Of a DNA stretch of 64,000 bases, positions 1-64,000 are shown in pieces. The notes below the pieces were generated by a model that was given only the letters and a program-made list of their open reading frames with translations, made no database searches and was not told the origin of the DNA. This stretch comes from Pusillibacter faecalis (GTDB lineage Bacteria; Bacillota; Clostridia; Oscillospirales; Oscillospiraceae). The stretch spans positions 248,001-312,000 of the forward strand of contig NZ_AP023420.1 in NCBI RefSeq assembly GCF_018408705.1, written 5' to 3'. Position 1 is the first letter of the stretch. Every line of letters starts with the position of its first letter. Position numbers and translations under genes: made by a program.

Positions 1-95
1 CAAAAATAAAGCCGCGTTTCATCGTACCACTCCTTGCTAAGAGCGCCTGGCGGACGTATGGATGTCCATCTCCCACAAAGGGCGCTCTCTATAGA
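1..95 (-). promoter_or_regulatory. possible T-box-like leader (partial), or start of a gene beyond the left edge
   Basis: On the minus strand an AGAGAGCGCC / GGCGCTCT stem (about positions 91 down to 41) is followed by AGCAAGGAGTGGTAC and, after a few bases, CGCGG. This resembles the T-box antiterminator core (AANNAGGGTGGTACCGCG) that senses uncharged tRNA upstream of aminoacyl-tRNA synthetase or amino-acid genes. The match is imperfect: a short insertion precedes CGCGG. The same bases can also be read as a ribosome binding site (AAGGAG) 7 nt before an ATG at position 21 reading MKRGF. The window ends before this can be settled, so the call is tentative. Confidence 0.4.
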
Positions 96-319
96 TTCTT
101 TGTTGTAAAGATGCGCAATCCAACACGGATACTAACGGCATGAGGGACGAGCACCCATACCATCTCCCACAGCCCCGAAACACAAGCCATCTTCCACACG
201 ACTGCCGGTATCTTTGAATCTGTCTCGAACCAGGGGAACGCGTTCCTGATGGGTCCCGCCGCTTCTGAAAAGGCGAGCCCCTATGGAGTTCAGTGTATCA
301 CGTTTGACGCCCAGTGGCA
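96..319. other. no recognisable gene
   Basis: Short open frames on both strands show no coding character or convincing ribosome binding site. If the T-box reading of 1-95 is right, the minus strand here would be the upstream part of the leader (stem I), but I could not identify a specifier loop. Confidence 0.3.
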
Positions 320-364
320 AATAGAACGAGTCCGCCGGGAATGTCCCGGCGGACTCGTTCTATT
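320..364 (-). terminator. perfect 21-bp hairpin, likely terminator
   Basis: Bases 320-340 and 344-364 form a perfect 21-bp inverted repeat with a 3-nt ATG loop. It overlaps the stop codon of the small minus-strand ORF that ends at 360. The flanks are only weakly T-rich, so its efficiency is uncertain and it may act in both directions. Confidence 0.65.
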
Positions 365-542
365 GGATGTGCTCTTCACAGAAATTGTCCAGCACACGGT
401 ATCCCATTTCTCCCGGTGCGGCCACGCGGAATTCCGCGATAGTCGCAGGGTCAAAGGCCGGACATAACCGTTTTTCCGGCTCCAGCCGCAAAACAGGCGT
501 CCGGTCTGGCTGACCGTTGCTGGCCTTTTTCCTATTTGGCAT
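360..542 (-). CDS. small hypothetical protein (60 aa)
   Basis: The frame begins MPNRKKAS and ends exactly at the long hairpin 320-364, which supports it being expressed. The protein is basic at the N-terminus, then has short hydrophobic patches and two cysteines, with no motif I recognise. An upstream GGGGTGATTCC stretch could serve as a weak ribosome binding site. It may be a remnant of a longer gene. I do not know its function. Confidence 0.35.
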   Translation of the reverse strand: MPNRKKASNGQPDRTPVLRLEPEKRLCPAFDPATIAEFRVAAPGEMGYRVLDNFCEEHIQ

Positions 543-660
543 GGAATCACCCCATCACCAGTCTTTGTCGAAGGTTGGGGTTTTATGCGCTGCCGGACCA
601 CCTTTTTCACATGTCCCGGTATGAAAACTCCGGCCGCATACGGCTTCGCAAAAACAAACG

Positions 661-1023
661 CTATTTTGCAAAAAACACCCCGTAGGCCACCACAAGCGAA
701 AAAAAGGTCAACACTCCAGCGCTCAGAACCAGGCATGTTTTGATCAGCTTCTTCCCTTCATTCACATCCTGATAGAGCGAAGACAATTTTTCGCCGTCGA
801 AATTTTTCTCCCGCACTTCCTGTACATCCAAATCCCGCACCAGTTCATCTAATGTAAGGCCAAAGTAATCGCTCAGAAGAACCAGACGCTGAAAGTCCGG
901 ATACGATTGAGCGGACTCCCACTTGGAAATGGTCTGGCGGGAAACCTTTAGTTCCTCTCCCAGCTCCTCCTGGGAAAGGCCCTTGGTCTTTCGCAAATTG
1001 ATCAGCTTTTCATTGAAATTCAT
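661..1023 (-). CDS. XRE-family transcriptional regulator with C-terminal membrane segment
   Basis: A 120-aa protein. Residues 1-60 form a Cro/CI-type helix-turn-helix (LRKTKGLSQEELGEELKVSR, then QTISKWE). A short linker is followed by a hydrophobic segment near residues 95-117 (LVLSAGVLTFFSLVVAYGVF). XRE proteins with one terminal membrane helix are common in Firmicutes and often regulate nearby transport or membrane genes; the target here is unknown. GAGGGTTCT precedes the ATG. A near-palindrome at 1097-1115 lies in its promoter region and suggests autoregulation. Confidence 0.85.
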   Translation of the reverse strand: MNFNEKLINLRKTKGLSQEELGEELKVSRQTISKWESAQSYPDFQRLVLLSDYFGLTLDELVRDLDVQEVREKNFDGEKLSSLYQDVNEGKKLIKTCLVLSAGVLTFFSLVVAYGVFFAK

Positions 1024-1087
1024 AGAACCCTCCTCATACTGCTTTACGGCCGCGAAGCCAGTATGATGGGTTCAGGCTGTACCGTCA

Positions 1088-1115
1088 ACCAATCATGGTT
1101 GGCAATTTGTCAACC
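1088..1115 (-). promoter_or_regulatory. dyad operator and promoter of the XRE gene
   Basis: GGTTGGCAATTTGTCAACC (1097-1115) is a near-perfect 19-bp palindrome, and CCAATCATGGTTGG (1089-1102) forms an overlapping second dyad. Read on the minus strand they contain two TTGAC elements, and ATACTG lies about 18 bp after the second. An operator overlapping the -35 is typical of an autorepressed regulator. Inferred from sequence only. Confidence 0.5.
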
Positions 1116-1210
1116 ATACTTCACATATTCCAATTTCGCACTATCAGACAGGCTGCCCCAAAAGATGGGCTGTCCGTTCCGCTCCCTGTTCCTCTCTGCA
1201 GCACTCAACC

Positions 1211-1242
1211 AGAAAAGCGCGCCGCCCGAATCGGGCGGCGCG
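1211..1242 (-). terminator. rho-independent terminator of metK
   Basis: An 11-bp GC-rich stem (1218-1228 with 1232-1242, loop AAT) is followed on the minus strand by CTTTTCT. It lies 8 bp beyond the metK stop codon. Confidence 0.85.
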
Positions 1243-1249
1243 GAATCCA

Positions 1250-2434
1250 TTATTTTGTCAGAGCGGCTTTCAGCTCGGCCACCCGGTCAGTTTTCTCCCA
1301 GGTCATACCCAGGTCCTCCCGGCCCATGTGTCCGTATGCCGCAAGCTTGCGGTAAATGGGGCGGCGCAAATCCAGATCCCGGATAATAGCCGTGGGCCGC
1401 AGGTCAAATACCTTTTGCACCGCCGCCTCCAGTTTGGCGTCGTCCACCTTCCCGGTGCCAAAGGTCTCCACCAGCACACTAACGGGCTGGGCAACACCAA
1501 TGGCGTAGGCCAGCTGCACCTGGCATCTGGAGGCAAGACCCGCCGCCACAATATTCTTGGCAACCCACCGGGCGGCATAGGCGCCGGACCGGTCCACCTT
1601 GGTAGGGTCCTTGCCGGAGAAGGCGCCGCCTCCGTGAGGCGCGCTGCCGCCATAGGTGTCCACAATGATCTTACGGCCCGTCAGGCCGGAATCCCCCTGG
1701 GGTCCGCCGATTACAAAGCGGCCGGTTGGATTTACGTAAATCTTGGTATGCTCATCCATCAGCCCCTCGGGGATGGCGGGATGGATCACCATGTCGATCA
1801 TGTCCCGGCGAATCTGTTCCAGTGTAACCTCAGGGCTGTGCTGGGTGGAGAGCACTACCGTGTCCACCCGGACGGGCCTTCCGTCTTCGTACTCCACAGT
1901 GACCTGGGTCTTGCCGTCTGGCCGCAGATAGTTCACCAAACCCACCTTACGCACCTCGGTCAACCGCTTGGCCATCTGGTGGGCCAAGGAGATGGGCAAG
2001 GGCATCAGCTCCGGCGTCTCGTCGCAGGCGTAGCCAAACATCATGCCCTGGTCGCCGGCGCCGTTTTGAAGCTCAGCGTCCTCGCCCTGCTTGTTCTCCA
2101 GCGCCTTATCCACGCCCATGGCGATGTCGCCGGACTGCTCGTCAATGTTGGTGATAATGCCGCAGGTGTCACAGTCAAAGCCGTACTTGGCCCGGTCATA
2201 GCCGATGTCCCGGATCACTTCCCGGGCAAGCTTTGCAATGTCCACGTAGCAACTGGTGCTGATCTCGCCCATGATGTGCACCAGGCCGGTGGAAACAGCA
2301 GTCTCACAGGCCACCCGTCCCTGTGGGTCCTGGGCCAAAATCGCGTCCAACACCGCGTCGGAAATCTGGTCGCAGATCTTATCGGGATGTCCCTCTGTTA
2401 CGGATTCCGAGGTAAATAAGTAATGTCTTGCCAT
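1250..2434 (-). CDS. metK: S-adenosylmethionine synthetase
   Basis: 394 aa, the normal length for MetK. It makes S-adenosylmethionine from methionine and ATP in the cytoplasm. Signature segments are visible: SVTEGHPDK near the N-terminus (ATP/Mg binding), [12 protein letters not shown] (substrate loop) and [19 protein letters not shown] (phosphate-binding P-loop-like). I chose the ATG at 2434 ([19 protein letters not shown]) because AGAAAGGAAG lies just upstream and family members start there; 11 further in-frame residues upstream are not conserved. The 5' leader carries a SAM-I riboswitch with terminator, so expression should fall when SAM is plentiful. Confidence 0.98.
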
Positions 2435-2472
2435 GCTATGTCTTCCTTTCTGATCTTCCCCCATCAAGGGCA

Positions 2473-2504
2473 GAAAAAACGCGCGTTTCGACGAAGAAAC
2501 GCGC
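2473..2504 (-). terminator. riboswitch expression-platform terminator
   Basis: A GCGCGTTTC / GAAACGCGC stem (2496-2504 with 2481-2489, 6-nt loop) is followed on the minus strand by TTTTTT. It sits between the SAM aptamer and metK and is the switchable attenuator. Confidence 0.85.
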
Positions 2505-2509
2505 AGAAC

Positions 2510-2614
2510 TCTTTCTCTCGCTCCTCATCTGTCGCTTACCGTCGGATTTGGCACCTTACACTGCAGGTTGCCGTGGCTTCACTGGGCCGTTCCCTCCACC
2601 ACTCTTGATAAGGG
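2510..2614 (-). promoter_or_regulatory. SAM-I (S-box) riboswitch aptamer
   Basis: The minus strand reads CTTATCAAGAGTGGTGGAGG, GAACGGCCC, GCCACGGCAACC, AAGGTGCCAAATCC and GACAGATGAG in order. These are the conserved S-box elements (P1, K-turn GGTGGAGGG, P2, the GGCAACC / AAGGTGCC pairing, 3' P1). Binding of S-adenosylmethionine should stabilise the aptamer and release the terminator arm at 2481-2504, shutting down metK. Confidence 0.95.
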
Positions 2615-2634
2615 TTATTGAATTTTCATGTGTT

Positions 2635-2662
2635 ATTCTAACACCTTTTGTGGATTTGTCAA
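2635..2662 (-). promoter_or_regulatory. sigma-A promoter of metK
   Basis: On the minus strand TTGACA (2662-2657) is followed after 16 bp by TAGAAT (2640-2635), directly upstream of the S-box aptamer. Confidence 0.75.
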
Positions 2663-2785
2663 TAGATATTTGCCGGTTTTCGTCAAAAAATTGTCCTCAT
2701 TTTCCAATGTTCACAAATTGTACGTGACTTTTCCAGGCAGGGCGGGTATAATCAGCATTATTATGACCATGTTGGAGGGATCATT

Positions 2786-3667
2786 TTGAGAAAACTCAGC
2801 GCCGCGGTGGACCGGTTTGCCTATAACCATCCCCGCTTCGGCATTCCCAATTTGATGAAGTTCATTGTTATCGGCAACGTCCTGGTGTACCTTCTGTCCC
2901 TGTTTGCTGGCTATGGGGCTGTCAGCTTTTTGAATTTTCAGTGGGCTGCCATCACTCACGGCGAGCTTTGGCGGCTGATTACTTTTATTTTCATGCCAGG
3001 TTATTACAGTACCGGAGATGTCCTGTGGCTCGCACTGTTTCTCTATTTTTATTACATGATCGGCACTGTATTGGAGCGGGAGTGGGGCACCGCCAAGTTT
3101 ACCCTCTATTATTTTTCCGGCGTGGTGCTGACCTTGGTCGTCGGCATTGTGACTGCTCTGGTCTCCGGTCATAACGTCCTGATTGAGGGGACCAGCTATG
3201 TGAACCTGTCCATGTTCTTCGCTTTTGCCATGCTGTATCCGGAGACTCAGTTTCTGGTGTTCTTTATCATTCCTGTCAAGGTCAAGTGGCTGGCCTGGAT
3301 TGACGCGGCGTTTTTCGCCCTGTCAGTTGTCACCAGCCTGTTCCGCCTGGATATCCTGAATGCCCTGCTGCCAGTGGTGGCACTGCTAAACTTCTTTGTG
3401 TTTTTCTGGACCAATATCACCGATGAGATTGCCTATCGCCGGGGGCGTACCCGCCATCAGAGCAGTCATCAAACGATCCAGTTCAAATCCGCAGTGCGCC
3501 AGCAGCGGAAGAAGGAGGCCGAGCGGGGTTACCGTCACAAGTGCGCCGTCTGCGGCCGGACAGATGCGGACCATCCGGAGTTGGAATTTCGTTACTGCTC
3601 CCGCTGTGCCGGATATCACTGTTTCTGCCAGGACCACATCTTTAATCACGAGCATTTTACAGAGTGA
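2786..3667 (+). CDS. rhomboid-like membrane protein with C-terminal zinc-ribbon, likely inactive as a protease
   Basis: 293 aa. About six hydrophobic segments occupy residues 25-215, in the rhomboid arrangement (an HGELWRLITFIFM segment after helix 1, then LFLYFYYMIGTVLEREWG). The usual GxSG nucleophile motif is replaced by TSYVNLSMFFAFAM, so the serine-protease site appears to be missing. The C-terminal 75 residues are cytosolic, basic, and carry CxxC...CxxC...CxxH-type pairs (CAVCG, CSRC, CFCQDH) likely to bind zinc. The TTG start at 2786 follows GGAGGG by 7 nt. TATAAT at 2747 gives a promoter. Rhomboid-like but non-catalytic members are known; the role here is unknown. Confidence 0.75.
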   Translation: MRKLSAAVDRFAYNHPRFGIPNLMKFIVIGNVLVYLLSLFAGYGAVSFLNFQWAAITHGELWRLITFIFMPGYYSTGDVLWLALFLYFYYMIGTVLEREWGTAKFTLYYFSGVVLTLVVGIVTALVSGHNVLIEGTSYVNLSMFFAFAMLYPETQFLVFFIIPVKVKWLAWIDAAFFALSVVTSLFRLDILNALLPVVALLNFFVFFWTNITDEIAYRRGRTRHQSSHQTIQFKSAVRQQRKKEAERGYRHKCAVCGRTDADHPELEFRYCSRCAGYHCFCQDHIFNHEHFTE

Positions 3668-3695
3668 GAAGTTTTCACGGAAAGTGAGGGAGTTC

Positions 3696-4289
3696 ATGAT
3701 TCATTCCTTAGACGCCTGGGCCGCGATGCTCTCCGAGAGCTACGGAGAGGACGCCAGCATCCGTATGCAGTTTCAGGGTGTGGCAGACGCCGCCTCTGTG
3801 CTCCATCTTCAGTGCGCCGGCATGCTGCGAGCCTTTGATCGGATAGGCGGCGTCATCACACAGGGTGACTGTGAAGGCGTGGCGCTCGGCTATTTTTCAG
3901 AGGACGAGGAGTCGCTAAATCAGGCTCTTTTGGAAGAACAGTCGGCGCTTTTGCGCTCTGTTCCCCCGGATACCCTGGCGGCCATTCAGAAAAATGCTGT
4001 AGAAATCGCGAAAATCGCTCAGCCAGACTGGTATCGCTCCGCCCTCGGCGGCAGAGGGGTCTATGTTCTGCAGGCCATTGCTGTTCGGAGAGATTGCCGG
4101 GGAAGCGGCGTGTTCCGCGCTCTTCTCACCCCCATTCTGGATGCGGCCCGGCAGAGGGAGACCCCCGTGGTGCTGCAGACCTTCAAGTTAGACAACCTGC
4201 GCAAGTATGAGCACATGGGCTTTCAACTTTCCAAAGAGGTTGCCTCTGACACCATCCCTCTTATCTGCTATCATATGATCCACCCCTGA
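3696..4289 (+). CDS. GNAT-family N-acetyltransferase
   Basis: 197 aa. The acetyl-CoA binding region is near residues 120-150 (VLQAIAVRRDCRGSGVFRAL, a variant of the V-x-x-x-x-R/Q-x-x-G-x-G/A motif), followed by NLRKYEHMGF near the end, the usual GNAT strand 6-7 region. The substrate cannot be inferred. The ATG at 3696 has GTGAGGGAG upstream and starts 28 nt after the rhomboid-like gene, so the two are probably cotranscribed. A strong terminator follows at 4298. Confidence 0.85.
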   Translation: MIHSLDAWAAMLSESYGEDASIRMQFQGVADAASVLHLQCAGMLRAFDRIGGVITQGDCEGVALGYFSEDEESLNQALLEEQSALLRSVPPDTLAAIQKNAVEIAKIAQPDWYRSALGGRGVYVLQAIAVRRDCRGSGVFRALLTPILDAARQRETPVVLQTFKLDNLRKYEHMGFQLSKEVASDTIPLICYHMIHP

Positions 4290-4297
4290 TGTCTCTT

Positions 4298-4336
4298 ACC
4301 ACGGCTGCTTTTCTGGCAGCCGTGGTATTTTGGTTT
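4298..4336 (+). terminator. rho-independent terminator
   Basis: An 11-bp stem ACCACGGCTGC / GCAGCCGTGGT (4298-4308 with 4316-4326) is followed by ATTTTGGTTTTC. It ends the rhomboid-GNAT unit. Confidence 0.88.
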
Positions 4337-4362
4337 TCTCATCTCATGGAACCCTGCACCCC

Positions 4363-4391
4363 TTGAAAAAGGAATGGTCTCCTGCTATAAT
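4363..4391 (+). promoter_or_regulatory. sigma-A promoter of the dipeptidase gene
   Basis: TTGAAA (4363-4368), a 17-bp spacer, then TATAAT (4386-4391), about 65 bp before the start codon. Confidence 0.8.
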
Positions 4392-4455
4392 CAGGCAGAC
4401 ACATCCGGGCGCTCTGCGGAACCAAACGACCCGATCTATGTAAAGGAGGCATTTC

Positions 4456-5892
4456 ATGATGTTGGAAGCTTTACAGCCCCATGCGGTTTTTCACTGGTTT
4501 GAGGAAATCTCCTCCATTCCCCGCGGCTCTGGCAGCACGTCGGCCATTGCAGAGTGGTGCGTTCGTTTTGCCAAGGAGCGCGAGCTTCGCTTCTTCCGGG
4601 ATGAAGCTGATAACGTGGTCATTTTCAAAGAGGCGTCCCCCGGCTACGAGGGCGCTCCCACCATCATTCTCCAGGGGCATCTGGATATGGTTTGTGAAAA
4701 AGCTGCGGGCTGCACCAAAGACATGTCCACGGAGGGGCTGGATTTGCGCTGTGACGGGGAGTGGGTCTGGGCGGACGGCACCACTCTGGGCGGCGACGAC
4801 GGCATTGCTGCGGCCATGGCGCTGGCAATTCTGGACGATGACAGCTTGCCCCATCCCCCCCTGGAGGTGCTCCTCACCTCCAACGAGGAAATCGGTCTGC
4901 TAGGTGCCCAGGCCTTTGACGCCTCCGTGCTCCAGGGCCGGCGGATGCTGAATCTGGACCACAGCGAGGAGGGGTCCTTCATCGTGGGATGTGCCGGTGG
5001 AAACCGGACATGCTGCACGCTGCCGGTTCATCGGGAGCCCTATGCCGCAAGTGCGTGGCGCGTTGCTGTCAGCGGGCTGCTGGGCGGGCACTCCGGCGTG
5101 TTTATCAATCAGGGCCGCGGAAACGCCTCGATCCTTCTCGGGAGGATGCTGCAGGAGTTGTCTCTGCATATGGACCTAAGGCTGGTTCTCGTGCGCGGCG
5201 GCCTCAAGGATAATGCGATTCCTGTGGCGGCGGAGGCCCAGATTCTGGTTCCGCCTGGGGCTGATGTCCAGGGGCTTTGCGCTGCCTTTGCCTCCGTTTT
5301 ACAAAAGGAGTTCCGGCGCTCAGATCCCGGTATTGCCTGGAATGTCTCTCCCTGCCAGCCGGAACTGACCCCTATGGACCAGGCGTCCACTGCCCGCTGC
5401 CTCTGTCTTTTGACCTGCGCTCCCAATGGCCTGCAAGAACTCAGTCAGGATATGCCGGGCCTTCCGCAGACCTCCCTGAACCTGGGGGTCCTCACCACCT
5501 CTCCGGAAGCTCTGGACGCTGTTTTCTCCCTGCGCAGCAGCCTCGCCAGTCAGAAGGAGATGCTACTGCGCCGCCTGAGCGCCTTGACCCGCTCCCTGGG
5601 CGGTTCCATAGTGGTCCGGGGCGATTATCCCGCATGGGAATACCAGGCGGAGTCTCCCCTGCGGGACCTGCTGGCGGCAGTCTATCAGGAGCAGTCCGGA
5701 AGCGCCCCCAGCATCGAAGTCACCCACGGGGGACTGGAATGCGGCGTTCTCTCCAAAAAAATACCGGGGCTGGACTGCGTGTCCTTTGGTCCCAATATTC
5801 CAGACATTCACACCCCCCGGGAGAGAATGGAGGTTGCCTCTGTTCAGCGGGTTTGGAAACTGCTGCTGGAGGTCTTGCGCCTCAGCCGTTGA
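4456..5892 (+). CDS. pepD: aminoacyl-histidine dipeptidase (M20C family, PepD-like)
   Basis: 478 aa, the usual size for cytosolic Xaa-His dipeptidases. Metal-binding motifs of the M20 fold are present: GHLDMVCEK near residue 74 (His/Asp ligands), LGGDDG near 113, the catalytic NEEIGLLG near 142, and LDHSEEG in the next strand. The late FGPNIPDIHTPRERM supplies the last histidine ligand. A lid/dimerisation domain lies between (residues ~185-370). AAAGGAGG sits 8 nt before the ATG. It probably hydrolyses carnosine-like and other dipeptides for amino-acid recycling. It is monocistronic, with its own promoter and a following terminator. Confidence 0.93.
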   Translation: MMLEALQPHAVFHWFEEISSIPRGSGSTSAIAEWCVRFAKERELRFFRDEADNVVIFKEASPGYEGAPTIILQGHLDMVCEKAAGCTKDMSTEGLDLRCDGEWVWADGTTLGGDDGIAAAMALAILDDDSLPHPPLEVLLTSNEEIGLLGAQAFDASVLQGRRMLNLDHSEEGSFIVGCAGGNRTCCTLPVHREPYAASAWRVAVSGLLGGHSGVFINQGRGNASILLGRMLQELSLHMDLRLVLVRGGLKDNAIPVAAEAQILVPPGADVQGLCAAFASVLQKEFRRSDPGIAWNVSPCQPELTPMDQASTARCLCLLTCAPNGLQELSQDMPGLPQTSLNLGVLTTSPEALDAVFSLRSSLASQKEMLLRRLSALTRSLGGSIVVRGDYPAWEYQAESPLRDLLAAVYQEQSGSAPSIEVTHGGLECGVLSKKIPGLDCVSFGPNIPDIHTPRERMEVASVQRVWKLLLEVLRLSR

Positions 5893-5900
5893 ATCCTTTA

Positions 5901-5940
5901 ACATGCCGGCCGGCCAGAAAATTCTGGCTGGCCGGCATGT
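5901..5940. terminator. bidirectional terminator between convergent genes
   Basis: A 19-bp stem with one G-T pair (5901-5919 with 5922-5940) lies between pepD on the plus strand and the GNAT-YoaP gene on the minus strand. Confidence 0.8.
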
Positions 5941-5966
5941 CTTCTTCGCATCTATGACATCTCTTT

Positions 5967-6728
5967 TCAGACAGGACGTCCCTCTTCCCGTTGGAACATT
6001 CTTTTCAGTGCCGCGGCGTCCAGAAGATTCACTGTCTGTAGCTTTCCCTGATAGAACACCGCCCAGTTGTTAAAGACACAGGGCAGCTCCTTTGCCTTTT
6101 GCTGTGTGTCCACCAAACGGAGCGACACAGGAATCTGCCGTTCGCCGCAATACTGCCGGATCAGTTCCACGCTCTGGCAGATATAAGGGCACTGAAAGTC
6201 GTAATAAACCGTCAGCTCCTGTCCGTCGATCTCCCCGCGCTTTGCAGCGGGTGAAAACCGGGGCACGGTCCCATCCAGGGAACACGCCAGCAACTGGTAG
6301 CCATACTCCGTGGCATCCACGGTTTCAAACCCAAATTTTTGAGCGAAAGCCTGATCGGAGAGCCATGCCTTTTGCTTGTCCGCTCCCAGCATACACACGC
6401 CGGATTTTCCTCTCTCCCTGGCATCCTGAAGGCAATATTCCATGAGCATTCTCCCATATCCCTTGCCTTTATGACTGCCGGATACCCACAGGCAGTAAAG
6501 ATATAGGTAATTGTCTCCCAAAATCGGCACCCACGCAGTTTCAAGTGGTGCATATTCGATAAACACCACAGCCTTTTCATGGAGCTTACGGAAGACATGC
6601 CCCTCATTCAACCGCTCCGCCAGCCATGTCCGCTTAGCCTCCACTCCCGGGTGGGGCTTTTTGCTGCGGATGATACAGCACAGATGTTCCTCCGCCAGAT
6701 TTTCCGGCGTCAAATTGATAAACTCCAT
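5967..6728 (-). CDS. GNAT acetyltransferase fused to YoaP-like domain
   Basis: 253 aa. Residues ~1-140 form a GNAT fold (YLYCLWVSGSHKGKGYGRML is the acetyl-CoA loop). Residues ~165-250 match the YoaP C-terminal thioredoxin-like region: a YDFQCPYICQSVEL segment with a CPYIC pair, then LPCVFNNWAVFYQGKLQTVNLL. The two-domain arrangement and length agree with the YoaP family; the substrate is not established. I place the start at the ATG (6728) that follows GCAGGGGGAC, five residues downstream of another in-frame start. Confidence 0.85.
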   Translation of the reverse strand: MEFINLTPENLAEEHLCCIIRSKKPHPGVEAKRTWLAERLNEGHVFRKLHEKAVVFIEYAPLETAWVPILGDNYLYLYCLWVSGSHKGKGYGRMLMEYCLQDARERGKSGVCMLGADKQKAWLSDQAFAQKFGFETVDATEYGYQLLACSLDGTVPRFSPAAKRGEIDGQELTVYYDFQCPYICQSVELIRQYCGERQIPVSLRLVDTQQKAKELPCVFNNWAVFYQGKLQTVNLLDAAALKRMFQREEGRPV

Positions 6729-6982
6729 GTCCCCCTGCCTCATTTCTATGGATTGCCACCATCATAGCATGGAAGTTCACCCAGGGCAAGGGATTTCCCC
6801 TGTCAAATTGTCCTATGAAGGGATGCCGCCTGGTATTTTTGGCTTCCCAACAAAGGAAAAACGCGGTATACTACTCTCGTCATCAGAGATCTCCGTGCGC
6901 TCGTCCGCGTCGGAGAGACCGCCGCCCCTGTTGCCGGGGGAGAGACGGCCTGCTGTCTATGTATCTGGAAATGGAGGCGCCT

Positions 6983-9900
6983 ATGGAATCCCGTCTTGCC
7001 CAGTCCTTTGAGGAACCGCACTTTCTACAAAAGCTGGCCATGAGTCAGACTGACCTTACCCAATACCTGAAGAGCCTGGAGCAGGCTCTTGCCTCCTTGC
7101 TGCCCATCCGGGAGCGGCTCTCCTGCGCCCGGGTAATCACTACGCTCCGTCCCCTTTTAAGCCTGATTGCACCGGAGCCGGGAGAGGGTTGGCTGGAGTA
7201 TGCCTACCGCACGGCGGTCTCCCTGCCCTATCCCCAGCCGGACAGCCGGCACACAGCTGCCCAGCGGGACGCTGCCCTGTGCATTCTGCAATGTCTTCAG
7301 CTGCTCTTTGACCGGGAACGGCAGGCGCTCCCCTTCGACCCCTGGCTGGACTTTGCCTTTTGCACGGAGGAGGAGGTGTCCGACAGTGCCGTTGCAAAGG
7401 AGTACCGTCTTTTTTTGCAACTCTGGCGGGAGGAGTATCTCTATGAGCTGCTGCGTCTGAGCCGGGAGGCAACGCCTTTCCGCACGCTGGACCATATCGC
7501 CGGTGTGCACCATGTGGCCATGACAGTGGGGCGGGCCTTCCGTGCGGGTGGGGGACTGATCGATCTGGGATTGATGTCCGGCGCCGCCGCGGGACATGAT
7601 ATCGGAAAATTTGGCTGCCGTCCGGGAGAACGGGTACCCTATCTGCACTATTACTACACCGACCAGTGGTTCTCCCGCCGTTCCCTCTCCACCATCGGCC
7701 TCATTGCCGCCAACCACTCTGTCTGGGACCTGGAGATTGAGAACTTGTCTGCAGAGTCCTTGGTACTGGTGTATGCGGACTTTCGGGTGAAGCAGACCTA
7801 TGATGCCCAGGGCCGGGAGATGGCGCATATTTTCTCCCTGCGGGAGGCTTTTGACGTTATTCTAAACAAGCTGGACAATGTAGATGAGGCAAAACGGCGG
7901 CGGTATCAGTTCGTCTATGCCAAGCTGCAGGACTTTGAGGAGTACCTGGCCTTTTTCGGCGTGGACACCACCCTGCGCACCCCCGGCGGCGCGCCGCTGC
8001 CCCGCAAGGACCCTGCGCTGATGACCTCTCAGGAGGTGGTCCACGCCCTGCGGCACACCGCTGTGGAGCACAACATCCGCCTGATGCACCGTTTGAGCCG
8101 GGAGCAGCTGTTCGTAGGCACACTGGAAGCTGCCCGCGGCGAAAAGGACCCCGCCCGCATCCGTGCCTATGTCGCAATTTTTGAGGAGTACTTCACCTAT
8201 TGGAGTGTCAGCCAGAAAGAACAGACACTGGAATTTCTCTATGAGCTGCTACTGCAGCCGGATGGTGATATCCGCCGCCAGTCCGCCCACCTGATGGGGC
8301 ACATCCTGGCGGGTTTTCTCTCCGGCTATAAGAAGGAACTTCCCGCCGATGTAGAACCCAGTTCCCAGGAGGAGCGTCCCTTTGAGCTGTGGGCGGAATA
8401 TCTGGATCGCCTGATCCACCCGGATCACCACCTGACCCCCCGGCAGATCAGCATGATCCGCTATCAGGCCAAGACCGTGGCAGATGCTCTGCTGGAAAAC
8501 TGCGCTCCTGCAGATGCCCCGCGATTTTCCCAGCTGCTCTTCCATCACTGTCAGAAGGAAGTCTCCGACGCGGAGGCGGCCTTTGCTCTGCTGGACACGG
8601 TTTTGAATGTGCCGCTGGAGCACATCCCAGACCTGGCCGCGCTGACGGACTTTACCCTGTGGTGGCTGGCGCACGGAGAGGCACCGCAGCAAGCGGCGTC
8701 TTTGCGCCTGCTCCGCCGGCTGCTTCCGGCGTTCCCGGCGGATTCAAAGCTGCGGGGGCAGGTGGCTGGCGCCGTGGAGCATATGGAATGTCACGGCAGT
8801 ACACTTCTCCTCTTTCTGCAGGCCCAGCTCGGTTACAGGCTGAATCTAGAGACTGCGGACCTCTGGTCCCGGCTGGATCAGGCGGAGACCGTCAGCAACG
8901 TTTTTCTGGATAATCTCAAGTCTGCCACGCCCTGGGTGCTGAAGGCGGTGGGAGTGGAATACCTGCTGAATCAGGCCTCCCACAATCCCCATGCCAACCT
9001 GCTGCACATCGCCACCCACTTTTCCAATCTCATCAAGGTCAGTGAGAATGTGGTAGTACGGAGAATGGCCGGCGCGGCACTTTTGACCATCGCGCCCCTT
9101 CTCTCTGCGGACCGGCGCAACGAGATCGCGGTGGAGCTCTCCAAGGCTTTGGAATCCGGACAGTCGGAGATTTCCCAGTACATTCCGGAATATCTGGGGC
9201 AGTTTGCCCTGTGGCTCTCCCCCCGGGAGCTGGACGAACTGCTGGACCAAATGCTGGGGCTTCTCTCCTCCGCCAACACCGGCGTGGTTGCCGCGGCCCT
9301 CTCCACCATAGGTTCCATGCTGGAGCACTACGCCGTCTATGGCCAGCGCTTTCCGGAGGATGCATGGAGTCATGAGCTTCGGTGGCGAATCATGGCCTCG
9401 CTGCTGCTCAAGGGGCTCTCCTTCCGGCAGGAGTCCGTCCGGCAGGAGGTGCTACGGGTGGTGGGTGAAAAAATCTTTGCCTCCACCGTCCTCTCCCTGG
9501 ACGATAAACGAAGTATTTTCACCCTGACGGCCAAGAAATTCCTCTTCCTTATTCACGAGCAGAAGACGGACGAGCTGACCTTCTTCTACACCGCCGCAGC
9601 CCTCAGCCACATCTACCGTTTCATTGTCCGCCACCGCATTCAGAGCGGTCCCTTCCAGTTTGAAGACTGCAGCAAGGTGGCCTTCTTCCCCGGCACCTTC
9701 GATCCCTTCTCCCTCTCCCATAAGGGGATCGTGCGTGCCATCCGAGACTTGGGCTTTGAGGTCTACCTCGCCATCGACGAGTTCTCCTGGTCCAAAAAGG
9801 CTCAGCCCTCTCTGGTTCGGCGGCAGATCGTGAGCATGTCTGTGGCGGATGTATTTGACGTTTATCTCTTCCCTCACGACATCCCGGTAAACCTGGCCTC

Positions 9901-11740
9901 TCCTCTGGATTTGGACCGCCTGCGGGAGGTCTTTGCAGGGCGGGAGCTGTACTTGGCGGTGGGCTCTGACGTGGTAGCCAACGCCTCCTCCTACCGGGCA
10001 TCTCCTTCTCCCGGCTCCGTCCACCACCTCAATCACATTGTTTTCCGCCGCTCCAGCGATGCGGAGGGGCACGAAATTGACGCGGATCTCTCCCGGATTC
10101 AAGGGGATGTGATTGAGCTGCAGCTCCCCACCCATCTGGAGGACATCAGCTCTACCCGCATTCGGGAAAATATCGACCGGGGACGGGATATCTCCAATCT
10201 GATCGACCCCGTGGTACAGGATTTTATCTTCCGAAGCGGCCTATATCTGCGGGAGCCCCAGTACAAGCAGATTATTCGGGCCAGCTATCTGGACTTTACC
10301 TTTGCAAAAACGCCGGACGAGCGCCTCTGGACGCAGCTGCGCGCTGCCCTGCCGGAAACACCGCAGCCGGACCCCCGGGACGAGGTCTGTGTCTTGTGGG
10401 ATATCAGCGCCAAAGCGCGGCCTCTGGGTTTTCTGACGCTGCGGACCGTGAACTCTGGCGGCCTCTACGATGCCTTGGGGGATGAGGCCCTCGCCAACTA
10501 TGTCCGTGTGCGGACGGCGGGACGCATCCGGCTTCTGACGGGGCTCTATACCGTGCCTGGCGGAAGCTATGACCTGGAACAGCTGCTTTTAACCGAGGCA
10601 CTCTCTCTGGCCATGGCGGAGGACTGCGGCTATGCCGTCTGGTGGGGACCCTGCCGCCCTCAAACTCTGGACTTATTGGAGCGCCAAGGCTTTGTCCAGG
10701 CGGAGGCCGTCAGCGGCTACCCGCTGCTGATTGTGGACATGCGTTCTCCAGTGACACTGATGCAAAACATTCTCACCACCCTCAAGGAGCCCTTCTCCTC
10801 CGATGGTCAGGTCCTCACCGCCGTGGGGGCGGCCCACGCCCAGCTCCAGCGGGCCATCCGAGGCCTCTATCCGGGCACGCTGGTGCTCTCCCTCAACGCG
10901 GAGGTCATCTATCACCGCCTGGTGCGGAAAATTACGGAGCTCAATGGCGTGCCTGCGGAGCCCACCCACCCCAGGGTCCTGGGGCCGCTGATGTGCGTGC
11001 CCTTCGGCAAAATTCTCCGTGGCAACGCTGTGCCCAACACTGTCACCAAGACCATTCATACAGACAAAGTCTTTGCCCCTGACCTCAAGTCCTTTGGCAT
11101 CGAGGCATATCCCGGCTATGCGCCGCTGGAAAGCCAGATTCGTATGATCCGTTCCTTCCAGCGTCCGGTGGTGTTGGTGGACGACCTCCTCCACTCCGGC
11201 AACCGCCTCAAGGTGCTGGACCCCTTGTTCCGGCGGGAGGAATTGGATATTCGCCAGGTTCTGGTGGGGCTGATGTCCAGCCGGGGCCGAGACCTGATGA
11301 CCGCCAAGGGGCGAGAGGCGGACTCCGTTTATTTTGTGCCAGATTTGCGGGCCTGGTTTGTCGAGTCCACCATGTACCCCTTCATCGGCGGTGACACGGT
11401 GGGCGGCGCCGAGAGCTCTGTGCCGGGGCTTGCGCCGTCAGTAAACTTGATCCTGCCCTACGCATTCCCCCGCTTCTATAAGGACTGCGACCGGCAGGCG
11501 GTGTTCCACTTCTCCCAGACGTGCCTGGAAAACAGCCGTGATATCCTGCTGGCTCTGGAAAACGCCTATCGGGAGCGCTACGCCCACAACCTCACACTCT
11601 CTCGCCTCAGCGAGGCGGTGATCCTTCCTCTGGCTCCCGACAAGGGCGGCGCTCTGCGCTACGATCCCAACCTGCCGGCCTCGGTGTGTTTGGACAACGA
11701 CCTCAAGATGCTGCTGCGCATGCGGGAGCTGCTGGAATAA
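6983..11740 (+). CDS. very large HD-domain / NadD-like nucleotidyltransferase / PRTase-like protein
   Basis: About 1585 aa. An HD-type domain lies near residues 165-280 (HHVAMTVGRAF, then AAGHDIGKFG). A long helical HEAT-like stretch follows (~370-880). Next is a nucleotidylyltransferase domain near 895-1090 with FFPGTFDPFSLSHKG (HxGH-type site altered to SHKG) and SSTRIRENI (ISSTxxR signature), as in NadD/CoaD. Around 1100-1260 is a divergent GNAT-like region, and near 1395-1410 VVLVDDLLHSGNRLK resembles a type I phosphoribosyltransferase PRPP loop. The combination suggests nucleotide or NAD-linked metabolism, but no reaction can be assigned. I favour the ATG at 6983 because GGAGG lies 5 nt upstream; ATG 6959 is possible. 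It is followed 33 nt later by the PHP-helicase gene. Confidence 0.75.
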   Translation: MESRLAQSFEEPHFLQKLAMSQTDLTQYLKSLEQALASLLPIRERLSCARVITTLRPLLSLIAPEPGEGWLEYAYRTAVSLPYPQPDSRHTAAQRDAALCILQCLQLLFDRERQALPFDPWLDFAFCTEEEVSDSAVAKEYRLFLQLWREEYLYELLRLSREATPFRTLDHIAGVHHVAMTVGRAFRAGGGLIDLGLMSGAAAGHDIGKFGCRPGERVPYLHYYYTDQWFSRRSLSTIGLIAANHSVWDLEIENLSAESLVLVYADFRVKQTYDAQGREMAHIFSLREAFDVILNKLDNVDEAKRRRYQFVYAKLQDFEEYLAFFGVDTTLRTPGGAPLPRKDPALMTSQEVVHALRHTAVEHNIRLMHRLSREQLFVGTLEAARGEKDPARIRAYVAIFEEYFTYWSVSQKEQTLEFLYELLLQPDGDIRRQSAHLMGHILAGFLSGYKKELPADVEPSSQEERPFELWAEYLDRLIHPDHHLTPRQISMIRYQAKTVADALLENCAPADAPRFSQLLFHHCQKEVSDAEAAFALLDTVLNVPLEHIPDLAALTDFTLWWLAHGEAPQQAASLRLLRRLLPAFPADSKLRGQVAGAVEHMECHGSTLLLFLQAQLGYRLNLETADLWSRLDQAETVSNVFLDNLKSATPWVLKAVGVEYLLNQASHNPHANLLHIATHFSNLIKVSENVVVRRMAGAALLTIAPLLSADRRNEIAVELSKALESGQSEISQYIPEYLGQFALWLSPRELDELLDQMLGLLSSANTGVVAAALSTIGSMLEHYAVYGQRFPEDAWSHELRWRIMASLLLKGLSFRQESVRQEVLRVVGEKIFASTVLSLDDKRSIFTLTAKKFLFLIHEQKTDELTFFYTAAALSHIYRFIVRHRIQSGPFQFEDCSKVAFFPGTFDPFSLSHKGIVRAIRDLGFEVYLAIDEFSWSKKAQPSLVRRQIVSMSVADVFDVYLFPHDIPVNLASPLDLDRLREVFAGRELYLAVGSDVVANASSYRASPSPGSVHHLNHIVFRRSSDAEGHEIDADLSRIQGDVIELQLPTHLEDISSTRIRENIDRGRDISNLIDPVVQDFIFRSGLYLREPQYKQIIRASYLDFTFAKTPDERLWTQLRAALPETPQPDPRDEVCVLWDISAKARPLGFLTLRTVNSGGLYDALGDEALANYVRVRTAGRIRLLTGLYTVPGGSYDLEQLLLTEALSLAMAEDCGYAVWWGPCRPQTLDLLERQGFVQAEAVSGYPLLIVDMRSPVTLMQNILTTLKEPFSSDGQVLTAVGAAHAQLQRAIRGLYPGTLVLSLNAEVIYHRLVRKITELNGVPAEPTHPRVLGPLMCVPFGKILRGNAVPNTVTKTIHTDKVFAPDLKSFGIEAYPGYAPLESQIRMIRSFQRPVVLVDDLLHSGNRLKVLDPLFRREELDIRQVLVGLMSSRGRDLMTAKGREADSVYFVPDLRAWFVESTMYPFIGGDTVGGAESSVPGLAPSVNLILPYAFPRFYKDCDRQAVFHFSQTCLENSRDILLALENAYRERYAHNLTLSRLSEAVILPLAPDKGGALRYDPNLPASVCLDNDLKMLLRMRELLE

Positions 11741-11773
11741 GGACCCATATTTAAGAAAGAAAGGAGGCCGGCG

Positions 11774-14700
11774 ATGTATATTGCCGATCTTCACATCCAC
11801 TCCCGTTTTTCCCGGGCCACCAGCCGCGAAGGGGATCTCCCCCACCTGGACTGGTGGGCGCGGCGCAAGGGCATTGGGCTGGTGGGCACCGGCGATTTCA
11901 CCCACCCCGCCTGGCGCGCAGAGCTGCGGGAACAGCTGGTTCCGGCCGGCGAGGGACTTTATACCCTGCGGGAGGACCTGCGCCTGCCCCAGGAGGCGCC
12001 CGGCCCAGCCCCCTACTTCGTGGTGACTGGAGAAATCAGCTGCATCTATAAGCGTCACGGAAAGACCCGAAAGGTACATAACTTGCTTCTTCTGCCCTCC
12101 CTGGAGGCGGCGGATGAGCTCTCGGCCCGGCTGGAGGCCATTGGCAACATCCGCTCCGACGGGCGTCCCATCCTGGGGCTGGACAGCCGGGACCTGTTGG
12201 AGCTGACGCTGGATACCTGTCAGTCCGCGGAGCTGATCCCCGCCCATATCTGGACGCCGCACTTCGCCATGTTCGGCGCGTTCTCCGGGTTTGATACCGT
12301 GGAGGAGTGCTTTGGGGATTTATCCGAACACATTCACGCAGTGGAAACCGGCCTATCCTCCGACCCGCCCATGAACTGGCGGCTCTCTGCCCTGGATCGT
12401 CTGACCCTGGTCTCCCACTCCGACGCCCACTCCCCCGCTAAACTGGGACGGGAGGCGAACCTGCTGGAAACCGGTCTATCCTACCCGGAGCTGACTGCGG
12501 CGATCCGTACCGGCGAGGGCTTTCTCGGCACCCTTGAATTTTTTCCGGAGGAGGGCAAGTACCACCTGGATGGACACCGCGGCTGCGGCGTATGCCTGAC
12601 CCCGGCAGAAACTGCGGAGCGAAGCGGCCTTTGTCCCGTTTGCGGTAAAAAACTTACCATCGGCGTAGAGCACCGGGTGGAAGCATTGGCGGACCGGTCC
12701 GCCGGCTTCCGGCCGGAATCTGCCAAGCCCTTTGAGTCTCTGGCCCCACTGCCGGAGGTCATTGCAGCCTCTACCGGCAGCTCTGCCTCTGGTAAAAAGG
12801 TCCTGACGCTCTATGATCAGATGCTTCATACGCTCGGCCCAGAGTTCTCCATATTGCGAGAAGTTCCCACAGAGGACATTGCCCGGGCCGCAGGCCCCTG
12901 CGTGGCCGAGGGCATCCGGCGCCTGCGCCTGGGCCAGGTGAAGCGGCAGGCGGGTTTTGACGGGGAGTATGGCACCATCACCCTGCTGACTCCGGCAGAA
13001 ATTGAGCAGTTCAGCGGACAGATCTCCCTCTTCGGCGCGGAGGCTCCCAAAAAGGCAGTCAGGAAGCGGGAGCTAAAAAAATTGTCCAGTCCGCAGCCCC
13101 AAGCAGTTCCGGAGGAAACCATGAACGAGGGACAACTGGCGGCGATCACCGCCTCAGCCCCGGTTGTGATGGTAACTGCCGGTCCCGGCACCGGCAAAAC
13201 CAAGACCCTGGTGGAACGCATCGCATGGCTGGTAGAACAACAGGGTATCCGGCCGGAAGAGATTACCGCAGTGACCTTTACCAACCAAGCTGCCTCCGAG
13301 ATGCGTTCCCGGCTGGAGCAGCGGCTTGGCGGGCGCCGTGTTGTGGCCCCCATGACGATTGGAACGTTTCATGCCATCTGCCTGCGCCTGTTGGGTGATG
13401 TCTCCCTCATCAGCCAGGGCGAAGCCCTGACCCTGGCTGATGACGTTCTCCGATGTGCCGGAGTCCGGGGGAATGCCAGGGAATTTTTGCAGGCGGTGTC
13501 CCGGATGAAAAACAGCGTGCTGTCGGAGGAGCCGCCGGCTCCCGAGTTGGTCGAGGCATATGGAGAGCGGCTTCAGGCCCTGGGCGTTCTGGACTTTGAC
13601 GACCTGCTCTCCGAGGCTCTGAAGTTGGATGCCGCCGGCCGGCGCAGTTTTCACCATCTCCTGGTGGACGAATTTCAGGATCTCAACGACGCCCAGTATG
13701 AGCTGGTTCAGGCATGGTATCGCAATGGAAAGAGCCTCTTCGTAATCGGGGACCCGGATCAGTCCATTTACGGCTTCCGTGGGGCCTCCGGTCGCTGCTT
13801 TCAGCGCCTGCGGCAGGCATATCCCGATGCTGCGGAGATTCATCTCGCGGAAAATTACCGCTCCGCCCCCGCTATTCTACAGGCGGCGGCTTCGGTCATC
13901 CATCACAATTCCGGCGGCCAGCGAACTTTGCTCCCACACCGTCCGGAGGGGCCCGCAGTCCGGCTGGTGCAGGCGGCGGACGGCTTCTCTGAGGCCGTTT
14001 TCATCGCCAAGGAGATCAACCGGATGACTGGAGGCGTAGACATGCTGGAGGCCCAGGCCCTGGGCCATGAGCGGGAGGCCCGCGCGTTTTCCGACATTGC
14101 GGTGCTCTGCCGTACCCACCGCCAGCTGGAACTGGTAGAAAAGTGCCTCCGTCATGACGATATCCCCTGCGTTGTCAGCGGCCGAGAGGACTATCTGGAG
14201 GACTCCGGCGTACGAGGCATGCTGGCTTTTCTCCACATGCTACAGGTGCCTGCGGATGGCGCGGCTCTGGAAACAGCCCTGCGGCTGCTGTGGGACTGCC
14301 CGGCGGATCTCGTGGAGAAGGTTCGCCCCACCTGTCAGATGCAAACCGTCTTCGACCCAGAGCTTTTTCGGGAGATTGTGCGCGGTTATGGGGTTCTGGA
14401 GGCCTGGCTGGATCGGGCCCAGACCTGGCTTCCTCTGTTGGCTCAGGAGCGTCCACACGTTCTGGTGGAGCGGTGGTCGGAGATGTACGGGCCCTCACCG
14501 GCTTTGGATCGGCTGCGGAATGCTGCGGTTTTCCATGAACGCTTCCAGGAATTTTGGAGCAGCCTAGTCCTCGGCCAGGAGGCCGATCTCCGGCGGGCCG
14601 CAGGTAAGGGCTGGGAGTCCGGTGCGGTACGGCTGATGACGCTGCATGGTGCCAAGGGGCTGGAGTTCCCGGCGGTCTTTTTGGCCGGCTTAACAGCGGG

Positions 14701-14914
14701 CACCCTTCCCCTGGAATCCCAGCGCCATCCGACGGATCTGGAGGAGGAACGCCGGCTCTTTTACGTCGGCATCACCCGCGCCCGAGAGGAGCTGATCTTC
14801 ACGGCGGCTCCGGAACCATCCGCCTTTTTGGCAGAGCTGCCAGAAAACCTTGCAAAGGAAACCGTAGGCCAGCGACACGAACCCCCTATAGAGCAGATGA
14901 GTCTTTTTTCATAA
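11774..14914 (+). CDS. PHP-domain phosphoesterase fused to UvrD/PcrA-type helicase
   Basis: 1046 aa. Residues ~1-420 are a PHP domain with metal ligands (ADLHIHSRFS, GTGDFTHP, VSHSDAHSP) plus a zinc-finger-like CGVCLTP...CPVCG pair near 272-300. Residues ~450-1030 are an SF1 helicase: Walker A TAGPGTGKTKTLVERI, motif Ia AVTFTNQAASEMR, Walker B LLVDEFQDLNDAQ, motif III GDPDQSIYGFRGA, motif V MTLHGAKGLEFPAVFL and motif VI FYVGITRARE. It should be an ATP-driven 3'-5' DNA translocase with a hydrolase module that may cut or trim nucleic acid. A strong site (AAAGGAGG) precedes the ATG. The upstream gene ends 33 nt before, so they likely share a transcript. Confidence 0.9.
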   Translation: MYIADLHIHSRFSRATSREGDLPHLDWWARRKGIGLVGTGDFTHPAWRAELREQLVPAGEGLYTLREDLRLPQEAPGPAPYFVVTGEISCIYKRHGKTRKVHNLLLLPSLEAADELSARLEAIGNIRSDGRPILGLDSRDLLELTLDTCQSAELIPAHIWTPHFAMFGAFSGFDTVEECFGDLSEHIHAVETGLSSDPPMNWRLSALDRLTLVSHSDAHSPAKLGREANLLETGLSYPELTAAIRTGEGFLGTLEFFPEEGKYHLDGHRGCGVCLTPAETAERSGLCPVCGKKLTIGVEHRVEALADRSAGFRPESAKPFESLAPLPEVIAASTGSSASGKKVLTLYDQMLHTLGPEFSILREVPTEDIARAAGPCVAEGIRRLRLGQVKRQAGFDGEYGTITLLTPAEIEQFSGQISLFGAEAPKKAVRKRELKKLSSPQPQAVPEETMNEGQLAAITASAPVVMVTAGPGTGKTKTLVERIAWLVEQQGIRPEEITAVTFTNQAASEMRSRLEQRLGGRRVVAPMTIGTFHAICLRLLGDVSLISQGEALTLADDVLRCAGVRGNAREFLQAVSRMKNSVLSEEPPAPELVEAYGERLQALGVLDFDDLLSEALKLDAAGRRSFHHLLVDEFQDLNDAQYELVQAWYRNGKSLFVIGDPDQSIYGFRGASGRCFQRLRQAYPDAAEIHLAENYRSAPAILQAAASVIHHNSGGQRTLLPHRPEGPAVRLVQAADGFSEAVFIAKEINRMTGGVDMLEAQALGHEREARAFSDIAVLCRTHRQLELVEKCLRHDDIPCVVSGREDYLEDSGVRGMLAFLHMLQVPADGAALETALRLLWDCPADLVEKVRPTCQMQTVFDPELFREIVRGYGVLEAWLDRAQTWLPLLAQERPHVLVERWSEMYGPSPALDRLRNAAVFHERFQEFWSSLVLGQEADLRRAAGKGWESGAVRLMTLHGAKGLEFPAVFLAGLTAGTLPLESQRHPTDLEEERRLFYVGITRAREELIFTAAPEPSAFLAELPENLAKETVGQRHEPPIEQMSLFS

Positions 14915-14915
14915 A

Positions 14916-14960
14916 ATAGAAGAAGACGCCATGCCTTTTGGGCGTGGCGTCTTCTTCTAT
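14916..14960 (+). terminator. 20-bp-stem terminator
   Basis: 14916-14935 pairs with 14941-14960 (one G-T pair, loop TTTTG), immediately after the PHP-helicase stop. It marks the end of the core block before the accessory island. Confidence 0.85.
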
Positions 14961-15208
14961 AACGATATGGAGGCATCCGCTGACATGGCATGGTTCAGTC
15001 CGTACTCTGGGTGATCGGTCTCATGGAACGATTATGAAAAACGTTCAGGTTCTTCTATGAGCTGCTCTTCAAGACAACAAGCAGTCTGCCGGAAGCTGTC
15101 GCAAAGAAGTTCCAATCTCGTATTCCTTGCCTTCTCAAATATCCGGAAAAAGTTGGCGGCATCTTTGCTTTGAGAATGACACGAAATCTCTGGTGTACCA
15201 AAGGGGCT
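14961..15208. other. intergenic stretch at island boundary, no gene seen
   Basis: No open frame with a ribosome binding site. The sequence lies between a strong core-gene terminator and the minus-strand ibrB gene, and may contain the left junction of the accessory island. Confidence 0.4.
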
Positions 15209-15736
15209 TTAGCCGTCTTCCTCTTCTATAGGCTGCCATGCCGATCCAAAATCGGCATCCCGGAACAGCGCCGCCAGCCCCGTGATCTGCTTTAGACGAA
15301 GGATTTCATCTTTATCCATCCCCAGATGCTTTGAAATCCAGGCATCAGACCTTCCCAATTCATGCAGCTCCTGAATGATGTTACTCATCAGATCTACATT
15401 ATGTGTTCCACGAGCCCGGTTATGGCGAATCGTGCTGGCCATGCGGTGATCCAGCGGCTTATCAATCACGCTGACCGGAAGCTTTCCCTGTTCACGCTCG
15501 TAAATATCCGGGTAATCCAGCATAATCCGGTAGCGGTGAAACCCGTCTACCAGGATATACTTGTCCCGTTCCCTATCATAATAGCAGACAACCGGCATCG
15601 TGTAGCCATCCTGCTGAATACTATCATATAGCAGCTTAAGCTCCGGCGGCGCAACGGAATTGGGATTGTATGTATTGGGCTCAATTTTTTCAACTGGCAC
15701 TGCGATCACATGGTAGACAGGGCTCTTATATCCCAT
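15209..15736 (-). CDS. ibrB: IbrB-like ParB/Srx-domain nuclease-type protein
   Basis: 175 aa. A ParB/sulfiredoxin-like domain covers residues ~10-130: VEKIEPNTYNPNSVAPPEL, the DGFHRYRI motif (equivalent to the ParB GxHR nucleotide-binding box) and RHNRARGTHNVDLMSNII. The C-terminus looks like a short HTH (AWISKHLGMDKDEILRLKQ). Its start overlaps the end of ibrA by 11 nt, so the two are translationally coupled. IbrA and IbrB are known as a pair in E. coli, where they activate eib genes carried by prophages. The biochemical activity is unproven; ParB-like domains bind CTP or act as nucleases. Confidence 0.85.
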   Translation of the reverse strand: MGYKSPVYHVIAVPVEKIEPNTYNPNSVAPPELKLLYDSIQQDGYTMPVVCYYDRERDKYILVDGFHRYRIMLDYPDIYEREQGKLPVSVIDKPLDHRMASTIRHNRARGTHNVDLMSNIIQELHELGRSDAWISKHLGMDKDEILRLKQITGLAALFRDADFGSAWQPIEEEDG

Positions 15737-17060
15737 CCTGTTTCACCACCTCTTTATATTTTGTTTTCAAACCGTCTACCCGCCTTTGCTGCTCCCGCGT
15801 CAGGCCAAAGCCCATAAAACGGCAGGTATGGTCGTTTCGCAGAATGCAGTAGCACATGCGCTTCCAGCTTGGCACATCTTTTGTGGATTTAATGTCATCT
15901 GTGTGATCTGGAATCTTACCAAGGAAGATCACGCGGGAATCCCGCATCACCGTGTAATTGGAAACGCCGTTGCGCTGGATGCGGTAGCCATGGGCAATGA
16001 GCTCCTGGATGGTTTCCTCCCCCAGCCCACCTCCCGTTTTATGCCAAAAATCCAGAGAGGTCTGAAACTTTTTGATGTAGTTGTTTCTCAGTCTGACAGG
16101 AAGTGTGGCCAGCAGAAACTTCGTGTAGGACTCCCACGTGTGGCCCTCCGGCAGCGACAGCGTCCGGTAGGCCAGCGCCTTGGTCTTTCCATAAATGGCG
16201 CCGAAATTTGCCCCCCGCACACGCCCCACCAACCTTGTCCAGATCTCCGGATCAATGACGCGGTACAGATTCAGGCTGTCCTTGGCGGAATCGTTGAAAG
16301 GAGACGCCACCCGCATCTGACTTGGCTTTAATCCGGCCATGTAATAGAGATCGTACAGTTTGTTGTAATCGTAGCCGAACAGAGCGTTCGCGTGCCAGAC
16401 ATCGCTGGTGGACCAATCGTAAAGCGGCGAGGCGGCATAGGTATCCTTAAACTGCTTTGAAATCCAGCATCGATCCTGATAGCCGTACTTTTTGTTCAAA
16501 ATACCGCTATACCGCTGCAGAGATTCATCGGCGCGGATTCCCAGCAGACAGACAGTCTTTCCGCCTCCATGGGCAGTTCGGTACCAGCGGCCAAACTGCT
16601 TGGCCAGGTCCTCCTGATGCATCCGATAGCGGTATGTTGTCATTGGATTGTTTTTCAGATTGATGACGTATGGATGACGCGGCATTGGGCGGACCCAGAT
16701 TTCTTCCTTTGTGTCGTCCCAGGGATACCAATACATCTGGTAGCTGCTAAAACAGGTCCGGGTCGCCATTGGCAAACAGACCCAGTACAGATCAACCATG
16801 CGCTCTTTTTCTAACCGTTGAAAGGTCCGCTCCACGTACTCAGTTGTCACGGAATACTGTGCCTCAAAATCCTGATGAAACACGCCAATTCTTTTATGGG
16901 GGTAATATTTGCTCCGGAAATCCAATGCCATATTCAAAAGAAGCCCGCTATCTTTACCTCCGGAGAAAGAGACAAAAATATGATCAAATTCTTTGAAAAT
17001 AAAGTGCATCCGCTGCTGAAACGCCTCATATACAGTTTCTTTCAAATATTGCCGAATCAT
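15726..17060 (-). CDS. ibrA: IbrA-like PAPS-reductase-family protein (DUF3440)
   Basis: 444 aa. Residues ~28-60 carry the PP-loop ATP-pyrophosphatase signature VSFSGGKDSGLLLNMAL of PAPS reductase/ATP-sulfurylase-like enzymes. Residues ~250-440 form the DUF3440 region with late cysteines (KRMCYCILRNDHTC) suited to metal or Fe-S binding. The length and domain order match IbrA. A PP-loop enzyme paired with a ParB-like partner recalls the Dnd phosphorothioation enzymes (DndC, DndB) in composition, which raises the possibility of a nucleic-acid modification role; that is inference. A promoter (TTGATA / TAAAAT) lies at 17147-17120. Confidence 0.85.
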   Translation of the reverse strand: MIRQYLKETVYEAFQQRMHFIFKEFDHIFVSFSGGKDSGLLLNMALDFRSKYYPHKRIGVFHQDFEAQYSVTTEYVERTFQRLEKERMVDLYWVCLPMATRTCFSSYQMYWYPWDDTKEEIWVRPMPRHPYVINLKNNPMTTYRYRMHQEDLAKQFGRWYRTAHGGGKTVCLLGIRADESLQRYSGILNKKYGYQDRCWISKQFKDTYAASPLYDWSTSDVWHANALFGYDYNKLYDLYYMAGLKPSQMRVASPFNDSAKDSLNLYRVIDPEIWTRLVGRVRGANFGAIYGKTKALAYRTLSLPEGHTWESYTKFLLATLPVRLRNNYIKKFQTSLDFWHKTGGGLGEETIQELIAHGYRIQRNGVSNYTVMRDSRVIFLGKIPDHTDDIKSTKDVPSWKRMCYCILRNDHTCRFMGFGLTREQQRRVDGLKTKYKEVVKQDGI

Positions 17061-17119
17061 ATCACCACGACCTTCTTACTTCCATATATTGTAAATTTAT
17101 CCAAATTCTTCTATGGTTT

Positions 17120-17147
17120 ATTTTACCACAGTTTATAAATTTATCAA
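17120..17147 (-). promoter_or_regulatory. promoter of ibrAB
   Basis: On the minus strand TTGATA (17147-17142), a 16-bp spacer, then TAAAAT (17125-17120), within an AT-rich tract about 60 bp before ibrA. Confidence 0.55.
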
Positions 17148-17160
17148 ATATATTGTCGAA

Positions 17161-17517
17161 AAGTGTCGAAAATCCCTTGACTATGTACGATCCGGGTTCG
17201 GTCCAGGCCGCAAATGAGTGCCAAAGATATTGCAGCCATGACGAAGGAGATTGGGCTGCCAATGTCCGCAGGATCAGATGCCCTACAGCTCCGCAGTATA
17301 GAGAAAAACCGACTTTATTGAATCCTAAATATGCCTGTTTTAAGTGATGTCAGCAAAGGATGCCTCCCCGTTTTCCAGCCTTGTTCTTCTCTATATGCTT
17401 TATTTGATTTGCAAGCTGGCTCCGCTTATTGAAAGGCAAAAAACTACCCCCCCCCTTATTTTCAGTGATAAAGAAGTATTTGTAGGGGGAAAAGGATATC
17501 CAAAAATTGTTCTATCA
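17161..17517 (+). other. degenerate intergenic DNA with a short coding-like remnant
   Basis: A 35-codon frame at 17214-17321 (MSAKDIAAMTKEIGLPMSAG...) has a natural amino-acid composition but no clear ribosome binding site and stops early. It is probably a gene remnant. A run of nine C residues near 17446 and otherwise AT-rich sequence follow. No intact gene is visible. Confidence 0.35.
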
Positions 17518-18369
17518 TGGTCATCAGAGTAGATGAGCCTTCACAAATCCTCCGATTGGAGGTAGACGAAAAACTCAACGGGCTATTTGCAAAACCTATA
17601 CAGCTGCTGTGTCAGACTTAGTGGAAAGCAAAATTAGAGTTCCATTGGACGGAAGTTATCAGCCTAATGAAGACGAATTTCTGTCCGTTGAGCATTTCAC
17701 TTTGTCAGATGAAATGAGTGAAGCCGTTCGAGATCCTATAAGAGTAATCCCATATCAAAAAGAAGATGATTCCTTTCCTGAAATCAAAGCGATTTTTGTT
17801 GGTAAATCTGTTAAAGTAAATGGCACCGAAACGTTCCTGGTTGCATTTCAGCGTTTTCGGAAGGAGCGGTATATCTCTCCAAGAGGCTGCAATCTCTTTT
17901 TTCCCAATCATACATTTTATCGCCAGCGCAACTTTGGAATCAGCATACTGGATAGGTTGACTGCTACTATAACAGAGGAGAATTGCAGTTTTCCTCCGTC
18001 TTCTTTGCGCGGCAGGTTTTGACTTGAGTAGATTCTACCGTTCTGCCACGGATCAAGAAGTTGAATCATTTGCTTCCAGCAAACTACTGTCTGTAGAAAA
18101 ATCTTAGGAATTCAAAAATATGACCAATACATGGATTCGTCGCAAAATCGCAATGATCAATGATTCTGGTAAATAATTCAGCTGCCAAAATTAAAAGATT
18201 GGCTAAACTAGCAGGCATCGACATTGTGGTAGAAGGCAAAAAGACTGTCATCCCCAATGATAAAGAGCAACTAAAAATTGTCCTGGGATTCCTTGATGAA
18301 GATGCATATAAAGGCCCATTTTTGAATAACATGTTTCTTGCAAACTCTAAGCGGAAGATCAAACAGTAA
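17518..18369 (+). pseudogene. KwaB-like (DUF4868) defence-type gene, broken by frameshifts
   Basis: Four successive frames together read like one DUF4868 protein, the family of KwaB from the Kiwa anti-phage system. Segment 1 (from 17518) MVIRVDEPSQILRLEVDEKL; segment 2 (from about 17615) VESKIRVPLDGSYQPNEDEF to NFGISILDRL; segment 3 (18018-18171) FDLSRFYRSATDQEVESF and TWIRRKIAMINDSG with an internal TAG; segment 4 (to 18369) LAKLAGIDIVVEGKKTVIP, LGFLDEDAYKGPF and SNSKRK-like NSKRKIKQ. The RRKIA-INDSG and FLDED...NSKRK pattern is what I recall from this family. At least three frame changes and a stop show it is dead. No KwaA partner is seen. Confidence 0.6.
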
Positions 18370-18387
18370 ATCGAAAGCATATAAAGT

Positions 18388-18427
18388 CAGAGGGGCAAGG
18401 TACTTTGTACCTTGCCCCTCTGGTTCT
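18388..18427. terminator. 16-bp-stem terminator
   Basis: 18388-18403 pairs perfectly with 18407-18422 (loop TTT), followed by GGTTCTGTTTTG. It ends the KwaB-like remnant. Confidence 0.75.
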
Positions 18428-18632
18428 GTTTTGACATCACAACCACACCCTCACGGCAAAGCCGCCTTTGAAAAAGTAGTGTTCGTGTAATGTCCATTTT
18501 GGCAAGGGGAGACAATTCGAATCCCGCATGCCTTTGGGCCTTTCAGGACAATTTTTACCGAAGCTTCAGCATATTTGTATAGTACAGGTATCCTACAACC
18601 AATAAGTTATAATGCACAGTACCATGCTTTGA

Positions 18633-19211
18633 CCCGCTCATAATATCGGCCTTCGCTGGCGAAACGTCCATCTGGATGAAGACTGCTTCGGTGTGGTGGA
18701 GCAGCTTCCGTTTGATGTTCCTGCCGACACCACCACAATCTCGGAAATGGCTCCGGTCAAGTCCAGCGAACGCACCCTTCCAATCACGCCACTCACGAAG
18801 CCCTATTTTGAGCGGCATTTAGCCCTTCAAAATGAGCAGAAGCGGTTTTCCGGATTATCAGGAGAAATTTACTATGACAACGATTTGGTATTTGCCAAGC
18901 CAAACGGTGCTCCCAAGCGGCGGGAGCGCATTTCTGCAAACTTCGGCCAGCTACTTCGGCACTCCGGTATGCCTCATATGCGTTTCCGTGATTTAAGGCA
19001 CACAGCGGCTACCAACATGCATCAATTAACCGGGGACTTCTACACAATAGGGCAAATTTTAGGGCACAGCTTAAAGGGAATCGGCATCCAGCTCCAGCTA
19101 TCCAACAACTTAGAGGCTGTCACCGCTCAATATGTGGATGTGCGGATGGATCGTAAATTATTGGTGCTGAATACCTATCATCAGTCAGTGCTTGGAGAGA
19201 GCGCAGAATAA
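18633..19211 (+). pseudogene. tyrosine recombinase (integrase), N-terminally truncated
   Basis: The open frame encodes only the catalytic half of a phage/ICE-type integrase. It begins inside the conserved IGLRWRNVHLDED region (normally about residue 200) and runs through LPITPLTKPYF to MRFRDLRHTAATNMHQ (the R..H box II arginine/histidine) and IGQILGHSLKG. The tyrosine region is altered: TAQYVDVRMDRK stands where T..YsHv.. is expected. A stop codon directly precedes the fragment and there is no start. It marks a formerly mobile element inserted beside ssrA. Confidence 0.85.
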
Positions 19212-19213
19212 GA

Positions 19214-19260
19214 CCCTCAAAAAATGGGAGGCTGTAAAACAGCCTCCCATTTTTTGAGGG
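19214..19260. terminator. 22-bp perfect hairpin terminator
   Basis: 19214-19235 and 19239-19260 are perfectly complementary (loop AAA) with A/T tracts within the stem (CAAAAAATGGG / CCCATTTTTTG). It lies just after the integrase remnant and can work in both directions. Confidence 0.85.
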
Positions 19261-19421
19261 TGCCGCAGCGTCGCAACGCTGCGAACTTTTTTAACGGTAC
19301 ATCCCAATAATCTGTTCAACAGTGGGTATTTTATTACTTTATCAAAATGTCTAAGTGAGTAGACATTTGGGGGAAATATGCTATACTATAATCATCGTAA
19401 TATCAATTTGGAGGTGTTACC

Positions 19422-20087
19422 TTGGAAGGACTTTTTGCTTTTTTGAGTTTTCAAAATATTGTAAACATTTTTGTTATTTTAGGTGGTGTTTCAGCTTTTA
19501 TAATATATGCCACTCAAAGACGGGCATCTGTTAAATCAGCCTTTACTATGGTCATCAATCAGATAGATGGTATTGAAGAAGTAATATCTAAACTTCGTTC
19601 CACGCAAGCCGATGGTAAATTATGTAATGAGGAGGTGTTTAAATCAGATCAGATTTTATCCAGAAATTTTTAGTCTGAATATAAGCATCTTATCATGCGA
19701 CAATTAGATCAGACTGATATAAAAATTTTAGATGAATTTTTTTATAATGCTGAACAAATTGAATTGGCTCGTAAGTCAATCATTAAGGCGATGGAAAACG
19801 GTTGGCACTCCAAAGCATTGGCGGAGCAATATATTTTGGCAACATATTTATCAGCTGGAATTGATCAAAAATTAAGTCACTTACCTGGAGAACAACCTGA
19901 TTTTACTGCAATCGATAGTTTTGTCGAACAAAAATGCCGTTTATTCTCCCAGACATTTGAACCCCGGTTTGAACTGTTTACCCCTAATATTCCAGTATCT
20001 ATTTTAGTAAAGCAACTAAATTTCTATAAGCCGATTTCTACCAGTGTTACATATAAGAAGGTTAAGAAGTGCTCCTATAATAAATAG
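19422..20087 (+). pseudogene. membrane-anchored hypothetical protein split by an in-frame TAG
   Basis: A TTG start at 19422 follows GGAGGTG, with TATACT/TATAAT promoter-like sequence upstream. The first 83 codons give an N-terminal membrane helix (FQNIVNIFVILGGVSAFIIYA) and a coiled-coil-like tail, then TAG at 19671-19673. The same frame continues as SEYKHLIMRQLDQTDIKILDEFFYNAEQ to 20087 with no second ribosome binding site. This looks like a single ~221-codon gene with one nonsense codon. The second half is helical (YNAEQIELARKSIIKAME). Function unknown; a defence-related membrane sensor is possible but unsupported. Confidence 0.55.
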
Positions 20088-20088
20088 A

Positions 20089-20128
20089 AGATGGGACTCC
20101 TCTCATGTGGGGGTCCCATCTTTTTACT
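20089..20128 (+). terminator. rho-independent terminator
   Basis: AGATGGGAC (20089-20097) pairs with GTCCCATCT (20113-20121), followed by TTTTACTTTT. It directly follows the split membrane-protein gene. Confidence 0.8.
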
Positions 20129-20263
20129 TTTGCCTCATCGTAGAAATGATATAATATGAAAAATTAATTTTAAACCTCAATCGTGGTCTCTCTGTGCTCC
20201 CCTTTTTATAAAGAGCAAGCTATATTTTAGTACAACTCTTTACTGCTTAATTTTAAGGTGCCG

Positions 20264-20347
20264 GGCACCATTTGGGCACCATAGAACCAAATTTTTGTAT
20301 GCTCTACTCATCGGGCGGGCACCACAAGTTCGGCACCACGGGCACCA
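20264..20347 (+). repeat. five short GGCACCA repeats
   Basis: GGCACCA occurs at 20264, 20275, 20318, 20332 and 20341, several within GGGCACCATTT. The spacing is irregular. It may be the remains of a recombinase arm-binding region or a decayed coding repeat; no gene is apparent. Confidence 0.4.
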
Positions 20348-21051
20348 TTTCGCAGAATTGCGCCCTCAATCTGAGCAACACGCAAAAAAGAAATCCCTTG
20401 AAACCATTGAGGCTCAAGGGATTTGTGGCAGGGGGTAACAATTCCGAACCCTGCACCCAAAAGTCCTGTGCTGCAACAGATTTGGAAATCAGGCGACTAC
20501 GTCCCGAAAGGTTCTCTGCGGCAAGAGGAACTCAACGGTATTTCACCCATATCCAAAAACATCATAACCTTCCTAATTAAGTCAATATAGAAAGCTAACT
20601 TAGAGAAACGGAGTTTCGTCAAAGTATCTTCTTTTATACAGAGTTTTTCATCTGTCTTTTCATTTCTGTACCCGGTCCAATGTCTCACTGTCAACAGTGG
20701 GTACACGGGCAGTATAAACTGAAGTTTCATTTTATGGCTCCAGGTGAAAGAACAGTTAAAATCAAAGTTCCTTAGATTATCGCTGTCTGCTTTCGTATAT
20801 CTTGACACCACGAATCCAATTGTACTTCAGCGTTTGAGTCAATATCTTTTCAGTGTGAGAGCAAATGCAGTTTCTTCAAGCAACAAATAAAACAGAGAAT
20901 ATCTTTTGAGGTTCTTTCCTCCTCTTTCTCAGCAATAAGCGAAAAAACTTAATTCCTTCATTGCTTTTACATATTCTTCTTTGTGGCTCCCGCTATGGAG
21001 AACTAACCGATACATGAGATTTTTAAAATATACCTTTCTTCTTTTAAGGGG
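20348..21051. other. AT-rich degenerate stretch, no intact gene
   Basis: Contains a hairpin AAATCCCTTGA / TCAAGGGATTT (20391-20401 with 20414-20424) and a minus-strand open frame (20497-20811, 104 codons, MVSRYTKADSDNLRNF...) that lacks a ribosome binding site and any recognised motif. I consider it non-coding or a remnant. Confidence 0.4.
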
Positions 21052-21237
21052 GAGGCAGCCTATCGCCGAGAATACACATCAGAAAAACATTTTTGCAGAT
21101 GTGTCGCAGAATACATTACGTTCTACAATGAGGTGCGTCCCCACCTAACGCTGAGATACCAGACACCGCAAGCCTTCGAGGAGGCTTATTACTTGTCTTA
21201 TATCAAAAAGTCATGTTCAACTGGCCGTGAACCGTAA
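21052..21237 (+). pseudogene. IS3-family transposase C-terminal fragment
   Basis: 61 codons reading EAAYRREYTSEKHFCRCVAE, then YITFYNEVRPHLTLRYQTPQAFEEAYY before the stop. This is the end of an IS3 OrfB integrase core (the catalytic-Glu helix is lost; the FYN..RPH..L...TP motif is intact). There is no start or upstream part. It is unrelated in sequence to the complete IS3-type gene at 21889 and so records a second, older insertion. Confidence 0.75.
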
Positions 21238-21294
21238 AAGTTTTGCATTTACGTTTGACAAGTTTTGATTCATATCAGAAATCTATATAAAAAC

Positions 21295-21320
21295 AAAAGC
21301 CTTGATATGTCAAGGCTTTT
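21295..21320. terminator. hairpin terminator
   Basis: AAAAGCCTTGA (21295-21305) pairs with TCAAGGCTTTT (21310-21320). The flanking A and T tracts make it usable on either strand; it abuts the stop of the minus-strand gene ending at 21320. Confidence 0.75.
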
Positions 21321-21751
21321 TATGACGGAGAACCCCGCTTTTCGATAAAAATGTTCGAAAAGCGGGGTTCATTCACCAAAAAAGACCTTGCATCCATAGT
21401 CGAAAACAATTTTTTAGAATAACTTCTGGCAATCATTTTTAGTTCTGGAGTTAAAGCATCAGATAAGTCAATACCGATTAAGTCAGGGAAGCAGGAATAT
21501 GCTTCCTTTAAAAACTGAAAAGCTTTTTCATCTGTCAGAAACCTTTCTGACAGAAATGCAATTGCAACATCATACAGTTCAGGCATAATTGGCCCGGTAT
21601 ATCGATCTGCAAAGAGCATTATGTTTTCAGTACGGTTCCTCCCATTATATGGGTGCAAATATTCTGGAAGCGCATCAAAAAATTCTAAAACGCGAGGGTA
21701 ATCACTATGGGGCGGTGGGGGCGCCGCAGTACATAGGTACAATATTTTCAT
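21320..21751 (-). CDS. hypothetical protein (143 aa)
   Basis: A possible start at 21751 (MKILYLCTAAPPPPHSDYPR) has GGGAGAAATT just upstream; another in-frame start lies 17 codons before. The protein looks globular and mixed alpha/beta (MLFADRYTGPIMPELYDVAIAFLSERF, LIGIDLSDALTPELKMIARSY), with no motif I recognise. The last codons overlap a 14-bp hairpin (about 21332-21367), which may act as a terminator. It sits between IS3 fragments in the accessory island, so horizontal origin is likely. Confidence 0.5.
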   Translation of the reverse strand: MKILYLCTAAPPPPHSDYPRVLEFFDALPEYLHPYNGRNRTENIMLFADRYTGPIMPELYDVAIAFLSERFLTDEKAFQFLKEAYSCFPDLIGIDLSDALTPELKMIARSYSKKLFSTMDARSFLVNEPRFSNIFIEKRGSPS

Positions 21752-21888
21752 AATTTCTCCCATTCCAACAATCGACGTGCGTAAGCATATTCGCATTTTC
21801 ATATGGACACGTTTATGAATTTACTGTAATTATACTATGGTAGCTTACAGAGAACAACCCGATTATTGGAAAAAGAGGTGGTATTTAG

Positions 21889-23016
21889 ATGACAAAGCGC
21901 TATCCAGACAGTTTGAAACAAATCGTTATTGATCAATACAAAGAGGGCCTTACTGCAAAATCAATTTGCGCAAAATACGGCATTGCTCGCAGCACGCTAT
22001 TTCTATGGAAAAGGCAATACGCTGCCGACGAAACCGGACAGATGCCGCGAGAACGATACTTACTGGAACAGGAACTCGAACGATTCCGCACAGAAAATAT
22101 GATTTTCAAAACTTGCGGTTGCTCACCAGTATCCCCTTTGGCTGAACGCTTATCAGCAATCGATACGCATCAGGAAAAATTCAGTATCCACGCCCTATGC
22201 CGTGTATTGCAAGTCAATCGATCCACTTATTATCATCACGCATTTCGTTCTCCGAATAAAACACAGCTGCAGATTGAAGACGAAGTGCTGAAGCCACTAA
22301 TTGCAGAGATATTTTCAAAGAGCAAAGGACGTTTTGGTGCGCGGAAGATTCGTTCCAAGTTGATGGGACTGGGTTACACAGCCAGCGAACGAAGAATCCT
22401 TCGGCTGATGAAAGAACTCGGTCTATCCTCTGCTGGTCCGAAGCCGCGATTGAACTCAGCAAATGATCGGCAGTATCAGTACTATCCCAACAAACTAAAA
22501 CGGAACTTCCTCACCGACGCACCAAACATGGTGTGGGTCAGTGATATTACATACGCCAAGGTAGGTATGGACTTCCTATACCTCTGTGTGGTAATTGATC
22601 TGTACTCGCGCAAAGTGGTTTCTTACAGCATTTCGGAATACATAGATACAGCACTGGTAACGCAGGCTTTTCTGGATGCATTTCATACGAGAAACCCTTC
22701 AACTTCTCTGGTGTTTCATAGCGATCAGGGAACTCAATACACGTCATTTGAATTTTGCAATCTGCTTAAACAACACAAGATCACTCAATCCTTTTCCGCT
22801 CCTGGCTCCCCGCACGACAATGCCGTTGCAGAATCCTTTTTTGCATCCATCAAGAAAGAGGATTTCCGCCGGAACTACTATAAAACTGAAGAAGAGTTCC
22901 GTACAGCGGTGGCGGAGTATGTCGAGTTCTATAACGACTATCGGCCTCATCAGCGACTTGGTTTCCTGACGCCAAACCAAGTGGAAAAAGAGTTTTACAA
23001 CTCAACAGCAGGGTAA
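21889..23016 (+). mobile_element. IS3-type insertion sequence transposase, single fused ORF
   Basis: 375 aa in one frame. Residues 1-55 are the OrfA-type HTH (YPDSLKQIVIDQYKEGLTAK, then SICAKYGIARSTLFLWKRQY). Residues ~90-160 are the OrfB HTH_21 region (VNRSTYYHH). Residues ~205-370 are the rve core with the DDE triad: VWVSDITYAKV, FHSDQGTQYTS and NAVAESFFASIKKE. IS3 members usually need a -1 frameshift between OrfA and OrfB; here they are fused and the OrfA leucine-zipper part is shortened. No clear terminal inverted repeats were found, so the ends of the element are not placed. It is 66 bp from the tmRNA 3' end. Confidence 0.9.
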
Positions 23017-23082
23017 ATGAAAATGCCTGCAGTATTTGACCAGTCCAAAAATGACTGTCTAAAATACTGTAGGCATTCCATC

Positions 23083-23445
23083 TGGTGGAGGTGGGGGGAG
23101 TTGAACCCCCGTCCGAAAGCACTTCAACGGGACTTTCTCCGGGCGCAGACGGTTATTGTGGAAGTCTTTCTTCCCGTTTCCCTTCCAACCGGCAAGCCGT
23201 CACGCCGATTGGTCGGGTCAGAGTCATGATGCATGGGCGGGTCAACTCTTTCCCGCCTCACGGACGCCACATCAACGACGCCTTCCCCGGCCTGTGGCCT
23301 CTCCGGTTCAGACGGCCGCCTTAATTAGGCAGCGACAGCAACTTGTCTGTTGTTGTTTAATTTATAAATTGCCCATTTTCAGGATGCTGGGCGCATCCGC
23401 CCGCTGGTCCCGTCTCCATACCCCCGTCGAAACCGGTACACCCCC
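23083..23445 (-). ncRNA. ssrA: transfer-messenger RNA (tmRNA)
   Basis: The 5' end reads GGGGGTGTACCGGTTTCGACGG and the 3' end GGGGGTTCAACTCCCCCCACC followed by TCCACCA. The 5' GGGGGTG pairs with CACCTCC to form the acceptor stem. The internal tag reading frame ends AACAACAACAGACAAGTTGC then TGTCGCTGCCTAA, encoding ...NNNRQVAVAA. It rescues stalled ribosomes with SmpB, whose gene lies 1.7 kb upstream on the same strand. The accessory island joins right at its 3' end, a frequent integrase target. Confidence 0.95.
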
Positions 23446-23716
23446 ATGTCGCCGGAAGAAACGATGCTCCCGCCGCATTTGCCGCAGGCCTTGGACCTTC
23501 CGGAAATGCTCCGGATCGCTTCGTTGCCCCTCCTCTCAACATCGCCTCCGCTTTGCTGGGCTCCGATGTTGGTCAAGACATTGGGATTTACCTGCAAGCT
23601 CCGCTTCTCAGCATCGAATCTCCTCCGATGCCGCCTGAGATGCTGGCAGGTTCAGGGTCACTGATAAGAATTGTAACACATTCTATTGTCAGAATGTGTT
23701 ACAATTCCATGACAAA
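23446..23716. other. tmRNA upstream region with a hairpin
   Basis: Holds a 17-bp inverted repeat GAATTGTAACACATTCT / AGAATGTGTTACAATTC near 23668-23707, probably the terminator of the preceding SDR gene. A 72-codon minus-strand frame (TTG at 23597) runs into the tmRNA and is not convincing. No clear tmRNA promoter was identified. Confidence 0.5.
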
Positions 23717-24475
23717 TCAGGTTTTTGTGAATTTGACCATTAGTTTAACCGGGGTAACCTTGGCCAAAACCCGGTAGAACTTATAAAACAGCTTCGGCGT
23801 ATAGATCACCCGGCCCGCTCTGGCGGCCCGGAGCGCGCCGCCGGCCACTTGTACCTGGTCACAGTAGGGGAGCCTTTCAAACATCCGGGAGTTGCCCGCA
23901 ATGTTTCCCGCCTCCAAAAACTCTGTCCGCATAGGGGCCGGGCACACCGCCGTCACTGTGATCCCCTTGTGCCGCAGCTCCTCCGCAAGGCCGATGGAGA
24001 ATGCGCTCACATAGGACTTCCCGGCGGAGTACACCGTCATCCTGGGAGTGGGGCAAAACGCCGCGATGGAGGATACATTCAAAATCCGGCTGCCAGGAGC
24101 CATAAAGGGTACCGTGATATTGGTAACCGCAGTCAGCGCCCGCAGATTTAAGTCGATCATCCGGGTCTGCGTGGAGGTTTCAACCTCTCCAACATTCCCC
24201 AGATATCCGCAGCCGGCATTGTTCACCAACAGCGCTACCTCCGGCTGCTCTGAGGCCAGCTTCTCCTGCAACGTCATAAAGCTCATGGGGTCGCACAGAT
24301 CCAACGGCATGCAATCCACCTGCTGATCCGGCATAGCCGCAGCCAGCTCTTCCAGGCGCTCTGCCCGGCGCGCAATCAGCCAATAGGCCTCGATCTCTGG
24401 AAAAACCGCTGCAATTTGCCGGACAATCTCCCGGCCCAAGCCCGCGGAGGCTCCTGTGACAATGGCTGTCTTCAT
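23717..24475 (-). CDS. SDR-family NAD(P)-dependent oxidoreductase
   Basis: 252 aa, classical short-chain dehydrogenase. The cofactor loop is TGASAGLGREI at residues 7-17, followed by NNAG near 90. The catalytic Ser is in LNVSSIAAF near 140 and the YxxxK pair in YSAGKSYVSAF near 155. The substrate is unknown; similar proteins are often annotated as DltE- or YqjQ-like. GGGAGG precedes the ATG by 8 nt. It starts 25 nt after the cyclophilin gene and so probably forms an operon with smpB and the cyclophilin. Confidence 0.9.
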   Translation of the reverse strand: MKTAIVTGASAGLGREIVRQIAAVFPEIEAYWLIARRAERLEELAAAMPDQQVDCMPLDLCDPMSFMTLQEKLASEQPEVALLVNNAGCGYLGNVGEVETSTQTRMIDLNLRALTAVTNITVPFMAPGSRILNVSSIAAFCPTPRMTVYSAGKSYVSAFSIGLAEELRHKGITVTAVCPAPMRTEFLEAGNIAGNSRMFERLPYCDQVQVAGGALRAARAGRVIYTPKLFYKFYRVLAKVTPVKLMVKFTKT

Positions 24476-24500
24476 GCAATACGCCTCCCTTTTGACCTGA

Positions 24501-25037
24501 TCAATGGGTTTGCGGTGCGGGATAGCTCACTCCCTGGGTATCTATCTGGACGGATTCAATCACCACAGGTGTCTTGGGCTGATCTGTGCGCATATCCCGA
24601 GGCACGCGGGAGATGTCAATGGCCACCTCTGCGCCCTCCAGTACCTTGCCGAAGGCGGCATACTGCCCATCCAGATGAGGCGCGGGCGCCACCATGATGA
24701 AGAACTGACTGCCGGCAGAATTGGGCGCCATCGTGCGGGCCATGGACAGCACGCCGGTCTCGTGTACCAGATCATTCTGCCGGAAGCCGTTGGCGGAAAA
24801 CTCGCCGTCGATCTCATAGCCGGGACCGCCCATGCCAGTTCCCTCCGGACAGCCGCCCTGGATCATGAAGCCAGGGATCACCCGGTGAAAGGTCAGGCCA
24901 TTGTAAAAGCCCTTGGATGCCAGAGAAATAAAATTGTTCACTGTGTTGGGGGCCTTGTCGGGATAGAGTTCTGCTTTCATCACGCGGCCGTCAGCCATGG
25001 TGATGGTAACTACGGGATTTTTCATATCAGACATCAT
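24501..25037 (-). CDS. peptidyl-prolyl cis-trans isomerase (cyclophilin type)
   Basis: About 178 aa, cytosolic (no signal peptide). Cyclophilin motifs: FHRVIPGFMIQGG (catalytic Arg, Phe, Gln), MARTMAPNSAGSQFFIM and LDGQYAAFGKVLEG. It catalyses proline isomerisation during folding. The start is placed at the ATG preceded by AAAGGAAC (25037); the next codon is also ATG. It is downstream of smpB with a 134-bp gap. Confidence 0.93.
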   Translation of the reverse strand: MMSDMKNPVVTITMADGRVMKAELYPDKAPNTVNNFISLASKGFYNGLTFHRVIPGFMIQGGCPEGTGMGGPGYEIDGEFSANGFRQNDLVHETGVLSMARTMAPNSAGSQFFIMVAPAPHLDGQYAAFGKVLEGAEVAIDISRVPRDMRTDQPKTPVVIESVQIDTQGVSYPAPQTH

Positions 25038-25171
25038 TCTGTTCCTTTCTTTTGAACCCCCCGCAGGGAGTATGCATACCATTGTCCTGGACTCCGTCAA
25101 CGCTCGTCAACCATATCGGGGAAGGTGTCCGTGCCGGCCAGCTCCTGCCTATCCAGCTTTGCGCCGCCTGC

Positions 25172-25621
25172 TCAGCGGTTCCGCTCCTTCATGGTGCGGT
25201 CCATCTCACGGTTGGCGTCCCGCTTGGCGGCAGCGTCCCGCTTATCGTAGTTTTTCTTGCCTTTGCATAGCCCCACCTCCACTTTAACCCGAGCATCCTT
25301 GAAGTAGATGGACAGAGGCACCAGGGTATAGCCATCCCGCTGGACCATGGCATGGAGCTTACGGATTTCCCGCTTGTGCATCAGCAGCCGCCGGGGGCGA
25401 ACTGGGTCTTTATTAAAGATATTGCCTTTTTCGTAAGGAGAAATGTGCATGCTGTATACCCACAGCTCTCCATTCTTAACCGTACAATAGGAATCCTTGA
25501 GGTTCAGCGTACCGGCCCGGATGGACTTCACCTCTGTACCCGCCAGCTGAATTCCCGCCTCATATCGGTCCTCCACAAAATAATCATGATAGGCCTTGCG
25601 GTTTTGTGCCGCGATTTTCAC
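25172..25621 (-). CDS. smpB: SsrA-binding protein
   Basis: About 149 aa. Typical SmpB segments: [58 protein letters not shown] and the basic tail ([17 protein letters not shown]) that enters the ribosome mRNA channel. It binds tmRNA for trans-translation. The start is uncertain: GTG 25621 has GGAG 9 nt upstream and fits the family length; GTG 25645 would add eight residues. Confidence 0.95.
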
Positions 25622-25789
25622 GCCCCGTTTCTCCGTGAGGCTCACCTCCCTCTTTTGGAAAGTTTTTATAGTATAGCATATTTTCGGAAAATTCGCAAGG
25701 GGAAGGCGATCTCTCTTTTCCTCCAAAGCTCGCGGAGCTTCGCCAAAAATTTCTCTTGCGATCTATATCTTTTTCTGGTATAGTATGTT

Positions 25790-26100
25790 CCATCTTATTC
25801 GTGCGCCTGATGGCTTTGTAAGGAGGAGACGATCGTGGACGACAGTGATGCCGCCCCGGACCACCATTTCAAGTACATGAACGTAAAATCTGGAAGGCAT
25901 GGTCTGCCCCTTTGCAGTGGGGAAGGCTATGCTTTTTGCTGTCTGTTTGGCTTCCAGAGAGGGGAGGTCCTCATGTAGCCTCTCCTTTTTCCACAGTTTT
26001 GCCATGTAGAAACATCGCAAAACTGCCATATATGGCCAGGAAGCTTCGGCACGTCGGCTAAAGCCGCTTGTCTGCTCGAAGCTACAGAATGATGATTGGA
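25790..26100 (+). promoter_or_regulatory. structured leader with attenuator-like hairpins upstream of the CorC/CNNM gene
   Basis: No coding frame is convincing in this ~310-nt stretch before the gene at 26132. It holds several hairpins, including GCCCC...GGGG near 25898-25925, GAGAGG / CCTCTC followed by CTTTTTCC (near 25955-25992), and CAGTTTTGC / GCAAAACTG (near 25995-26026). A terminator-like hairpin in a long 5' leader suggests riboswitch-type control. Metal-sensing leaders are known for this protein class, but I could not match the M-box, NiCo or yybP-ykoY consensus. Confidence 0.4.
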
Positions 26101-26131
26101 CCTACGTTCCATAGAAAGAAAGGATTATATC

Positions 26132-27388
26132 ATGGATAGCGACAGTATTTCACTGCTGATCATTGTCTTTTGCATTGTAATGTCCGCCTATTTCTCCGCA
26201 ACGGAAACCGCTTTTTCCTCTTTAAACCGCATTCGGATCAAGAATCTTGCAGAAAAAGGCAACCAGCGGGCCGCACTGGTCCTGCACCTGTCAGAAAATT
26301 ATGACAGCCTCCTCTCCACGATTCTGATCGGCAACAACATTGTCAATATTGCCTCCGCGTCCCTTGCCACTATGATCTTTGTCCGGGCCCTGGGCGAAGA
26401 AGCAGGCCCCAGTGTGTCCACTGCGGTGACAACCGTGGTGGTACTGATCTTCGGTGAAGTCTCCCCAAAGAGCATCGCCAAGGAGTCTCCAGAGGCGTTT
26501 GCCCTGTTTTCCGCGCCCATCCTGCGGGTCTTTCTCGTACTGCTGACCCCTTTCAACTTTCTCTTTGGCCAGTGGAAAAAGCTGCTTTCCCATCTCTTTC
26601 ACGCCCAGGAGGACCGCTCCATCACCGAGGAGGAGCTGCTCACTATTGTGGATGAGGTGGAGCAGGCCGGCGGTATCGACCAGCAGGAGGGCACGCTGAT
26701 CCGCAGCGCTATTGAGTTCTCCGAGCTGGAAGCCAGGGATGTGCTGACTCCCCGCGTGGACATCACCGCTGTCTCTTTGGACACTCCCAAGGAGGAAATT
26801 GCAAAAATTTTTGCACAAACCGGTTTCTCCCGCATTCCGGTCTATCAGGGCACTATCGACCACATTCTGGGCATTCTTTATCAAAAAGATTTCCACAACC
26901 ATGTCTACCACACAGATCAGGAGATATCCTCCATCATCCGCCCCGCCCTATATATTGCCGAGGGGAAGCTGATCGGTGAGCTGTTACAGGATCTGCAAAA
27001 GCAAAAATCCCATATCGCCGTAGTTCTGGACGAATTTGGAGGCACGGTCGGTATTGTCACCATGGAGGATATTCTGGAAGAGCTGGTGGGGGAAATCTGG
27101 GATGAGCACGACGAAGTGGTGGAGGAAATCCAGCCGATCTCCGACCGGGAGTATGTGGTAATGGGCACCGCCAATGTGCAAAAGCTCCTGGAGCGGCTGA
27201 ATGTTGACCAGGAGCCGGACGCGGTCTCTGTCAGCGGATGGGTCGTTGATGAAATGGGGCATATGCCTGTCAAAGGGGACAGCTTTGACTGCTGGAATCT
27301 GCATGTGAGCGTGTTGGAAATGAATGACAGGCGTGTTCAGAAAATTAAGGTCTGTGTCGAGGAGCCATCTGACACCGTCGCTACATAG
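26132..27388 (+). CDS. CNNM/CorC-family (DUF21-CBS-CorC_HlyC) membrane protein
   Basis: 418 aa. Residues ~1-190 are the DUF21 membrane domain (YFSATETAFSSLNRIRIKNLAE, ILIGNNIVNIASASLATM, IFGEVSPKSIAKESPE). Residues ~200-325 hold two CBS domains (RDVLTPRVDITAVSLDTPKE, then HIAVVLDEFGGTVGIVTMED). The CorC_HlyC domain follows, from DEHDEVVEEI to the C-terminus. Family members transport or regulate Mg2+ or other divalent cations. The ATG at 26132 has AGAAAGGA upstream. Confidence 0.92.
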   Translation: MDSDSISLLIIVFCIVMSAYFSATETAFSSLNRIRIKNLAEKGNQRAALVLHLSENYDSLLSTILIGNNIVNIASASLATMIFVRALGEEAGPSVSTAVTTVVVLIFGEVSPKSIAKESPEAFALFSAPILRVFLVLLTPFNFLFGQWKKLLSHLFHAQEDRSITEEELLTIVDEVEQAGGIDQQEGTLIRSAIEFSELEARDVLTPRVDITAVSLDTPKEEIAKIFAQTGFSRIPVYQGTIDHILGILYQKDFHNHVYHTDQEISSIIRPALYIAEGKLIGELLQDLQKQKSHIAVVLDEFGGTVGIVTMEDILEELVGEIWDEHDEVVEEIQPISDREYVVMGTANVQKLLERLNVDQEPDAVSVSGWVVDEMGHMPVKGDSFDCWNLHVSVLEMNDRRVQKIKVCVEEPSDTVAT

Positions 27389-27432
27389 GCGGTGCTGGCT
27401 TCTGGAGGCATTCCGGAACAGTTGGAACTTAC

Positions 27433-27469
27433 AGCGGCAGGCCCTTGCTTTTCATGGGAGCCTGCCGCT
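27433..27469 (+). terminator. hairpin after the CorC-like gene
   Basis: AGCGGCAGGC (27433-27442) pairs with GCCTGCCGCT (27460-27469). There is no good T tract, so termination may be weak. Confidence 0.5.
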
Positions 27470-27868
27470 CCTCCATGTCGCAGCGCTCCGTCTTTTCCTG
27501 CCGGCGCCCTGCAATTTCCCGCAGCACTCTGCATCCTCAAGCACTGTTTCCTCCCGCCGTTCGAGCCACGGGTCCAAACTGTGGTTTCCTCTGTTCCTGT
27601 CATCCGCGATAAGCAATGAGCTGCACTTCATCTCTGGTCTGGATTAGGAGGAGCGTAAATGGTTCATCCTATCCGCAGGCGGCCCAAAAATATACACGCA
27701 GAGTTCTCCCGCCTGCCTATCAGCCGCTCTCCCTGTGTGTCATATATCCCTCCCAGACAGGATGTGTCCAGAACTCCTCCATCCCAGTGCGAATCTTTGG
27801 TCTCAGTCGGTCTTCGGTGTCAAGTTCAGAACATGGTCCGTCCAAGCAGAGGGAAAGGTCCCCGTATT
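27470..27868. other. intergenic, no gene seen
   Basis: Open frames on both strands here look like chance frames, with biased composition and no ribosome binding site. The stretch separates the CorC-like gene from the NUDIX-wal cluster. Confidence 0.45.
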
Positions 27869-27897
27869 TTGACAAGAATGTTAAGAAGTGGTATAAT
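27869..27897 (+). promoter_or_regulatory. consensus sigma-A promoter of the NUDIX-walRK cluster
   Basis: TTGACA (27869-27874), a 17-bp spacer, then TATAAT (27892-27897): a perfect match to both consensus boxes. Confidence 0.9.
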
Positions 27898-27953
27898 AAA
27901 GCGTTCAAAAAATCAAAAAAAGAAATAAGGGGTGTCAGAGAATCGTGGAGCCC

Positions 27954-28490
27954 ATGGACCTGACGGAAAAAACTCTCAGCCGAGAGGATTGTTTTGATGG
28001 AAAGCTGGTGCACGTTCATGTGGACCAGGTGCGATTGCCCAACGGACAGACCGCCGCCCGGGAGGTGGTGGATCACGTGGACGGCGTGGCGGTACTGCCG
28101 CTGGACGAGCGCGGAAATGTGCTCGCCGTGACCCAATACCGCTATGTATTTGGAAAAACGCTTCTGGAAATTCCAGCCGGCAAGCTGGACCCCGGCGAGG
28201 ACCCTGTTACCGGCGCGCTGCGGGAGCTCAAAGAGGAGACCGGTGCGGTGCCGGATATCTTCCTGCCACTTGGCCGCATCCTCCCCGCCCCCGGCTGCTA
28301 TGGGGAAGCGCTGTATCTATTTCTGGCCCGGGGACTGCATATGGAAGAGCAAGCCCTGGACCCTGATGAATTCTTGCAGGTGGAGCGCATCCCCTTTCCG
28401 GAGATGGTCCACCGCTGCCTCACCGGAGAGATCGAAGATGCCAAAACCGTGGTGGCTGTTCTGAAGGCCAAGGTGCAGCTGAACCTGTAA
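27954..28490 (+). CDS. NUDIX hydrolase, ADP-ribose pyrophosphatase-like
   Basis: About 178 aa. The full Nudix box GX5EX7REUXEEXGU is present: GKLDPGEDPVTGALREL, then KEETGA, near residues 78-100. Upstream QYRYVFGKTLLEIPAGKLDPGE is typical of ADP-ribose pyrophosphatases. It should hydrolyse ADP-ribose or related nucleotide sugars to AMP plus sugar phosphate. The start may be ATG 27954 or GTG 27945; neither has an ideal ribosome binding site. walR starts 11 nt after its stop. Confidence 0.92.
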   Translation: MDLTEKTLSREDCFDGKLVHVHVDQVRLPNGQTAAREVVDHVDGVAVLPLDERGNVLAVTQYRYVFGKTLLEIPAGKLDPGEDPVTGALRELKEETGAVPDIFLPLGRILPAPGCYGEALYLFLARGLHMEEQALDPDEFLQVERIPFPEMVHRCLTGEIEDAKTVVAVLKAKVQLNL

Positions 28491-28501
28491 GGGAGGTTTC
28501 T

Positions 28502-29212
28502 ATGGAGCAACCAAAGACCGTCCTGATTGTGGAGGACGAGAAAAACATTGTGGATATCCTGCGCTTCAATCTCCAGCGGGAGGGCTATCAGACCGCTGAG
28601 GCCTATGACGGCGAGGAGGGGCTGGAGAAGGCCCGCACCGCAGACCCGGACCTAATTTTGCTGGACGTCATGCTGCCGAAAATGAACGGCTTTGACGTGT
28701 GCCGCCAGCTGCGGGAGGCGGGCAGCAGCGTGCCCGTCATCATCCTTACCGCCCGGGAAGAGGAGGCTGACAAGGTTTTCGGCTTGGAGATCGGCGCCGA
28801 TGACTATATTACCAAGCCCTTTTCCATGCGGGAACTGCTGGCCCGGGTCTCAGCCAATATTCGCCGGACCGCTATGGCGGCAGCAGCTGCGGCGGCTGCC
28901 TCTTCCAGCGCTATGCCCGTAGCCGGAGACCTCTCCATCAATACGGACAGTCACCAGGTATTCCGTGCCGGGCAGGCCATCGACCTGACCCAGCGGGAAT
29001 ATGAGCTGCTGACCTTTCTTGCAAGCCATCCCAATAAGGTCTACTCCCGGGTAGACCTGATGGAACAGGTGTGGAACTACGGCTATGTAGGCGACGACGT
29101 GCGCACTGTGGATGTGACAGTCCGGCGCCTGCGGGAAAAAATTGAGGTTGACCCGGCCAACCCGGTCTTCATTCTCACCCGCCGGGGCGCGGGCTATTAC
29201 TTCGCCGTATAA
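28502..29212 (+). CDS. walR: WalR-like response regulator (OmpR/PhoB family)
   Basis: 236 aa. The receiver domain covers residues 1-120, with acidic pocket E11-D12, phospho-acceptor D55 in LILLDVMLPK, T in IILTARE and K in ITKPFS. An Ala-rich linker (~125-140) leads to a winged-helix DNA-binding domain (LTQREYELLTFLASHPNKVYSR, then VDVTVRRLREKIE). The identity as WalR rests on the following walK-yycH-yycI-yycJ context. WalR controls cell-wall hydrolase genes in Firmicutes. GGGAGG lies 7 nt before the ATG. Confidence 0.88.
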   Translation: MEQPKTVLIVEDEKNIVDILRFNLQREGYQTAEAYDGEEGLEKARTADPDLILLDVMLPKMNGFDVCRQLREAGSSVPVIILTAREEEADKVFGLEIGADDYITKPFSMRELLARVSANIRRTAMAAAAAAAASSSAMPVAGDLSINTDSHQVFRAGQAIDLTQREYELLTFLASHPNKVYSRVDLMEQVWNYGYVGDDVRTVDVTVRRLREKIEVDPANPVFILTRRGAGYYFAV

Positions 29213-29400
29213 GGACTCCGCAAGCTTCCGTGTTTAGGGTCCCGCTGTCTTACAGTGCACTCATTCCGGGCGGCACCTATCCATCCGGACGGTGATGCTG
29301 GAAGAGGTGCGTGCAGTTGTGCCACGCTAGAACTGTGCAGCACCACGGGGATCTATCCCTTTCGTGATTTGGAAAACATAGCAGAAAGGCGGTGAGCCTC

Positions 29401-31191
29401 TTGTTCCGCAGCCTGCATATGAAGCTGACGCTGATTCTCCTGCTGCTGATTACGTCCTTGATGGCGGTGGTGGGCGCGTTTTTGACCACCAGCGTATCCA
29501 GCTTCTATATCGACACTTTTTACCAGCAGATGAACAGCGTCTTCGGTGTGGATCAGCGGGAGTTCATGTCGGATCTGCGCAGCGCCGCGGCTGCGGAAAA
29601 CGGCGCAGAGCAGATTCGGGACATGCTGGACACCAATGCCGGTTCTCTGGGCATTGATTACCGCACCCGGAACTATTTTGTGCTGGACGGCTACACCGGA
29701 AGCTACATCACTGGCTCTGCCGACCAGGCAGCCCTGCCCAGGGAGCAAACTGTAAACCTCCTGACCGCCCGAAACGCTGTGTCAAACGGTGACGAGACCA
29801 CCGCCGGCGCGAACAGTGATATTACTGCGGATTATATGGATGTGGCCGTCCCCATTCTGGGAGGCGACCACGCCTTCATCATCTATATTCTGGACAATAA
29901 GGACACCGTTTCCGGATTGAACAGCCAGCTCTTCACAATCATCATGCAGGCGCTGGTGATTGGTCTTCTGATCTCAGTTCTTCTAAGCTTCCTGCTCTCC
30001 AAGACTATGGTGGGACCCATTGAAAAACTGACCGCCGGTGCAGAGAAGGTGGCCGCTGGGGACTTTGATAGCCAGCTGCCTGTGGAGTCCACAGACGAGA
30101 TCGGCATCCTGACCGGCACGTTCAATGAGATGGCCGGCGTCCTGCAGTCTACCTTGGCCGCCGTTGAAAACGAACGCAACAAGCTAGACACCCTTTTCCT
30201 CCACATGACCGACGGTGTCGTGGCCTTCGACCACGCCGGCTACCTCATTCACTGTAACCCCGCTGCCAACGACCTGCTGCAGCGGAAGGTAGAGCCGGAC
30301 TGCACCTATGAGGAGCTGCTGGGAGACATGCATCCCTTTGAGGAAGTTCTGGCGCTGCAGCGCCCCAACTATGTGGAAGAGGAATTGAAAGTTGGCGAGC
30401 GAACGCTGGACGTGTATCTCGCCCCCTTTTCCGACCACGAGCAGGGCGGTGTTCTGATTGTGCTCCACGACATGACGGAACAGCACCGCAACGAGGAACG
30501 CCGCAAAGAGTTCGTGGCCAACGTCTCCCACGAGCTGCGCACCCCCCTCACCAATGTCCGCAGCTACGCAGAGACTCTGCGGGACGCTGCTGGCGACATT
30601 CCGCAGGAGACCTCTAACAACTTTTTGGATATTATCATTACAGAGACGGACCGGATGACCCATATCGTTCAAGAGCTATTGACCCTCAGCCGCCTGGACG
30701 CTGGTGATGCAGAGCTCATTCTCTCCCGATTCCCCTTCGGGGAGGCCATCGAGAGTGTGGTTCGGGCCAATGCCCTCAATGCCAAACAGCGAGGACACGA
30801 GCTGACCTACATTCCCCAGGAGAGCCTGCCGTTGATTGTGGGTGACCGGAGCCGTCTGGAGCAGGTGATGATAAACGTCATTGGCAACGCCATTAAATAT
30901 ACGCCTGATGGCGGTCATATCCGTGTGAGTGCCGGCTCCACAGAGGACAGCGTTTGGATGGAGGTCTGGGACGACGGCATTGGAATCCCCACCAAAGATC
31001 GGGATCGCATTTTTGAGCGGTTTTACCGGGTAGATAAGGCCCGTTCCCGGGAGTCCGGCGGCACCGGCCTTGGTCTTTCCATTGCCCAGGAGATCGTTCA
31101 ACGTCACCACGGTTCCATCGCTCTAGCCCCCCACGAGGGCCCCGGCACCACGGTCCGCATCACACTGCCCATCACCCAGCCCCAGGGCTGA
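29401..31191 (+). CDS. walK: WalK-like sensor histidine kinase
   Basis: About 596 aa. A membrane helix near residues 5-28, an extracellular sensor loop to ~175, a second helix ~178-200 (IIMQALVIGLLISVLLSF), HAMP ~200-250, and PAS ~262-360 (LHMTDGVVAFDHAGYLIHCN). HisKA follows, with the phosphorylated His in FVANVSHELRTPLTN (~375). The HATPase has the N box INVIGNAIKYTPDG and the G boxes DDGIGIP and GGTGLGLSIAQ. HAMP plus PAS is the WalK order. I favour the TTG at 29401 because AAAGGCGGTGA ends 5 nt upstream; GTG 29392 adds three residues. A 188-bp gap separates it from walR. Confidence 0.9.
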   Translation: MFRSLHMKLTLILLLLITSLMAVVGAFLTTSVSSFYIDTFYQQMNSVFGVDQREFMSDLRSAAAAENGAEQIRDMLDTNAGSLGIDYRTRNYFVLDGYTGSYITGSADQAALPREQTVNLLTARNAVSNGDETTAGANSDITADYMDVAVPILGGDHAFIIYILDNKDTVSGLNSQLFTIIMQALVIGLLISVLLSFLLSKTMVGPIEKLTAGAEKVAAGDFDSQLPVESTDEIGILTGTFNEMAGVLQSTLAAVENERNKLDTLFLHMTDGVVAFDHAGYLIHCNPAANDLLQRKVEPDCTYEELLGDMHPFEEVLALQRPNYVEEELKVGERTLDVYLAPFSDHEQGGVLIVLHDMTEQHRNEERRKEFVANVSHELRTPLTNVRSYAETLRDAAGDIPQETSNNFLDIIITETDRMTHIVQELLTLSRLDAGDAELILSRFPFGEAIESVVRANALNAKQRGHELTYIPQESLPLIVGDRSRLEQVMINVIGNAIKYTPDGGHIRVSAGSTEDSVWMEVWDDGIGIPTKDRDRIFERFYRVDKARSRESGGTGLGLSIAQEIVQRHHGSIALAPHEGPGTTVRITLPITQPQG

Positions 31192-31215
31192 GGCCCCATT
31201 GGAAGGAGAACCGGT

Positions 31216-32481
31216 ATGAGCGAGCATACCCGAAAACACCGTGACTTCATCCAGAATATTACCATTGCACTGCTGTTCGTCTCTGCGGTGCTGCTGTTTG
31301 CGCAGACGCAGATCTACGGTCTCGGTGTCCATACTGGTTCCTTCCTCTCCGGAAGTGATCTGTCTGTGGATATCGCTGCTCCAAACCAGACGGAAGCTGC
31401 CCTGACTGCGCCGGTGCGGGTGGTCGCCACCAGCGCCTTTGGCCGGTATGGAAGTATGGCACTCACCACAGACAGCGACAGCTTTGAGCCCTTGCGGGGC
31501 CTTCTGGAGCAGGCGCTGCTCTCCGCCCAGGATTATCGTGCCAGCAATGGCCAGTCCTTTTTCAATGCTCTGAAGAGCACCTCGATCTATTATGACTTTC
31601 TTGTACCACTGCCGCTGCCGGTCTTGGCCGAGCTGGTGCGGGCCGATGCGGAAGAGTCTGTTTCCGCCCGCCGTTTGATCTTGGCCGGCGAGGGAGACGG
31701 TGTGTCACTTTATCTGTGGGATGACGCGACCGGCTACTATCGCTGCGACACGGCCCTGTCCCTGGAGATTTTGGAGCAGACAGTCAATCAGTATGAATTG
31801 GGCAATGCATTTTTCGCATTTGAGAGTTCCGATCCTTATGTTCAGTCCGTCAGCCCCTACTCCCTTTTTTTAGACCCCGAGCCAGTTTTACCGGAGCTAT
31901 CCATCTCCATCCCGCTCTCAGACTCAGACCGTCTGCTGCTATCCTTGGGCTTTAATCCCAACACCCAGTACCGATATACCGATTCCAGCGGTGCCGAGGT
32001 TGTCAGGGAGGGTGAGCGCACCCTGCGCCTGCATACTGACGGCACGCTCTCCTATCAAAGCGGAGGCAGTCCCGCCCTAGTCATTACTACCAGTGAGGAG
32101 GCCTCCTTGCTGGAGATTGTGGAGGCCGCCAATTCCCTGCTGCACTCTCTGCTGGCCTCCGCTGCCGGTGATGCCGAGCTATATGTGGAGGGTGTGGAGC
32201 AAACAGAGGATGGCATACTCCTGCGCTTTGGCTATCAGGCAGGCGGCGTCCCGATCCGGTTTCGTGATGGGCAAAGTGCCGCTGAGATCACTGTGGCCGG
32301 CGGCGTCATCTCTGATATGACCTTCCGGGTCCGGCAATACACCGTGGAGGGAACCGCCTCCTTACTCCTCCCCCTGCGGCAGGCTTTGGCTATTGCCGCC
32401 CAACAAGAGGGTGCCGAACTCTCTATTGGCTATGCCGACGGCGGGGCTGGGACCATCAGCGCCGGTTGGCTGGCAGAGTAA
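31216..32481 (+). CDS. yycH: YycH-like regulator of WalRK
   Basis: 421 aa with one N-terminal membrane anchor (residues ~13-33, ITIALLFVSAVLLFAQTQIYG) and an extracytoplasmic remainder with beta-rich repeats. Sequence similarity to YycH is weak by eye; the call relies on its position right after walK and before a second single-anchor protein, as in the yycHI pair of Firmicutes, where they modulate the WalK kinase. AAGGAGAA precedes the ATG. Confidence 0.75.
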   Translation: MSEHTRKHRDFIQNITIALLFVSAVLLFAQTQIYGLGVHTGSFLSGSDLSVDIAAPNQTEAALTAPVRVVATSAFGRYGSMALTTDSDSFEPLRGLLEQALLSAQDYRASNGQSFFNALKSTSIYYDFLVPLPLPVLAELVRADAEESVSARRLILAGEGDGVSLYLWDDATGYYRCDTALSLEILEQTVNQYELGNAFFAFESSDPYVQSVSPYSLFLDPEPVLPELSISIPLSDSDRLLLSLGFNPNTQYRYTDSSGAEVVREGERTLRLHTDGTLSYQSGGSPALVITTSEEASLLEIVEAANSLLHSLLASAAGDAELYVEGVEQTEDGILLRFGYQAGGVPIRFRDGQSAAEITVAGGVISDMTFRVRQYTVEGTASLLLPLRQALAIAAQQEGAELSIGYADGGAGTISAGWLAE

Positions 32482-32500
32482 CGAACGAGGATTGAGGCTT

Positions 32501-33310
32501 GTGGATCGTTATTTGCTGAAAAATATCATTATCATCATTTTGGTTCTGGTAAATGGCTTTTTGCTGGGGTCTTTATCCATGCGCTATTGGTCCGCCGCAA
32601 AAGCGCAGGATCAGATGGAAGAGCAGCTTGTGGCCCTCTTTGCCTCTGACGGTATGGAGCTGGACCCCGACATTATCTCGCAGGACGCGCCGCCCTCTTC
32701 GCTCTCCTTGTCCAGGGACTTGGATCGGGAACAGGCTGCGGCAGCCTTTTTTCTGGGCAGCGACATGGCTCAGGGAGATCAGAGCGGTGACACCTATACC
32801 TATTCCAGCAAGCTGGGCGCAGCTCGTTTCCGCTCCAACGGCGGCTTTGATATTGTGGGCACCTTGTCTGACGCAGACGGCGAAGAACTCTGCCGGAGGT
32901 TCTGTAAAGACTTTTCCTACAGCGAGCCGGTTTTTATCCTGGATGAGAGTGGAAGCGGCAGCGCCACTGCCGTCTGCCTCCATGGCAAGCTCCCCGTTTA
33001 TAACTGCACAATTACTTTCACCTTTGACCAAGGGAAGCTTTTAACCGTCAGCGGAACCCTGTTGCCAGAGGATGCCTCTGTTATCACGGAGGACCGGGAG
33101 CTTCTCTCCGCTCCGGCCGCGCTCACTACCTTCCAGCAGGCTCGCCGTGAGAGCTACATGGTGGCCACCGCCGTTACTGGTCTTACGCCCTGTTACGAGC
33201 TCCAGGGGTCCACGGCCTCTGCTCTGTCCCTGACTCCGGTATGGAGAATTGCCACCGACACGTCAGACTATTATGTAAACTGCATAACCGGTACGGTAAC
33301 TTCTGATTAG
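32501..33310 (+). CDS. yycI: YycI-like membrane-anchored regulator
   Basis: About 269 aa. An N-terminal membrane helix (LLKNIIIIILVLVNGFLLGS, residues ~5-25) is followed by a YycI/PepSY-like extracytoplasmic domain. RYW / KAQDQMEE after the helix and the closing TPVWRIATDTSDYYVNCITG are typical of two-component system regulatory proteins of this type. The GTG at 32501 follows GAGG by 3 nt; TTG 32492 is an alternative. It follows yycH by 19 nt. Confidence 0.75.
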   Translation: MDRYLLKNIIIIILVLVNGFLLGSLSMRYWSAAKAQDQMEEQLVALFASDGMELDPDIISQDAPPSSLSLSRDLDREQAAAAFFLGSDMAQGDQSGDTYTYSSKLGAARFRSNGGFDIVGTLSDADGEELCRRFCKDFSYSEPVFILDESGSGSATAVCLHGKLPVYNCTITFTFDQGKLLTVSGTLLPEDASVITEDRELLSAPAALTTFQQARRESYMVATAVTGLTPCYELQGSTASALSLTPVWRIATDTSDYYVNCITGTVTSD

Positions 33311-33352
33311 TGCTGCTCATGGAATCTTTTTTTCCTCATTTCCAGGAAACAT

Positions 33353-33381
33353 TTGCAATCCCCCATGAAATATGCTATGCT
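33353..33381 (+). promoter_or_regulatory. promoter of murA
   Basis: TTGCAA (33353-33358), a 17-bp spacer, then TATGCT (33376-33381). A 137-nt leader follows before the TTG start, containing a small CCGCATAAATTGCGG hairpin. Confidence 0.6.
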
Positions 33382-33518
33382 GGTGGTGTGTGAGCGCCGT
33401 CCTACAGTCCTCCGCATAAATTGCGGATTGTGCAGGTATGAAGCGCCGCCCGGTGGGTAAACTGTTTTTATCAAACTGCAGTCTGCCGCCGCAAGCTGCT
33501 TGAAAAGAGGGTCAAGAC

Positions 33519-34814
33519 TTGACAAAATATATTGTACAAGGCGGAACTCCCCTGTTTGGGGAAGTAGAGATCAGCGGTGCCAAAAACGCCGCTGTCGCCA
33601 TTATTCCCGCCGCGCTTTTGGTAGACGGTGTCTGCCGAATCGAAAATATTCCTCAAATCTCTGATGTCACCCTTTGTCTCAAAATCCTGGAAAATCTGGG
33701 TGCCAATATTCGCAGCATGAACCGGCATACTGTGGAGATTGACTGCCGGCACATCCACTCCACCCGCACCAACTATGACCTGGCCCGCCGCATCCGAGCT
33801 TCCTATTATCTCATTGGCGCACTGTTGGGCCGCTTTGGTCAGGCAGAGGTCGCCATGCCCGGCGGGTGCAACTTCGGCGGCGTTCGTCCCATCGATCAGC
33901 ATGTGAAAGGCTTTACCACCTTGGGAGCCAAGGTAACGGTAGAGGGCGGCTTTATCCGCGCCGCCACCGAGACCGGCCGCCTCAAGGGTGCCAACGTATA
34001 TCTGGATGTCGTTTCCGTTGGTGCCACCATGAACATTATGATGGCCGCCGTGATGGCAGAGGGTATTACTGTCATTGAAAGCGCGGCCAAAGAACCCCAC
34101 ATCGTGGATTTAGCCAACTTCCTCAACTCTATGGGCGCCAACATCCGGGGCGCAGGTACCGATACCATTAAAATTCACGGTGTGGAGCGGCTTACTGGCG
34201 GCAGCTATGCGATCATCCCCGACCAGATTGAGGCGGGAACCTATATGGCGGCTGTAGCGGCCACCGGCGGCCAGGTGCTGGTGAAGAATATTATTCCCAA
34301 GCATATGGACTGTATTACTGCCAAGCTGGTGGAAATGGGCGTGGAGGTCGAGGAAAACGAGGACACGCTGCTGGTCCGCCGCTCCGGAAAGTTGCAGCGC
34401 ACGAATGTCAAGACTTTGCCTTACCCCGGATTTCCCACAGATATGCAGCCGCAGATCACTGCGGTGCTCACCCTGGCGGAGGGCACTTCTCTTGTGACGG
34501 AGAGCGTATGGAGCAGCCGTTACCGCTATGTGGACGAGCTCAAGCGCATGGGCGCTAAAATCCAGGTGGACGATAAGACCGCCGTGGTGGAGGGTGTGGA
34601 ATATCTCACTGGCGCTCCTATCCAGGCCAGTGACCTGCGCGCCGGTGCCGCTCTGGTGATTGCCGCCTTGGCCGCCAAGGGGCGCAGTGAGATCACCCAG
34701 GTTCACTACATCGAGCGGGGCTATGAGGACATTGTCTCCAAGCTGCAGGCACTGGGTGCGGACATCCAGTCCGTGGAAGAACCCGACATCAATCTGGAGG
34801 CCAATGTCGGCTGA
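33519..34814 (+). CDS. murA: UDP-N-acetylglucosamine 1-carboxyvinyltransferase
   Basis: 431 aa, standard MurA length. It transfers enolpyruvate from PEP to UDP-GlcNAc, the first committed step of peptidoglycan synthesis. The EPSP-synthase fold repeats are evident. KNAAVAIIPAALL is near residue 22. The catalytic/fosfomycin-target cysteine is Cys117 in MPGGCNFGGVRPIDQH, and PGFPTDMQPQ and RAGAALVIAAL are present. The TTG start at 33519 has AGAGGG 8 nt upstream. It has its own promoter but lies inside the wal gene cluster, so wall synthesis and the wall-regulating two-component system are neighbours. Confidence 0.97.
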   Translation: MTKYIVQGGTPLFGEVEISGAKNAAVAIIPAALLVDGVCRIENIPQISDVTLCLKILENLGANIRSMNRHTVEIDCRHIHSTRTNYDLARRIRASYYLIGALLGRFGQAEVAMPGGCNFGGVRPIDQHVKGFTTLGAKVTVEGGFIRAATETGRLKGANVYLDVVSVGATMNIMMAAVMAEGITVIESAAKEPHIVDLANFLNSMGANIRGAGTDTIKIHGVERLTGGSYAIIPDQIEAGTYMAAVAATGGQVLVKNIIPKHMDCITAKLVEMGVEVEENEDTLLVRRSGKLQRTNVKTLPYPGFPTDMQPQITAVLTLAEGTSLVTESVWSSRYRYVDELKRMGAKIQVDDKTAVVEGVEYLTGAPIQASDLRAGAALVIAALAAKGRSEITQVHYIERGYEDIVSKLQALGADIQSVEEPDINLEANVG

Positions 34815-34842
34815 CAGTTCATCCCCTGAAATCGACACAATC

Positions 34843-34896
34843 AACGCCCGCGATGGAGGCTGACGACTTTCGTCGCCCTCGCCGCGGGCGTTTGAA
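34843..34896 (+). terminator. hairpin after murA
   Basis: AACGCCCGCG (34843-34852) pairs with CGCGGGCGTT (34883-34892) around a ~30-nt loop with its own GACGA / TCGTC stem. Followed by TGAAATC, it may be only a partial terminator. Confidence 0.55.
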
Positions 34897-34929
34897 ATCC
34901 CTCTGTCTGGAATTGCGAGGTATCTCAGC

Positions 34930-35757
34930 TTGACCACATTACATACTCTTGCCAGCGGCTCCTCCGGGAATGCGCTGGTCATCTCCTGCGGGGAAACGCA
35001 CCTTTTGGTGGATGCGGGCATCTCCTGCCGCCGGATCACTCTGGGCCTACAGGCTCTGGGGTTGGCTCCCGCGGATTTGGACGCCATTTTCATCACCCAT
35101 ACGCACACGGATCACATCTCCGGTCTCTCCACCCTGTTCAAGCGCACCACCTGCCCCATCCGTACCACGGAGCGCGTCTGCCGGGAGCTGGAGTACCGGA
35201 TTGCTGGCTTGGCGGACCGCTTTCTGCCGCTGACATACTGCCGCCCCTGTGGAGAGGCGTCCTTTACTGTAACCGCGTTCCCCACTTCCCATGACGCGCC
35301 GGGGTCCTGTGGATTCCGCTTCGACACCGCAGACGGCAGCGTGGGGGTTTTAACAGATACCGGCTATGTCACCGGGGAGGCGTCTGATCTCCTTGCCGGG
35401 GTAAATTTGGCGGTATTGGAGGCCAATCACGATGTAGAGTCCCTGCGGAGCGGGCCGTATCCCTACTATTTAAAGCAGCGTATTCTGGGCGCGGAGGGTC
35501 ACCTTTGCAACGAGGATGCCGCCCGGTTTGCCGCAGCCCTCGTACGAAGCGGCACCTCGGAGGTGGTGCTGGCCCATCTGAGCCGGGAAAATAACACCCC
35601 TGCCATGGCATTGCATGCCGTGGAAAGCGCGCTCTGCGCAGCAGGGCTGCCTCCGTGCACGGAGGGTTCGTCCACTGGGCCACGGGTCACAATTGCTCCC
35701 CGGGAAGCTCTGAGTGAGGCTCACGTCGTGGCCAGGAGAGGCTTATGCAGAAGATAA
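34930..35757 (+). CDS. yycJ: YycJ/WalJ-like metallo-beta-lactamase-fold hydrolase
   Basis: 275 aa. The MBL-fold signature THTHTDHISGL (HxHxDH) is near residue 58. The N-terminus LHTLASGSSGNALVISCGET and the later LEANHDVESLRSGPYP are typical of YycJ (WalJ), an exonuclease-like hydrolase of the wal cluster linked to cell-division and DNA processing. TTG start, with GAGG about 10 nt upstream. It overlaps rlmH by 13 nt. Confidence 0.9.
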   Translation: MTTLHTLASGSSGNALVISCGETHLLVDAGISCRRITLGLQALGLAPADLDAIFITHTHTDHISGLSTLFKRTTCPIRTTERVCRELEYRIAGLADRFLPLTYCRPCGEASFTVTAFPTSHDAPGSCGFRFDTADGSVGVLTDTGYVTGEASDLLAGVNLAVLEANHDVESLRSGPYPYYLKQRILGAEGHLCNEDAARFAAALVRSGTSEVVLAHLSRENNTPAMALHAVESALCAAGLPPCTEGSSTGPRVTIAPREALSEAHVVARRGLCRR

Positions 35758-36227
35758 CGCTGCTATGTGTTGGAAAGCTGAAAGAAAAATTTTATAGGGA
35801 GGCTGTATCTGAGTATGCCAAGCGCCTCTCCCGCTACTGTAAGCTGGAAGTGGTAGAACTCTCAGAAGAACGGCTGCCTGAACACCCCTCCCAGGCGCAG
35901 ATCACCGCAGCCTTGGCGCGGGAGGCCGAGGAGATCTTTGCACGGCTCCCCCCCGCTGCCAGCCTGATCGTCCTTTGCATTGAGGGGCGGCTGCGGTCCA
36001 GTGAGGAACTGGCCCAGTTGATATCCACTTGGTCCAACCGGGGTGAAAAGCAGCTGGTCTTTGTCATCGGCGGCTCTTTTGGGCTCCATGCCTCCGTGAA
36101 AGCCAGGGCCTGGGCACAGCTGTCCATGTCCCCCATGACCTTTCCCCACCATCTGGCCCGGGTGATGCTGTTGGAGCAGCTCTACCGGGCGTACCAGATC
36201 AACACCGGCGGAAAATATCATAAATAG
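35745..36227 (+). CDS. rlmH: 23S rRNA (pseudouridine1915-N3)-methyltransferase
   Basis: 160 aa, the usual RlmH size. The SPOUT methyltransferase knot is visible at the end: QLVFVIGGSFGLHASVKARA, LSMSPMTFPHHLARVMLLEQ and YRAYQINTGGKYHK, all conserved. It methylates pseudouridine 1915 in helix 69 of 23S rRNA using S-adenosylmethionine. Its start lies inside yycJ, indicating translational coupling. Confidence 0.97.
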   Translation: MQKITLLCVGKLKEKFYREAVSEYAKRLSRYCKLEVVELSEERLPEHPSQAQITAALAREAEEIFARLPPAASLIVLCIEGRLRSSEELAQLISTWSNRGEKQLVFVIGGSFGLHASVKARAWAQLSMSPMTFPHHLARVMLLEQLYRAYQINTGGKYHK

Positions 36228-36248
36228 CATTCCATAAGGAGGCGCGAA

Positions 36249-36545
36249 ATGGAAGCAAAGGATTTTTGGTCGCTTGCCGATCATACATGGATGGAGCGCT
36301 GGCCCAAGGACGCGGAGGGCCAGATGGAGCAAGCAGAACGTCTGGCGCTGCAGTCCGAGCTAGACAGCATGGCGGATATCACCATCTCTATGCTGGAGAG
36401 CTTCGGTATCCCCGCGTTCAAGGTCGGCACCCAGGGCAAGGTTCTCTTGGGCTTTGCGGGCCTGGGCGTGGAAATTTATGTTCCTGCCTCCCGCCTGGAG
36501 GAGGCGCAAATGTTGCTGGCCGCCCAGGGCGGCGATGCGGAATAG
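36249..36545 (+). CDS. small DUF2007-like protein
   Basis: 98 aa. Residues ~40-95 (ISMLESFGIPAFKVGTQGKV, LGVEIYVPASRLEEAQMLL) fit the DUF2007 'putative prokaryotic signal transducing' fold, a small ferredoxin-like domain. TAAGGAGG is 9 nt before the ATG. It lies between rlmH (21 nt) and the phosphosugar mutase gene (12 nt) and is surely cotranscribed. Function unknown. Confidence 0.75.
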   Translation: MEAKDFWSLADHTWMERWPKDAEGQMEQAERLALQSELDSMADITISMLESFGIPAFKVGTQGKVLLGFAGLGVEIYVPASRLEEAQMLLAAQGGDAE

Positions 36546-36557
36546 GAGGAGCCATAT

Positions 36558-38285
36558 ATGGATTTTAAGCAGGAGTACGAAAAATGGCTGCACAGCCCCG
36601 TTTTGAGTCCAGAGGAGCGCGCCGAACTGGAGTCGATCCGGCAGAACCCCAAGGAGATGGAGGCCCGGTTCTACGGTCCTCTGGAGTTTGGTACCGCGGG
36701 GTTACGGGGCACCATGGCGGTTGGCCTGCACAACATGAATGTACATGTGATCCGCTGGGCCACCCAGGGATTTGCCGACATCATCTGTGCGGAGGGCGAG
36801 GCTGGTAAGCGCCGGGGCGTCGCCATTTGCATGGACTGCCGGAATCATTCCATGGACTTTGCCCGGGCGGCCGCCGAGGTCTGCGCCGCCAACGGCATCC
36901 ATGTGCGCATCTTTGAAGCTCTGCGCCCCACTCCGGAGCTGAGCTTCGCCGTGCGGGAGTATGGCTGTCAGGCGGGCATCAACATCACCGCCAGTCACAA
37001 CCCCAAGGAATACAACGGCTATAAGGTCTATTGGGAGGACGGCGCTCAGCTCCCGCCTCAGCACGCCGATGCCGTGGCCAAGCGGCTGAGTGAGATTGAC
37101 GTCTTCACGGATATTCGCACCATGCCCTACGACGAGGCGGTAAAGGCCGGTTTTATTGAAACGCTGGGCGCGGAGACAGACGAGAAATTCCTTACCCAGG
37201 TGATGGGGCAGGCTAACGATCCGGAGACAGTCGCCAAGGTGGCGGATACGTTCAAGGTGGTCTACACCCCCTTCCACGGCACCGGCTATCAGCTGATCCC
37301 CGAGGCCCTGCGGCGTCTCGGCATCCGTCAGCTCCTCTGCGTGCCGGAGCAGATGGTCATTGACGGAAACTTTCCCACCGTGGTCTCTCCCAACCCAGAA
37401 AATCCGGAGGGCTTTGCCCTGGCAGTGGACCTTGCCAAGCGGGAGGGGGCTGACTTCATCGTGGGTTCCGACCCCGATGCCGACCGGGTGGGCATCATGG
37501 TCCGCACCAAGAGCGGGGAGTTCCAGGTGATCTCCGGCAACCAGACCGGTGTGCTGCTGCTGGACTATCTGATTGGTGCCAGACGGCGCTCCGGCAGGAT
37601 GCCGGAAAAACCCGTGGCCCTCAAAACGATTGTCACCACGGAGATGGCCCGGAAGGTGGCAGAGATCAACGGCCTTCAGTGCTATGATACCTTCACCGGC
37701 TTTAAATTTCTGGCCCAGAAGAAGGACCAGCTGGAAGCTGCCGGAGTGGGCAAGGTCATTTTCGCCTATGAGGAATCCTACGGCTATATGCTGGGCGACT
37801 ATGTCCGGGATAAGGACGCCGTCACTGCCTCGCTGCTGCTGACGGAGATGGCCGCCTGGTACGCTTCTCAGGGATTGACCCTGGCGGATGCGATGGAATC
37901 GCTCTATGAGAAGTACGGCTACTACGCCGAGCACACCTATAACCTGGTCATGCCCGGGCTGGACGGCCTGCGGGACATGGCCAAGCTGATGAAGTCCCTG
38001 CGGGAGCATCCTCCGGCGGAGCTCTCCGGCGTGGCTGTCACAGTTCGGAAGGACTATTGGGACGGCAAGTGCGTGGACTGCGTCTCCGGCGCGGTGTCCG
38101 CCATGGAGCTCTCCGGCTCCAACGTGCTGCGCTATGAGCTGGCAGACGGTACCTCCGTCATCGTCCGTCCCTCCGGCACAGAGCCTAAGATCAAGGTTTA
38201 TATCCTAGCCCAGGGCAAAGATGCAGCCGACGCCAACGCGAACCTGGAAAAATATGGACGGTGGGTGGAAGCCCTCAAGCCATAA
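36558..38285 (+). CDS. phosphoglucomutase/phosphomannomutase-family enzyme
   Basis: 575 aa, PgcA-like length. The catalytic serine loop is GINITASHNPKEYNGYK near residue 145, the metal-binding loop is GSDPDADRVGIM near 305, sugar specificity EESYGYMLGDYVRDKD near 405, and the phosphate-binding RPSGTEPKIKVY is at the C-terminus. It interconverts hexose 1- and 6-phosphates for glycolipid or wall-polymer synthesis. GGAGGAGCC precedes the ATG. It ends the rlmH operon, with a terminator following. Confidence 0.95.
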   Translation: MDFKQEYEKWLHSPVLSPEERAELESIRQNPKEMEARFYGPLEFGTAGLRGTMAVGLHNMNVHVIRWATQGFADIICAEGEAGKRRGVAICMDCRNHSMDFARAAAEVCAANGIHVRIFEALRPTPELSFAVREYGCQAGINITASHNPKEYNGYKVYWEDGAQLPPQHADAVAKRLSEIDVFTDIRTMPYDEAVKAGFIETLGAETDEKFLTQVMGQANDPETVAKVADTFKVVYTPFHGTGYQLIPEALRRLGIRQLLCVPEQMVIDGNFPTVVSPNPENPEGFALAVDLAKREGADFIVGSDPDADRVGIMVRTKSGEFQVISGNQTGVLLLDYLIGARRRSGRMPEKPVALKTIVTTEMARKVAEINGLQCYDTFTGFKFLAQKKDQLEAAGVGKVIFAYEESYGYMLGDYVRDKDAVTASLLLTEMAAWYASQGLTLADAMESLYEKYGYYAEHTYNLVMPGLDGLRDMAKLMKSLREHPPAELSGVAVTVRKDYWDGKCVDCVSGAVSAMELSGSNVLRYELADGTSVIVRPSGTEPKIKVYILAQGKDAADANANLEKYGRWVEALKP

Positions 38286-38298
38286 CCTCTCACATCAG

Positions 38299-38331
38299 CC
38301 CCGGACGCCTCTCTTGGCGTCCGGGGTCTTG
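38299..38331 (+). terminator. rho-independent terminator
   Basis: CCCCGGACGCC (38299-38309) pairs with GGCGTCCGGGG (38316-38326), followed by TCTTGT. Confidence 0.8.
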
Positions 38332-38394
38332 TATAGGAGCGGCCAAATCCACATACACTGTTCCTATCTGAATGCTGCTGAAAGGATGATGATC

Positions 38395-39033
38395 ATGCAC
38401 TATCCCTTTTCTCTCCCACCGCTTCCCTATCCCTATGACGCCCTGGTGCCAGAGCTGGATGAGCGGACGCTGCACTTCCACCACGATAAGCACTTTGCCA
38501 CATACGTGGAGAACCTCAATAAGCTGCTGGAAAGCCACCCTGCCTATCACAGCTGGTCTTTGGAACAGTTGATCCAGGGCTGGCCGGAGATGCCGGAGGA
38601 GATTCGTCAGGGTGTCCGTAACAACGCGGGCGGCGTGTATAACCACGACCTCTATTTCAAGACGCTGGCACCGCTGCCGGCCTCCTCTCCCTCTGGGGCG
38701 TTGGCTCAGGCTGTAGAACGGGATTTCGGTGATCTCGACAAGCTGCGCTCGGCCATGAAAACCGCAGCCCTGGGACAGTTTGGCTCTGGATGGGCCTGGC
38801 TGGTGGGCTACCCGGACGGGACACTCTCCATTCAAAAGACTCCCAACCAGGATACTCCCCTTCCACTCTGCCCCCTGCTGACCTGCGACGTTTGGGAGCA
38901 CGCCTATTACCTGCAGTATCAGAACCGGCGGGGCGACTATTTTGATGCCTGGTGGCGTCTGGTGGACTGGCCCCAGTTGTCCCAGCGATATGAGATGTGG
39001 ATGGAAAACCGTCCTCACTGTCCTCTGGGGTAA
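38395..39033 (+). CDS. Fe/Mn superoxide dismutase family protein
   Basis: 212 aa. Expected metal ligands are visible: His29 in LHFHHDKHFATYV, His in GGVYNHDLYF, and Asp and His in TCDVWEHAYYLQYQN. The family motifs GQFGSGWAWLV and YFDAWWRLVDW are present. It converts superoxide to oxygen and peroxide. AAAGG lies 9 nt before the ATG at 38395; two further ATGs lie just upstream. An oddity is the sparse residue conservation around the second helix; it remains a plausible active enzyme. Confidence 0.92.
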   Translation: MHYPFSLPPLPYPYDALVPELDERTLHFHHDKHFATYVENLNKLLESHPAYHSWSLEQLIQGWPEMPEEIRQGVRNNAGGVYNHDLYFKTLAPLPASSPSGALAQAVERDFGDLDKLRSAMKTAALGQFGSGWAWLVGYPDGTLSIQKTPNQDTPLPLCPLLTCDVWEHAYYLQYQNRRGDYFDAWWRLVDWPQLSQRYEMWMENRPHCPLG

Positions 39034-39071
39034 AAAGGAGGGCGCCGCTAAGGAACGGCGCCCTCCTTTTT
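39032..39071. terminator. 16-bp-stem bidirectional terminator
   Basis: AAAAAGGAGGGCGCCG (39032-39047) pairs with CGGCGCCCTCCTTTTT (39056-39071). The A and T tracts serve both strands. Confidence 0.9.
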
Positions 39072-39270
39072 GGATGTCTTTCGTAACGGTATCCCTGTCC
39101 ATGGAAGAGAAGTTTTGATTCCTTGGCAAGCTGGGCGCCTCATATGATGGAAGCGGAAGCTCCTATCTGAAGCAAAGGATTTCCTATCCGCTGATCCGGC
39201 ATCCGCTTTGCTGAACGGTAGGAATTTGAGTACCTTGCCTCTAAAAAATTCCAAATCCATTGGGTGCCGT

Positions 39271-39762
39271 TCATGCTTCCCGCTGGATGGCGACCATGTC
39301 CACGTAAGCGCGCGTTGGATGATGTGGGTCAAAATAGATTGCCGGCTGTTGATGCCTGAAAGACGGTTTTGCCCAGAACAGGCCGCTCCTGACAATATAG
39401 GTTTGTCCCTGATATTCGTAAGAGCACTGCACCACCCAGGGGGAGCACTGTCCGGGTCGCTTTACAAACGTACTCGTATTCCAGTTGATCCAAACGAGAT
39501 GCCGAATAGACTGCACCTCTCCGGTGGTCAGCACGCCTTCTGCCTTCAGGCGTTTTATCCGTCTCTTCTGTTGTTGAAATTTCAGAACAAATCCCAGGCC
39601 TGTCAGCAAAAAAATGATACCGATCGGGAGCAAAAACCAGGTGGGGCCGCCATTTACGGGCACGCCGGTTACAACAAACAGCATGCTCAACAGTACAAAC
39701 AGCGCCCCCATCAGTCCAAATAAAAACGCGCAGAAGGAACTGATGGTATCAGGAGGCTTCAT
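39271..39762 (-). CDS. DUF3592-like small membrane protein
   Basis: About 163 aa. Two membrane helices near residues 8-30 and 40-62 (LFGLMGALFVLLSMLFVVTG, LLPIGIIFLLTGLGFVLKF) are followed by a basic linker (QQQKRRIKRLKAEG). A soluble beta domain follows (GEVQSIRHLVWINWN, SYEYQGQTYIVRS, IYFDPHHPTRAYVD), reminiscent of DUF3592 proteins. The ATG at 39762 is preceded by GGGGGGATCGC. It is the last host-like gene before the mobile region. Confidence 0.65.
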   Translation of the reverse strand: MKPPDTISSFCAFLFGLMGALFVLLSMLFVVTGVPVNGGPTWFLLPIGIIFLLTGLGFVLKFQQQKRRIKRLKAEGVLTTGEVQSIRHLVWINWNTSTFVKRPGQCSPWVVQCSYEYQGQTYIVRSGLFWAKPSFRHQQPAIYFDPHHPTRAYVDMVAIQREA

Positions 39763-39852
39763 GCGATCCCCCCAATGTTTTTTTATCATATTACCATGTG
39801 ACGCAGCTCTTTACAAGAGCCGCTCTCCCCGCCCTTCTCTGAGATCTGAAGC

Positions 39853-39866
39853 AAATGTCAATAGGA
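39853..39866 (+). repeat. 14-bp direct repeat, copy 1
   Basis: AAATGTCAATAGGA here is repeated exactly at 41964-41977. The two copies flank the IS30-type transposase, the XRE gene and the Arc/CopG-like gene. It may be a recombination footprint or chance; copy 2 doubles as a ribosome binding site. Confidence 0.4.
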
Positions 39867-39892
39867 AAGTGTAACAAAACGAAAAAATATTT

Positions 39893-40942
39893 TTAGACGG
39901 TCTGCAAATAGCCCTCAAACAGCTGCCCGGCAGAGGCCCAGCCCAGCAGTTGGCGGGGGTATCTGTTCAGCCAGCTTTCCACCGCCTCCACGTCTTTTTT
40001 GGTGACCTTATCAAAGTTTGTTCCCTTGGGGAACTTCCGCCGGATCATCTGGTTTTGTTTTTCGTTGCTTCCTCGCTCACTACTGCAGTATGGGTGACAG
40101 TAATATGTCCGGGTGCGCTTGCTCTCACAGCGTTTATATACGGACCGTTCGATCCCGATATAGTCCGCAAACTCGCTTCCGTTGTCCATGGTAATAGATT
40201 GGAATACCTGCGGGAAGCGGGTGCCCCATTTCCGTTCCATGGTGTCCAGCGCACGGACGACGCTGGCCGCGGATTTATCGCGGATCAGGCGGATCACCTC
40301 CATGCGGGTGACGCGCTCGGTCAGCACCAGGAGGCACTTATGCCCGCCCCTGCAGGAAACCACCAGATCCATTTCCCAGTGGCCGAACTCCTGGCGCCCG
40401 TCGATCTCCGGCGGGCGCTTTTCTATGCTCTCACCCTTGGGCTGCTGTTTCGCCCGCTGGACGTGCTTGGTTTTCTTCTTCCGCCGGGAACCCTTGAACG
40501 GCAGCGCCTTATTGGTCAGGCGGAGAAAAACTCCCTTGTCAATATAGGCATAAAGGGTTTGGCGGCAGATCCGCGTTTCAAAGCTGCCGTACTTTTCCGG
40601 GTGGTTCTCAATCTCATGCAGGGCTGCCTCCGGGCTGTAATTGTCGTCAGCAATCAGCGCCTCCAGGGTTTCGGCGTACCGGCGATCACTTCCAATTTTC
40701 AGGGGGCCGCCCTTGGCCGCCATGTTGGCCCGGTAGCGGGCTTGTGACCGCTCCGGTATGTACTCGGTCACTTCGATATAATCCGCGTTCATGTAGGTGT
40801 ATGTCCCGCGTTTGATCTCGCGGCAGACGGTGGCGGCGCTGACGTGCAGGGCCGCGCCGATCTCGCGCATGGTGGCGCCCTCTTTTCTCATTCTGGCGAT
40901 CTTGTTCCGGTCAAACTCCGTCAGGTGCTTATATCCTTTCAT
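39893..40942 (-). mobile_element. IS30-family transposase
   Basis: About 349 aa from the ATG at 40942 (GAGGGCACGGGC upstream; 17 more codons are open). An N-terminal HTH_38 domain (KHLTEFDRNKIARMRKEGAT, VSAATVCREIKRG) is followed by the rve core with the DDE residues GHWEMDLVVSCRGG, SITMDNGSEFADY and CSSERGSNEKQNQMIRRKFP, the last being the IS30 signature. Terminal inverted repeats were not identified. It stands at the left edge of the prophage, so it may be an insertion near the attachment site. Confidence 0.9.
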
Positions 40943-41004
40943 GCCCGTGCCCTCACTTTCAAAAAAATATGGACGGCGCGGTGCATACAGCACTCCACGC
41001 CGTC

Positions 41005-41247
41005 CTATTCTTTGCCCAGCAGCCAGTCCACGGAAACCTCCAGAACGTCCGCGATCACCACCACCTCAAAGTCAGCCACAAACCTGCCGCCGTTTTCGAT
41101 CCTGCTTATCACGTCCCGCTCCACAATGACACCAGCCAGTTGCAGACGCCGGCAGAGATCAGACTGTGACAGCCGCGCCCGCAGGCGGGCCTCCCGGATC
41201 CGGTCACCGCATATATTTCTTTTCCCGTGGAAATCATACGCTTTCAT
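41005..41247 (-). CDS. XRE-family phage-type repressor
   Basis: 80 aa. A helix-turn-helix spans residues ~14-75 (GDRIREARLRARLSQSDLCR, ERDVISRIENGGR, LEVSVDWLLGKE), with no C-terminal cleavage domain. GGAGGG precedes the ATG. Upstream (41293-41335) is a dyad site whose 17-bp core recurs twice in front of the plus-strand lipoprotein gene at 60400, which suggests this protein is the prophage repressor acting at both places. Confidence 0.8.
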   Translation of the reverse strand: MKAYDFHGKRNICGDRIREARLRARLSQSDLCRRLQLAGVIVERDVISRIENGGRFVADFEVVVIADVLEVSVDWLLGKE

Positions 41248-41292
41248 GGGCAGCCCTCCAGGCGCGTGGTAATGTTCAGCAGTTTTCTTGAT

Positions 41293-41335
41293 ATTAACAC
41301 ATAGGTTTCCACGAACCCGTGTTAATAATCAGCAC
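41293..41335. promoter_or_regulatory. operator region upstream of the XRE gene
   Basis: ATTAACAC (41293-41300) and GTGTTAAT (41319-41326) are inverted copies. The right one extends to GTGTTAATAATCAGCAC (41319-41335), which has dyad symmetry (GTGnTnATnATnAnCAC) and differs at one base from the operator at 60343-60359. On the minus strand it overlaps a possible -10 (TATTAA) of the XRE gene. Confidence 0.6.
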
Positions 41336-41374
41336 CGAAAAATATTGAACACTCTGGAGGGCAAACGCCGAAAC

Positions 41375-41401
41375 GCCCCCGGCGCTGTGTGCGTCGGGGG
41401 C
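41375..41401 (-). terminator. hairpin after the Arc/CopG-like gene
   Basis: GCCCCCGGCGC (41375-41385) pairs with GCGTCGGGGGC (41391-41401) with one G-T pair, 10 bp beyond the stop codon at 41411. Confidence 0.6.
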
Positions 41402-41410
41402 TTATGCTTT

Positions 41411-41617
41411 TTATTCTCCCAGGATCTCCGCTGCCAGTTTGTCCATGGCTTTTTCCATGAACTCGTTAAGGCTGTACCCGGCAGCTTTCGCAGCTTCCTT
41501 GTATCTGTCTTTTTTTCCTCTCTTTACATACGGGGAAAGTCGATCATAGTTCTTTTCATTGAAATCTCGCTTGTAGTCGGTGGCGCTCATGCCGCCCTCT
41601 TTCTTCGGTCTGCCCAT
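41411..41617 (-). CDS. small Arc/CopG-like (ribbon-helix-helix?) protein
   Basis: 68 aa from the ATG at 41617 (GAGGTGATAAGC upstream). The N-terminus MGRPKKEGGMSATDYKRDFN is followed by YVKRGKKDRYKEAAKAAGYSLNEFMEKAMDKL, the helix pattern of ribbon-helix-helix repressors and antitoxins. Three 16-bp repeats lie in its upstream region and overlap the divergent promoter, so it may be an autoregulated repressor. No toxin partner is seen. Confidence 0.65.
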   Translation of the reverse strand: MGRPKKEGGMSATDYKRDFNEKNYDRLSPYVKRGKKDRYKEAAKAAGYSLNEFMEKAMDKLAAEILGE

Positions 41618-41658
41618 GCTTATCACCTCGCCATTATAATACCACCGCCGCCCGTTTT

Positions 41659-41741
41659 TATCTACTGTTAGATTATATAAATATCTCACGTTAGATTTGT
41701 GCATATTGCGGATTGCTTTTTATCTCACGTTAGATTATAAT
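41659..41741 (+). promoter_or_regulatory. promoter with three 16-bp operator repeats
   Basis: TATCTCACGTTAGATT occurs exactly at 41682-41697 and 41721-41736, and with 13 of 16 matches at 41659-41674. TTGCTT (41713-41718), 17 bp, then TATAAT (41736-41741) form a plus-strand promoter whose spacer is filled by the third repeat. Bound repressor would block both this promoter and leftward transcription. Confidence 0.7.
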
Positions 41742-41773
41742 ATAGACAGTTCAAGAGGAAAGGGGTGGTTAAA

Positions 41774-41908
41774 ATGAGCAAGAAAAAACGCCGACGGCAT
41801 AAGCCGACGGCGCAGCCCAACAGGTTGCAGGTCTTGGCGGACACAATCCTGGCGGGCACAATCTCCGGTCTGATTACAGCGGCAATCCTCAAATTGCTGA
41901 ACTGGTAA
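41774..41908 (+). CDS. tiny membrane protein (44 aa)
   Basis: Begins MSKKKRRRHKPTAQPN, a strongly basic head, followed by a single hydrophobic helix (LADTILAGTISGLITAAILK). AAAGGGGTGG lies 8 nt upstream of the ATG. It is driven by the promoter at 41713-41741. Small basic single-helix proteins occur at phage ends; the role is unknown. Confidence 0.6.
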   Translation: MSKKKRRRHKPTAQPNRLQVLADTILAGTISGLITAAILKLLNW

Positions 41909-41963
41909 CAGACAGAGGGGCGGGGGGTAACCCCCGCACCCTCAATATAAACGAAACCCACTA

Positions 41964-41977
41964 AAATGTCAATAGGA
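41964..41977 (+). repeat. 14-bp direct repeat, copy 2
   Basis: AAATGTCAATAGGA, identical to 39853-39866. The AGGAGGG at its end is the ribosome binding site of the 32-aa ORF at 41987. Confidence 0.4.
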
Positions 41978-41986
41978 GGGCAGCGC

Positions 41987-42085
41987 ATGAAATACCTGCT
42001 TTTTGTGGCCATATTCGTGGCGGTTTATATTCCGGTTCGCTACGGGATCCGGCTGCTTCGTAAACTTTTCAATGGGAGGAAATGA
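41987..42085 (+). CDS. tiny membrane protein (32 aa)
   Basis: MKYLLFVAIFVAVYIPVRYG followed by a short basic tail: one membrane helix with a positive cytosolic end. AGGAGGG is 6 nt upstream of the ATG. It is followed 2 nt later by the next ORF, so the two form a translational pair. Confidence 0.6.
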   Translation: MKYLLFVAIFVAVYIPVRYGIRLLRKLFNGRK

Positions 42086-42087
42086 GA

Positions 42088-42234
42088 ATGGGGAAAATGG
42101 AAAAAGCGGCCCCGGCTGTTACGCTGGAGGTGGTCACGGTCCCGCTGGCCGATGGGCGGCGCGGTGTGGTGTTAGTCCTCACCGATGAATACAGCAGAAA
42201 AACAGTCATGCGGGCCATGCCTGCCAGCAGGTGA
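42088..42234 (+). CDS. small hypothetical protein (48 aa)
   Basis: MGKMEKAAPAVTLEVVTVPL, then DGRRGVVLVLTDEYSRKTV; soluble and beta-rich. TGGGAGGAAA gives a ribosome binding site within the end of the previous ORF. Function unknown. A strong terminator follows. Confidence 0.55.
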   Translation: MGKMEKAAPAVTLEVVTVPLADGRRGVVLVLTDEYSRKTVMRAMPASR

Positions 42235-42243
42235 CCCGCAGAA

Positions 42244-42281
42244 GAACCCCGACGCCAGGGCGGCGCCGGGGTTCCTTTTTT
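42244..42281. terminator. terminator between convergent prophage genes
   Basis: 42244-42256 pairs with 42262-42274 (one mismatch), followed by CTTTTTTATTC. It separates the small plus-strand ORFs from the minus-strand late operon. Confidence 0.85.
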
Positions 42282-42690
42282 ATTCTGCTGCGGTGGCCTC
42301 CGCCGCGTCCGCCGGTTCCTCCAATGCGGGCGGCGTGGTTCCGCCGGTCTGCTCCGGCGTCCCGCTCGTTTTGCTCAAAACCAGCTTGGACAGCTTGGAA
42401 AAAACGTCTTTCGCATACAGCACATAGGCCGTCACCATGGCCAGGTTGGCGGCTGTTGCCACGTTGACCGTTTCGCCGTCAATGTCGATTGCCACAATAT
42501 CGGGGTTCAGGCGTCCCGCTACATAGAAAGCGACGAAACAGGCGGCAATAATGATCCCCTTAATGACGCCGTTCCGGCATTTGATACGGTCGAAAGTCCC
42601 GTCAAAAAGGGCGTTCAGGCTGCCCAGCACGACGTTGACAGCCACCAGAAGAACCAGGCCAATGGCCAGGCGGATAATAGTCTGTTCCAT
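42280..42690 (-). CDS. phage holin-like protein
   Basis: 136 aa. Three hydrophobic segments: residues ~5-25 (IIRLAIGLVLLVAVNVVLGS), ~43-62 (GVIKGIIIAACFVAFYVAG) and ~78-95. The C-terminal tail is acidic and proline/alanine rich. The topology and position two genes after the endolysin match clostridial phage holins that make membrane lesions at lysis. Confidence 0.75.
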   Translation of the reverse strand: MEQTIIRLAIGLVLLVAVNVVLGSLNALFDGTFDRIKCRNGVIKGIIIAACFVAFYVAGRLNPDIVAIDIDGETVNVATAANLAMVTAYVLYAKDVFSKLSKLVLSKTSGTPEQTGGTTPPALEEPADAAEATAAE

Positions 42691-42699
42691 TTTTACCTC

Positions 42700-42870
42700 T
42701 CATTCCTGCCCAGTGCTGTCCTGGCCATTTTCGTGGCACCGCGGAAATGGGCAGCTTTCGCATTGGCTCCGATCACAGGGGATCGAACCGTCCCAGCGTA
42801 CCAGGGCCACCAGCCAGGTGCCCACAGCGGCCAGGGAAAGCACCCAGGCCAGCGCCTTGATAATAACCAT
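42700..42870 (-). CDS. small membrane protein of the lysis cassette (56 aa)
   Basis: The ATG at 42870 is preceded by GGAGGTGCTGG. One membrane helix (IIKALAWVLSLAAVGTWLVALV) is followed by a cysteine-rich tail (CDRSQCESCPFPRCHE). This CxxxxCxxC-like cluster may bind metal. It sits between the endolysin and holin genes, so a lysis role is likely but unproven. Confidence 0.6.
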   Translation of the reverse strand: MVIIKALAWVLSLAAVGTWLVALVRWDGSIPCDRSQCESCPFPRCHENGQDSTGQE

Positions 42871-42889
42871 TCCAGCACCTCCGGCAAAA

Positions 42890-43762
42890 TTATTTGTTGA
42901 TGGTGATAACCTGGCCCACATGGATCAGGTTCGGATTTTTGATCCCGTTGTCTGCTGCCAGCTTGGCCACAGTGGTGCCGTACTTCGCGGCGATACGGGA
43001 AAGGGTGTCCCCGGCCACAACGGTGTACTTGACGGCTCCGCCGGGCAGGCGGAGGACCTGGCCCACACGGATCAGGTTCGGGTTTTTAATGCCGTTGATC
43101 TCCACCAGTTTGGCCACGGTGGTGCCGTACTTTGCGGCGATACGGGACAGGGTGTCGCCGCTCTTCACGGTGTATGTACCCGCCGCCTGGGTCGTCGGTT
43201 TCGTTGGCTTGTCCGCCGTCCCGCCGGACGTGCCGCCCAGTTTCCGGGCGATCATGTCAAAGTCCGGGGTGATGAAACCGCGGATATACCGCCCGTTCAC
43301 TTTCATGGTGCGCTTGCCCACCTTGCCGCCGTTCATGTTTCCCTCTGTGACCACAAAGGTGCCGCCGCCCACCTTGGTGACAATGCCGATGTGATCCGTG
43401 GCGCCGGTGTTGTCGGTGGCGGCGTAGTTGGCCCCGTCCTGCCAGTCGTACACGCAGGCGTCGCCCACCTTTGGGGTGTATGCGTCGTTCTCCGTCCAGA
43501 TCCCTTTTTTCTTGGCGATCTCGACGTACTTTCCCACGCCGCACTCCGTCCCGGTGTACTCCGCGATCCCGGCCTTGATGTACGCCGCGGAGGTCGTGGT
43601 GGCACAATGGGCGTCACCCACCTGTACGCGGTAGCCTCTGGCCAGGGGCTTGTGGTTGTTGTAGATGTTCAGGATCTCCAGGTGCTTGGCGCTGCCTCTG
43701 GTTGCTCCGTCCCATGCATTGATAATGTCCGCCACCTTTCGGCGCAGTTCGTTTCCGGTCAT
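42890..43762 (-). CDS. endolysin: CHAP-like hydrolase with two LysM repeats
   Basis: 290 aa. Residues ~1-165 form a papain-like (CHAP/NlpC-type) hydrolase with the nucleophile in [14 protein letters not shown] and the histidine in [14 protein letters not shown] linker follows, then two LysM modules ([20 protein letters not shown] and [20 protein letters not shown], residues ~195-290) that anchor it to peptidoglycan. There is no signal peptide, so it needs the holin for export. The two LysM repeats are nearly identical, indicating recent duplication. Confidence 0.92.
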
Positions 43763-43777
43763 AATGTTTATACCTCC

Positions 43778-44191
43778 TCACAGGCCCGCGTCCGGTGGTT
43801 CGCCGGTGCCCGCGGGCGGTTCCTCCGGGGGCAGCTGGGTGCCGCTCCCGCTCGTTCCGGCGGCCTCCGCCGCCTTGTCCTTATTGGTCTTGATCCAGCC
43901 CATGACGCCGTTTTCCAGGCCGCACACGCCGAACACGCAGCCGGTCAGGGTTGCAGGCTCTGATCCGGTGTGCCAGAAAACCACCAGATCGGCCACCGTG
44001 TACGCCACCAGGAAAACCGCTTCCAGAACCAGGATCCTGTCCATGGTGCCCATTTTCTTTTTAGGCGGCTTCCGTTCCTGCCGCAGCGTCCGCAGACGCT
44101 TCCGCAGGTGCTTATACGCCAGCCGGGCCACGAAATAACCCAGGAGGGCACCGGCAGCCCACGCCGCCGCGGCCACAATGAATATTTTCAC
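43778..44191 (-). CDS. phage membrane protein, holin-like candidate
   Basis: 137 aa. An N-terminal membrane helix (IFIVAAAAWAAGALLGYFVA) is followed by a very basic stretch (KHLRKRLRTLRQERKPPKKK), a second helix ~50-72 and an acidic Pro/Glu/Gly tail. It has no match I can name. It lies between the TM-coiled-coil protein and the endolysin in the lysis module. Confidence 0.6.
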   Translation of the reverse strand: MKIFIVAAAAWAAGALLGYFVARLAYKHLRKRLRTLRQERKPPKKKMGTMDRILVLEAVFLVAYTVADLVVFWHTGSEPATLTGCVFGVCGLENGVMGWIKTNKDKAAEAAGTSGSGTQLPPEEPPAGTGEPPDAGL

Positions 44192-44203
44192 AGGTTGCCT
44201 CCA

Positions 44204-44656
44204 TTACAGAAAATCGTCTTTTTCCACGCACACGCGGTAAACGTCCAGGATCCGCTCCGTGGTCACTCTGGTTTTGTTGTTCTTGAAATCCTTGTGATCC
44301 TTGCAATAGATTTCGTAGGCGTCAATATCGGCCAGGATCTGCTCAAAATGTTCCTGACTGTGCCGGGTGCCGTGTTTTACTTCGTCCCCGAACCGTAGGA
44401 TCCGGTAACGGCAGTTTATGGCCTCCTGCTCTCCGTCCGCTTTCCTCATGGCCTGCACCTCGGTTTCCAGCCTGTCCACCTTGGCGATCACTTCGCTGTT
44501 GATCTTCCGCCCCAGCCAGGCCAGGAACTTGGAAACGGGGTTGATCTTCACCGGGGTAATTTCGATAAACACGGACACCAGCGCCACCACGGTGACGCCG
44601 CCAGCCAGCGCCTGGCCTACGCTCACGGTGGACAGCGTTTCAATTAGTTTTTGCAC
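44204..44656 (-). CDS. phage protein with N-terminal TM and coiled coil
   Basis: 150 aa. A membrane helix at ~15-33 (QALAGGVTVVALVSVFIEIT) is followed by coiled coil ~50-75 (VIAKVDRLETEVQAMRKADG) and a mixed C-terminal domain (RYRILRFGDEVKHG, then LADIDAYEIYCKDH). Proteins of this form are common next to holins in clostridial prophages. It overlaps the previous gene by 13 nt. Confidence 0.6.
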   Translation of the reverse strand: MQKLIETLSTVSVGQALAGGVTVVALVSVFIEITPVKINPVSKFLAWLGRKINSEVIAKVDRLETEVQAMRKADGEQEAINCRYRILRFGDEVKHGTRHSQEHFEQILADIDAYEIYCKDHKDFKNNKTRVTTERILDVYRVCVEKDDFL

Positions 44657-44823
44657 GGATCCACCTCCCCCATGGCGGTATCGTAGTCCCGCCGAACCGC
44701 CGCCATTTCCTCCTCATACCGGAGGGCGTCGCGCTGGCCCAGCTGCACCGCCATGGCCTTGGTGATTTCATTCTGGCGGTCAATGATCTGGCAGAGGTCC
44801 GCCACCAGCTTCATATAATCCAT
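44644..44823 (-). CDS. small helical phage protein (59 aa)
   Basis: The ATG at 44823 has GGAGGTGACG upstream. It is fully helical (MKLVADLCQIIDRQNEITKA, YEEEMAAVRRDYDTAMGEV) with coiled-coil character and no known motif. Its end overlaps the start of the following TM-coiled-coil protein. Confidence 0.6.
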   Translation of the reverse strand: MDYMKLVADLCQIIDRQNEITKAMAVQLGQRDALRYEEEMAAVRRDYDTAMGEVDPCKN

Positions 44824-44830
44824 GGCAGCG

Positions 44831-45232
44831 TCACCTCCTCGCACCGATCAGCCCGGCGACGTGTTCCAGGTCTGCCATGTCCGCCTCAAAAAAGGCATGG
44901 CCCCACAGCCAGAAATCCGCATGATCCGGGTGGCGTAATTTCTGCGCCTCCGGGTCGCTCCACAGGAGATCCCAGCGCATTTGATGGCCGGCGTCTTTCC
45001 GCTCCAGCTTGGCCGTGATGGCGCCGATCAGGGCGCCGCGGGCTTTCCCGTTTCCGTCGTCATTTCGTGCAAAATAGCGGTGTGCGCTCTCGCTGGTGAC
45101 CGCGCACAATGGGCGGCCATTATGTACCAGAAACCCGTCCACAGCGTCCACAGGCGTACCATACCGGAGGTTTACGGGGCCGTTGATACTCACAAACCGC
45201 GCTCTTTTTCTTACGATGTAGGCAGTTCCCAT
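44831..45232 (-). CDS. hypothetical phage protein (133 aa)
   Basis: Begins MGTAYIVRKRARFVSINGPVNL, a beta-rich N-terminus, and ends with a helical, Trp-rich part (HQMRWDLLWSDPE, DFWLWGHAFFEADM). I do not recognise the family. It starts 3 nt after the stop of the gene encoded just upstream on the minus strand, so it is part of the late operon. Confidence 0.6.
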   Translation of the reverse strand: MGTAYIVRKRARFVSINGPVNLRYGTPVDAVDGFLVHNGRPLCAVTSESAHRYFARNDDGNGKARGALIGAITAKLERKDAGHQMRWDLLWSDPEAQKLRHPDHADFWLWGHAFFEADMADLEHVAGLIGARR

Positions 45233-45235
45233 TCT

Positions 45236-45919
45236 TTAGGTCACCGCCTCCCACTGCCACAGGCCAGCGGTTCCGGGTGCCCATACGCACGGTTTCATGT
45301 CGGCTTTGCACAGATACACGACGCCGTTATAGGAGTAATACAGGTCGGTTGTGCAGTCCATTCCATACACCCACGGGATCGGATCCTCCTGTGTGCCTGT
45401 GTGGGTTTTGTCAATGGGGCGGTACACCGCCAGCATACCCTCACCATGTGGCGGCTGGTGTTCCATTGGCAGAACGCCCTCCGATTGCACGACGCGGTAA
45501 AGGGTTCCGCCGTCGTTTATAATCGTATCTTTCGGAACGGTCTTTCCTGCTTCTAAAATCTCCGCCCAGGTTTTGAACAGATCCGGCATTTCCAGCGCCG
45601 TTTCGTCCGGCACGTCCGTGGCCGCCTGCACATACATTCGGGCCGCCGCTGACAGTTGCCCGGACAGTTTGGCGTTTTCTGTCGCGCTGACGCTGGCCGC
45701 CTGGATCTCCGCGCCTGCGTCCGTTTCTTCCAGCATGACCGTTATTTCTGCCCCCGCCATGTCAGGGCGTCCCAGGAGGTGGTAAACGGTGCCGTTGTGC
45801 GCGATCCCCGTGGCCTCCGCCTCCGGGCACAGCACGAAACAGCCGTTTTCCGCCTGCTTGATGTAGTTGGGGGCCTCGGTCATGGCCACGGTTGCCCCGT
45901 CTTTTGTGATCTTGAACAT
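45236..45919 (-). CDS. tail-fibre-associated protein with CBM5/12-like end
   Basis: 227 aa. An N-terminal beta region (residues 1-80), a helical middle ~80-130 and a C-terminal segment (PIPWVYGMDCTTDLYYSYNG, VVYLCKADMKPCVWAPGTAG, LWQWEAV). The end has the aromatic spacing of chitin-binding-type CBM5/12 modules often found on phage fibres. Being 3 nt from the RT gene in the DGR block, it may be a second receptor-binding or host-surface protein. Inference from pattern only. Confidence 0.6.
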   Translation of the reverse strand: MFKITKDGATVAMTEAPNYIKQAENGCFVLCPEAEATGIAHNGTVYHLLGRPDMAGAEITVMLEETDAGAEIQAASVSATENAKLSGQLSAAARMYVQAATDVPDETALEMPDLFKTWAEILEAGKTVPKDTIINDGGTLYRVVQSEGVLPMEHQPPHGEGMLAVYRPIDKTHTGTQEDPIPWVYGMDCTTDLYYSYNGVVYLCKADMKPCVWAPGTAGLWQWEAVT

Positions 45920-45922
45920 GGT

Positions 45923-47047
45923 TTACACCTCCGTTTTGAAAATCGCATAAAATAGCCGCCGCAGTTTCAGCACCCTGCCGTGATCGTTGAAGTTCTCATA
46001 GTAGGAAATCGGTGTTTGCAGCCATTGGGCCACCTGCTCCACCGTCATTTCACCGCTGGCCACACGCACCTGGAAAAGCCGCAGTTTCCGCCGCGCCCGC
46101 TTCATGCCGTCCCGGCAGCCGTGGATCTTCACGGCGCCGGTGTTCGTCACCTGAAACTTTGCTTTGCAGAACCGGAACGGTCTGGAGAACGGAACCACCT
46201 TTGACTTTCCGGCGTTGACCTGCAGGCCCATGGCCTCCGCATGGCCGATCACGTCCGCCGCGGTCACCTCCGCCGCCTGCTTCGACGGCAGAATGGTGTA
46301 ATAGTCGTCCATGTAATGGGCAGCGCCATGGATCGAAAGCTGGGCTTTGATCCGGTTGTCCAGGGAGGACGGCAGCGCCACCATTTCCTGCTGGCTTGGC
46401 TCCACGCCCAGCGGCATACCCACGCCGCCCGGCACAGCTGCCACCACCAGATCGGCCAACTGCCGCAGGTCCGGGTTTAGGATCATGCCCCGGTGCCGCT
46501 CATACAGCAGCGCGTGGGGCGCGTCCGGGAAAAAGTGGTGAAAATCCATCAGGAACAGGGCACCCTCCAGGCCATGCTTGCGGTAATGGTCCCGCAGGTG
46601 CTTGGCCAGGCGTCTGTAATGGAAATGCAGGCCGCCGCCTTTCTGGCTGGCTTTGTTGTCGTAGATCATACTGGGCACATACAGCGGCACCAGCACCTTT
46701 TTGGTCAGAACCTTATAAACCTGCCGATCCTCAATGTGCGGCGCGTCTATTGGCCGAACCTTGCCCCGTTCTTTCAGGGTGAAATGGGCGGTTTTGCCCG
46801 GCTTCCACGTTCCATTTAGGATCTTGCGCCTGCGCTTGGCTGTGCCAGAAAACAGGTGCATTTCAAACCGCTGTGTGCTGGCTTTCCACCTCACGCCGTT
46901 GCAGCATTTCCGGCCATAGAAAAACATGGCCCGGTAACTGAAAACTTCCTCAATCGGCCCCAGGGCGTCGCTGTGGGCCTTTCGCTTTGCCTGCCGCCTT
47001 GTCTGGCGGCGTCTGTAACGCGCCTCGCGGCGCTGTTCGCTTGTCAT
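45923..47047 (-). CDS. DGR reverse transcriptase
   Basis: About 374 aa from the ATG at 47047; an in-frame ATG at 47170 would add 41 residues and neither ribosome binding site is ideal. RT motifs in order: RGKVRPIDAPHIEDRQVYK, ALFLMDFHHFFPDAPH (catalytic Asp of motif A), MPLGVEPSQQEMVAL containing LGxxxSQ, the form typical of DGR RTs (others have QGxxxSP), and HYMDDYYTIL (motif C YMDD). The very basic N-terminus (RYRRRQTRRQAKRKAH) may bind RNA. It copies the TR transcript into mutagenised cDNA that replaces VR. It lies 3' of TR, as in the Bordetella phage order mtd-avd-TR-brt. Confidence 0.95.
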   Translation of the reverse strand: MTSEQRREARYRRRQTRRQAKRKAHSDALGPIEEVFSYRAMFFYGRKCCNGVRWKASTQRFEMHLFSGTAKRRRKILNGTWKPGKTAHFTLKERGKVRPIDAPHIEDRQVYKVLTKKVLVPLYVPSMIYDNKASQKGGGLHFHYRRLAKHLRDHYRKHGLEGALFLMDFHHFFPDAPHALLYERHRGMILNPDLRQLADLVVAAVPGGVGMPLGVEPSQQEMVALPSSLDNRIKAQLSIHGAAHYMDDYYTILPSKQAAEVTAADVIGHAEAMGLQVNAGKSKVVPFSRPFRFCKAKFQVTNTGAVKIHGCRDGMKRARRKLRLFQVRVASGEMTVEQVAQWLQTPISYYENFNDHGRVLKLRRLFYAIFKTEV

Positions 47048-47266
47048 AGAAAAGTATTCGCCCTCCGTACAGTTGTGGTGTTGGTGTGCGTCTAAACTGC
47101 TTCGATCCAGCGCATGAAACGGGGTTAGCACAATACCCCCGCCATGCAAGCAGCGTCCGCGCGGGATCATCAGCGGGCAGTTTCAGGCTTTCGCCAGGGA
47201 AGTATCTTTCCTTTTACATGGGTCCGGTTCACGTTCGTTACTGCATTTGACCCAGTTATGCAAAAT

Positions 47267-47388
47267 CAGGGGGCCAGCGCCCAGGAATTGTTGGCGTTGT
47301 TATTGTTGGCGCTGCCGTCGGTGTTGACAAGGCAGAAATTGTTGCTGTTGCCCGAATTGACGGAACGGCACCACACATTGGCCGCCGT
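47267..47388 (-). repeat. DGR template repeat (TR)
   Basis: 122 bp, 92% identical to VR at 48005-48126. On the minus strand it contains clusters of AAC and AAT codons (AATTCGGGCAACAGCAACAA; AACAATAACAACGCCAACAA), the usual design that lets adenine mutation produce many amino acids without stop codons. All ten TR-VR differences fall on TR adenines. It lies between the Avd-like gene and the RT gene in a non-coding interval. Confidence 0.96.
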
Positions 47389-47448
47389 CAGAGGGGAAAG
47401 CCGCCCTGCCTCCCGGCGCGTTTTCAAAGATACACCCATAAAAATGAC

Positions 47449-47907
47449 TTATTTCCGCTTCCTGTCGCTCTCCAGGATATTCCGCAGCAGGGTGTCCTCC
47501 CGGTCTATCAGTTCGCCCAGGCTCTGCGCCATGCGGTCCAGCTTGTCCATGGCCTCCTTGGGTGGGACCGTCTTTCCGCTGGGCGCCGTAAAGCACCCTT
47601 GCGGGTTCTGGTACATAACCAGATATGCGTGGGTCAGGCGCACGTCCAGCGCAGAGAGGGAGGCCAGCGCCTCCAGCAAATGCGCCTTGCGCTGGGCTTT
47701 GCGCTGTTCGTCCGACGGGTATATTTTGTTGGCCTTTTCGGTGTGGTCCATGACCTCACCGGCCAGCTGCGCGGTGCCCTCTGCAATCAGCCGGGAATAA
47801 CGGGCGGAAAGCCGCGTCAAAAAGCCCACCGTTTCCACATAAATCTGGTTTGCGGTGTTCACATACTCCGCTTTGCTCACGGTCCGCTTTTCTTTCAGAA
47901 CTGACAT
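47449..47907 (-). CDS. avd: DGR accessory variability determinant (Avd-like)
   Basis: 152 aa, almost entirely helical: YVNTANQIYVETVGFLTRLS, RLIAEGTAQLAGEVMDHTEK, LEALASLSALDVRLTHAYLV, EAMDKLDRMAQSLGELIDRE. Avd proteins are small basic four-helix bundles that bind the RT and TR RNA. The position (target-avd-TR-RT) supports the call. It is longer than the ~125-aa Bordetella Avd, and similarity was judged by pattern, not by alignment. Confidence 0.8.
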   Translation of the reverse strand: MSVLKEKRTVSKAEYVNTANQIYVETVGFLTRLSARYSRLIAEGTAQLAGEVMDHTEKANKIYPSDEQRKAQRKAHLLEALASLSALDVRLTHAYLVMYQNPQGCFTAPSGKTVPPKEAMDKLDRMAQSLGELIDREDTLLRNILESDRKRK

Positions 47908-47945
47908 TCTTTCACCTCACGGGTTTTCTTTCTCTGTCCGGGTTT

Positions 47946-47967
47946 CCCGCCCACTTCCGTGGGCGGG
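47946..47967 (-). promoter_or_regulatory. DGR homing-associated hairpin downstream of VR
   Basis: CCCGCCCAC (47946-47954) and GTGGGCGGG (47959-47967) form a 9-bp stem with a 4-nt loop. It is 37 bp past the end of VR and has no T tract on the minus strand. In the Bordetella phage DGR a similar GC-rich hairpin/cruciform with a tetraloop lies just after the VR initiation site and promotes retrohoming. Confidence 0.7.
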
Positions 47968-47991
47968 ATTTTGCCGGATATGCTGCGGCGA

Positions 47992-50700
47992 TTAGACAAA
48001 AAAGCAGGGGGCCAGCGCCCAGGAATAGTAGGCGCCGGTATTGTTGGCGCCGCCGTCGGTGTTGACAAGGCAGAAACTGTTGCTGCTGCCCGAATAGACG
48101 GAACGGCACCACACATAGGCCGCCGTGCCGGTGGCGTTGTGCTGATAATGCACCTTGCTGTTTCCGGCCTTGTAATAGTCATACTGGGCCTGGTAATTCT
48201 TCTCCGCGCTGTTGGCGTAGGTTCTGATCCCGTGGTATTCAAACTCCGACAGCAGCGGCAGCAGATCCGTGGTGCTGGTGACATAGCTGGCGGTGTCACT
48301 TCCGCCGCCGGTGTTGTCGCTGTACTTGGTGGCCGGCTTCATAACCGCCCGGAGATCCGCCGGCAGGGCTGCCAGCAGGGTGTTGGCCGTGGGGCTGGTG
48401 GCGCTGGTGCTGTTGCTGCCCAGCACGGTTTTTCTCATGTGGCTGTTATTCCACCCGCCGCTGTTCGTCTGGCTGGTGTTCATGGTAAAGGCGCCGGTGG
48501 TGCTGGTGTAGCTGCCGTAATTGCCGTCTACCAGGCCCACCAGGGTGCCGTTGATCTTGCCGATCTGGAAATGGATCCGGTTGCTGCCCTCGCGGCTGGC
48601 GTTGTGGTTGAAACCCAGGATAAACACGGAAATGGCCAGATTGGAGATCGTCGTGGCGCCCACCTTGCCGTTGATCGTGATCCCCTTGGCGTCGCCCACG
48701 CTCCAGTAATTGGACCCCTTTCCGGCGTCGGACACGGCGCGGATCGTTGCCCAGCTGTTGGAGGCCAGCGTGTTGGAAATGCTGGTGACCGTCACCGGGG
48801 TGGTGGTCGTCTTGGTCACGCCGCCCTCGGAATAGCTGACAGTGACCGCCGTGGTGTTGGCTGCCATGGTGGTGGGTCTGCAGGTGTAGCCGGTGACGGT
48901 CTTTTTACTGCCGTCCGCCATGGTAGCGGTGACCACCATTCCCGCGCTGTTGAACGTTTCGCCGGTGAAATAGGAGGTTTTCGTGGGTGCGTGGGTCACC
49001 GCGATACTGGAAAGGTAGTTGCTCACGGTAATGGCCTGGGTGCAGGTCTTACTCACGCCGCCCTCTGCGTAAGTAATCGTGATCGTTGTATTGGCCAGCC
49101 CCAGGGCGCCGGTGGGCGAATAGGTCCAGCCGCTCACCACGCGGGTGGCGTTGTCCGAATATTTGGCGGTAATCACCATTCCGGCGCTGCTGAACTTCTC
49201 CCCGTACTTGTAGGCGGTTTTCGTGGGTGCTGTCGTCACGGAAATGCTGGACAGGGTGCGGATCGTGATCGCCTGGGTGCAGGTCTTTGTGACGCCGTTT
49301 TCCGTGTAGGAGATCGTCACCGCCGTGTCCGTCTTTGAAAGGGCGCCGCTGGGGGTGTACGTCCAGCCTGTCACGGTCTTTTTGGTGCCGTTGGACATGG
49401 TGGCCTCAATCACCATTCCGGTGGCGTCGAAACTCTCACCGATGTAATACGCGGTTTTGTTGGGTGCGGTTTTCACGGAAATGCTGGACATTTCCAGGAC
49501 CGTGACCGCCTGGGTGGTCGTGACCGTCACGCCCGCCCGCTGGTATTTGATCGTCACCGCCGTGGTGCTGGCTGCCATAACGGTGGGGCTGAACGTGCAG
49601 CCGTCGGTTACGTCCTCCGTGGTGCCGTCGGCATAGGTGGCGGTGACCACCAGGCCGGTGGGGTCGAATGTTTCCCCCACGTTGTAGGTGGTTTTCGTGG
49701 GTGCGTGGGTGACTGCCACGCTGGAGGTAATCACCAGATCCACGTTGTACTGCATGGCGCCGGTGACCTCCACCACGGCGCTGGCCGTGTGGCCGTTCAG
49801 GGTGGCGGTTACCTCCCAGGTGCCGGTGTTCTCCGGCAGGGAGAACTTGGTGGAACCCACGCCGTTCAGGGTGGTTTCTCCGTCCGTGCAAACCACCGCC
49901 GCGCCGGCGCAGGTCGTCACGTTGATACTGGCAGACTGGACGCCCAGGGCCTCCTTTAGCTTTTTCAGCGTGACCTTACGGTTTTGCCCGTCAGCACCGG
50001 AGAAAAACGGAACCGTGTCCGTCAGGGCCATGGCGTTGCTTTCCGTCAGCACTTGGGTGGGCTGCTGGTAGTCCACGCCCGGCGTGGCCTTGGTCACGGT
50101 TGGGTTTCCCTTTGCGTCCTGGTCGCCTTTCAAAATGCCCTTGGCGGTGATCGTGTCCTGTTTCTTTTCCAGTTCTTTGTTGATCTTCTCAAACAGGGCA
50201 TTATGGGCGTTCGCGTCCTTGTCGTGCGCCTCCAGGTCCGCCTCTGACACCAGCACCTGCGAACTGGACAGGGTGCAGGACACTGTGGAGGCGTCGCCCA
50301 CGATAATGGGCACGGTAATGTTTTTTTCCACCGTTTCCACCGACGCCACGGGGATAAAGTCCGCCGTGTCATAGGCGTTTTGGTAGCAGTAAAGAATGTC
50401 GTGGCTGTGGTCATTGGGGTAATCGGGATCCGCCGCAAACACGCCGATCTCGCGCCAGTAAAAACCCTCCTCCAGTTCTGCGTTGGAGAAATGGCCGGAC
50501 ACGTCGGCGTACTGCTCCGCGTTGTTCTTCACCGCGGCGTCAATAGTCACCACGGCGCTGACAAGGGCCGTCATAGCGGAGATCGGGCCGCTGATTGTGC
50601 CGTTGCCCAGCTGAATGGTTGTGAATTTGATCCCCTCGCCGGCCATATTCCTGTAATACAGGTTTTTTCCGGCGTCTGTCAGTTTCGGGGCCTGAAACAT
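47992..50700 (-). CDS. tail fibre/adhesin, DGR target with Ig-like repeats and CLec-type variable end
   Basis: 902 aa. Residues ~1-150 are a phage collar/fibre N-terminus (APKLTDAGKNLYYRNMAGEG, EGFYWREIGVFAADPDYPND) that attaches to the baseplate. Residues ~325-640 hold four Ig-like (Big_3-type) repeats, each opening like SSIAVTHAPTKTSYFTGETF and ending TQAITV-like. Residues ~650-902 are a C-type-lectin-like/DUF6273 domain (SEFEYHGIRTYAN) ending in VR: YVWCRSVYSGSSNSFCLVNT, then DGGANNTGAYYSWALAPCFF. Tyr, Ser, Gly and Thr replace the Asn codons of TR. This is probably the receptor-binding protein, diversified by the DGR. Confidence 0.93.
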   Translation of the reverse strand: MFQAPKLTDAGKNLYYRNMAGEGIKFTTIQLGNGTISGPISAMTALVSAVVTIDAAVKNNAEQYADVSGHFSNAELEEGFYWREIGVFAADPDYPNDHSHDILYCYQNAYDTADFIPVASVETVEKNITVPIIVGDASTVSCTLSSSQVLVSEADLEAHDKDANAHNALFEKINKELEKKQDTITAKGILKGDQDAKGNPTVTKATPGVDYQQPTQVLTESNAMALTDTVPFFSGADGQNRKVTLKKLKEALGVQSASINVTTCAGAAVVCTDGETTLNGVGSTKFSLPENTGTWEVTATLNGHTASAVVEVTGAMQYNVDLVITSSVAVTHAPTKTTYNVGETFDPTGLVVTATYADGTTEDVTDGCTFSPTVMAASTTAVTIKYQRAGVTVTTTQAVTVLEMSSISVKTAPNKTAYYIGESFDATGMVIEATMSNGTKKTVTGWTYTPSGALSKTDTAVTISYTENGVTKTCTQAITIRTLSSISVTTAPTKTAYKYGEKFSSAGMVITAKYSDNATRVVSGWTYSPTGALGLANTTITITYAEGGVSKTCTQAITVSNYLSSIAVTHAPTKTSYFTGETFNSAGMVVTATMADGSKKTVTGYTCRPTTMAANTTAVTVSYSEGGVTKTTTTPVTVTSISNTLASNSWATIRAVSDAGKGSNYWSVGDAKGITINGKVGATTISNLAISVFILGFNHNASREGSNRIHFQIGKINGTLVGLVDGNYGSYTSTTGAFTMNTSQTNSGGWNNSHMRKTVLGSNSTSATSPTANTLLAALPADLRAVMKPATKYSDNTGGGSDTASYVTSTTDLLPLLSEFEYHGIRTYANSAEKNYQAQYDYYKAGNSKVHYQHNATGTAAYVWCRSVYSGSSNSFCLVNTDGGANNTGAYYSWALAPCFFV
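48005..48126 (-). repeat. DGR variable repeat (VR)
   Basis: 122 bp at the 3' end of the fibre gene, homologous to TR. Ten substitutions in nine codons change Asn to Tyr (four), Ser (two), Thr and Gly, and one Ser to Gly. The GC-rich 3' part next to the stop (TGGGCGCTGGCCCCCTG) is identical in TR and VR and should be the IMH initiation element. Confidence 0.96.
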
Positions 50701-50716
50701 GGCTGATAACCTCCTG

Positions 50717-51286
50717 TTACATAGTCGCCCTTTGCAGGGTGATAAAATCGCCCGTGTGGATCCAATGGCCCACGAATACCTCCGCCGGAGGTGTGGACAG
50801 ATCCAACACGATTTCGTCCAGCCAGGCAGAAAGGCGCTTTACGGTGCCCAGCACCCGCTTGAACTCCTCCACGTCGTCCGACGTAATAGCCGGGTTCGTG
50901 GTGTATGCCTTGAAGTGATAGGGTTTCCCGCCGTATTCCCACCACTCGCTGATATGACCGGCCTGGAAAATGGTTTCAATAATCCGGTTCACCGCTGCCG
51001 GGGTGCCCATCTGCGCGTAAAACAGCAGGCTTTCCGCGATCAGGGTTCGCTTGACCTTAATGGAAAAGTTTTCGTCATAGGACGGGGTACGCAGTTCCAC
51101 GGCCAGCAGATCCAGCACCTTTTCCGGCACAGCATAGATCGCCGCATAGGTGCGGGCGCCGTCGGCATAGGCCAGCAGCTTTTCCACCTGCCTGCCCACG
51201 GCGTAGGCAAGCGCCTGGATCTCCGGCTGCTCTGCCAGGTTCTCCGGCATAATGTCCGTGAAGCGGCTGCCGGAAAGTTTAATCAT
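50717..51286 (-). CDS. baseplate/tail protein I-like (P2 gpI, DUF2313/YmfQ type)
   Basis: 189 aa from the ATG at 51286, with GGAGGGCTGG upstream. FTDIMPENLAEQPEIQALAY and YDENFSIKVKRTLIAESLLF are typical of phage tail protein I, which joins the baseplate wedge to the fibre. It overlaps gene J by 8 nt and precedes the fibre gene, the P2 J-I-H order. Confidence 0.88.
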   Translation of the reverse strand: MIKLSGSRFTDIMPENLAEQPEIQALAYAVGRQVEKLLAYADGARTYAAIYAVPEKVLDLLAVELRTPSYDENFSIKVKRTLIAESLLFYAQMGTPAAVNRIIETIFQAGHISEWWEYGGKPYHFKAYTTNPAITSDDVEEFKRVLGTVKRLSAWLDEIVLDLSTPPAEVFVGHWIHTGDFITLQRATM

Positions 51287-52433
51287 CTTCCAGCCCTCCA
51301 TACGTCACGGTGGCTGATCCGGTCAATGCTGCCACCTTGGTGGCGGCCACCGCCGCGAACGTCGGCGCGGTCACGGTGACGCGCTTGGCGCCTGCCTCCA
51401 TGACCATGGCGGCCAGCTGCGACGGGTTCACGTCGCGGCCTATGGTGCGCTGCCAGGTTTTATATTCCTCCACGGCCTGGGCCACCGCCGTCTGGATTGC
51501 CACCGCTCTGGCGCTGTCGCTGCGGTTGATGTAATACGTCAGGTTAATGCTGTATGTGACCTCCTCCGGGGCTTTCACGGTCAGCTTGTCCGTCATGGGG
51601 CGGATCGTCTTGCCGGAGAGGTACGCCTGCAGGCCGGAGATCATGGCCGCGCCCGGCTTGGAACCGTCTGCCATGATGAAAACAATATCCACCTGGCCCG
51701 CTTCGTGGTCGCTGGTGGCCACCACGTCACCAATGGCGGCGTTGTACTTCTTGGCGTGGTACAGGTATCCGTCCTCCGGGCCTGCCGTAGAATAGGCGCC
51801 AGGGGCCAGGTAAACCCGCTCCGCCAGGCTTTCGTCGTTCTCCACGTCTGCGCCGCCCTCCGTGGTGTTCTGGTTCACGGCGCTGGTAATGTAGGGAACG
51901 GGATCCACGATGGTGGACACCTCGCCAGGCGCCAGTCCGTTGCCCGCGTTGCCTGTTGCGGTACACTCCGCCAGCACGTCCACCGTCAGGCTGCCCGCCG
52001 GGATCTCTGCGTACTCCATCGTGCTGAAATAAATGGAACCGCTGGAGGAAACCCTGGTGCCCGCCGGGATCGGTGTGGCCAGCGTCCTGGTGGCCGACGC
52101 GGTAAAGCGGATCGTGGTCGTGGCCGCCTTTGCCGGTTCTCTGGTAACGCCTTTCAGCAGCGCCAGATTGTCCAGGAACTCCGAATAGGAGTATTTCAAA
52201 AGGCTTTGCTTGCCCGCTCGGTCAACGTACTGCATGGCTTGGTAAATCTGCGCCGCCGCCGAATACAGGATCATGCGGTGGACAGAGGCGCGGCCCAGGG
52301 ACACCTTGCTGCCCGTCGCTTGGAGCATGAACGCCTCAAAGTCTGCCACCATATCCCCGCGCACGTCGTCAATGGTCTTGTTGTCGATGAAAGACACGTC
52401 CGGGGTGTTCTGAATTGCGGAAATATCAGGCAC
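51279..52433 (-). CDS. baseplate assembly protein J
   Basis: 384 aa, a typical Baseplate_J length. N-terminal helical part (residues ~1-100), then the conserved beta domain (AGTRVSSSGSIYFSTMEYAE, AECTATGNAGNGLAPGEVST) and a C-terminal ferredoxin-like domain (VTYSINLTYYINRSDSARAV). It forms wedge subunits of the contractile-tail baseplate. It overlaps both neighbours by 8 nt. Confidence 0.93.
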   Translation of the reverse strand: MPDISAIQNTPDVSFIDNKTIDDVRGDMVADFEAFMLQATGSKVSLGRASVHRMILYSAAAQIYQAMQYVDRAGKQSLLKYSYSEFLDNLALLKGVTREPAKAATTTIRFTASATRTLATPIPAGTRVSSSGSIYFSTMEYAEIPAGSLTVDVLAECTATGNAGNGLAPGEVSTIVDPVPYITSAVNQNTTEGGADVENDESLAERVYLAPGAYSTAGPEDGYLYHAKKYNAAIGDVVATSDHEAGQVDIVFIMADGSKPGAAMISGLQAYLSGKTIRPMTDKLTVKAPEEVTYSINLTYYINRSDSARAVAIQTAVAQAVEEYKTWQRTIGRDVNPSQLAAMVMEAGAKRVTVTAPTFAAVAATKVAALTGSATVTYGGLEDD

Positions 52434-52731
52434 TTGTTATCACCACCTTGGGAAAAAGTTTGCCGGTGTTGCCGCCGGTCCAGGTCACTTCCTGCACCCG
52501 CACCTCCGGTATGAATTTGGACACCTTTTCGGTGACCTCCGCCGTGTAAAGGCTCTTTGCGGCCTCTGGCGGCATATCCACAAAATCCATGTTCAGGCCG
52601 AAAGCCCGATCCAACGGCATGGTGCCCTCCCGTGTGGACAGCAGGAGGGCCAGCTGCCGATCCAGTTCTGCCAGCCAGTCCGCCGTGAACGTATATTCCA
52701 GTTGGAAATTGAAAAGGTCGTTTTCGTTCAT
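52426..52731 (-). CDS. gp25/gpW-like baseplate wedge protein
   Basis: 101 aa. FGLNMDFVDMPPEAAKSLYT and VSKFIPEVRVQEVTW are characteristic of the GPW/gp25 fold that nucleates the sheath on the baseplate. Coding overlaps on both sides (J and the U-like gene) show translational coupling. Confidence 0.85.
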   Translation of the reverse strand: MNENDLFNFQLEYTFTADWLAELDRQLALLLSTREGTMPLDRAFGLNMDFVDMPPEAAKSLYTAEVTEKVSKFIPEVRVQEVTWTGGNTGKLFPKVVITSA

Positions 52732-53120
52732 GCGTATTCCTCCAGTGAAATGGTCAGGGTAGCCTTGGCCAGTTCTCCGCGGCTGTAAACCTTGTCCCAG
52801 GCTTCACTCGATCCTGTAACGCGGAACGGACGGCGGCCCACCAGTCTACCGCCGATCACCAGGTACTCCGCCGAACCTCTTTCCACCATGCGCTCCACCA
52901 TGTCCAGGATCCGCCGCGGCTTCACGCCCAGGGCAGCGGACAGGTGAATGGTCAGGCTTATGGTCTGGAGGCCAGGCCCTAAAAACTCCGCTTTCGGCTT
53001 CACGCCTAAAACTTCGTGTTCGGTCCAGCGCCCGGAAACCTCGCGGCTCATGCTCTCAAAGGTCAAAACCCTGTTGTCGCTCACCTCAAAAATGATTTTG
53101 CGCCCCAGCGTTCCGATCAT
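52728..53120 (-). CDS. P2 gpU-like tail protein
   Basis: 130 aa. KPKAEFLGPGLQTISLTIHL matches the central FLGPGxxTITL segment of P2 gpU, a tail terminator/completion protein. RGELAKATLTISLEEY at the end also fits (P2 gpU ends in KIEFTLKL). In P2 gene U lies near the tape measure gene; here it is between V and W. Confidence 0.75.
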   Translation of the reverse strand: MIGTLGRKIIFEVSDNRVLTFESMSREVSGRWTEHEVLGVKPKAEFLGPGLQTISLTIHLSAALGVKPRRILDMVERMVERGSAEYLVIGGRLVGRRPFRVTGSSEAWDKVYSRGELAKATLTISLEEYA

Positions 53121-53135
53121 GTGTAAATCGCCTCC

Positions 53136-53579
53136 TTACGATGGCCCAGAGGTTCCGCCGCCCATGCTGTCCGTGTGGGTGTGGTTGTCCAGGGAAACCC
53201 CGCCGGCGGTCACGTCGCCGCTGACGGTCACGGTTCCGTCAATCACCAACTTGGCGGCCTTGATGGTCATGGTGCCGTCCTTATAGCGGATCATGGCCTC
53301 ACCCGGCGAACGGGCCAGGTCTTTGCGGTAAAGCCCTTTGGAACCCTCCGGGGGCTTGTTCTTCTCACTCCACGGTCGGCCCAGGACCACGCCCGCCTCC
53401 GTGCCGTTGGAAAGGTGAAGCACCATAACCATGTCGTCCACCTCCGGCATGAAATACTCCGATGAAATCAGGGGAATGGGGGCGGTCACGGCGTCGTCCT
53501 TTTCGTGGTACACCACGCGGACCGTGCCCGCGGCGTAATCAATGGCTGAAATCTTACCCAGCCGGATATTGTTTTCCAT
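53136..53579 (-). CDS. baseplate spike protein gpV-like
   Basis: 147 aa. An OB-fold N-terminus (GKISAIDYAAGTVRVVYHEK, YFMPEVDDMVMVLHLSNGTE) is followed by short repeats (DGTMTIKAAKLVIDGTVTVS) that build a beta-helix, and a C-terminal HTHTDSMGGGTSGPS resembling the metal-binding tip (HxH) of P2 gpV spikes that pierce the membrane. Confidence 0.9.
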   Translation of the reverse strand: MENNIRLGKISAIDYAAGTVRVVYHEKDDAVTAPIPLISSEYFMPEVDDMVMVLHLSNGTEAGVVLGRPWSEKNKPPEGSKGLYRKDLARSPGEAMIRYKDGTMTIKAAKLVIDGTVTVSGDVTAGGVSLDNHTHTDSMGGGTSGPS

Positions 53580-53594
53580 GCGTTCCTCCTCGCG

Positions 53595-54593
53595 TCATTC
53601 CTCCACCAGCGACATTTCCAGGTCCATGGTGTAGCCGCCGGATCCGCTGACGTTGTGGGTAATGGTGTCAATGTAATACTTGCCGGACAGCTTCCCCAGG
53701 CCCACCACCTGGACGCATTGGGAGGCCACCAGAGAGGCGTTTCCCACAATGGTGGCGGAAAGTTTGGTTTTTCCGTGGTTGGCCTTGGCCACCGCCGCCT
53801 TGATCTTCCTCTCCGCGTCGGCCTTGCTGTCGGCCTTGCCGCTTTGCTTTAGGATCCGGCTGCCCTTGCCCACGGTCACCTTGATTTCCTTTTCCGTGGC
53901 CGGGCTGGTGTATGTGAACTCTCCGCCGGTATAGGTGCCGGCCTGATCCTGCTGCCATGACCAGGATTTCATACTGGACGGGGACAGCACCGCCGCCGCG
54001 CCCTTTTTCTTGTATGCCTCCCGGTCATACACCACGATCTTTTGGGCGTAGACTTTCATGGCCAGCCCGTAGGTGTTGCACAGGTTCATGTAAAATTCAC
54101 AGTCGGTTTGTTCCGATTGCTCCACGCTCTTGATCGTGAACGGGTCGCCCTCCACGTCCCAGGCCAGCGCGATCCCGGCGTGGCCTGCGATCTCGGTTCC
54201 GATCTCCTTTATGGTCACGTTTTCCCAGGTCTTTGTCCGCTGGGTGGTGGTGAAACTGCTGTCCAGCGGCGTGGAGATCGCGGAAATGCTCCCGGAAACC
54301 GGCCAGCCGGAAAAGCTGAAACTGTCCACGATAAAGAAACCGCACGGCAGGATCCGGTTGTCCCCGGAATATTGGCAGTTCAGCGCCCGGATCGTCGCGG
54401 CCAGGGTGTCACCGGCGACGGGGATCCACGCCCCCGTCCACCGGCGATCCCGGTCTTGCAGCGTAATGTCCAGGCTGTCCGCCTCTCCGCTGGCCGGATC
54501 CGTGTATGAAATATCCGTCACGAAACCGGAAATTTCCGCCGTGGCTGCGGTTCCGTTGTAAATCAGGTCTACATACGCCCGCCGTGTATTCAT
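53595..54593 (-). CDS. tail protein D / late control D-like
   Basis: 332 aa, Phage_GPD family length. VDSFSFSGWPVSGSISAIST, ATIKEIGTE-like (VTIKEIGTEIAGHAG) and SGKYYIDTITHNVSGSGGYT are typical of the baseplate hub (P2 gpD, T4 gp27 fold). It follows gene X with a 4-nt overlap and is followed by V, as expected for the hub-spike module. Confidence 0.88.
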   Translation of the reverse strand: MNTRRAYVDLIYNGTAATAEISGFVTDISYTDPASGEADSLDITLQDRDRRWTGAWIPVAGDTLAATIRALNCQYSGDNRILPCGFFIVDSFSFSGWPVSGSISAISTPLDSSFTTTQRTKTWENVTIKEIGTEIAGHAGIALAWDVEGDPFTIKSVEQSEQTDCEFYMNLCNTYGLAMKVYAQKIVVYDREAYKKKGAAAVLSPSSMKSWSWQQDQAGTYTGGEFTYTSPATEKEIKVTVGKGSRILKQSGKADSKADAERKIKAAVAKANHGKTKLSATIVGNASLVASQCVQVVGLGKLSGKYYIDTITHNVSGSGGYTMDLEMSLVEE

Positions 54594-54802
54594 ACCTTGC
54601 TCCTCCAGATCGGCAGGTCATTGGCCGCGGTCTGCTCCGGCGGGGCCGGGGTCTGGAGGACCACCCCGGCGTCAAACACGAACGTGTCCAGCAACGGGAA
54701 ATTGTTTTCCATCAGCCAGCCGGTGTATTCTTCGTCGCCGTACACCTCATAGGCGATTTTGTCCCATACGTCCCCCTGCTTGGTGGTGTAGGTGCTTTCC
54801 AT
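54590..54802 (-). CDS. tail protein X (LysM-like)
   Basis: 70 aa. YTTKQGDVWDKIAYEVYGDE is a LysM-type opening, then NFPLLDTFVFDAGVVLQTPA. This is the P2 gpX family, which binds the hub. There is a 15-nt gap after the tape measure gene and a 4-nt overlap with D. Confidence 0.9.
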   Translation of the reverse strand: MESTYTTKQGDVWDKIAYEVYGDEEYTGWLMENNFPLLDTFVFDAGVVLQTPAPPEQTAANDLPIWRSKV

Positions 54803-54817
54803 GGTGTGGTCCTCCTC

Positions 54818-57025
54818 TTATGCCGGGCTGAATTGCTTGCGCTTCTCCTCGGCTTTCATCTGCCTATACAGTTTCTTGAACTCCGCGAAACTGATCCGCC
54901 CGGCCTCCTCGGCCTCCTCGCGGCTCGGCGTCCCGCCGTAGAAATTGAATACCGGGGAGAAAACGACGGTTTCACCGCCGCCGCCCGTTCCGCCGCCCGG
55001 TGTCGGCTTCGGCTTCGTCCATTCGTCCAAGAGGGCCGCCAGCTTGGACAGCGGCAGCACCGCCTCCGGCTCTCCGCCCTCACCGATCTGCGCCAGCGTC
55101 GGCGCCGTGGCAATACCACCGGCAGCCAGGGCGGGGATCGTCGGAATGTTAAAGCCCAGGGTTTTCCCGCCGACGCCCGGAACCCAGTCCGGGATCGTCA
55201 CGGAAATGCTGTTGATCTTCTCCAGCACCCAGTTGATTGCGGAAATAACCCCGTTTATGGGGGCTTTCGCCAGGTTCACGATCATGCCAAACACGTTTCC
55301 GAAAATGGCCACGATATTGTCCCAGGCGGCGCTCCAGTTGCCTGCAAATACGTTCTGCACAAAGTCAATGATATTGGCAAAAATGGCCTTGACGTTTTCC
55401 CAGGCCGCCGAAACACTTTCCCACCACCCGCTCAAATAAGCGGACAGCAGGGGGAAATTAGACTGGAACGCAGAAACCAGGTTCGCCACGGCCTCGGAAA
55501 CGCCGGTCTTGATGTTTCCCCATACCTCGGAGATCTTCGCGCCCAGTTCCACGGCCTTGGCCTTGATCTTGTCCCAGTTCTTATAAATCAGGATCCCCGC
55601 CGCCACAGCCAGGCCGATGGCGGCCACAACTGCCAGCACGGGAAGATTTAGCGCCGTCATGGCGCCCGCCAGGGTAAAGGTGCCCGTGGCGCTTGCTGCG
55701 GTGACCACTTTATACACGGCCATAACTGCGTTGTAGGCGGTGATCGCCACTTTATACGCCTTGTAGGCCGCCACAGCGGTGGCAATACCCGCCGCCAGCG
55801 CCAGGATCAGGGTGCGGTGTTCCGAAATCCATTTCACCGCGGTTTCCGCCGCCGGAATGATGGTTCCGGTCATGTAGCTGCCGATCTTCTCCAGCGCCTC
55901 CGAAACCACCGGCAGGGCCGCCTCCGCGAACTCCCGCACATACGGCAGAATGTTGGTGCCCAGCTGCGTCAAGAAATTGGCGCCCAGGTTTTTAATCATC
56001 TTAATGTCGTATTTCAGGGTGTTGGTCTGCCGCTCAAAGGCGGTATTTGCCGCGCCGGTGGCTTCGTACATTTCCGCCGTCTTGCTGGTCAGGTTTTCGG
56101 CCTGGTTGCCTGCCATAGCCAGCACCGCGGTTTGTGCCTCCACAGAGGAGAACAGGCCAGCAAACGCCAGTTCGTTGCCTCCCACAGCGTCCTTTAGGGC
56201 GTCCAGAGATCCCTGCAGGCCCTTGCTTTCAAGCAGCGCCTGGCCGCTTTCATAGCCCATGTTTTTAAGGGCAGCCTGCATATTCTTGGACGGGGAGAGG
56301 AACGCCTGCATTGTGGCTTTCATCTGCGTAACCACTTCCGCCGTGGAACCTGTAACGCCGGTCAGCGTGGCCATGGCGCCCCATAGCTGTTCTTGCTCCA
56401 GCCCCAGGGTACTGGCCAGGGGAATGACCTTGCCCATGCCTGCGGCCAGTTCCGGGAAAGAGGTCTGGCCCAGTCTTACGGTGGCAAATGCCAGATCCGC
56501 CGCCTGCTGCACCGCCTCCGCGGAGGTATCGCCGTAACCCTTGGTTACGGCAGAAAGTAGGTTGATACTGTCCGTCGTGGTCGCGTTTCCCGCCGCCGCG
56601 GATTTTGCCGCGGTTTCCAGAATGGCCGCGGCGTCTGCGCTGTCACCGAAAGCGGAAACCACCTGATACATTCCGTCCGTCAGGTCAGCCGTGGCCACGC
56701 CCGTGCGGTTGGAGATTTCCAGAACCTGATCCCCGATTTCCGCCGTTCGTGCGGCCACTTCCGCCTCCGTGCCGGTCAGCAGCGTGGAAACGTTGGCCAG
56801 CTGGGCCTCATACTCCGCCGCGGATTTCACCGCAGCGGTTCCCAGGGTCGCCACAGCGGTGGCGGCTGCTACCATGGCACCGGCAGCGATCTTTCCCGCG
56901 GTCTTTGCCGTTTTCCCCAGCGCAGCCAGGTTCTTGTCTGCGGTGCTGCAGGCGGTTTTCAGGGAACCGTCCACCTTGCCGCCGATTTTCAGCATTAACT
57001 CATACGTTTTATTTTTGCCTGCCAT
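54818..57025 (-). CDS. tail tape measure protein (TP901 type)
   Basis: 735 aa. The N-terminal half has the TP901 signature: EYEAQLANVSTLLTGTEAEV, SNRTGVATADLTDGMYQVVS, ALKNMGYESGQALLESKGLQ. Central hydrophobic helices (~430-500) are followed by a C-terminal part ending PVFNFYGGTPSREEAEEAGR. It sets tail length and is ejected with the DNA; at ~735 residues the tail would be about 110 nm if the usual 0.15 nm per residue holds. Its ATG overlaps the end of the predicted gpE' frame. Confidence 0.93.
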   Translation of the reverse strand: MAGKNKTYELMLKIGGKVDGSLKTACSTADKNLAALGKTAKTAGKIAAGAMVAAATAVATLGTAAVKSAAEYEAQLANVSTLLTGTEAEVAARTAEIGDQVLEISNRTGVATADLTDGMYQVVSAFGDSADAAAILETAAKSAAAGNATTTDSINLLSAVTKGYGDTSAEAVQQAADLAFATVRLGQTSFPELAAGMGKVIPLASTLGLEQEQLWGAMATLTGVTGSTAEVVTQMKATMQAFLSPSKNMQAALKNMGYESGQALLESKGLQGSLDALKDAVGGNELAFAGLFSSVEAQTAVLAMAGNQAENLTSKTAEMYEATGAANTAFERQTNTLKYDIKMIKNLGANFLTQLGTNILPYVREFAEAALPVVSEALEKIGSYMTGTIIPAAETAVKWISEHRTLILALAAGIATAVAAYKAYKVAITAYNAVMAVYKVVTAASATGTFTLAGAMTALNLPVLAVVAAIGLAVAAGILIYKNWDKIKAKAVELGAKISEVWGNIKTGVSEAVANLVSAFQSNFPLLSAYLSGWWESVSAAWENVKAIFANIIDFVQNVFAGNWSAAWDNIVAIFGNVFGMIVNLAKAPINGVISAINWVLEKINSISVTIPDWVPGVGGKTLGFNIPTIPALAAGGIATAPTLAQIGEGGEPEAVLPLSKLAALLDEWTKPKPTPGGGTGGGGETVVFSPVFNFYGGTPSREEAEEAGRISFAEFKKLYRQMKAEEKRKQFSPA

Positions 57026-57541
57026 GTTTTGCCACCTCCTCCGCGTACTGCGTCACCGTGTCCGCCAGTTCGTTCAAGTCCGAAACGGACAGGGCCAGAA
57101 GATAATCCAGCCCTGTCCGCAGTTGTATGGACAACCCGACGCAGGCCCTATTTATGACGGCGGGCGTTAGTTGTCCCCAGCCCCGCCGTAAAGAAAACCC
57201 ACGACAATGCCTTTCAGCTTGATTGCCTCCTTTGCGGGGAGGCGCTCGAAAAACTCCAGCGGCAGGTGGGCGACGCGGGCCGCCATGAACTGGGCGTATT
57301 CCAGCGTCATTTCCACGGTTGCGGGGTTCGCCGCCGGGTTCTTCTTCGTCACGAAACGGCCCACGGCCTGCAGGTCTGCCGCCGTGGTGTCCTCCAGGCC
57401 GGACAGGTCCACCTCTGTGTACGTCTGCCCCTCAAAGGTGAAAGGCTTGTCCAGCTTCATAACCAGGGCGTTTTCCTCCGCCGCGGTGTTTTCGTCGTTC
57501 TCCGCCAGCAGGGCGGTGTCCATTCTCTTTTCGTCGCTCAT
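57009..57541 (-). CDS. tail assembly chaperone gpE-gpE' produced by -1 frameshift
   Basis: gpE itself is 124 aa (57167-57541). The -1 frame stays open from inside the end of gpE through to TAA at 57011-57009, encoding an E'-like tail (TGLDYLLALSVSDLNELADT, then VTQYAEEVAKHGRQK). A canonical slippery heptamer G GGT TTT (plus-strand 57194-57200) lies in the right phase near the end of gpE. Reading it would give a 177-aa fusion. P2-like phages make gpE+E' the same way as a chaperone for tape measure assembly. Confidence 0.85.
57167..57541 (-). CDS. tail assembly chaperone gpE-like (0-frame product)
   Basis: 124 aa. NALVMKLDKPFTFEGQTYTE, VDLSGLEDTTAADLQAVGRF and ATVEMTLEYAQFMAARVAHL are typical of Phage_TAC/gpE proteins between the tube and tape measure genes. 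The last ten codons contain the slippery site for the E' extension. It starts 1 nt after the tube gene stop. Confidence 0.88.
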   Translation of the reverse strand: MSDEKRMDTALLAENDENTAAEENALVMKLDKPFTFEGQTYTEVDLSGLEDTTAADLQAVGRFVTKKNPAANPATVEMTLEYAQFMAARVAHLPLEFFERLPAKEAIKLKGIVVGFLYGGAGDN

Positions 57542-57542
57542 G

Positions 57543-58058
57543 TCAGCACATCTCCTTGATCTTGGCCAGAACGTCCACGCCGTTGACCTTGTAAACCTCG
57601 TTCAGCTTGTCCAGTTCCACCACAGTCTTGCCGTCCACCTCAATGAGAATGTAAAGAATGGTCAGCGTGATCGCGGTGTCCATGGGGCTGCCTGCCTTGA
57701 CCTTGCCGGTGGTCAGCTTTCCGCCGCGGCCACGAACCACCACACGCATGGGTCTGAACTCAATATCGCCCTCGGTGTTGGTGGTCTGCTGGGCGCCGCG
57801 GATCTCCAGCTGCACGGCCTTGGTCATGTCCATCATGTCGGCGGTTTCCTTGTCCAGCAGACGGAACGGGATTTCCAGTTCCTGATTGCCGAAATAGCCC
57901 ACGGTGGGGTCGTCGATCTCACCCAGGATCCCGGCGCCGGTCACGGTTTCGCTGGACGGCTCAAAGTCCGGCAGCGTCATTTCCTCACCGACACCCAGCA
58001 GGCGGTTTCCCTTGTTGTAGACGTTGTAACGGTTGATCTTAGTGGGGATCGTGTTCAT
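57543..58058 (-). CDS. major tail tube protein (P2 FII-like)
   Basis: 171 aa, the usual tube size. Begins MNTIPTKINRYNVYNKGNRL then LGVGEEMTLPDFEP; later EIPFRLLDKETADM and GDIEFRPMRVVVRGRGGKLT. These match the contractile-tail tube family (Phage_tube). It forms the inner DNA conduit. There is a 2-nt gap after the sheath gene. Confidence 0.92.
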   Translation of the reverse strand: MNTIPTKINRYNVYNKGNRLLGVGEEMTLPDFEPSSETVTGAGILGEIDDPTVGYFGNQELEIPFRLLDKETADMMDMTKAVQLEIRGAQQTTNTEGDIEFRPMRVVVRGRGGKLTTGKVKAGSPMDTAITLTILYILIEVDGKTVVELDKLNEVYKVNGVDVLAKIKEMC

Positions 58059-58060
58059 CT

Positions 58061-59521
58061 TTATTCACCTCCGATTGCGCTTTCCAGGGCGTCCACGTCA
58101 TACTCACGGATATTTTCGATATATTCCGCGGGAATGTACGGGGCCAGGTAGGTGTGTACGGTCAGGTGGCCGGCCAGCAGGTTGGTAACGGGGTTTTCGT
58201 CGCTGCGGAACTCCACGCGGTAACCGGCGCAGTAGTCGCGGGCAACGTAGCCGTTGCCGATAATGTTCTGGCTGTCCACAATAGACTGGATCAGGCGCTT
58301 ATTGCCCGGCTTGTCAACTTTCTGGAAATAAGTCTGAATGAAATTATTTCCGTCCCAGTCAAAGAAACGGCGCACGGCCCACCAGCGATCTTTCGGATCC
58401 GTGGTGGAGGGATAGGCCGCGGTGTTGTTGCCCCAGGATTTGAACCCGTTGGCGTTGATCGCGGTAATAACGCCGTTGGCGTTCAGCACGTCGTTGGCCT
58501 GCTGCTGATCCAGCGCCACCGTGGTGCCGTCTTTCAGAACCGTGGCGGTGATCCGCAGGTCCTTATTGGACGGGCTTTCATAGGGCACATCTGCGTTGTT
58601 GGCGTCCGTGTAGGCCGTCAGGGCGGCAAACATGGCGGAGAAATAATATTTCTTCTCGCCCACGGCCACCATGGGCCACAGGGCCGCCGCATGGGCGGAA
58701 CTGGCGCCCAGGGCTTCCTTGGCGCCCTTTACGCTGGTGTAAACCACCGCGCCGTCGCTGTCCGCGGAAATGTCCAAAAGGCAACTGCAATTAAAATTGC
58801 CGTTGATGTTCTCGGTCTTGGCCTGGAGGGCTGCCGCTACGGTGGGGGTGTGGCTCCAGCCGGGTGCCAGGATCAGGCCGGGCACCATGCCCAGGGTGGG
58901 GTAAATCTGGCGGATCAGTTCCAGGCCGGTTTCCTTGCCGGTGGAGGTGTCCACGCCGCCCACAATGTCGGCAGCGGTCACGCCGGAGGGTTTCAGGCTG
59001 GTGCTGCTCACGGTCAGGCTGCTGGCCTCCTTGGCCGCGGTGGAAAGCAGCGTAATGGCCACGCTCCCGTTGTCCTCATGCGCCGCCTCGTAGTCGCTGC
59101 CGGCCACCAGGGTGGCGCTGCCGTTCTTCACGGCCAGGGTGTTCAGCAGCACATATTTCTTGTCATACAGCACCACGCCGTCCACAACGTCGCAGCTTTC
59201 CGCCTGGTTCTGCGTGACGTGGGCCGCCTTATTGGGATCCAGCACGTTCACCAGGATAATGGGCGCAACGTTGAAAACCTGGAAACAGGCGCTAATGCTC
59301 TGGCAAAGGGTGAAGTTCTCGAAATCGTCCGAATAGCCGACGGCCTCCACAGCCTCCTTGTAGCTGTAAACCAGCTTGGGGGTGTTGACCGCCGCCGCGG
59401 GGTCTTTTGCCAGGTGAATGGGCGCCGTGCCGAAAATGACCTGCAGTCCAGCGCTGCCCTGAATGGGTACGGTCAGGCTGGTGGCCTGCTCGGTGTTATA
59501 TACACCGTGTTTGTATGCCAT
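58061..59521 (-). CDS. tail sheath protein (P2 FI-like)
   Basis: 486 aa. Sheath family features: PIQGSAGLQVIFGTAPIHLA near the N-terminus, a VNVLDP strand, APGWSHTPTVAAALQAKTEN and, at the end, RRFFDWDGNNFIQTYFQKVD and YRVEFRSDENPVTNLLAGHL. It contracts to drive the tube through the envelope. The VYNTEQATSL start and its position before the tube gene fit P2 and clostridial myophages. Confidence 0.95.
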   Translation of the reverse strand: MAYKHGVYNTEQATSLTVPIQGSAGLQVIFGTAPIHLAKDPAAAVNTPKLVYSYKEAVEAVGYSDDFENFTLCQSISACFQVFNVAPIILVNVLDPNKAAHVTQNQAESCDVVDGVVLYDKKYVLLNTLAVKNGSATLVAGSDYEAAHEDNGSVAITLLSTAAKEASSLTVSSTSLKPSGVTAADIVGGVDTSTGKETGLELIRQIYPTLGMVPGLILAPGWSHTPTVAAALQAKTENINGNFNCSCLLDISADSDGAVVYTSVKGAKEALGASSAHAAALWPMVAVGEKKYYFSAMFAALTAYTDANNADVPYESPSNKDLRITATVLKDGTTVALDQQQANDVLNANGVITAINANGFKSWGNNTAAYPSTTDPKDRWWAVRRFFDWDGNNFIQTYFQKVDKPGNKRLIQSIVDSQNIIGNGYVARDYCAGYRVEFRSDENPVTNLLAGHLTVHTYLAPYIPAEYIENIREYDVDALESAIGGE

Positions 59522-59538
59522 GTTGTTCTACCTCCTGT

Positions 59539-59790
59539 TTAGTGTTTGACCTGTACCAGACGATACAGGCGGGAAATATGCCCCGTGCCGCTCCGCAGGT
59601 TCTTCATGGCCTCCGGTAACTGCTCCAGGGGCACCACCAGGCCCTCCATGGCTGGCTGCTTCACGATAGCCTCCGCCAGCGCGGTGGGGATCCCGTTGGT
59701 GTATGCGGTGTACTGCTTCGCCACGCCCGGAATGGACGGGCCGCAGTAAACCACGGTGGTGGCCTGTTCGGCCTTTTTGGGTTTCGCCAT
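59539..59790 (-). CDS. small phage protein before the sheath gene (83 aa)
   Basis: Starts MAKPKKAEQATTVVYCGPSI, then a helix-rich body (IPTALAEAIVKQPAMEGLVV) ending SRLYRLVQVKH. Small proteins at this place in myophages are often of unknown role. The start ATG overlaps the previous stop (TAATG). Confidence 0.7.
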   Translation of the reverse strand: MAKPKKAEQATTVVYCGPSIPGVAKQYTAYTNGIPTALAEAIVKQPAMEGLVVPLEQLPEAMKNLRSGTGHISRLYRLVQVKH

Positions 59791-60272
59791 TATGTTTCTG
59801 GCACCTCCTTGAAAATCGCCGGCGCGTGGAAAGTCAGCCCCACGGCGGCGAAATAATACGGGTGTGTTTCAGCTTCTTCCTGAACGGCCCACCGGATCGG
59901 GTGTTGCGCTTCATAGCGGTTTGCCACGATCCCGTCCCGTGCGTAATGCCTCACGATCTCGTTGACAATGTGGAGGGCGTCGCGGTAGCCCTGCCGGTTC
60001 AGGGCTGGGTCACACACGCAAACGATCAGTTTTACGTCAACGTTTTGCTGTGCGTCCTGCTCCGGCAGTTCTCCGCTTGGCATTTTCACCAGCACATAGG
60101 GTTCCGGCGGCGCTTCCGCGTCGGTTTCTTCGTCGTCGCCCTCCCGGAAAGGGAGAAACTGCGAAAATACCTGTATTTTGCGGTTAACGCCCAGGGAATT
60201 GGTCAGGGTGTAGTGGGAAAAAAGCTGCTCCAGATCCTCCACAATGGCGTCCTGCAAAAACTCTTGTGTCAT
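59790..60272 (-). CDS. tail terminator/completion-like protein
   Basis: 160 aa from the ATG at 60272, preceded by AGGAGGCGC. VNRKIQVFSQFLPFREGDDE, PEPYVLVKMPSGELPEQDAQ and HPIRWAVQEEAETHPYYFAA look like a neck/tail terminator fold. Its promoter-proximal end overlaps the divergent lipoprotein promoter (60287-60315). Family assignment is tentative. Confidence 0.65.
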   Translation of the reverse strand: MTQEFLQDAIVEDLEQLFSHYTLTNSLGVNRKIQVFSQFLPFREGDDEETDAEAPPEPYVLVKMPSGELPEQDAQQNVDVKLIVCVCDPALNRQGYRDALHIVNEIVRHYARDGIVANRYEAQHPIRWAVQEEAETHPYYFAAVGLTFHAPAIFKEVPET

Positions 60273-60286
60273 GCGATTGCGCCTCC

Positions 60287-60359
60287 TTGACTTGTTTCTG
60301 TTTGTCACTTATAATTGCGGGTGTGGTAATAATCAGCATAATGTGGTAATAATCAGCAC
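60287..60359 (+). promoter_or_regulatory. moron promoter with tandem repressor operators
   Basis: TTGACT (60287-60292), a 17-bp spacer, then TATAAT (60310-60315). Two exact copies of TGTGGTAATAATCAGCA follow at 60322-60338 and 60342-60358, covering about +1 to +37. The core has dyad symmetry and differs at one of 17 bases from the site at 41319-41335 by the XRE gene. Repressor bound here would block the plus-strand gene. Confidence 0.78.
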
Positions 60360-60399
60360 AGCGCCGCGTAATGCGTCCACAGAAAGGGGATAACCGAAT

Positions 60400-60822
60400 A
60401 TGAAACCGTTTGCTGTCTTGCTCTGTACCTTGCTCCTTGTAACGTCCTTAACCGCCTGCGGCTGGGTCACAATCACCGACGGGCCAGCGCCCAGCGCCTC
60501 CAACTCTGCCGCGTCGGACAATGACGTTACAGAGGAGGAACCGCAGCCCAGTCCCGACGTTGTTGTTACCGCAGAGGACGTGCAATCCGCGGTAGAGGCT
60601 CTTGTGCCTGACGAATACCGCGGGCAAAGCTATTCTTGCGATATTCTCACCGCTTCCGATGGCTCCGGCTTTATCGTTTCTTTGCAGATCGACGTTGACA
60701 CGGAGGACGCCGCCGACATTATCAGCGGCATGGAGGCGGACATTTTGAAGCTGGACAATCTGAACATTTCGGACGTTCAAATAATTGCTGTCCATGATAT
60801 GCAGATCGTTGGAACCAACTAA
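60400..60822 (+). CDS. phage-borne lipoprotein (moron)
   Basis: 140 aa, opposite to all surrounding late genes. A signal peptide with lipobox LTAC (Cys20) marks it as a lipoprotein anchored on the outer face of the membrane. An acidic Ser/Pro linker (~25-55) is followed by a compact domain (TAEDVQSAVEALVPDEYRGQ, IVSLQIDVDTEDAADIISGM, LDNLNISDVQIIAVHDMQIV). AAAGGGGAT is 8 nt before the ATG. It has its own promoter, operators and terminator, the hallmark of a moron. Possible roles are superinfection exclusion or a lysogen surface trait; no family is recognised. Confidence 0.8.
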   Translation: MKPFAVLLCTLLLVTSLTACGWVTITDGPAPSASNSAASDNDVTEEEPQPSPDVVVTAEDVQSAVEALVPDEYRGQSYSCDILTASDGSGFIVSLQIDVDTEDAADIISGMEADILKLDNLNISDVQIIAVHDMQIVGTN

Positions 60823-60828
60823 TTTCCC

Positions 60829-60863
60829 ACAGCGGCCCGGACATGGGCCGCTGTTATTTTTTC
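60829..60863 (+). terminator. terminator of the lipoprotein gene
   Basis: ACAGCGGCCC (60829-60838) pairs with GGGCCGCTGT (60845-60854), followed by TATTTTTTC. The hairpin is 6 bp after the stop codon. Confidence 0.9.
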
Positions 60864-61552
60864 TCTGCAAAGTACAGTTCTCTGTTGATGTGGGTGGTTA
60901 TAGCGTCGGCCAGATACTGGTGGATCTTTGGCTCCGTCGTTTCAATGAACTGCTCTGCAATACCTGTTTCCCGCAGCATGACCGGAACGCTGGGGCCGTA
61001 AAACTCGCGGATCCTGGTCTTGTCCAGCTTGCCGGTCAGTTCCTTAAACACATGGTTGCGCTGTTCACGCTCCCGCCAGCCCCGTTCTGTGTACTCTGTC
61101 CGGGAACCGTATGGCTTCCGCTGGACAACGGCCAAATGGCCGGACTGGTATTCTGCCAGAAATGCGGTCAGGCCGCGGCTGTTGGTGATCGTTTTGGGGC
61201 TTTCCGACGCAAGCACAGCCAGCTTTACCGGCGGGCTGCCCTCTTTGCTGGTACTCGGTTTTGTAGGGGATATTTTGAACTTGGACGCCGCCAGCATTTC
61301 ACCGGAGGAGGTCAGCACGGCCTCCAGGCGGCTTTTGGACGCGTAGGTGTATTTGAACTCCTTGGCAAACTTGATCGTTTTGATTTGGTAACGCTCTTGT
61401 GCCAGCTTTGCCAGTTCGCGCCCCGTCTTTTTTGCAGTATCATTCAGGGATTTCCGCATAACGTCCGGGGCCTTTTCATACAGCATACCCAGCCGCGCCT
61501 CAATATCGGCAATCGCTTTTTCGGTGTCAATCCGAACAAACATATTGCTCAC
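60854..61552 (-). CDS. prophage minor tail protein Z-like
   Basis: 232 aa. IEARLGMLYEKAPDVMRKSL, ELAKLAQERYQIKTIKFAKE and a basic GSRTEYTERGWREREQRNHV segment fit the GPZ/HK97 gp10-like head-tail or minor tail family. IREFYGPSVPVMLRETGIAE near the end is also typical. It overlaps its upstream neighbour by 4 nt. Confidence 0.8.
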   Translation of the reverse strand: MSNMFVRIDTEKAIADIEARLGMLYEKAPDVMRKSLNDTAKKTGRELAKLAQERYQIKTIKFAKEFKYTYASKSRLEAVLTSSGEMLAASKFKISPTKPSTSKEGSPPVKLAVLASESPKTITNSRGLTAFLAEYQSGHLAVVQRKPYGSRTEYTERGWREREQRNHVFKELTGKLDKTRIREFYGPSVPVMLRETGIAEQFIETTEPKIHQYLADAITTHINRELYFAEKK

Positions 61553-61887
61553 GATCTCACCGCCTCCAGTTCAATGGCCAACACTCCGGCCTCCTCGGTG
61601 CAGGTTTTCACCTTGTACGCCTTGCCGTCCAGCGTCAACACGACGCCCTGGGCGGGGCGGGGGCCAAAATCAGCCTTTGCCACATAAACCAGGCGCCGGG
61701 CCTTGTATGTGCCCTCCGTCTGTGCGGCCATGATCTTGGCCTTGTCCCGCTCCAGCAGTTCGTTGTCGTCCACCACCGCGGCCATTTCCTTACCGTTGAC
61801 CGTGTGGGTGTCCGCGAACTCCAGGCAGTTCAGGAATGTGGTGGAAATGTCCGCCGCGATCTGCTCCTTGAACGTAGGGGCGCCCAT
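61549..61887 (-). CDS. head-tail connector-like protein
   Basis: 112 aa. An ISTTFLNCLEFADTHTVNGK helix-strand start, then TYKARRLVYVAKADFGPRPA and VLTLDGKAYKVKTCTEEAGV. It resembles gpFII/YqbH-like head-tail joining proteins by size, beta content and place between capsid-decoration genes and gpZ. It shares 1 nt with the upstream gene. Confidence 0.65.
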   Translation of the reverse strand: MGAPTFKEQIAADISTTFLNCLEFADTHTVNGKEMAAVVDDNELLERDKAKIMAAQTEGTYKARRLVYVAKADFGPRPAQGVVLTLDGKAYKVKTCTEEAGVLAIELEAVRS

Positions 61888-62390
61888 TACTGGGCACCCC
61901 CGCCGTTATCCGCAGCAGGCGGCACAATGGCCGCCGCAGGGGTCTGGACGATAGCCGCCGCCAGGCGTTCCACGATCAGCGCCTTGGCAGCGCCGCGCGG
62001 GAGATCCACGCCCATGTCCTTGGCCAGCTTTTTCAGGTCGTCCTTGTTCATTTCTTCCAGCTGTGCGGGATCCAGGTGGCCCTCCACCATGTCGGTGTTT
62101 TCACCGCTATGGTTGCCGTCGTGGTTCTCCTGGCTCTCCTGGGCGCCCTCTGTTGCGTCCGCAGCCTCCTGGGTGTCCTGGGTGGTGTCGGCGTTCTCGG
62201 CGCCGTCCTGGCCGCCGTCAGCGTCCTGCGGGGGCATTGTGGCCTCCTCCGCCGCGTCGTCGGTCATTTTGGCGCTTTCAGCAGAAAGCCACGCCTGCAC
62301 CATGCGCTTGTCATAGGCGGGGAGGGTGTCGCCCGCCTGATACATACGCCCGCCGTACAGGATCGGGCGCTGTGCTGTCAGTCGCTTCAT
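61887..62390 (-). CDS. phage protein with acidic linker and SAP/Rho-N-like end
   Basis: 167 aa. A small N-terminal domain (KRLTAQRPILYGGRMYQAGD) is followed by a long acidic low-complexity tract (~45-105, rich in Asp, Glu, Gln, Ala) and a helix-extended-loop-helix (LEEMNKDDLKKLAKDMGVDL, then VERLAAAI) as in SAP or Rho-N domains that bind nucleic acid. Probably a head-tail connector accessory; the role is unproven. Confidence 0.65.
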   Translation of the reverse strand: MKRLTAQRPILYGGRMYQAGDTLPAYDKRMVQAWLSAESAKMTDDAAEEATMPPQDADGGQDGAENADTTQDTQEAADATEGAQESQENHDGNHSGENTDMVEGHLDPAQLEEMNKDDLKKLAKDMGVDLPRGAAKALIVERLAAAIVQTPAAAIVPPAADNGGGAQ

Positions 62391-62409
62391 GTTCCTTTCC
62401 TCCCGGCTC

Positions 62410-62757
62410 TTAGCCCAGCAGCTTCACCAGTACGGTTTCGTCTGCGCTGGCCGCAGGGGCGGCAGCGTAACCCGCCGGAATGTTGTTCACCTTGCTGGAA
62501 CTCTCGCCGGTGGAGGCCACGGTGGTGATCTTCTTGGCGGTTTCGTCGTAGTACACCGCCGCGCCCATGGTCATGGCACCGGTGGCCTTTTCCATCTCAA
62601 AGACGCCCACCACATGGAGGTGGCCGGTTTCGCCGGCGGCAATATCTTCACCAGCCACGCCGATCCTGGTTCCCAGGCTCACCACTTCGCCGTTTTTAAC
62701 TGCGGCGCTGGCCTTGTAGTCCAGCACCTCGCCTTTCTGCCAGTATTTTGCGGTCAT
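62410..62757 (-). CDS. capsid decoration protein (DUF2190-like)
   Basis: 115 aa. VLDYKASAAVKNGEVVSLGT, AGEDIAAGETGHLHVVGVFE and GAAVYYDETAKKITTV are characteristic of DUF2190 capsid-associated proteins that trimerise on the head surface. It directly follows the capsid gene (16-nt gap). Confidence 0.88.
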   Translation of the reverse strand: MTAKYWQKGEVLDYKASAAVKNGEVVSLGTRIGVAGEDIAAGETGHLHVVGVFEMEKATGAMTMGAAVYYDETAKKITTVASTGESSSKVNNIPAGYAAAPAASADETVLVKLLG

Positions 62758-62773
62758 GTTCTCTTACCTCCTG

Positions 62774-64000
62774 TTAAATAGTCGTGCCGGGGTTCTTGGC
62801 GATACCGCGGAAGTCAACCGCAGTAATGCCCCAGTCCAGCCAAATGTCCCACACAAAGCCCAGGCGGCCCGGAACCTCGCTGCGGCGAATGGTGGGGGTT
62901 TCCTGGCCGTTCAGGTAATCAACCTGCAGGCTCTTGGCGTAACGCTGATCGCCGGCGACAAACCAGGGGATCGCGTTGCCGTCACCGGCCAGGACGTTCA
63001 GGGCGCCCTCCTCAATGACCTGCAGTTTGTTGCGATACTGGTACAGCGCATTTGCGGTGTGGCTGCCGATCCCGGTCACGTCGATCATGGCGGTTTCCAG
63101 GATCTGCGACATCTTAAAGCCGTAGCCCACGGGTACGATCACGTACTTGGGTTCCACCATGATGGAATCACCAAACGGGTCTTTCTGGTGCAGCAGTTTC
63201 AGCATGGCGGCCTGCAGGGTGTCAATGGACGGGGCGGCGCCGCTGGCGATCAGGTTGTTGTGGGCATTGTCGAACAGGGAAACACCGTCGAAAATGGCGG
63301 GGTTGTCGATCAGGATCTTGTAAACCTGCTTGTTGATCGTGCGCTTGGCACTCATGGCGTAAAGGCCGGGCATTTCGGTGATGAAACCCACGTCGTCGTT
63401 GATAAACGCCTGGCGGGTCATGCTGAACTGGCGGCCAAAGGTGTCGATCTGGCGCTGGGGAAGCAGTTCCGTCTTGGGGGTGTCGGCTTTCAGTTCGCCG
63501 TTTTCACCCACGCGCAGGAACTCACCGGCGCCGCCGGCCAGATAGCTGTGATCCTTGGTGGGCTTAAAGTCGCTCACGCTGCCCTTGGTGGTCCACAGCT
63601 GGAACGTGGTGGGGATCTCCTGGTACATCTGGACAATGTTCTTGCGGATCGCGTTGTCCAGGATCGCGGGAAACGCCGCGGTGGGGTTGAAGAACTGGCG
63701 GCAAGCCTCGTTCCACAGGTCGTCCTTGCTCATACGCAGCAGGGAGGTGGTGGTGCCCACGCCGTCGCGGGCCATGCACTCAATGGCCAGATCGCGCAGG
63801 GAGTAGCCGCGCATTTCCTCCGCACCCTTGGCGGGGTTCTGGACATTCACACCGGTCCGCAGCAGCATGGCGTCCACAGCTGCCTGGCGGAAGTTGTCGC
63901 CCTCGTCGCCGTTCATGCGGCTGGAAACAGGGGCGCCGTGTTTCAGCAGATAGTCCACCGCCGCCTGTCTTACGGTGTCCATGGTGTCGCCGTTGCTGAT
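62774..64000 (-). CDS. major capsid protein, partial (5' end outside window)
   Basis: 409 codons are visible and the frame is open to the window edge, so the start is missing; an internal ATG at 63982 is not a convincing start. The C-terminal region carries a capsid-like domain: VSDFKPTKDHSYLAGGAGEF, FGRQFSMTRQAFINDDVGFI, NPAIFDGVSLFDNAHNNL and EPKYVIVPVGYGFKMSQI. Capsid proteins of this type are often fused to or preceded by a ClpP- or S49-type prohead protease; the missing N-terminus could be such a domain. Confidence 0.9.
   Translation of the reverse strand: MSNGDTMDTVRQAAVDYLLKHGAPVSSRMNGDEGDNFRQAAVDAMLLRTGVNVQNPAKGAEEMRGYSLRDLAIECMARDGVGTTTSLLRMSKDDLWNEACRQFFNPTAAFPAILDNAIRKNIVQMYQEIPTTFQLWTTKGSVSDFKPTKDHSYLAGGAGEFLRVGENGELKADTPKTELLPQRQIDTFGRQFSMTRQAFINDDVGFITEMPGLYAMSAKRTINKQVYKILIDNPAIFDGVSLFDNAHNNLIASGAAPSIDTLQAAMLKLLHQKDPFGDSIMVEPKYVIVPVGYGFKMSQILETAMIDVTGIGSHTANALYQYRNKLQVIEEGALNVLAGDGNAIPWFVAGDQRYAKSLQVDYLNGQETPTIRRSEVPGRLGFVWDIWLDWGITAVDFRGIAKNPGTTI

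Follow-up and report, generated by a model that had tools for sequence, protein, structure and literature searches.

The window analysed here is a 64,000-nt stretch of Pusillibacter faecalis DNA (GCF_018408705.1, NZ_AP023420.1 positions 248,001-312,000), whose own coordinates are used throughout. On its minus strand lies a cassette arranged like the diversity-generating retroelement (DGR) of phage BPP-1: a fibre gene (47992-50700, 902 aa) carrying the variable repeat (VR, 48000-48126) at its 3´ end, a stem-loop (47945-47968), an accessory gene (47449-47907, 152 aa), a template repeat (TR, 47262-47388) and, beyond a structured spacer (47040-47255), a reverse transcriptase gene (RT, 45923-47047). 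The reading frames of the target, the accessory gene and RT are all open. A preliminary description of this DNA had proposed a complete DGR in the order and orientation mtd-avd-TR-brt; all of its parts were found, and the order agrees with that of the annotated BPP-1 cassette. The stem-loop and the spacer RNA were absent from that description.

The cassette had also been placed in a contractile-tailed prophage, and the matches to a contractile tail sheath (58061-59521; phrog_23, 6.2e-75) and a tail tube (57543-58058; PF04985, 3.7e-38) bear this out. The sheath protein is 53% identical to that of FP_Epona and has no Pfam match; the tail tube family is labelled head closure by PHROGs. Tail protein I (Tail_P2_I, 50717-51301; PF09684, 4.7e-20) and a Baseplate J-like protein (51279-52433; PF04865, 4e-59) are encoded on the same strand, as is an IS30-family transposase (39893-40993; NF033563, 1.1e-64; phrog_4646) that is 52% identical to the integrase of FP_Lagaffe and that we infer to serve as the prophage integrase. 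A candidate attL, TTCTCTGAGATCTGAA, is located at 39835-39850 (no strand given), and its second copy lies outside the window, elsewhere in the same genome (G000:C1:331516-331531).

The target protein consists of a tail-fibre part at the N-terminus, Big_3 Ig-like repeats and a C-terminal DUF6273 domain ending in VR. It matches PF07523 (three stretches at E 0.001, four at a laxer limit), PF19789 (2.3e-5) and the tail fibre family phrog_7037 (3.7e-32). With regard to a C-type lectin fold of VR, the AlphaFold model of the C-terminus has a pLDDT of only 34.9 and the one domain match there is DUF6273; a search of PDB sequences returned two weak leucine-rich entries, both over the Ig-like part. By analogy, the fibre would bind a host receptor, and changes in VR would retarget the phage.

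TR and VR, 127 nt each, are 91% identical, and all 11 mismatches between them in the window fall at TR adenines. With adenine at 30 of the 127 TR bases, the chance of such an outcome is (30/127)^11, or 1.3e-7. Read in the frame of VR, TR contains 12 AAY codons, which can reach 15 residues and never a stop. The genome itself has a single VR state and no second VR elsewhere, TR matching just itself and VR.

Diversification of VR in nature is seen between phages. Over seven close loci, variable sites are concentrated at adenines (29/33, versus 5/94 at other sites; p 2.6e-19), and 31 of 340 sites vary in the flank upstream of VR. The preliminary description had expected VR to vary only at TR adenines; hypervariable it is, with 106 of the 112 TR/VR differences over these loci at TR adenines, but the remaining six lie elsewhere. 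At VR site 14, where the loci differ by T or C, VR carries the base of its own TR in 7/7 loci, the pattern that copying from TR into VR would produce.

The same pattern is visible in the fibre proteins, for which we took 82 of the 120 matches listed, out of 4934, leaving out P0280 and P0321 because their C-termini were not collinear. Among the proteins compared from these listed matches, 73 of 81 VR peptides are distinct, and the 12 AAY-codon positions hold a mean of 11.0 residue types, compared with 1.28 at the 221 positions outside VR (81 proteins). Positions 863, 871 and 878 of VR also vary (minor share 0.37-0.49) though the window TR has no adenine there; two of them correspond to TR differences among relatives and the third (L/R) does not.

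An adenine-type TR/VR pair was detected at 20 of 31 related loci, besides the window, in a first scan. With a more tolerant scan, L021 gained a pair with 27/27 mismatches at adenines, and a piece at the contig end came up in L012. The other nine loci, each with at most 1214 nt available before RT, had no TR/VR pair in the tolerant scan. In L016, the longest of the nine, the end of the target is off the contig, and an AAC/AAT-rich, TR-like stretch can be seen by eye.

Downstream of VR, the 24-nt hairpin, a candidate cruciform, has a 10-bp stem and a GGAA loop; the z-score of the 75-nt stretch is -4.1, and the longest perfect stem in 300 shuffles was 7 bp. Of the 21 sequences whose TR/VR pair came from the first scan, all but L018 and L023 were surveyed, and 18 of these 19 show a stem of 5-10 bp closed by a 4-nt loop at a distance of 31-42 nt from VR; L031 had no stem-loop in this place. 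The stems of L009 and L005 (5 and 6 bp) are within chance and prove nothing alone. The two repeats also show the IMH/IMH* contrast, TR having TGA where VR, like the six close VRs in register, has TGC.

RT most likely starts at 47047, where GGAGGG precedes the ATG and the protein is 374 aa long, and not at 47170, as in the longest ORF. It matches RVT_1, and the YMDD and LGxxxSQ motifs described earlier are present as HYMDDY and PLGVEPSQQ. The protein is 23% identical to BPP-1 brt (E 2e-11), its sole match among PDB sequences is 8ub7, titled DGR ribonucleoprotein reverse transcriptase, and its PADLOC matches are to weak RT models. In a first tree, which contained a 331-aa group II fragment (branch length 8.16), the known DGRs came out separated. 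For the final tree, this fragment was swapped for five full-length group II RTs, one DRT6-like RT was added, and the near-copies L003, L026, L042, L043, L062 and L048 were removed. In it, RT falls within the DGR group (95/95), a placement on which the preliminary description had made its claim depend; neither this result nor the variability of VR refuted that claim. The label of this group is our own, and takes in ARM81mr. The ARM81mr RT is annotated as retron-type, yet adjoins a bAvd gene. A retron or group II origin was ruled out for the window RT by its DGR motif and tree position. The genome has a second RVT_1 stretch.

The accessory protein is the part for which the earlier term, Avd-like, may hold in one respect and fails in another: its predicted fold, a four-helix bundle, may resemble that of Avd, a pentamer, but no sequence resemblance to BPP-1 Avd or bAvd was found. 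Compared with BPP-1 Avd, it gave no BLAST match, nor did it match Pfam bAvd, and its family profile, which is shallow (Neff 1.5), found nothing when set against the Avd profile. These results would fit an unrelated helical protein that sits there by chance and is no Avd, as would the available text of PMC5883640, in which Avd homologues are detected in Mushu and Lagaffe only. Foldseek with the predicted fold gave nothing under E 0.001; the best entry was 2gsc, and no Avd was among the best 50. In a second structural comparison, the first seven entries were 2gsc, which we take to be an S23-type protein, 2rld of the S23 family, and five entries from DGRs; their rmsd is 1.9-2.2, versus 2.3-5.4 in the rows that follow. 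The Z lead over the first designed bundle (12.9 versus 12.1) is less than 1, hence a tie, which also suits a chance neighbour. Z values of such size arise by chance for helical bundles. Against an unrelated protein stand the make-up of those seven entries, a weak match to Avd of Roseburia phage Shimadzu (28% over 58 aa, E 3e-5) and the presence of the gene upstream of RT in relatives as well, and on balance we consider it unlikely. The gene belongs to phrog_30516, a family of unknown function that 1554 of 1587 candidates match at E <= 0.001, and which would thereby be linked to a DGR accessory role.

The spacer between TR and RT is the Rfam RT-2 RNA (RF03077), matched over its full length at 170 bits (E 1e-41; gathering threshold 40). 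All 21 over-threshold RT-2 RNAs in a family sample lie directly 5´ of a DGR-type RT. In two samples taken together, an adenine-mutated TR precedes RT-2 in 23 of 25 cases, and the remaining two are located close to the end of a contig. None of 16 control loci with other RTs carries RT-2 RNA. Below the cut-off, six matches in one sample lack a TR and two in the other sample have one. The reverse link is not general, since 12 of 34 related RTs (28-37% identity, plus one 53% fragment) have no over-cut-off RT-2 match alongside. Double changes are seen at 15 of 42 RT-2 pairs over 14 sequences, near-copies included. By eye, RT-2 and Phage_DGR RNAs possibly share an AGUAxC-GAAA-GxGAAA-like element.

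The Rfam name and description shown give RF03077 no function. The RT motifs reportedly received their names in one earlier paper. Neither the literature listings consulted nor the available text of PMC8143477, PMC11701678, PMC10589994 and PMC10159846 yielded a link between RT-2 and DGRs; in the text of the Rfam 15 paper (PMC11701678), RF03077 appears just among the families with improved structure.

The most likely role of RT-2, we suggest, is that of spacer in a DGR template RNA, the part played in BPP-1 by Phage_DGR (RF03022). The fuller proposal, that in one lineage of Clostridia-phage DGRs RT-2 makes up the spacer half of template RNA, where it replaces Phage_DGR, binds RT and an Avd that is unrecognisable by sequence, and primes mutagenic cDNA, is probable in our view. 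The RT-2 match runs past the RT start codon and across the ribosome site, as might a leader that regulates RT in cis and has no part in the template RNA; nevertheless, the RNA starts 3-76 nt past TR in 23 of 25 loci, the position of the Phage_DGR RNA in BPP-1, whose spacer is reported in the available text of PMC12875486 to recruit RT-Avd and prime cDNA. We regard a role as leader alone as quite unlikely. A leader role and a template-RNA role are mutually compatible. As the spacer of the template RNA, RT-2 would give a catalogued RNA family a function and could be used as a DNA-level marker of the DGR lineage; the conserved stems point to a recognition target of RT-Avd complexes beyond BPP-1.

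Taken as a whole, the cassette is, with near certainty, a complete, apparently intact and recently active DGR of a contractile-tailed temperate phage. If it works as in BPP-1, a transcript with TR and the RT-2 spacer would fold, and the spacer would recruit RT and the Avd-like protein. Priming of cDNA would then take place at the spacer, with miscopying of adenines, and the cDNA would enter VR, at a site that may be marked by the GC-rich 3´ end of VR and the stem-loop, and some 12 positions at the fibre tip would get new residues. Some Faecalibacterium phage DGRs have no VR read variation according to the available text of PMC11792537, and the DGR could likewise be silent or lately broken in this lysogen despite its whole-looking parts. 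However, the three genes are open, and in the relative L003, with a cassette 98% identical, VR differs at 16 of 30 TR adenines, so diversification went on after the split from L003; a silent or broken DGR thus seems very unlikely. An ordinary duplication of the fibre end as the origin of TR and VR, with an RT related to those of retrons or group II, has a negligible chance of being the right reading, for the weak TIGR04416 match of RT (43.7 bits against a cut-off of 300) is set against adenine-biased differences in the window and over seven loci, the motif and tree place of RT, and the lack of RT-2 RNA at the 16 loci with other RTs.

Beyond gene order and orientation, the cassette shares with BPP-1 the adenine bias of its TR/VR differences (18/22 in BPP-1), a stem-loop after VR (GAAA loop in BPP-1), a structured spacer between TR and RT, and an accessory protein whose predicted fold may be Avd-like. 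It differs from BPP-1 in having an RT only 23% identical, an RF03077 spacer in the place of RF03022, an accessory protein that does not match that of BPP-1 in sequence, and a target built of Ig-like repeats and DUF6273, whereas that of BPP-1 is Mtd.

Closer DGRs, already well described in gut phages, are those of the Faecalibacterium phages Taranis, Roos and Pioen (RT 55-56%, accessory protein 72%), although nucleotide identity is 66-67% over 47% of the cassette. A homologous DUF6273 gene of FP_Taranis is annotated 'DGR target', and Taranis and Pioen have an RT-2 RNA spacer. Available sections of PMC11792537 report VR read variation in Roos and Pioen, and lambda-type and phiC31-type integrases for these phages, in contrast to the prophage here. 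FP_Lagaffe does have an IS30-family integrase, and the text available from PMC5883640 describes direct repeats flanking the prophage and a DGR, but the 25 phage records that match the window RT do not include that of Lagaffe. The same phage lineage and IS30-type integrase are found in Dulem virus 34 (76% over the cassette) and in MT835543 from human faeces, which is 98% identical over the cassette while its VR differs at 16 of 30 TR adenines. The cassette joins the DGRs already known in detail from gut phages, and the evidence for its activity comes from nature.

On the minus strand the cassette reads, 5´ to 3´, as a tail-fibre-like target gene (50700-47992), a stem-loop (47968-47945), an accessory gene (47907-47449), the template repeat (TR; 47388-47262), an RT-2 RNA (47255-47040) and the reverse transcriptase gene (RT; 47047-45923). 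The preliminary description had placed these genes and the TR in the order and orientation of the diversity-generating retroelement (DGR) of Bordetella phage BPP-1 (mtd, avd, TR, brt), and BPP-1 itself, fetched as a yardstick, has the same arrangement. That the DGR is complete held wherever DGR features were testable, but not for Avd at the sequence level: the product of the accessory gene (phrog_30516) may be Avd-like in its predicted fold. For the RT, whose open reading frame has another possible start at 47170, we took the Met at 47047, preceded by GGAGGG, since it fits the 374-aa length of each of the two closest database relatives.

The RT matches RVT_1 (8.9e-9) and phrog_1423, carries the motifs PLGVEPSQQ and HYMDDY, and is 23% identical to BPP-1 brt; its sole match in a PDB sequence search was 8ub7, an entry titled as a DGR ribonucleoprotein reverse transcriptase. 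We built a 35-row tree from 24 RTs that we labelled DGR (window, relatives, BPP-1, ANMV-1, ARM81mr, Toutatis, Brigit, Shimadzu and Taranis), five group II, five retron-like (all under their model's cut-off) and one DRT6-like sequence. Phylogeny had been proposed as a check on the RT, and in this tree the window's RT falls with the other DGR-labelled RTs on one side of a branch (95/95), opposite the 11 other RTs. The DGR RTs did not come apart from the others in an earlier tree, where one group II sequence was a short fragment with a very long branch. A further RVT_1 stretch lies in the host genome beyond the window, within an open frame of 177 aa (contig C1, 1793550-1793801).

TR and variable repeat (VR) are 127 nt each and 91% identical, and all 11 mismatches fall at TR adenines (chance 1.3e-7, given 30 A in the TR). 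Read in the VR frame, the TR has 12 AAY codons, each of which can yield 15 residues and no stop. Near the TR end is a TGA where the VR has TGC, in the window and in five close relatives in register; by analogy with IMH and IMH* of BPP-1, this fixed difference would mark where copying stops.

The expectation that VRs differ only at TR adenines was largely upheld. Over seven close loci (the window and database loci L003, L006, L007, L008, L022 and L024), 106 of 112 TR/VR differences are at A, and 29/33 A-sites vary across the VRs, but so do a few of the others (5/94; Fisher p 2.6e-19); just upstream of the VR, 31 of 340 sites vary. One of the five, a T/C site, has the same base as the phage's own TR in 7/7 loci, as expected if the VR is rewritten from the TR. 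For proteins, we compared 81 targets (82 of 120 relatives listed, less two non-collinear ones, plus the window). Residue types per position averaged 11.0 at the 12 AAY positions, 3.6 at five other VR positions with A, 1.62 at 24 VR positions without A and 1.28 at 221 positions outside the VR, and 73 of the 81 VR peptides are distinct. Counter to a pure adenine rule, positions 863 (V/A), 871 (G/S) and 878 (L/R) vary without A in the window's TR; variation at 863 and 871 corresponds to TR differences between relatives, whereas 878 has no such match. In a wider set, 20/31 loci have an adenine-type TR/VR pair, and a more tolerant scan added one in L021 and part of one in L012; it found none in the other nine, where little upstream sequence is available.

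The stem-loop 3´ of the VR, TCCCGCCCAC-GGAA-GTGGGCGGGA, has a counterpart in the same place in BPP-1, GCGGGGCC-GAAA-GGCCCCGC, whose deletion from a rebuilt BPP-1 system is reported to reduce activity severely though not completely (PMC12875486). As DNA, the 75 nt around the window's stem-loop fold better than each of 200 shuffles (z -4.1), and a perfect 10-bp stem never arose when the 130 nt 3´ of the VR were shuffled 300 times (maximum 7). Among 19 loci examined, seven of them close relatives, 18 have, 31-42 nt past the VR, a stem of 5-10 bp closed by a 4-nt loop and 17 have GNAA loops; stem sequences differ between phages.

The target follows Baseplate_J and Tail_P2_I genes, resembles known tail fibres at its N-terminal start (phrog_7037), and has Big_3 repeats and a C-terminal DUF6273 holding the VR. 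A survey re-reads such targets as tail fibres whose Ig-like domains adjoin an uncharacterised non-Ig-like VR domain (PMC8144416). Tandem 237-nt repeats at 48787-49725 code for the Ig-like domains, and among the matches listed, target lengths include 665, 743, 823, 902 and 981 aa. Since these steps of ~79 aa equal one repeat, the fibre may lengthen or shorten in units of a complete repeat. A small repressor-like gene directly precedes the accessory gene in L016 (156-345, by eye) and FP_Taranis (5004-5189, annotated Arc-like), and is absent from the window.

The prophage carries sheath, tube, tape measure, baseplate and capsid genes, adjoins pyrimidine-synthesis genes (our reading of translations) and spans about 43.7 kb, judging from a 16-nt direct repeat, TTCTCTGAGATCTGAA, at 39835 and C1:331516. 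Its probable integrase, at the left end, is an IS30-family DDE transposase (39893-40993) 52% identical to that of Faecalibacterium phage FP_Lagaffe, for which an atypical IS30-type integrase and flanking direct repeats are already known (PMC5883640); the prophage here has the same arrangement. In the phage relative L003 (MT835543, from human faeces), an apparent joined junction was seen by eye beside a strong inverted repeat (29250-29340). A phage lysin-like protein containing CHAP and LysM domains is encoded at 42890-43762, downstream of the DGR.

From TR end to RT start, the window has a full-length match to RF03077 (RT-2 RNA; 170 bits against a gathering score of 40). For 14 lineage sequences, some of them near-copies, RNAalifold gave 42 pairs, 15 with pair-keeping double changes. 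Across 300 genomes of the host's family, all 21 matches over threshold end -10 to +71 nt from a matching RT in the same orientation; in 19, the RNA begins 5-23 nt past the end of a TR that has 82-100% of its mismatches at A, and the contigs of the other two extend only 306 and 521 nt upstream. A class sample (391 genomes) added four matches over threshold, with scores of 61.5-113.5 (21 shuffled controls scored no higher than 14); in all four, the RNA follows an adenine-only TR at a distance of 3-76 nt. Locus L100, whose RT is 42% identical to Shimadzu's, did not yield the motif by pattern search. RT-2 was absent from all 16 loci whose RT is of group II, retron-like or DRT6-like type. The converse link is not general: 12 of 34 related RTs from host-family genomes, all but one below 40% identity, have no RT-2 over threshold. 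Loci L104 and L105 have matches under the Rfam threshold (34.1 and 29.4 bits), also after adenine-only TRs (68 nt); the current model may therefore not capture the whole family.

In BPP-1, RF03022 (Phage_DGR RNA) takes the place held here by RT-2, and the BPP-1 spacer reportedly folds, recruits RT-Avd and primes cDNA (PMC12875486). Given this shared position and the association with TR and RT, RT-2 is most likely the spacer of the template RNA in the window's DGR lineage. By eye, an AGUAxC-GAAA-GxGAAA-like element lies in a short outer stem of both RNAs, in the 3´ part of RF03022 (L034:2750-2882) and the 5´ part of RF03077 (47040-47255); it is possibly a common RT/Avd-binding module. Roseburia phage Shimadzu has RT-2 and a neighbouring gene annotated Avd. 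RT-2 had no match in Brigit, ANMV-1 or ARM81mr and scored just 21.9 bits in Toutatis; thus, other DGRs seem to use other spacers. The preliminary description is right in substance, and the window's DGR, by analogy, most likely works like that of BPP-1. With a related RT (E <= 1e-20) in 27 of 300 family genomes, it is ordinary for phages of gut Clostridia; the part worth a second look is the RT-2 RNA.
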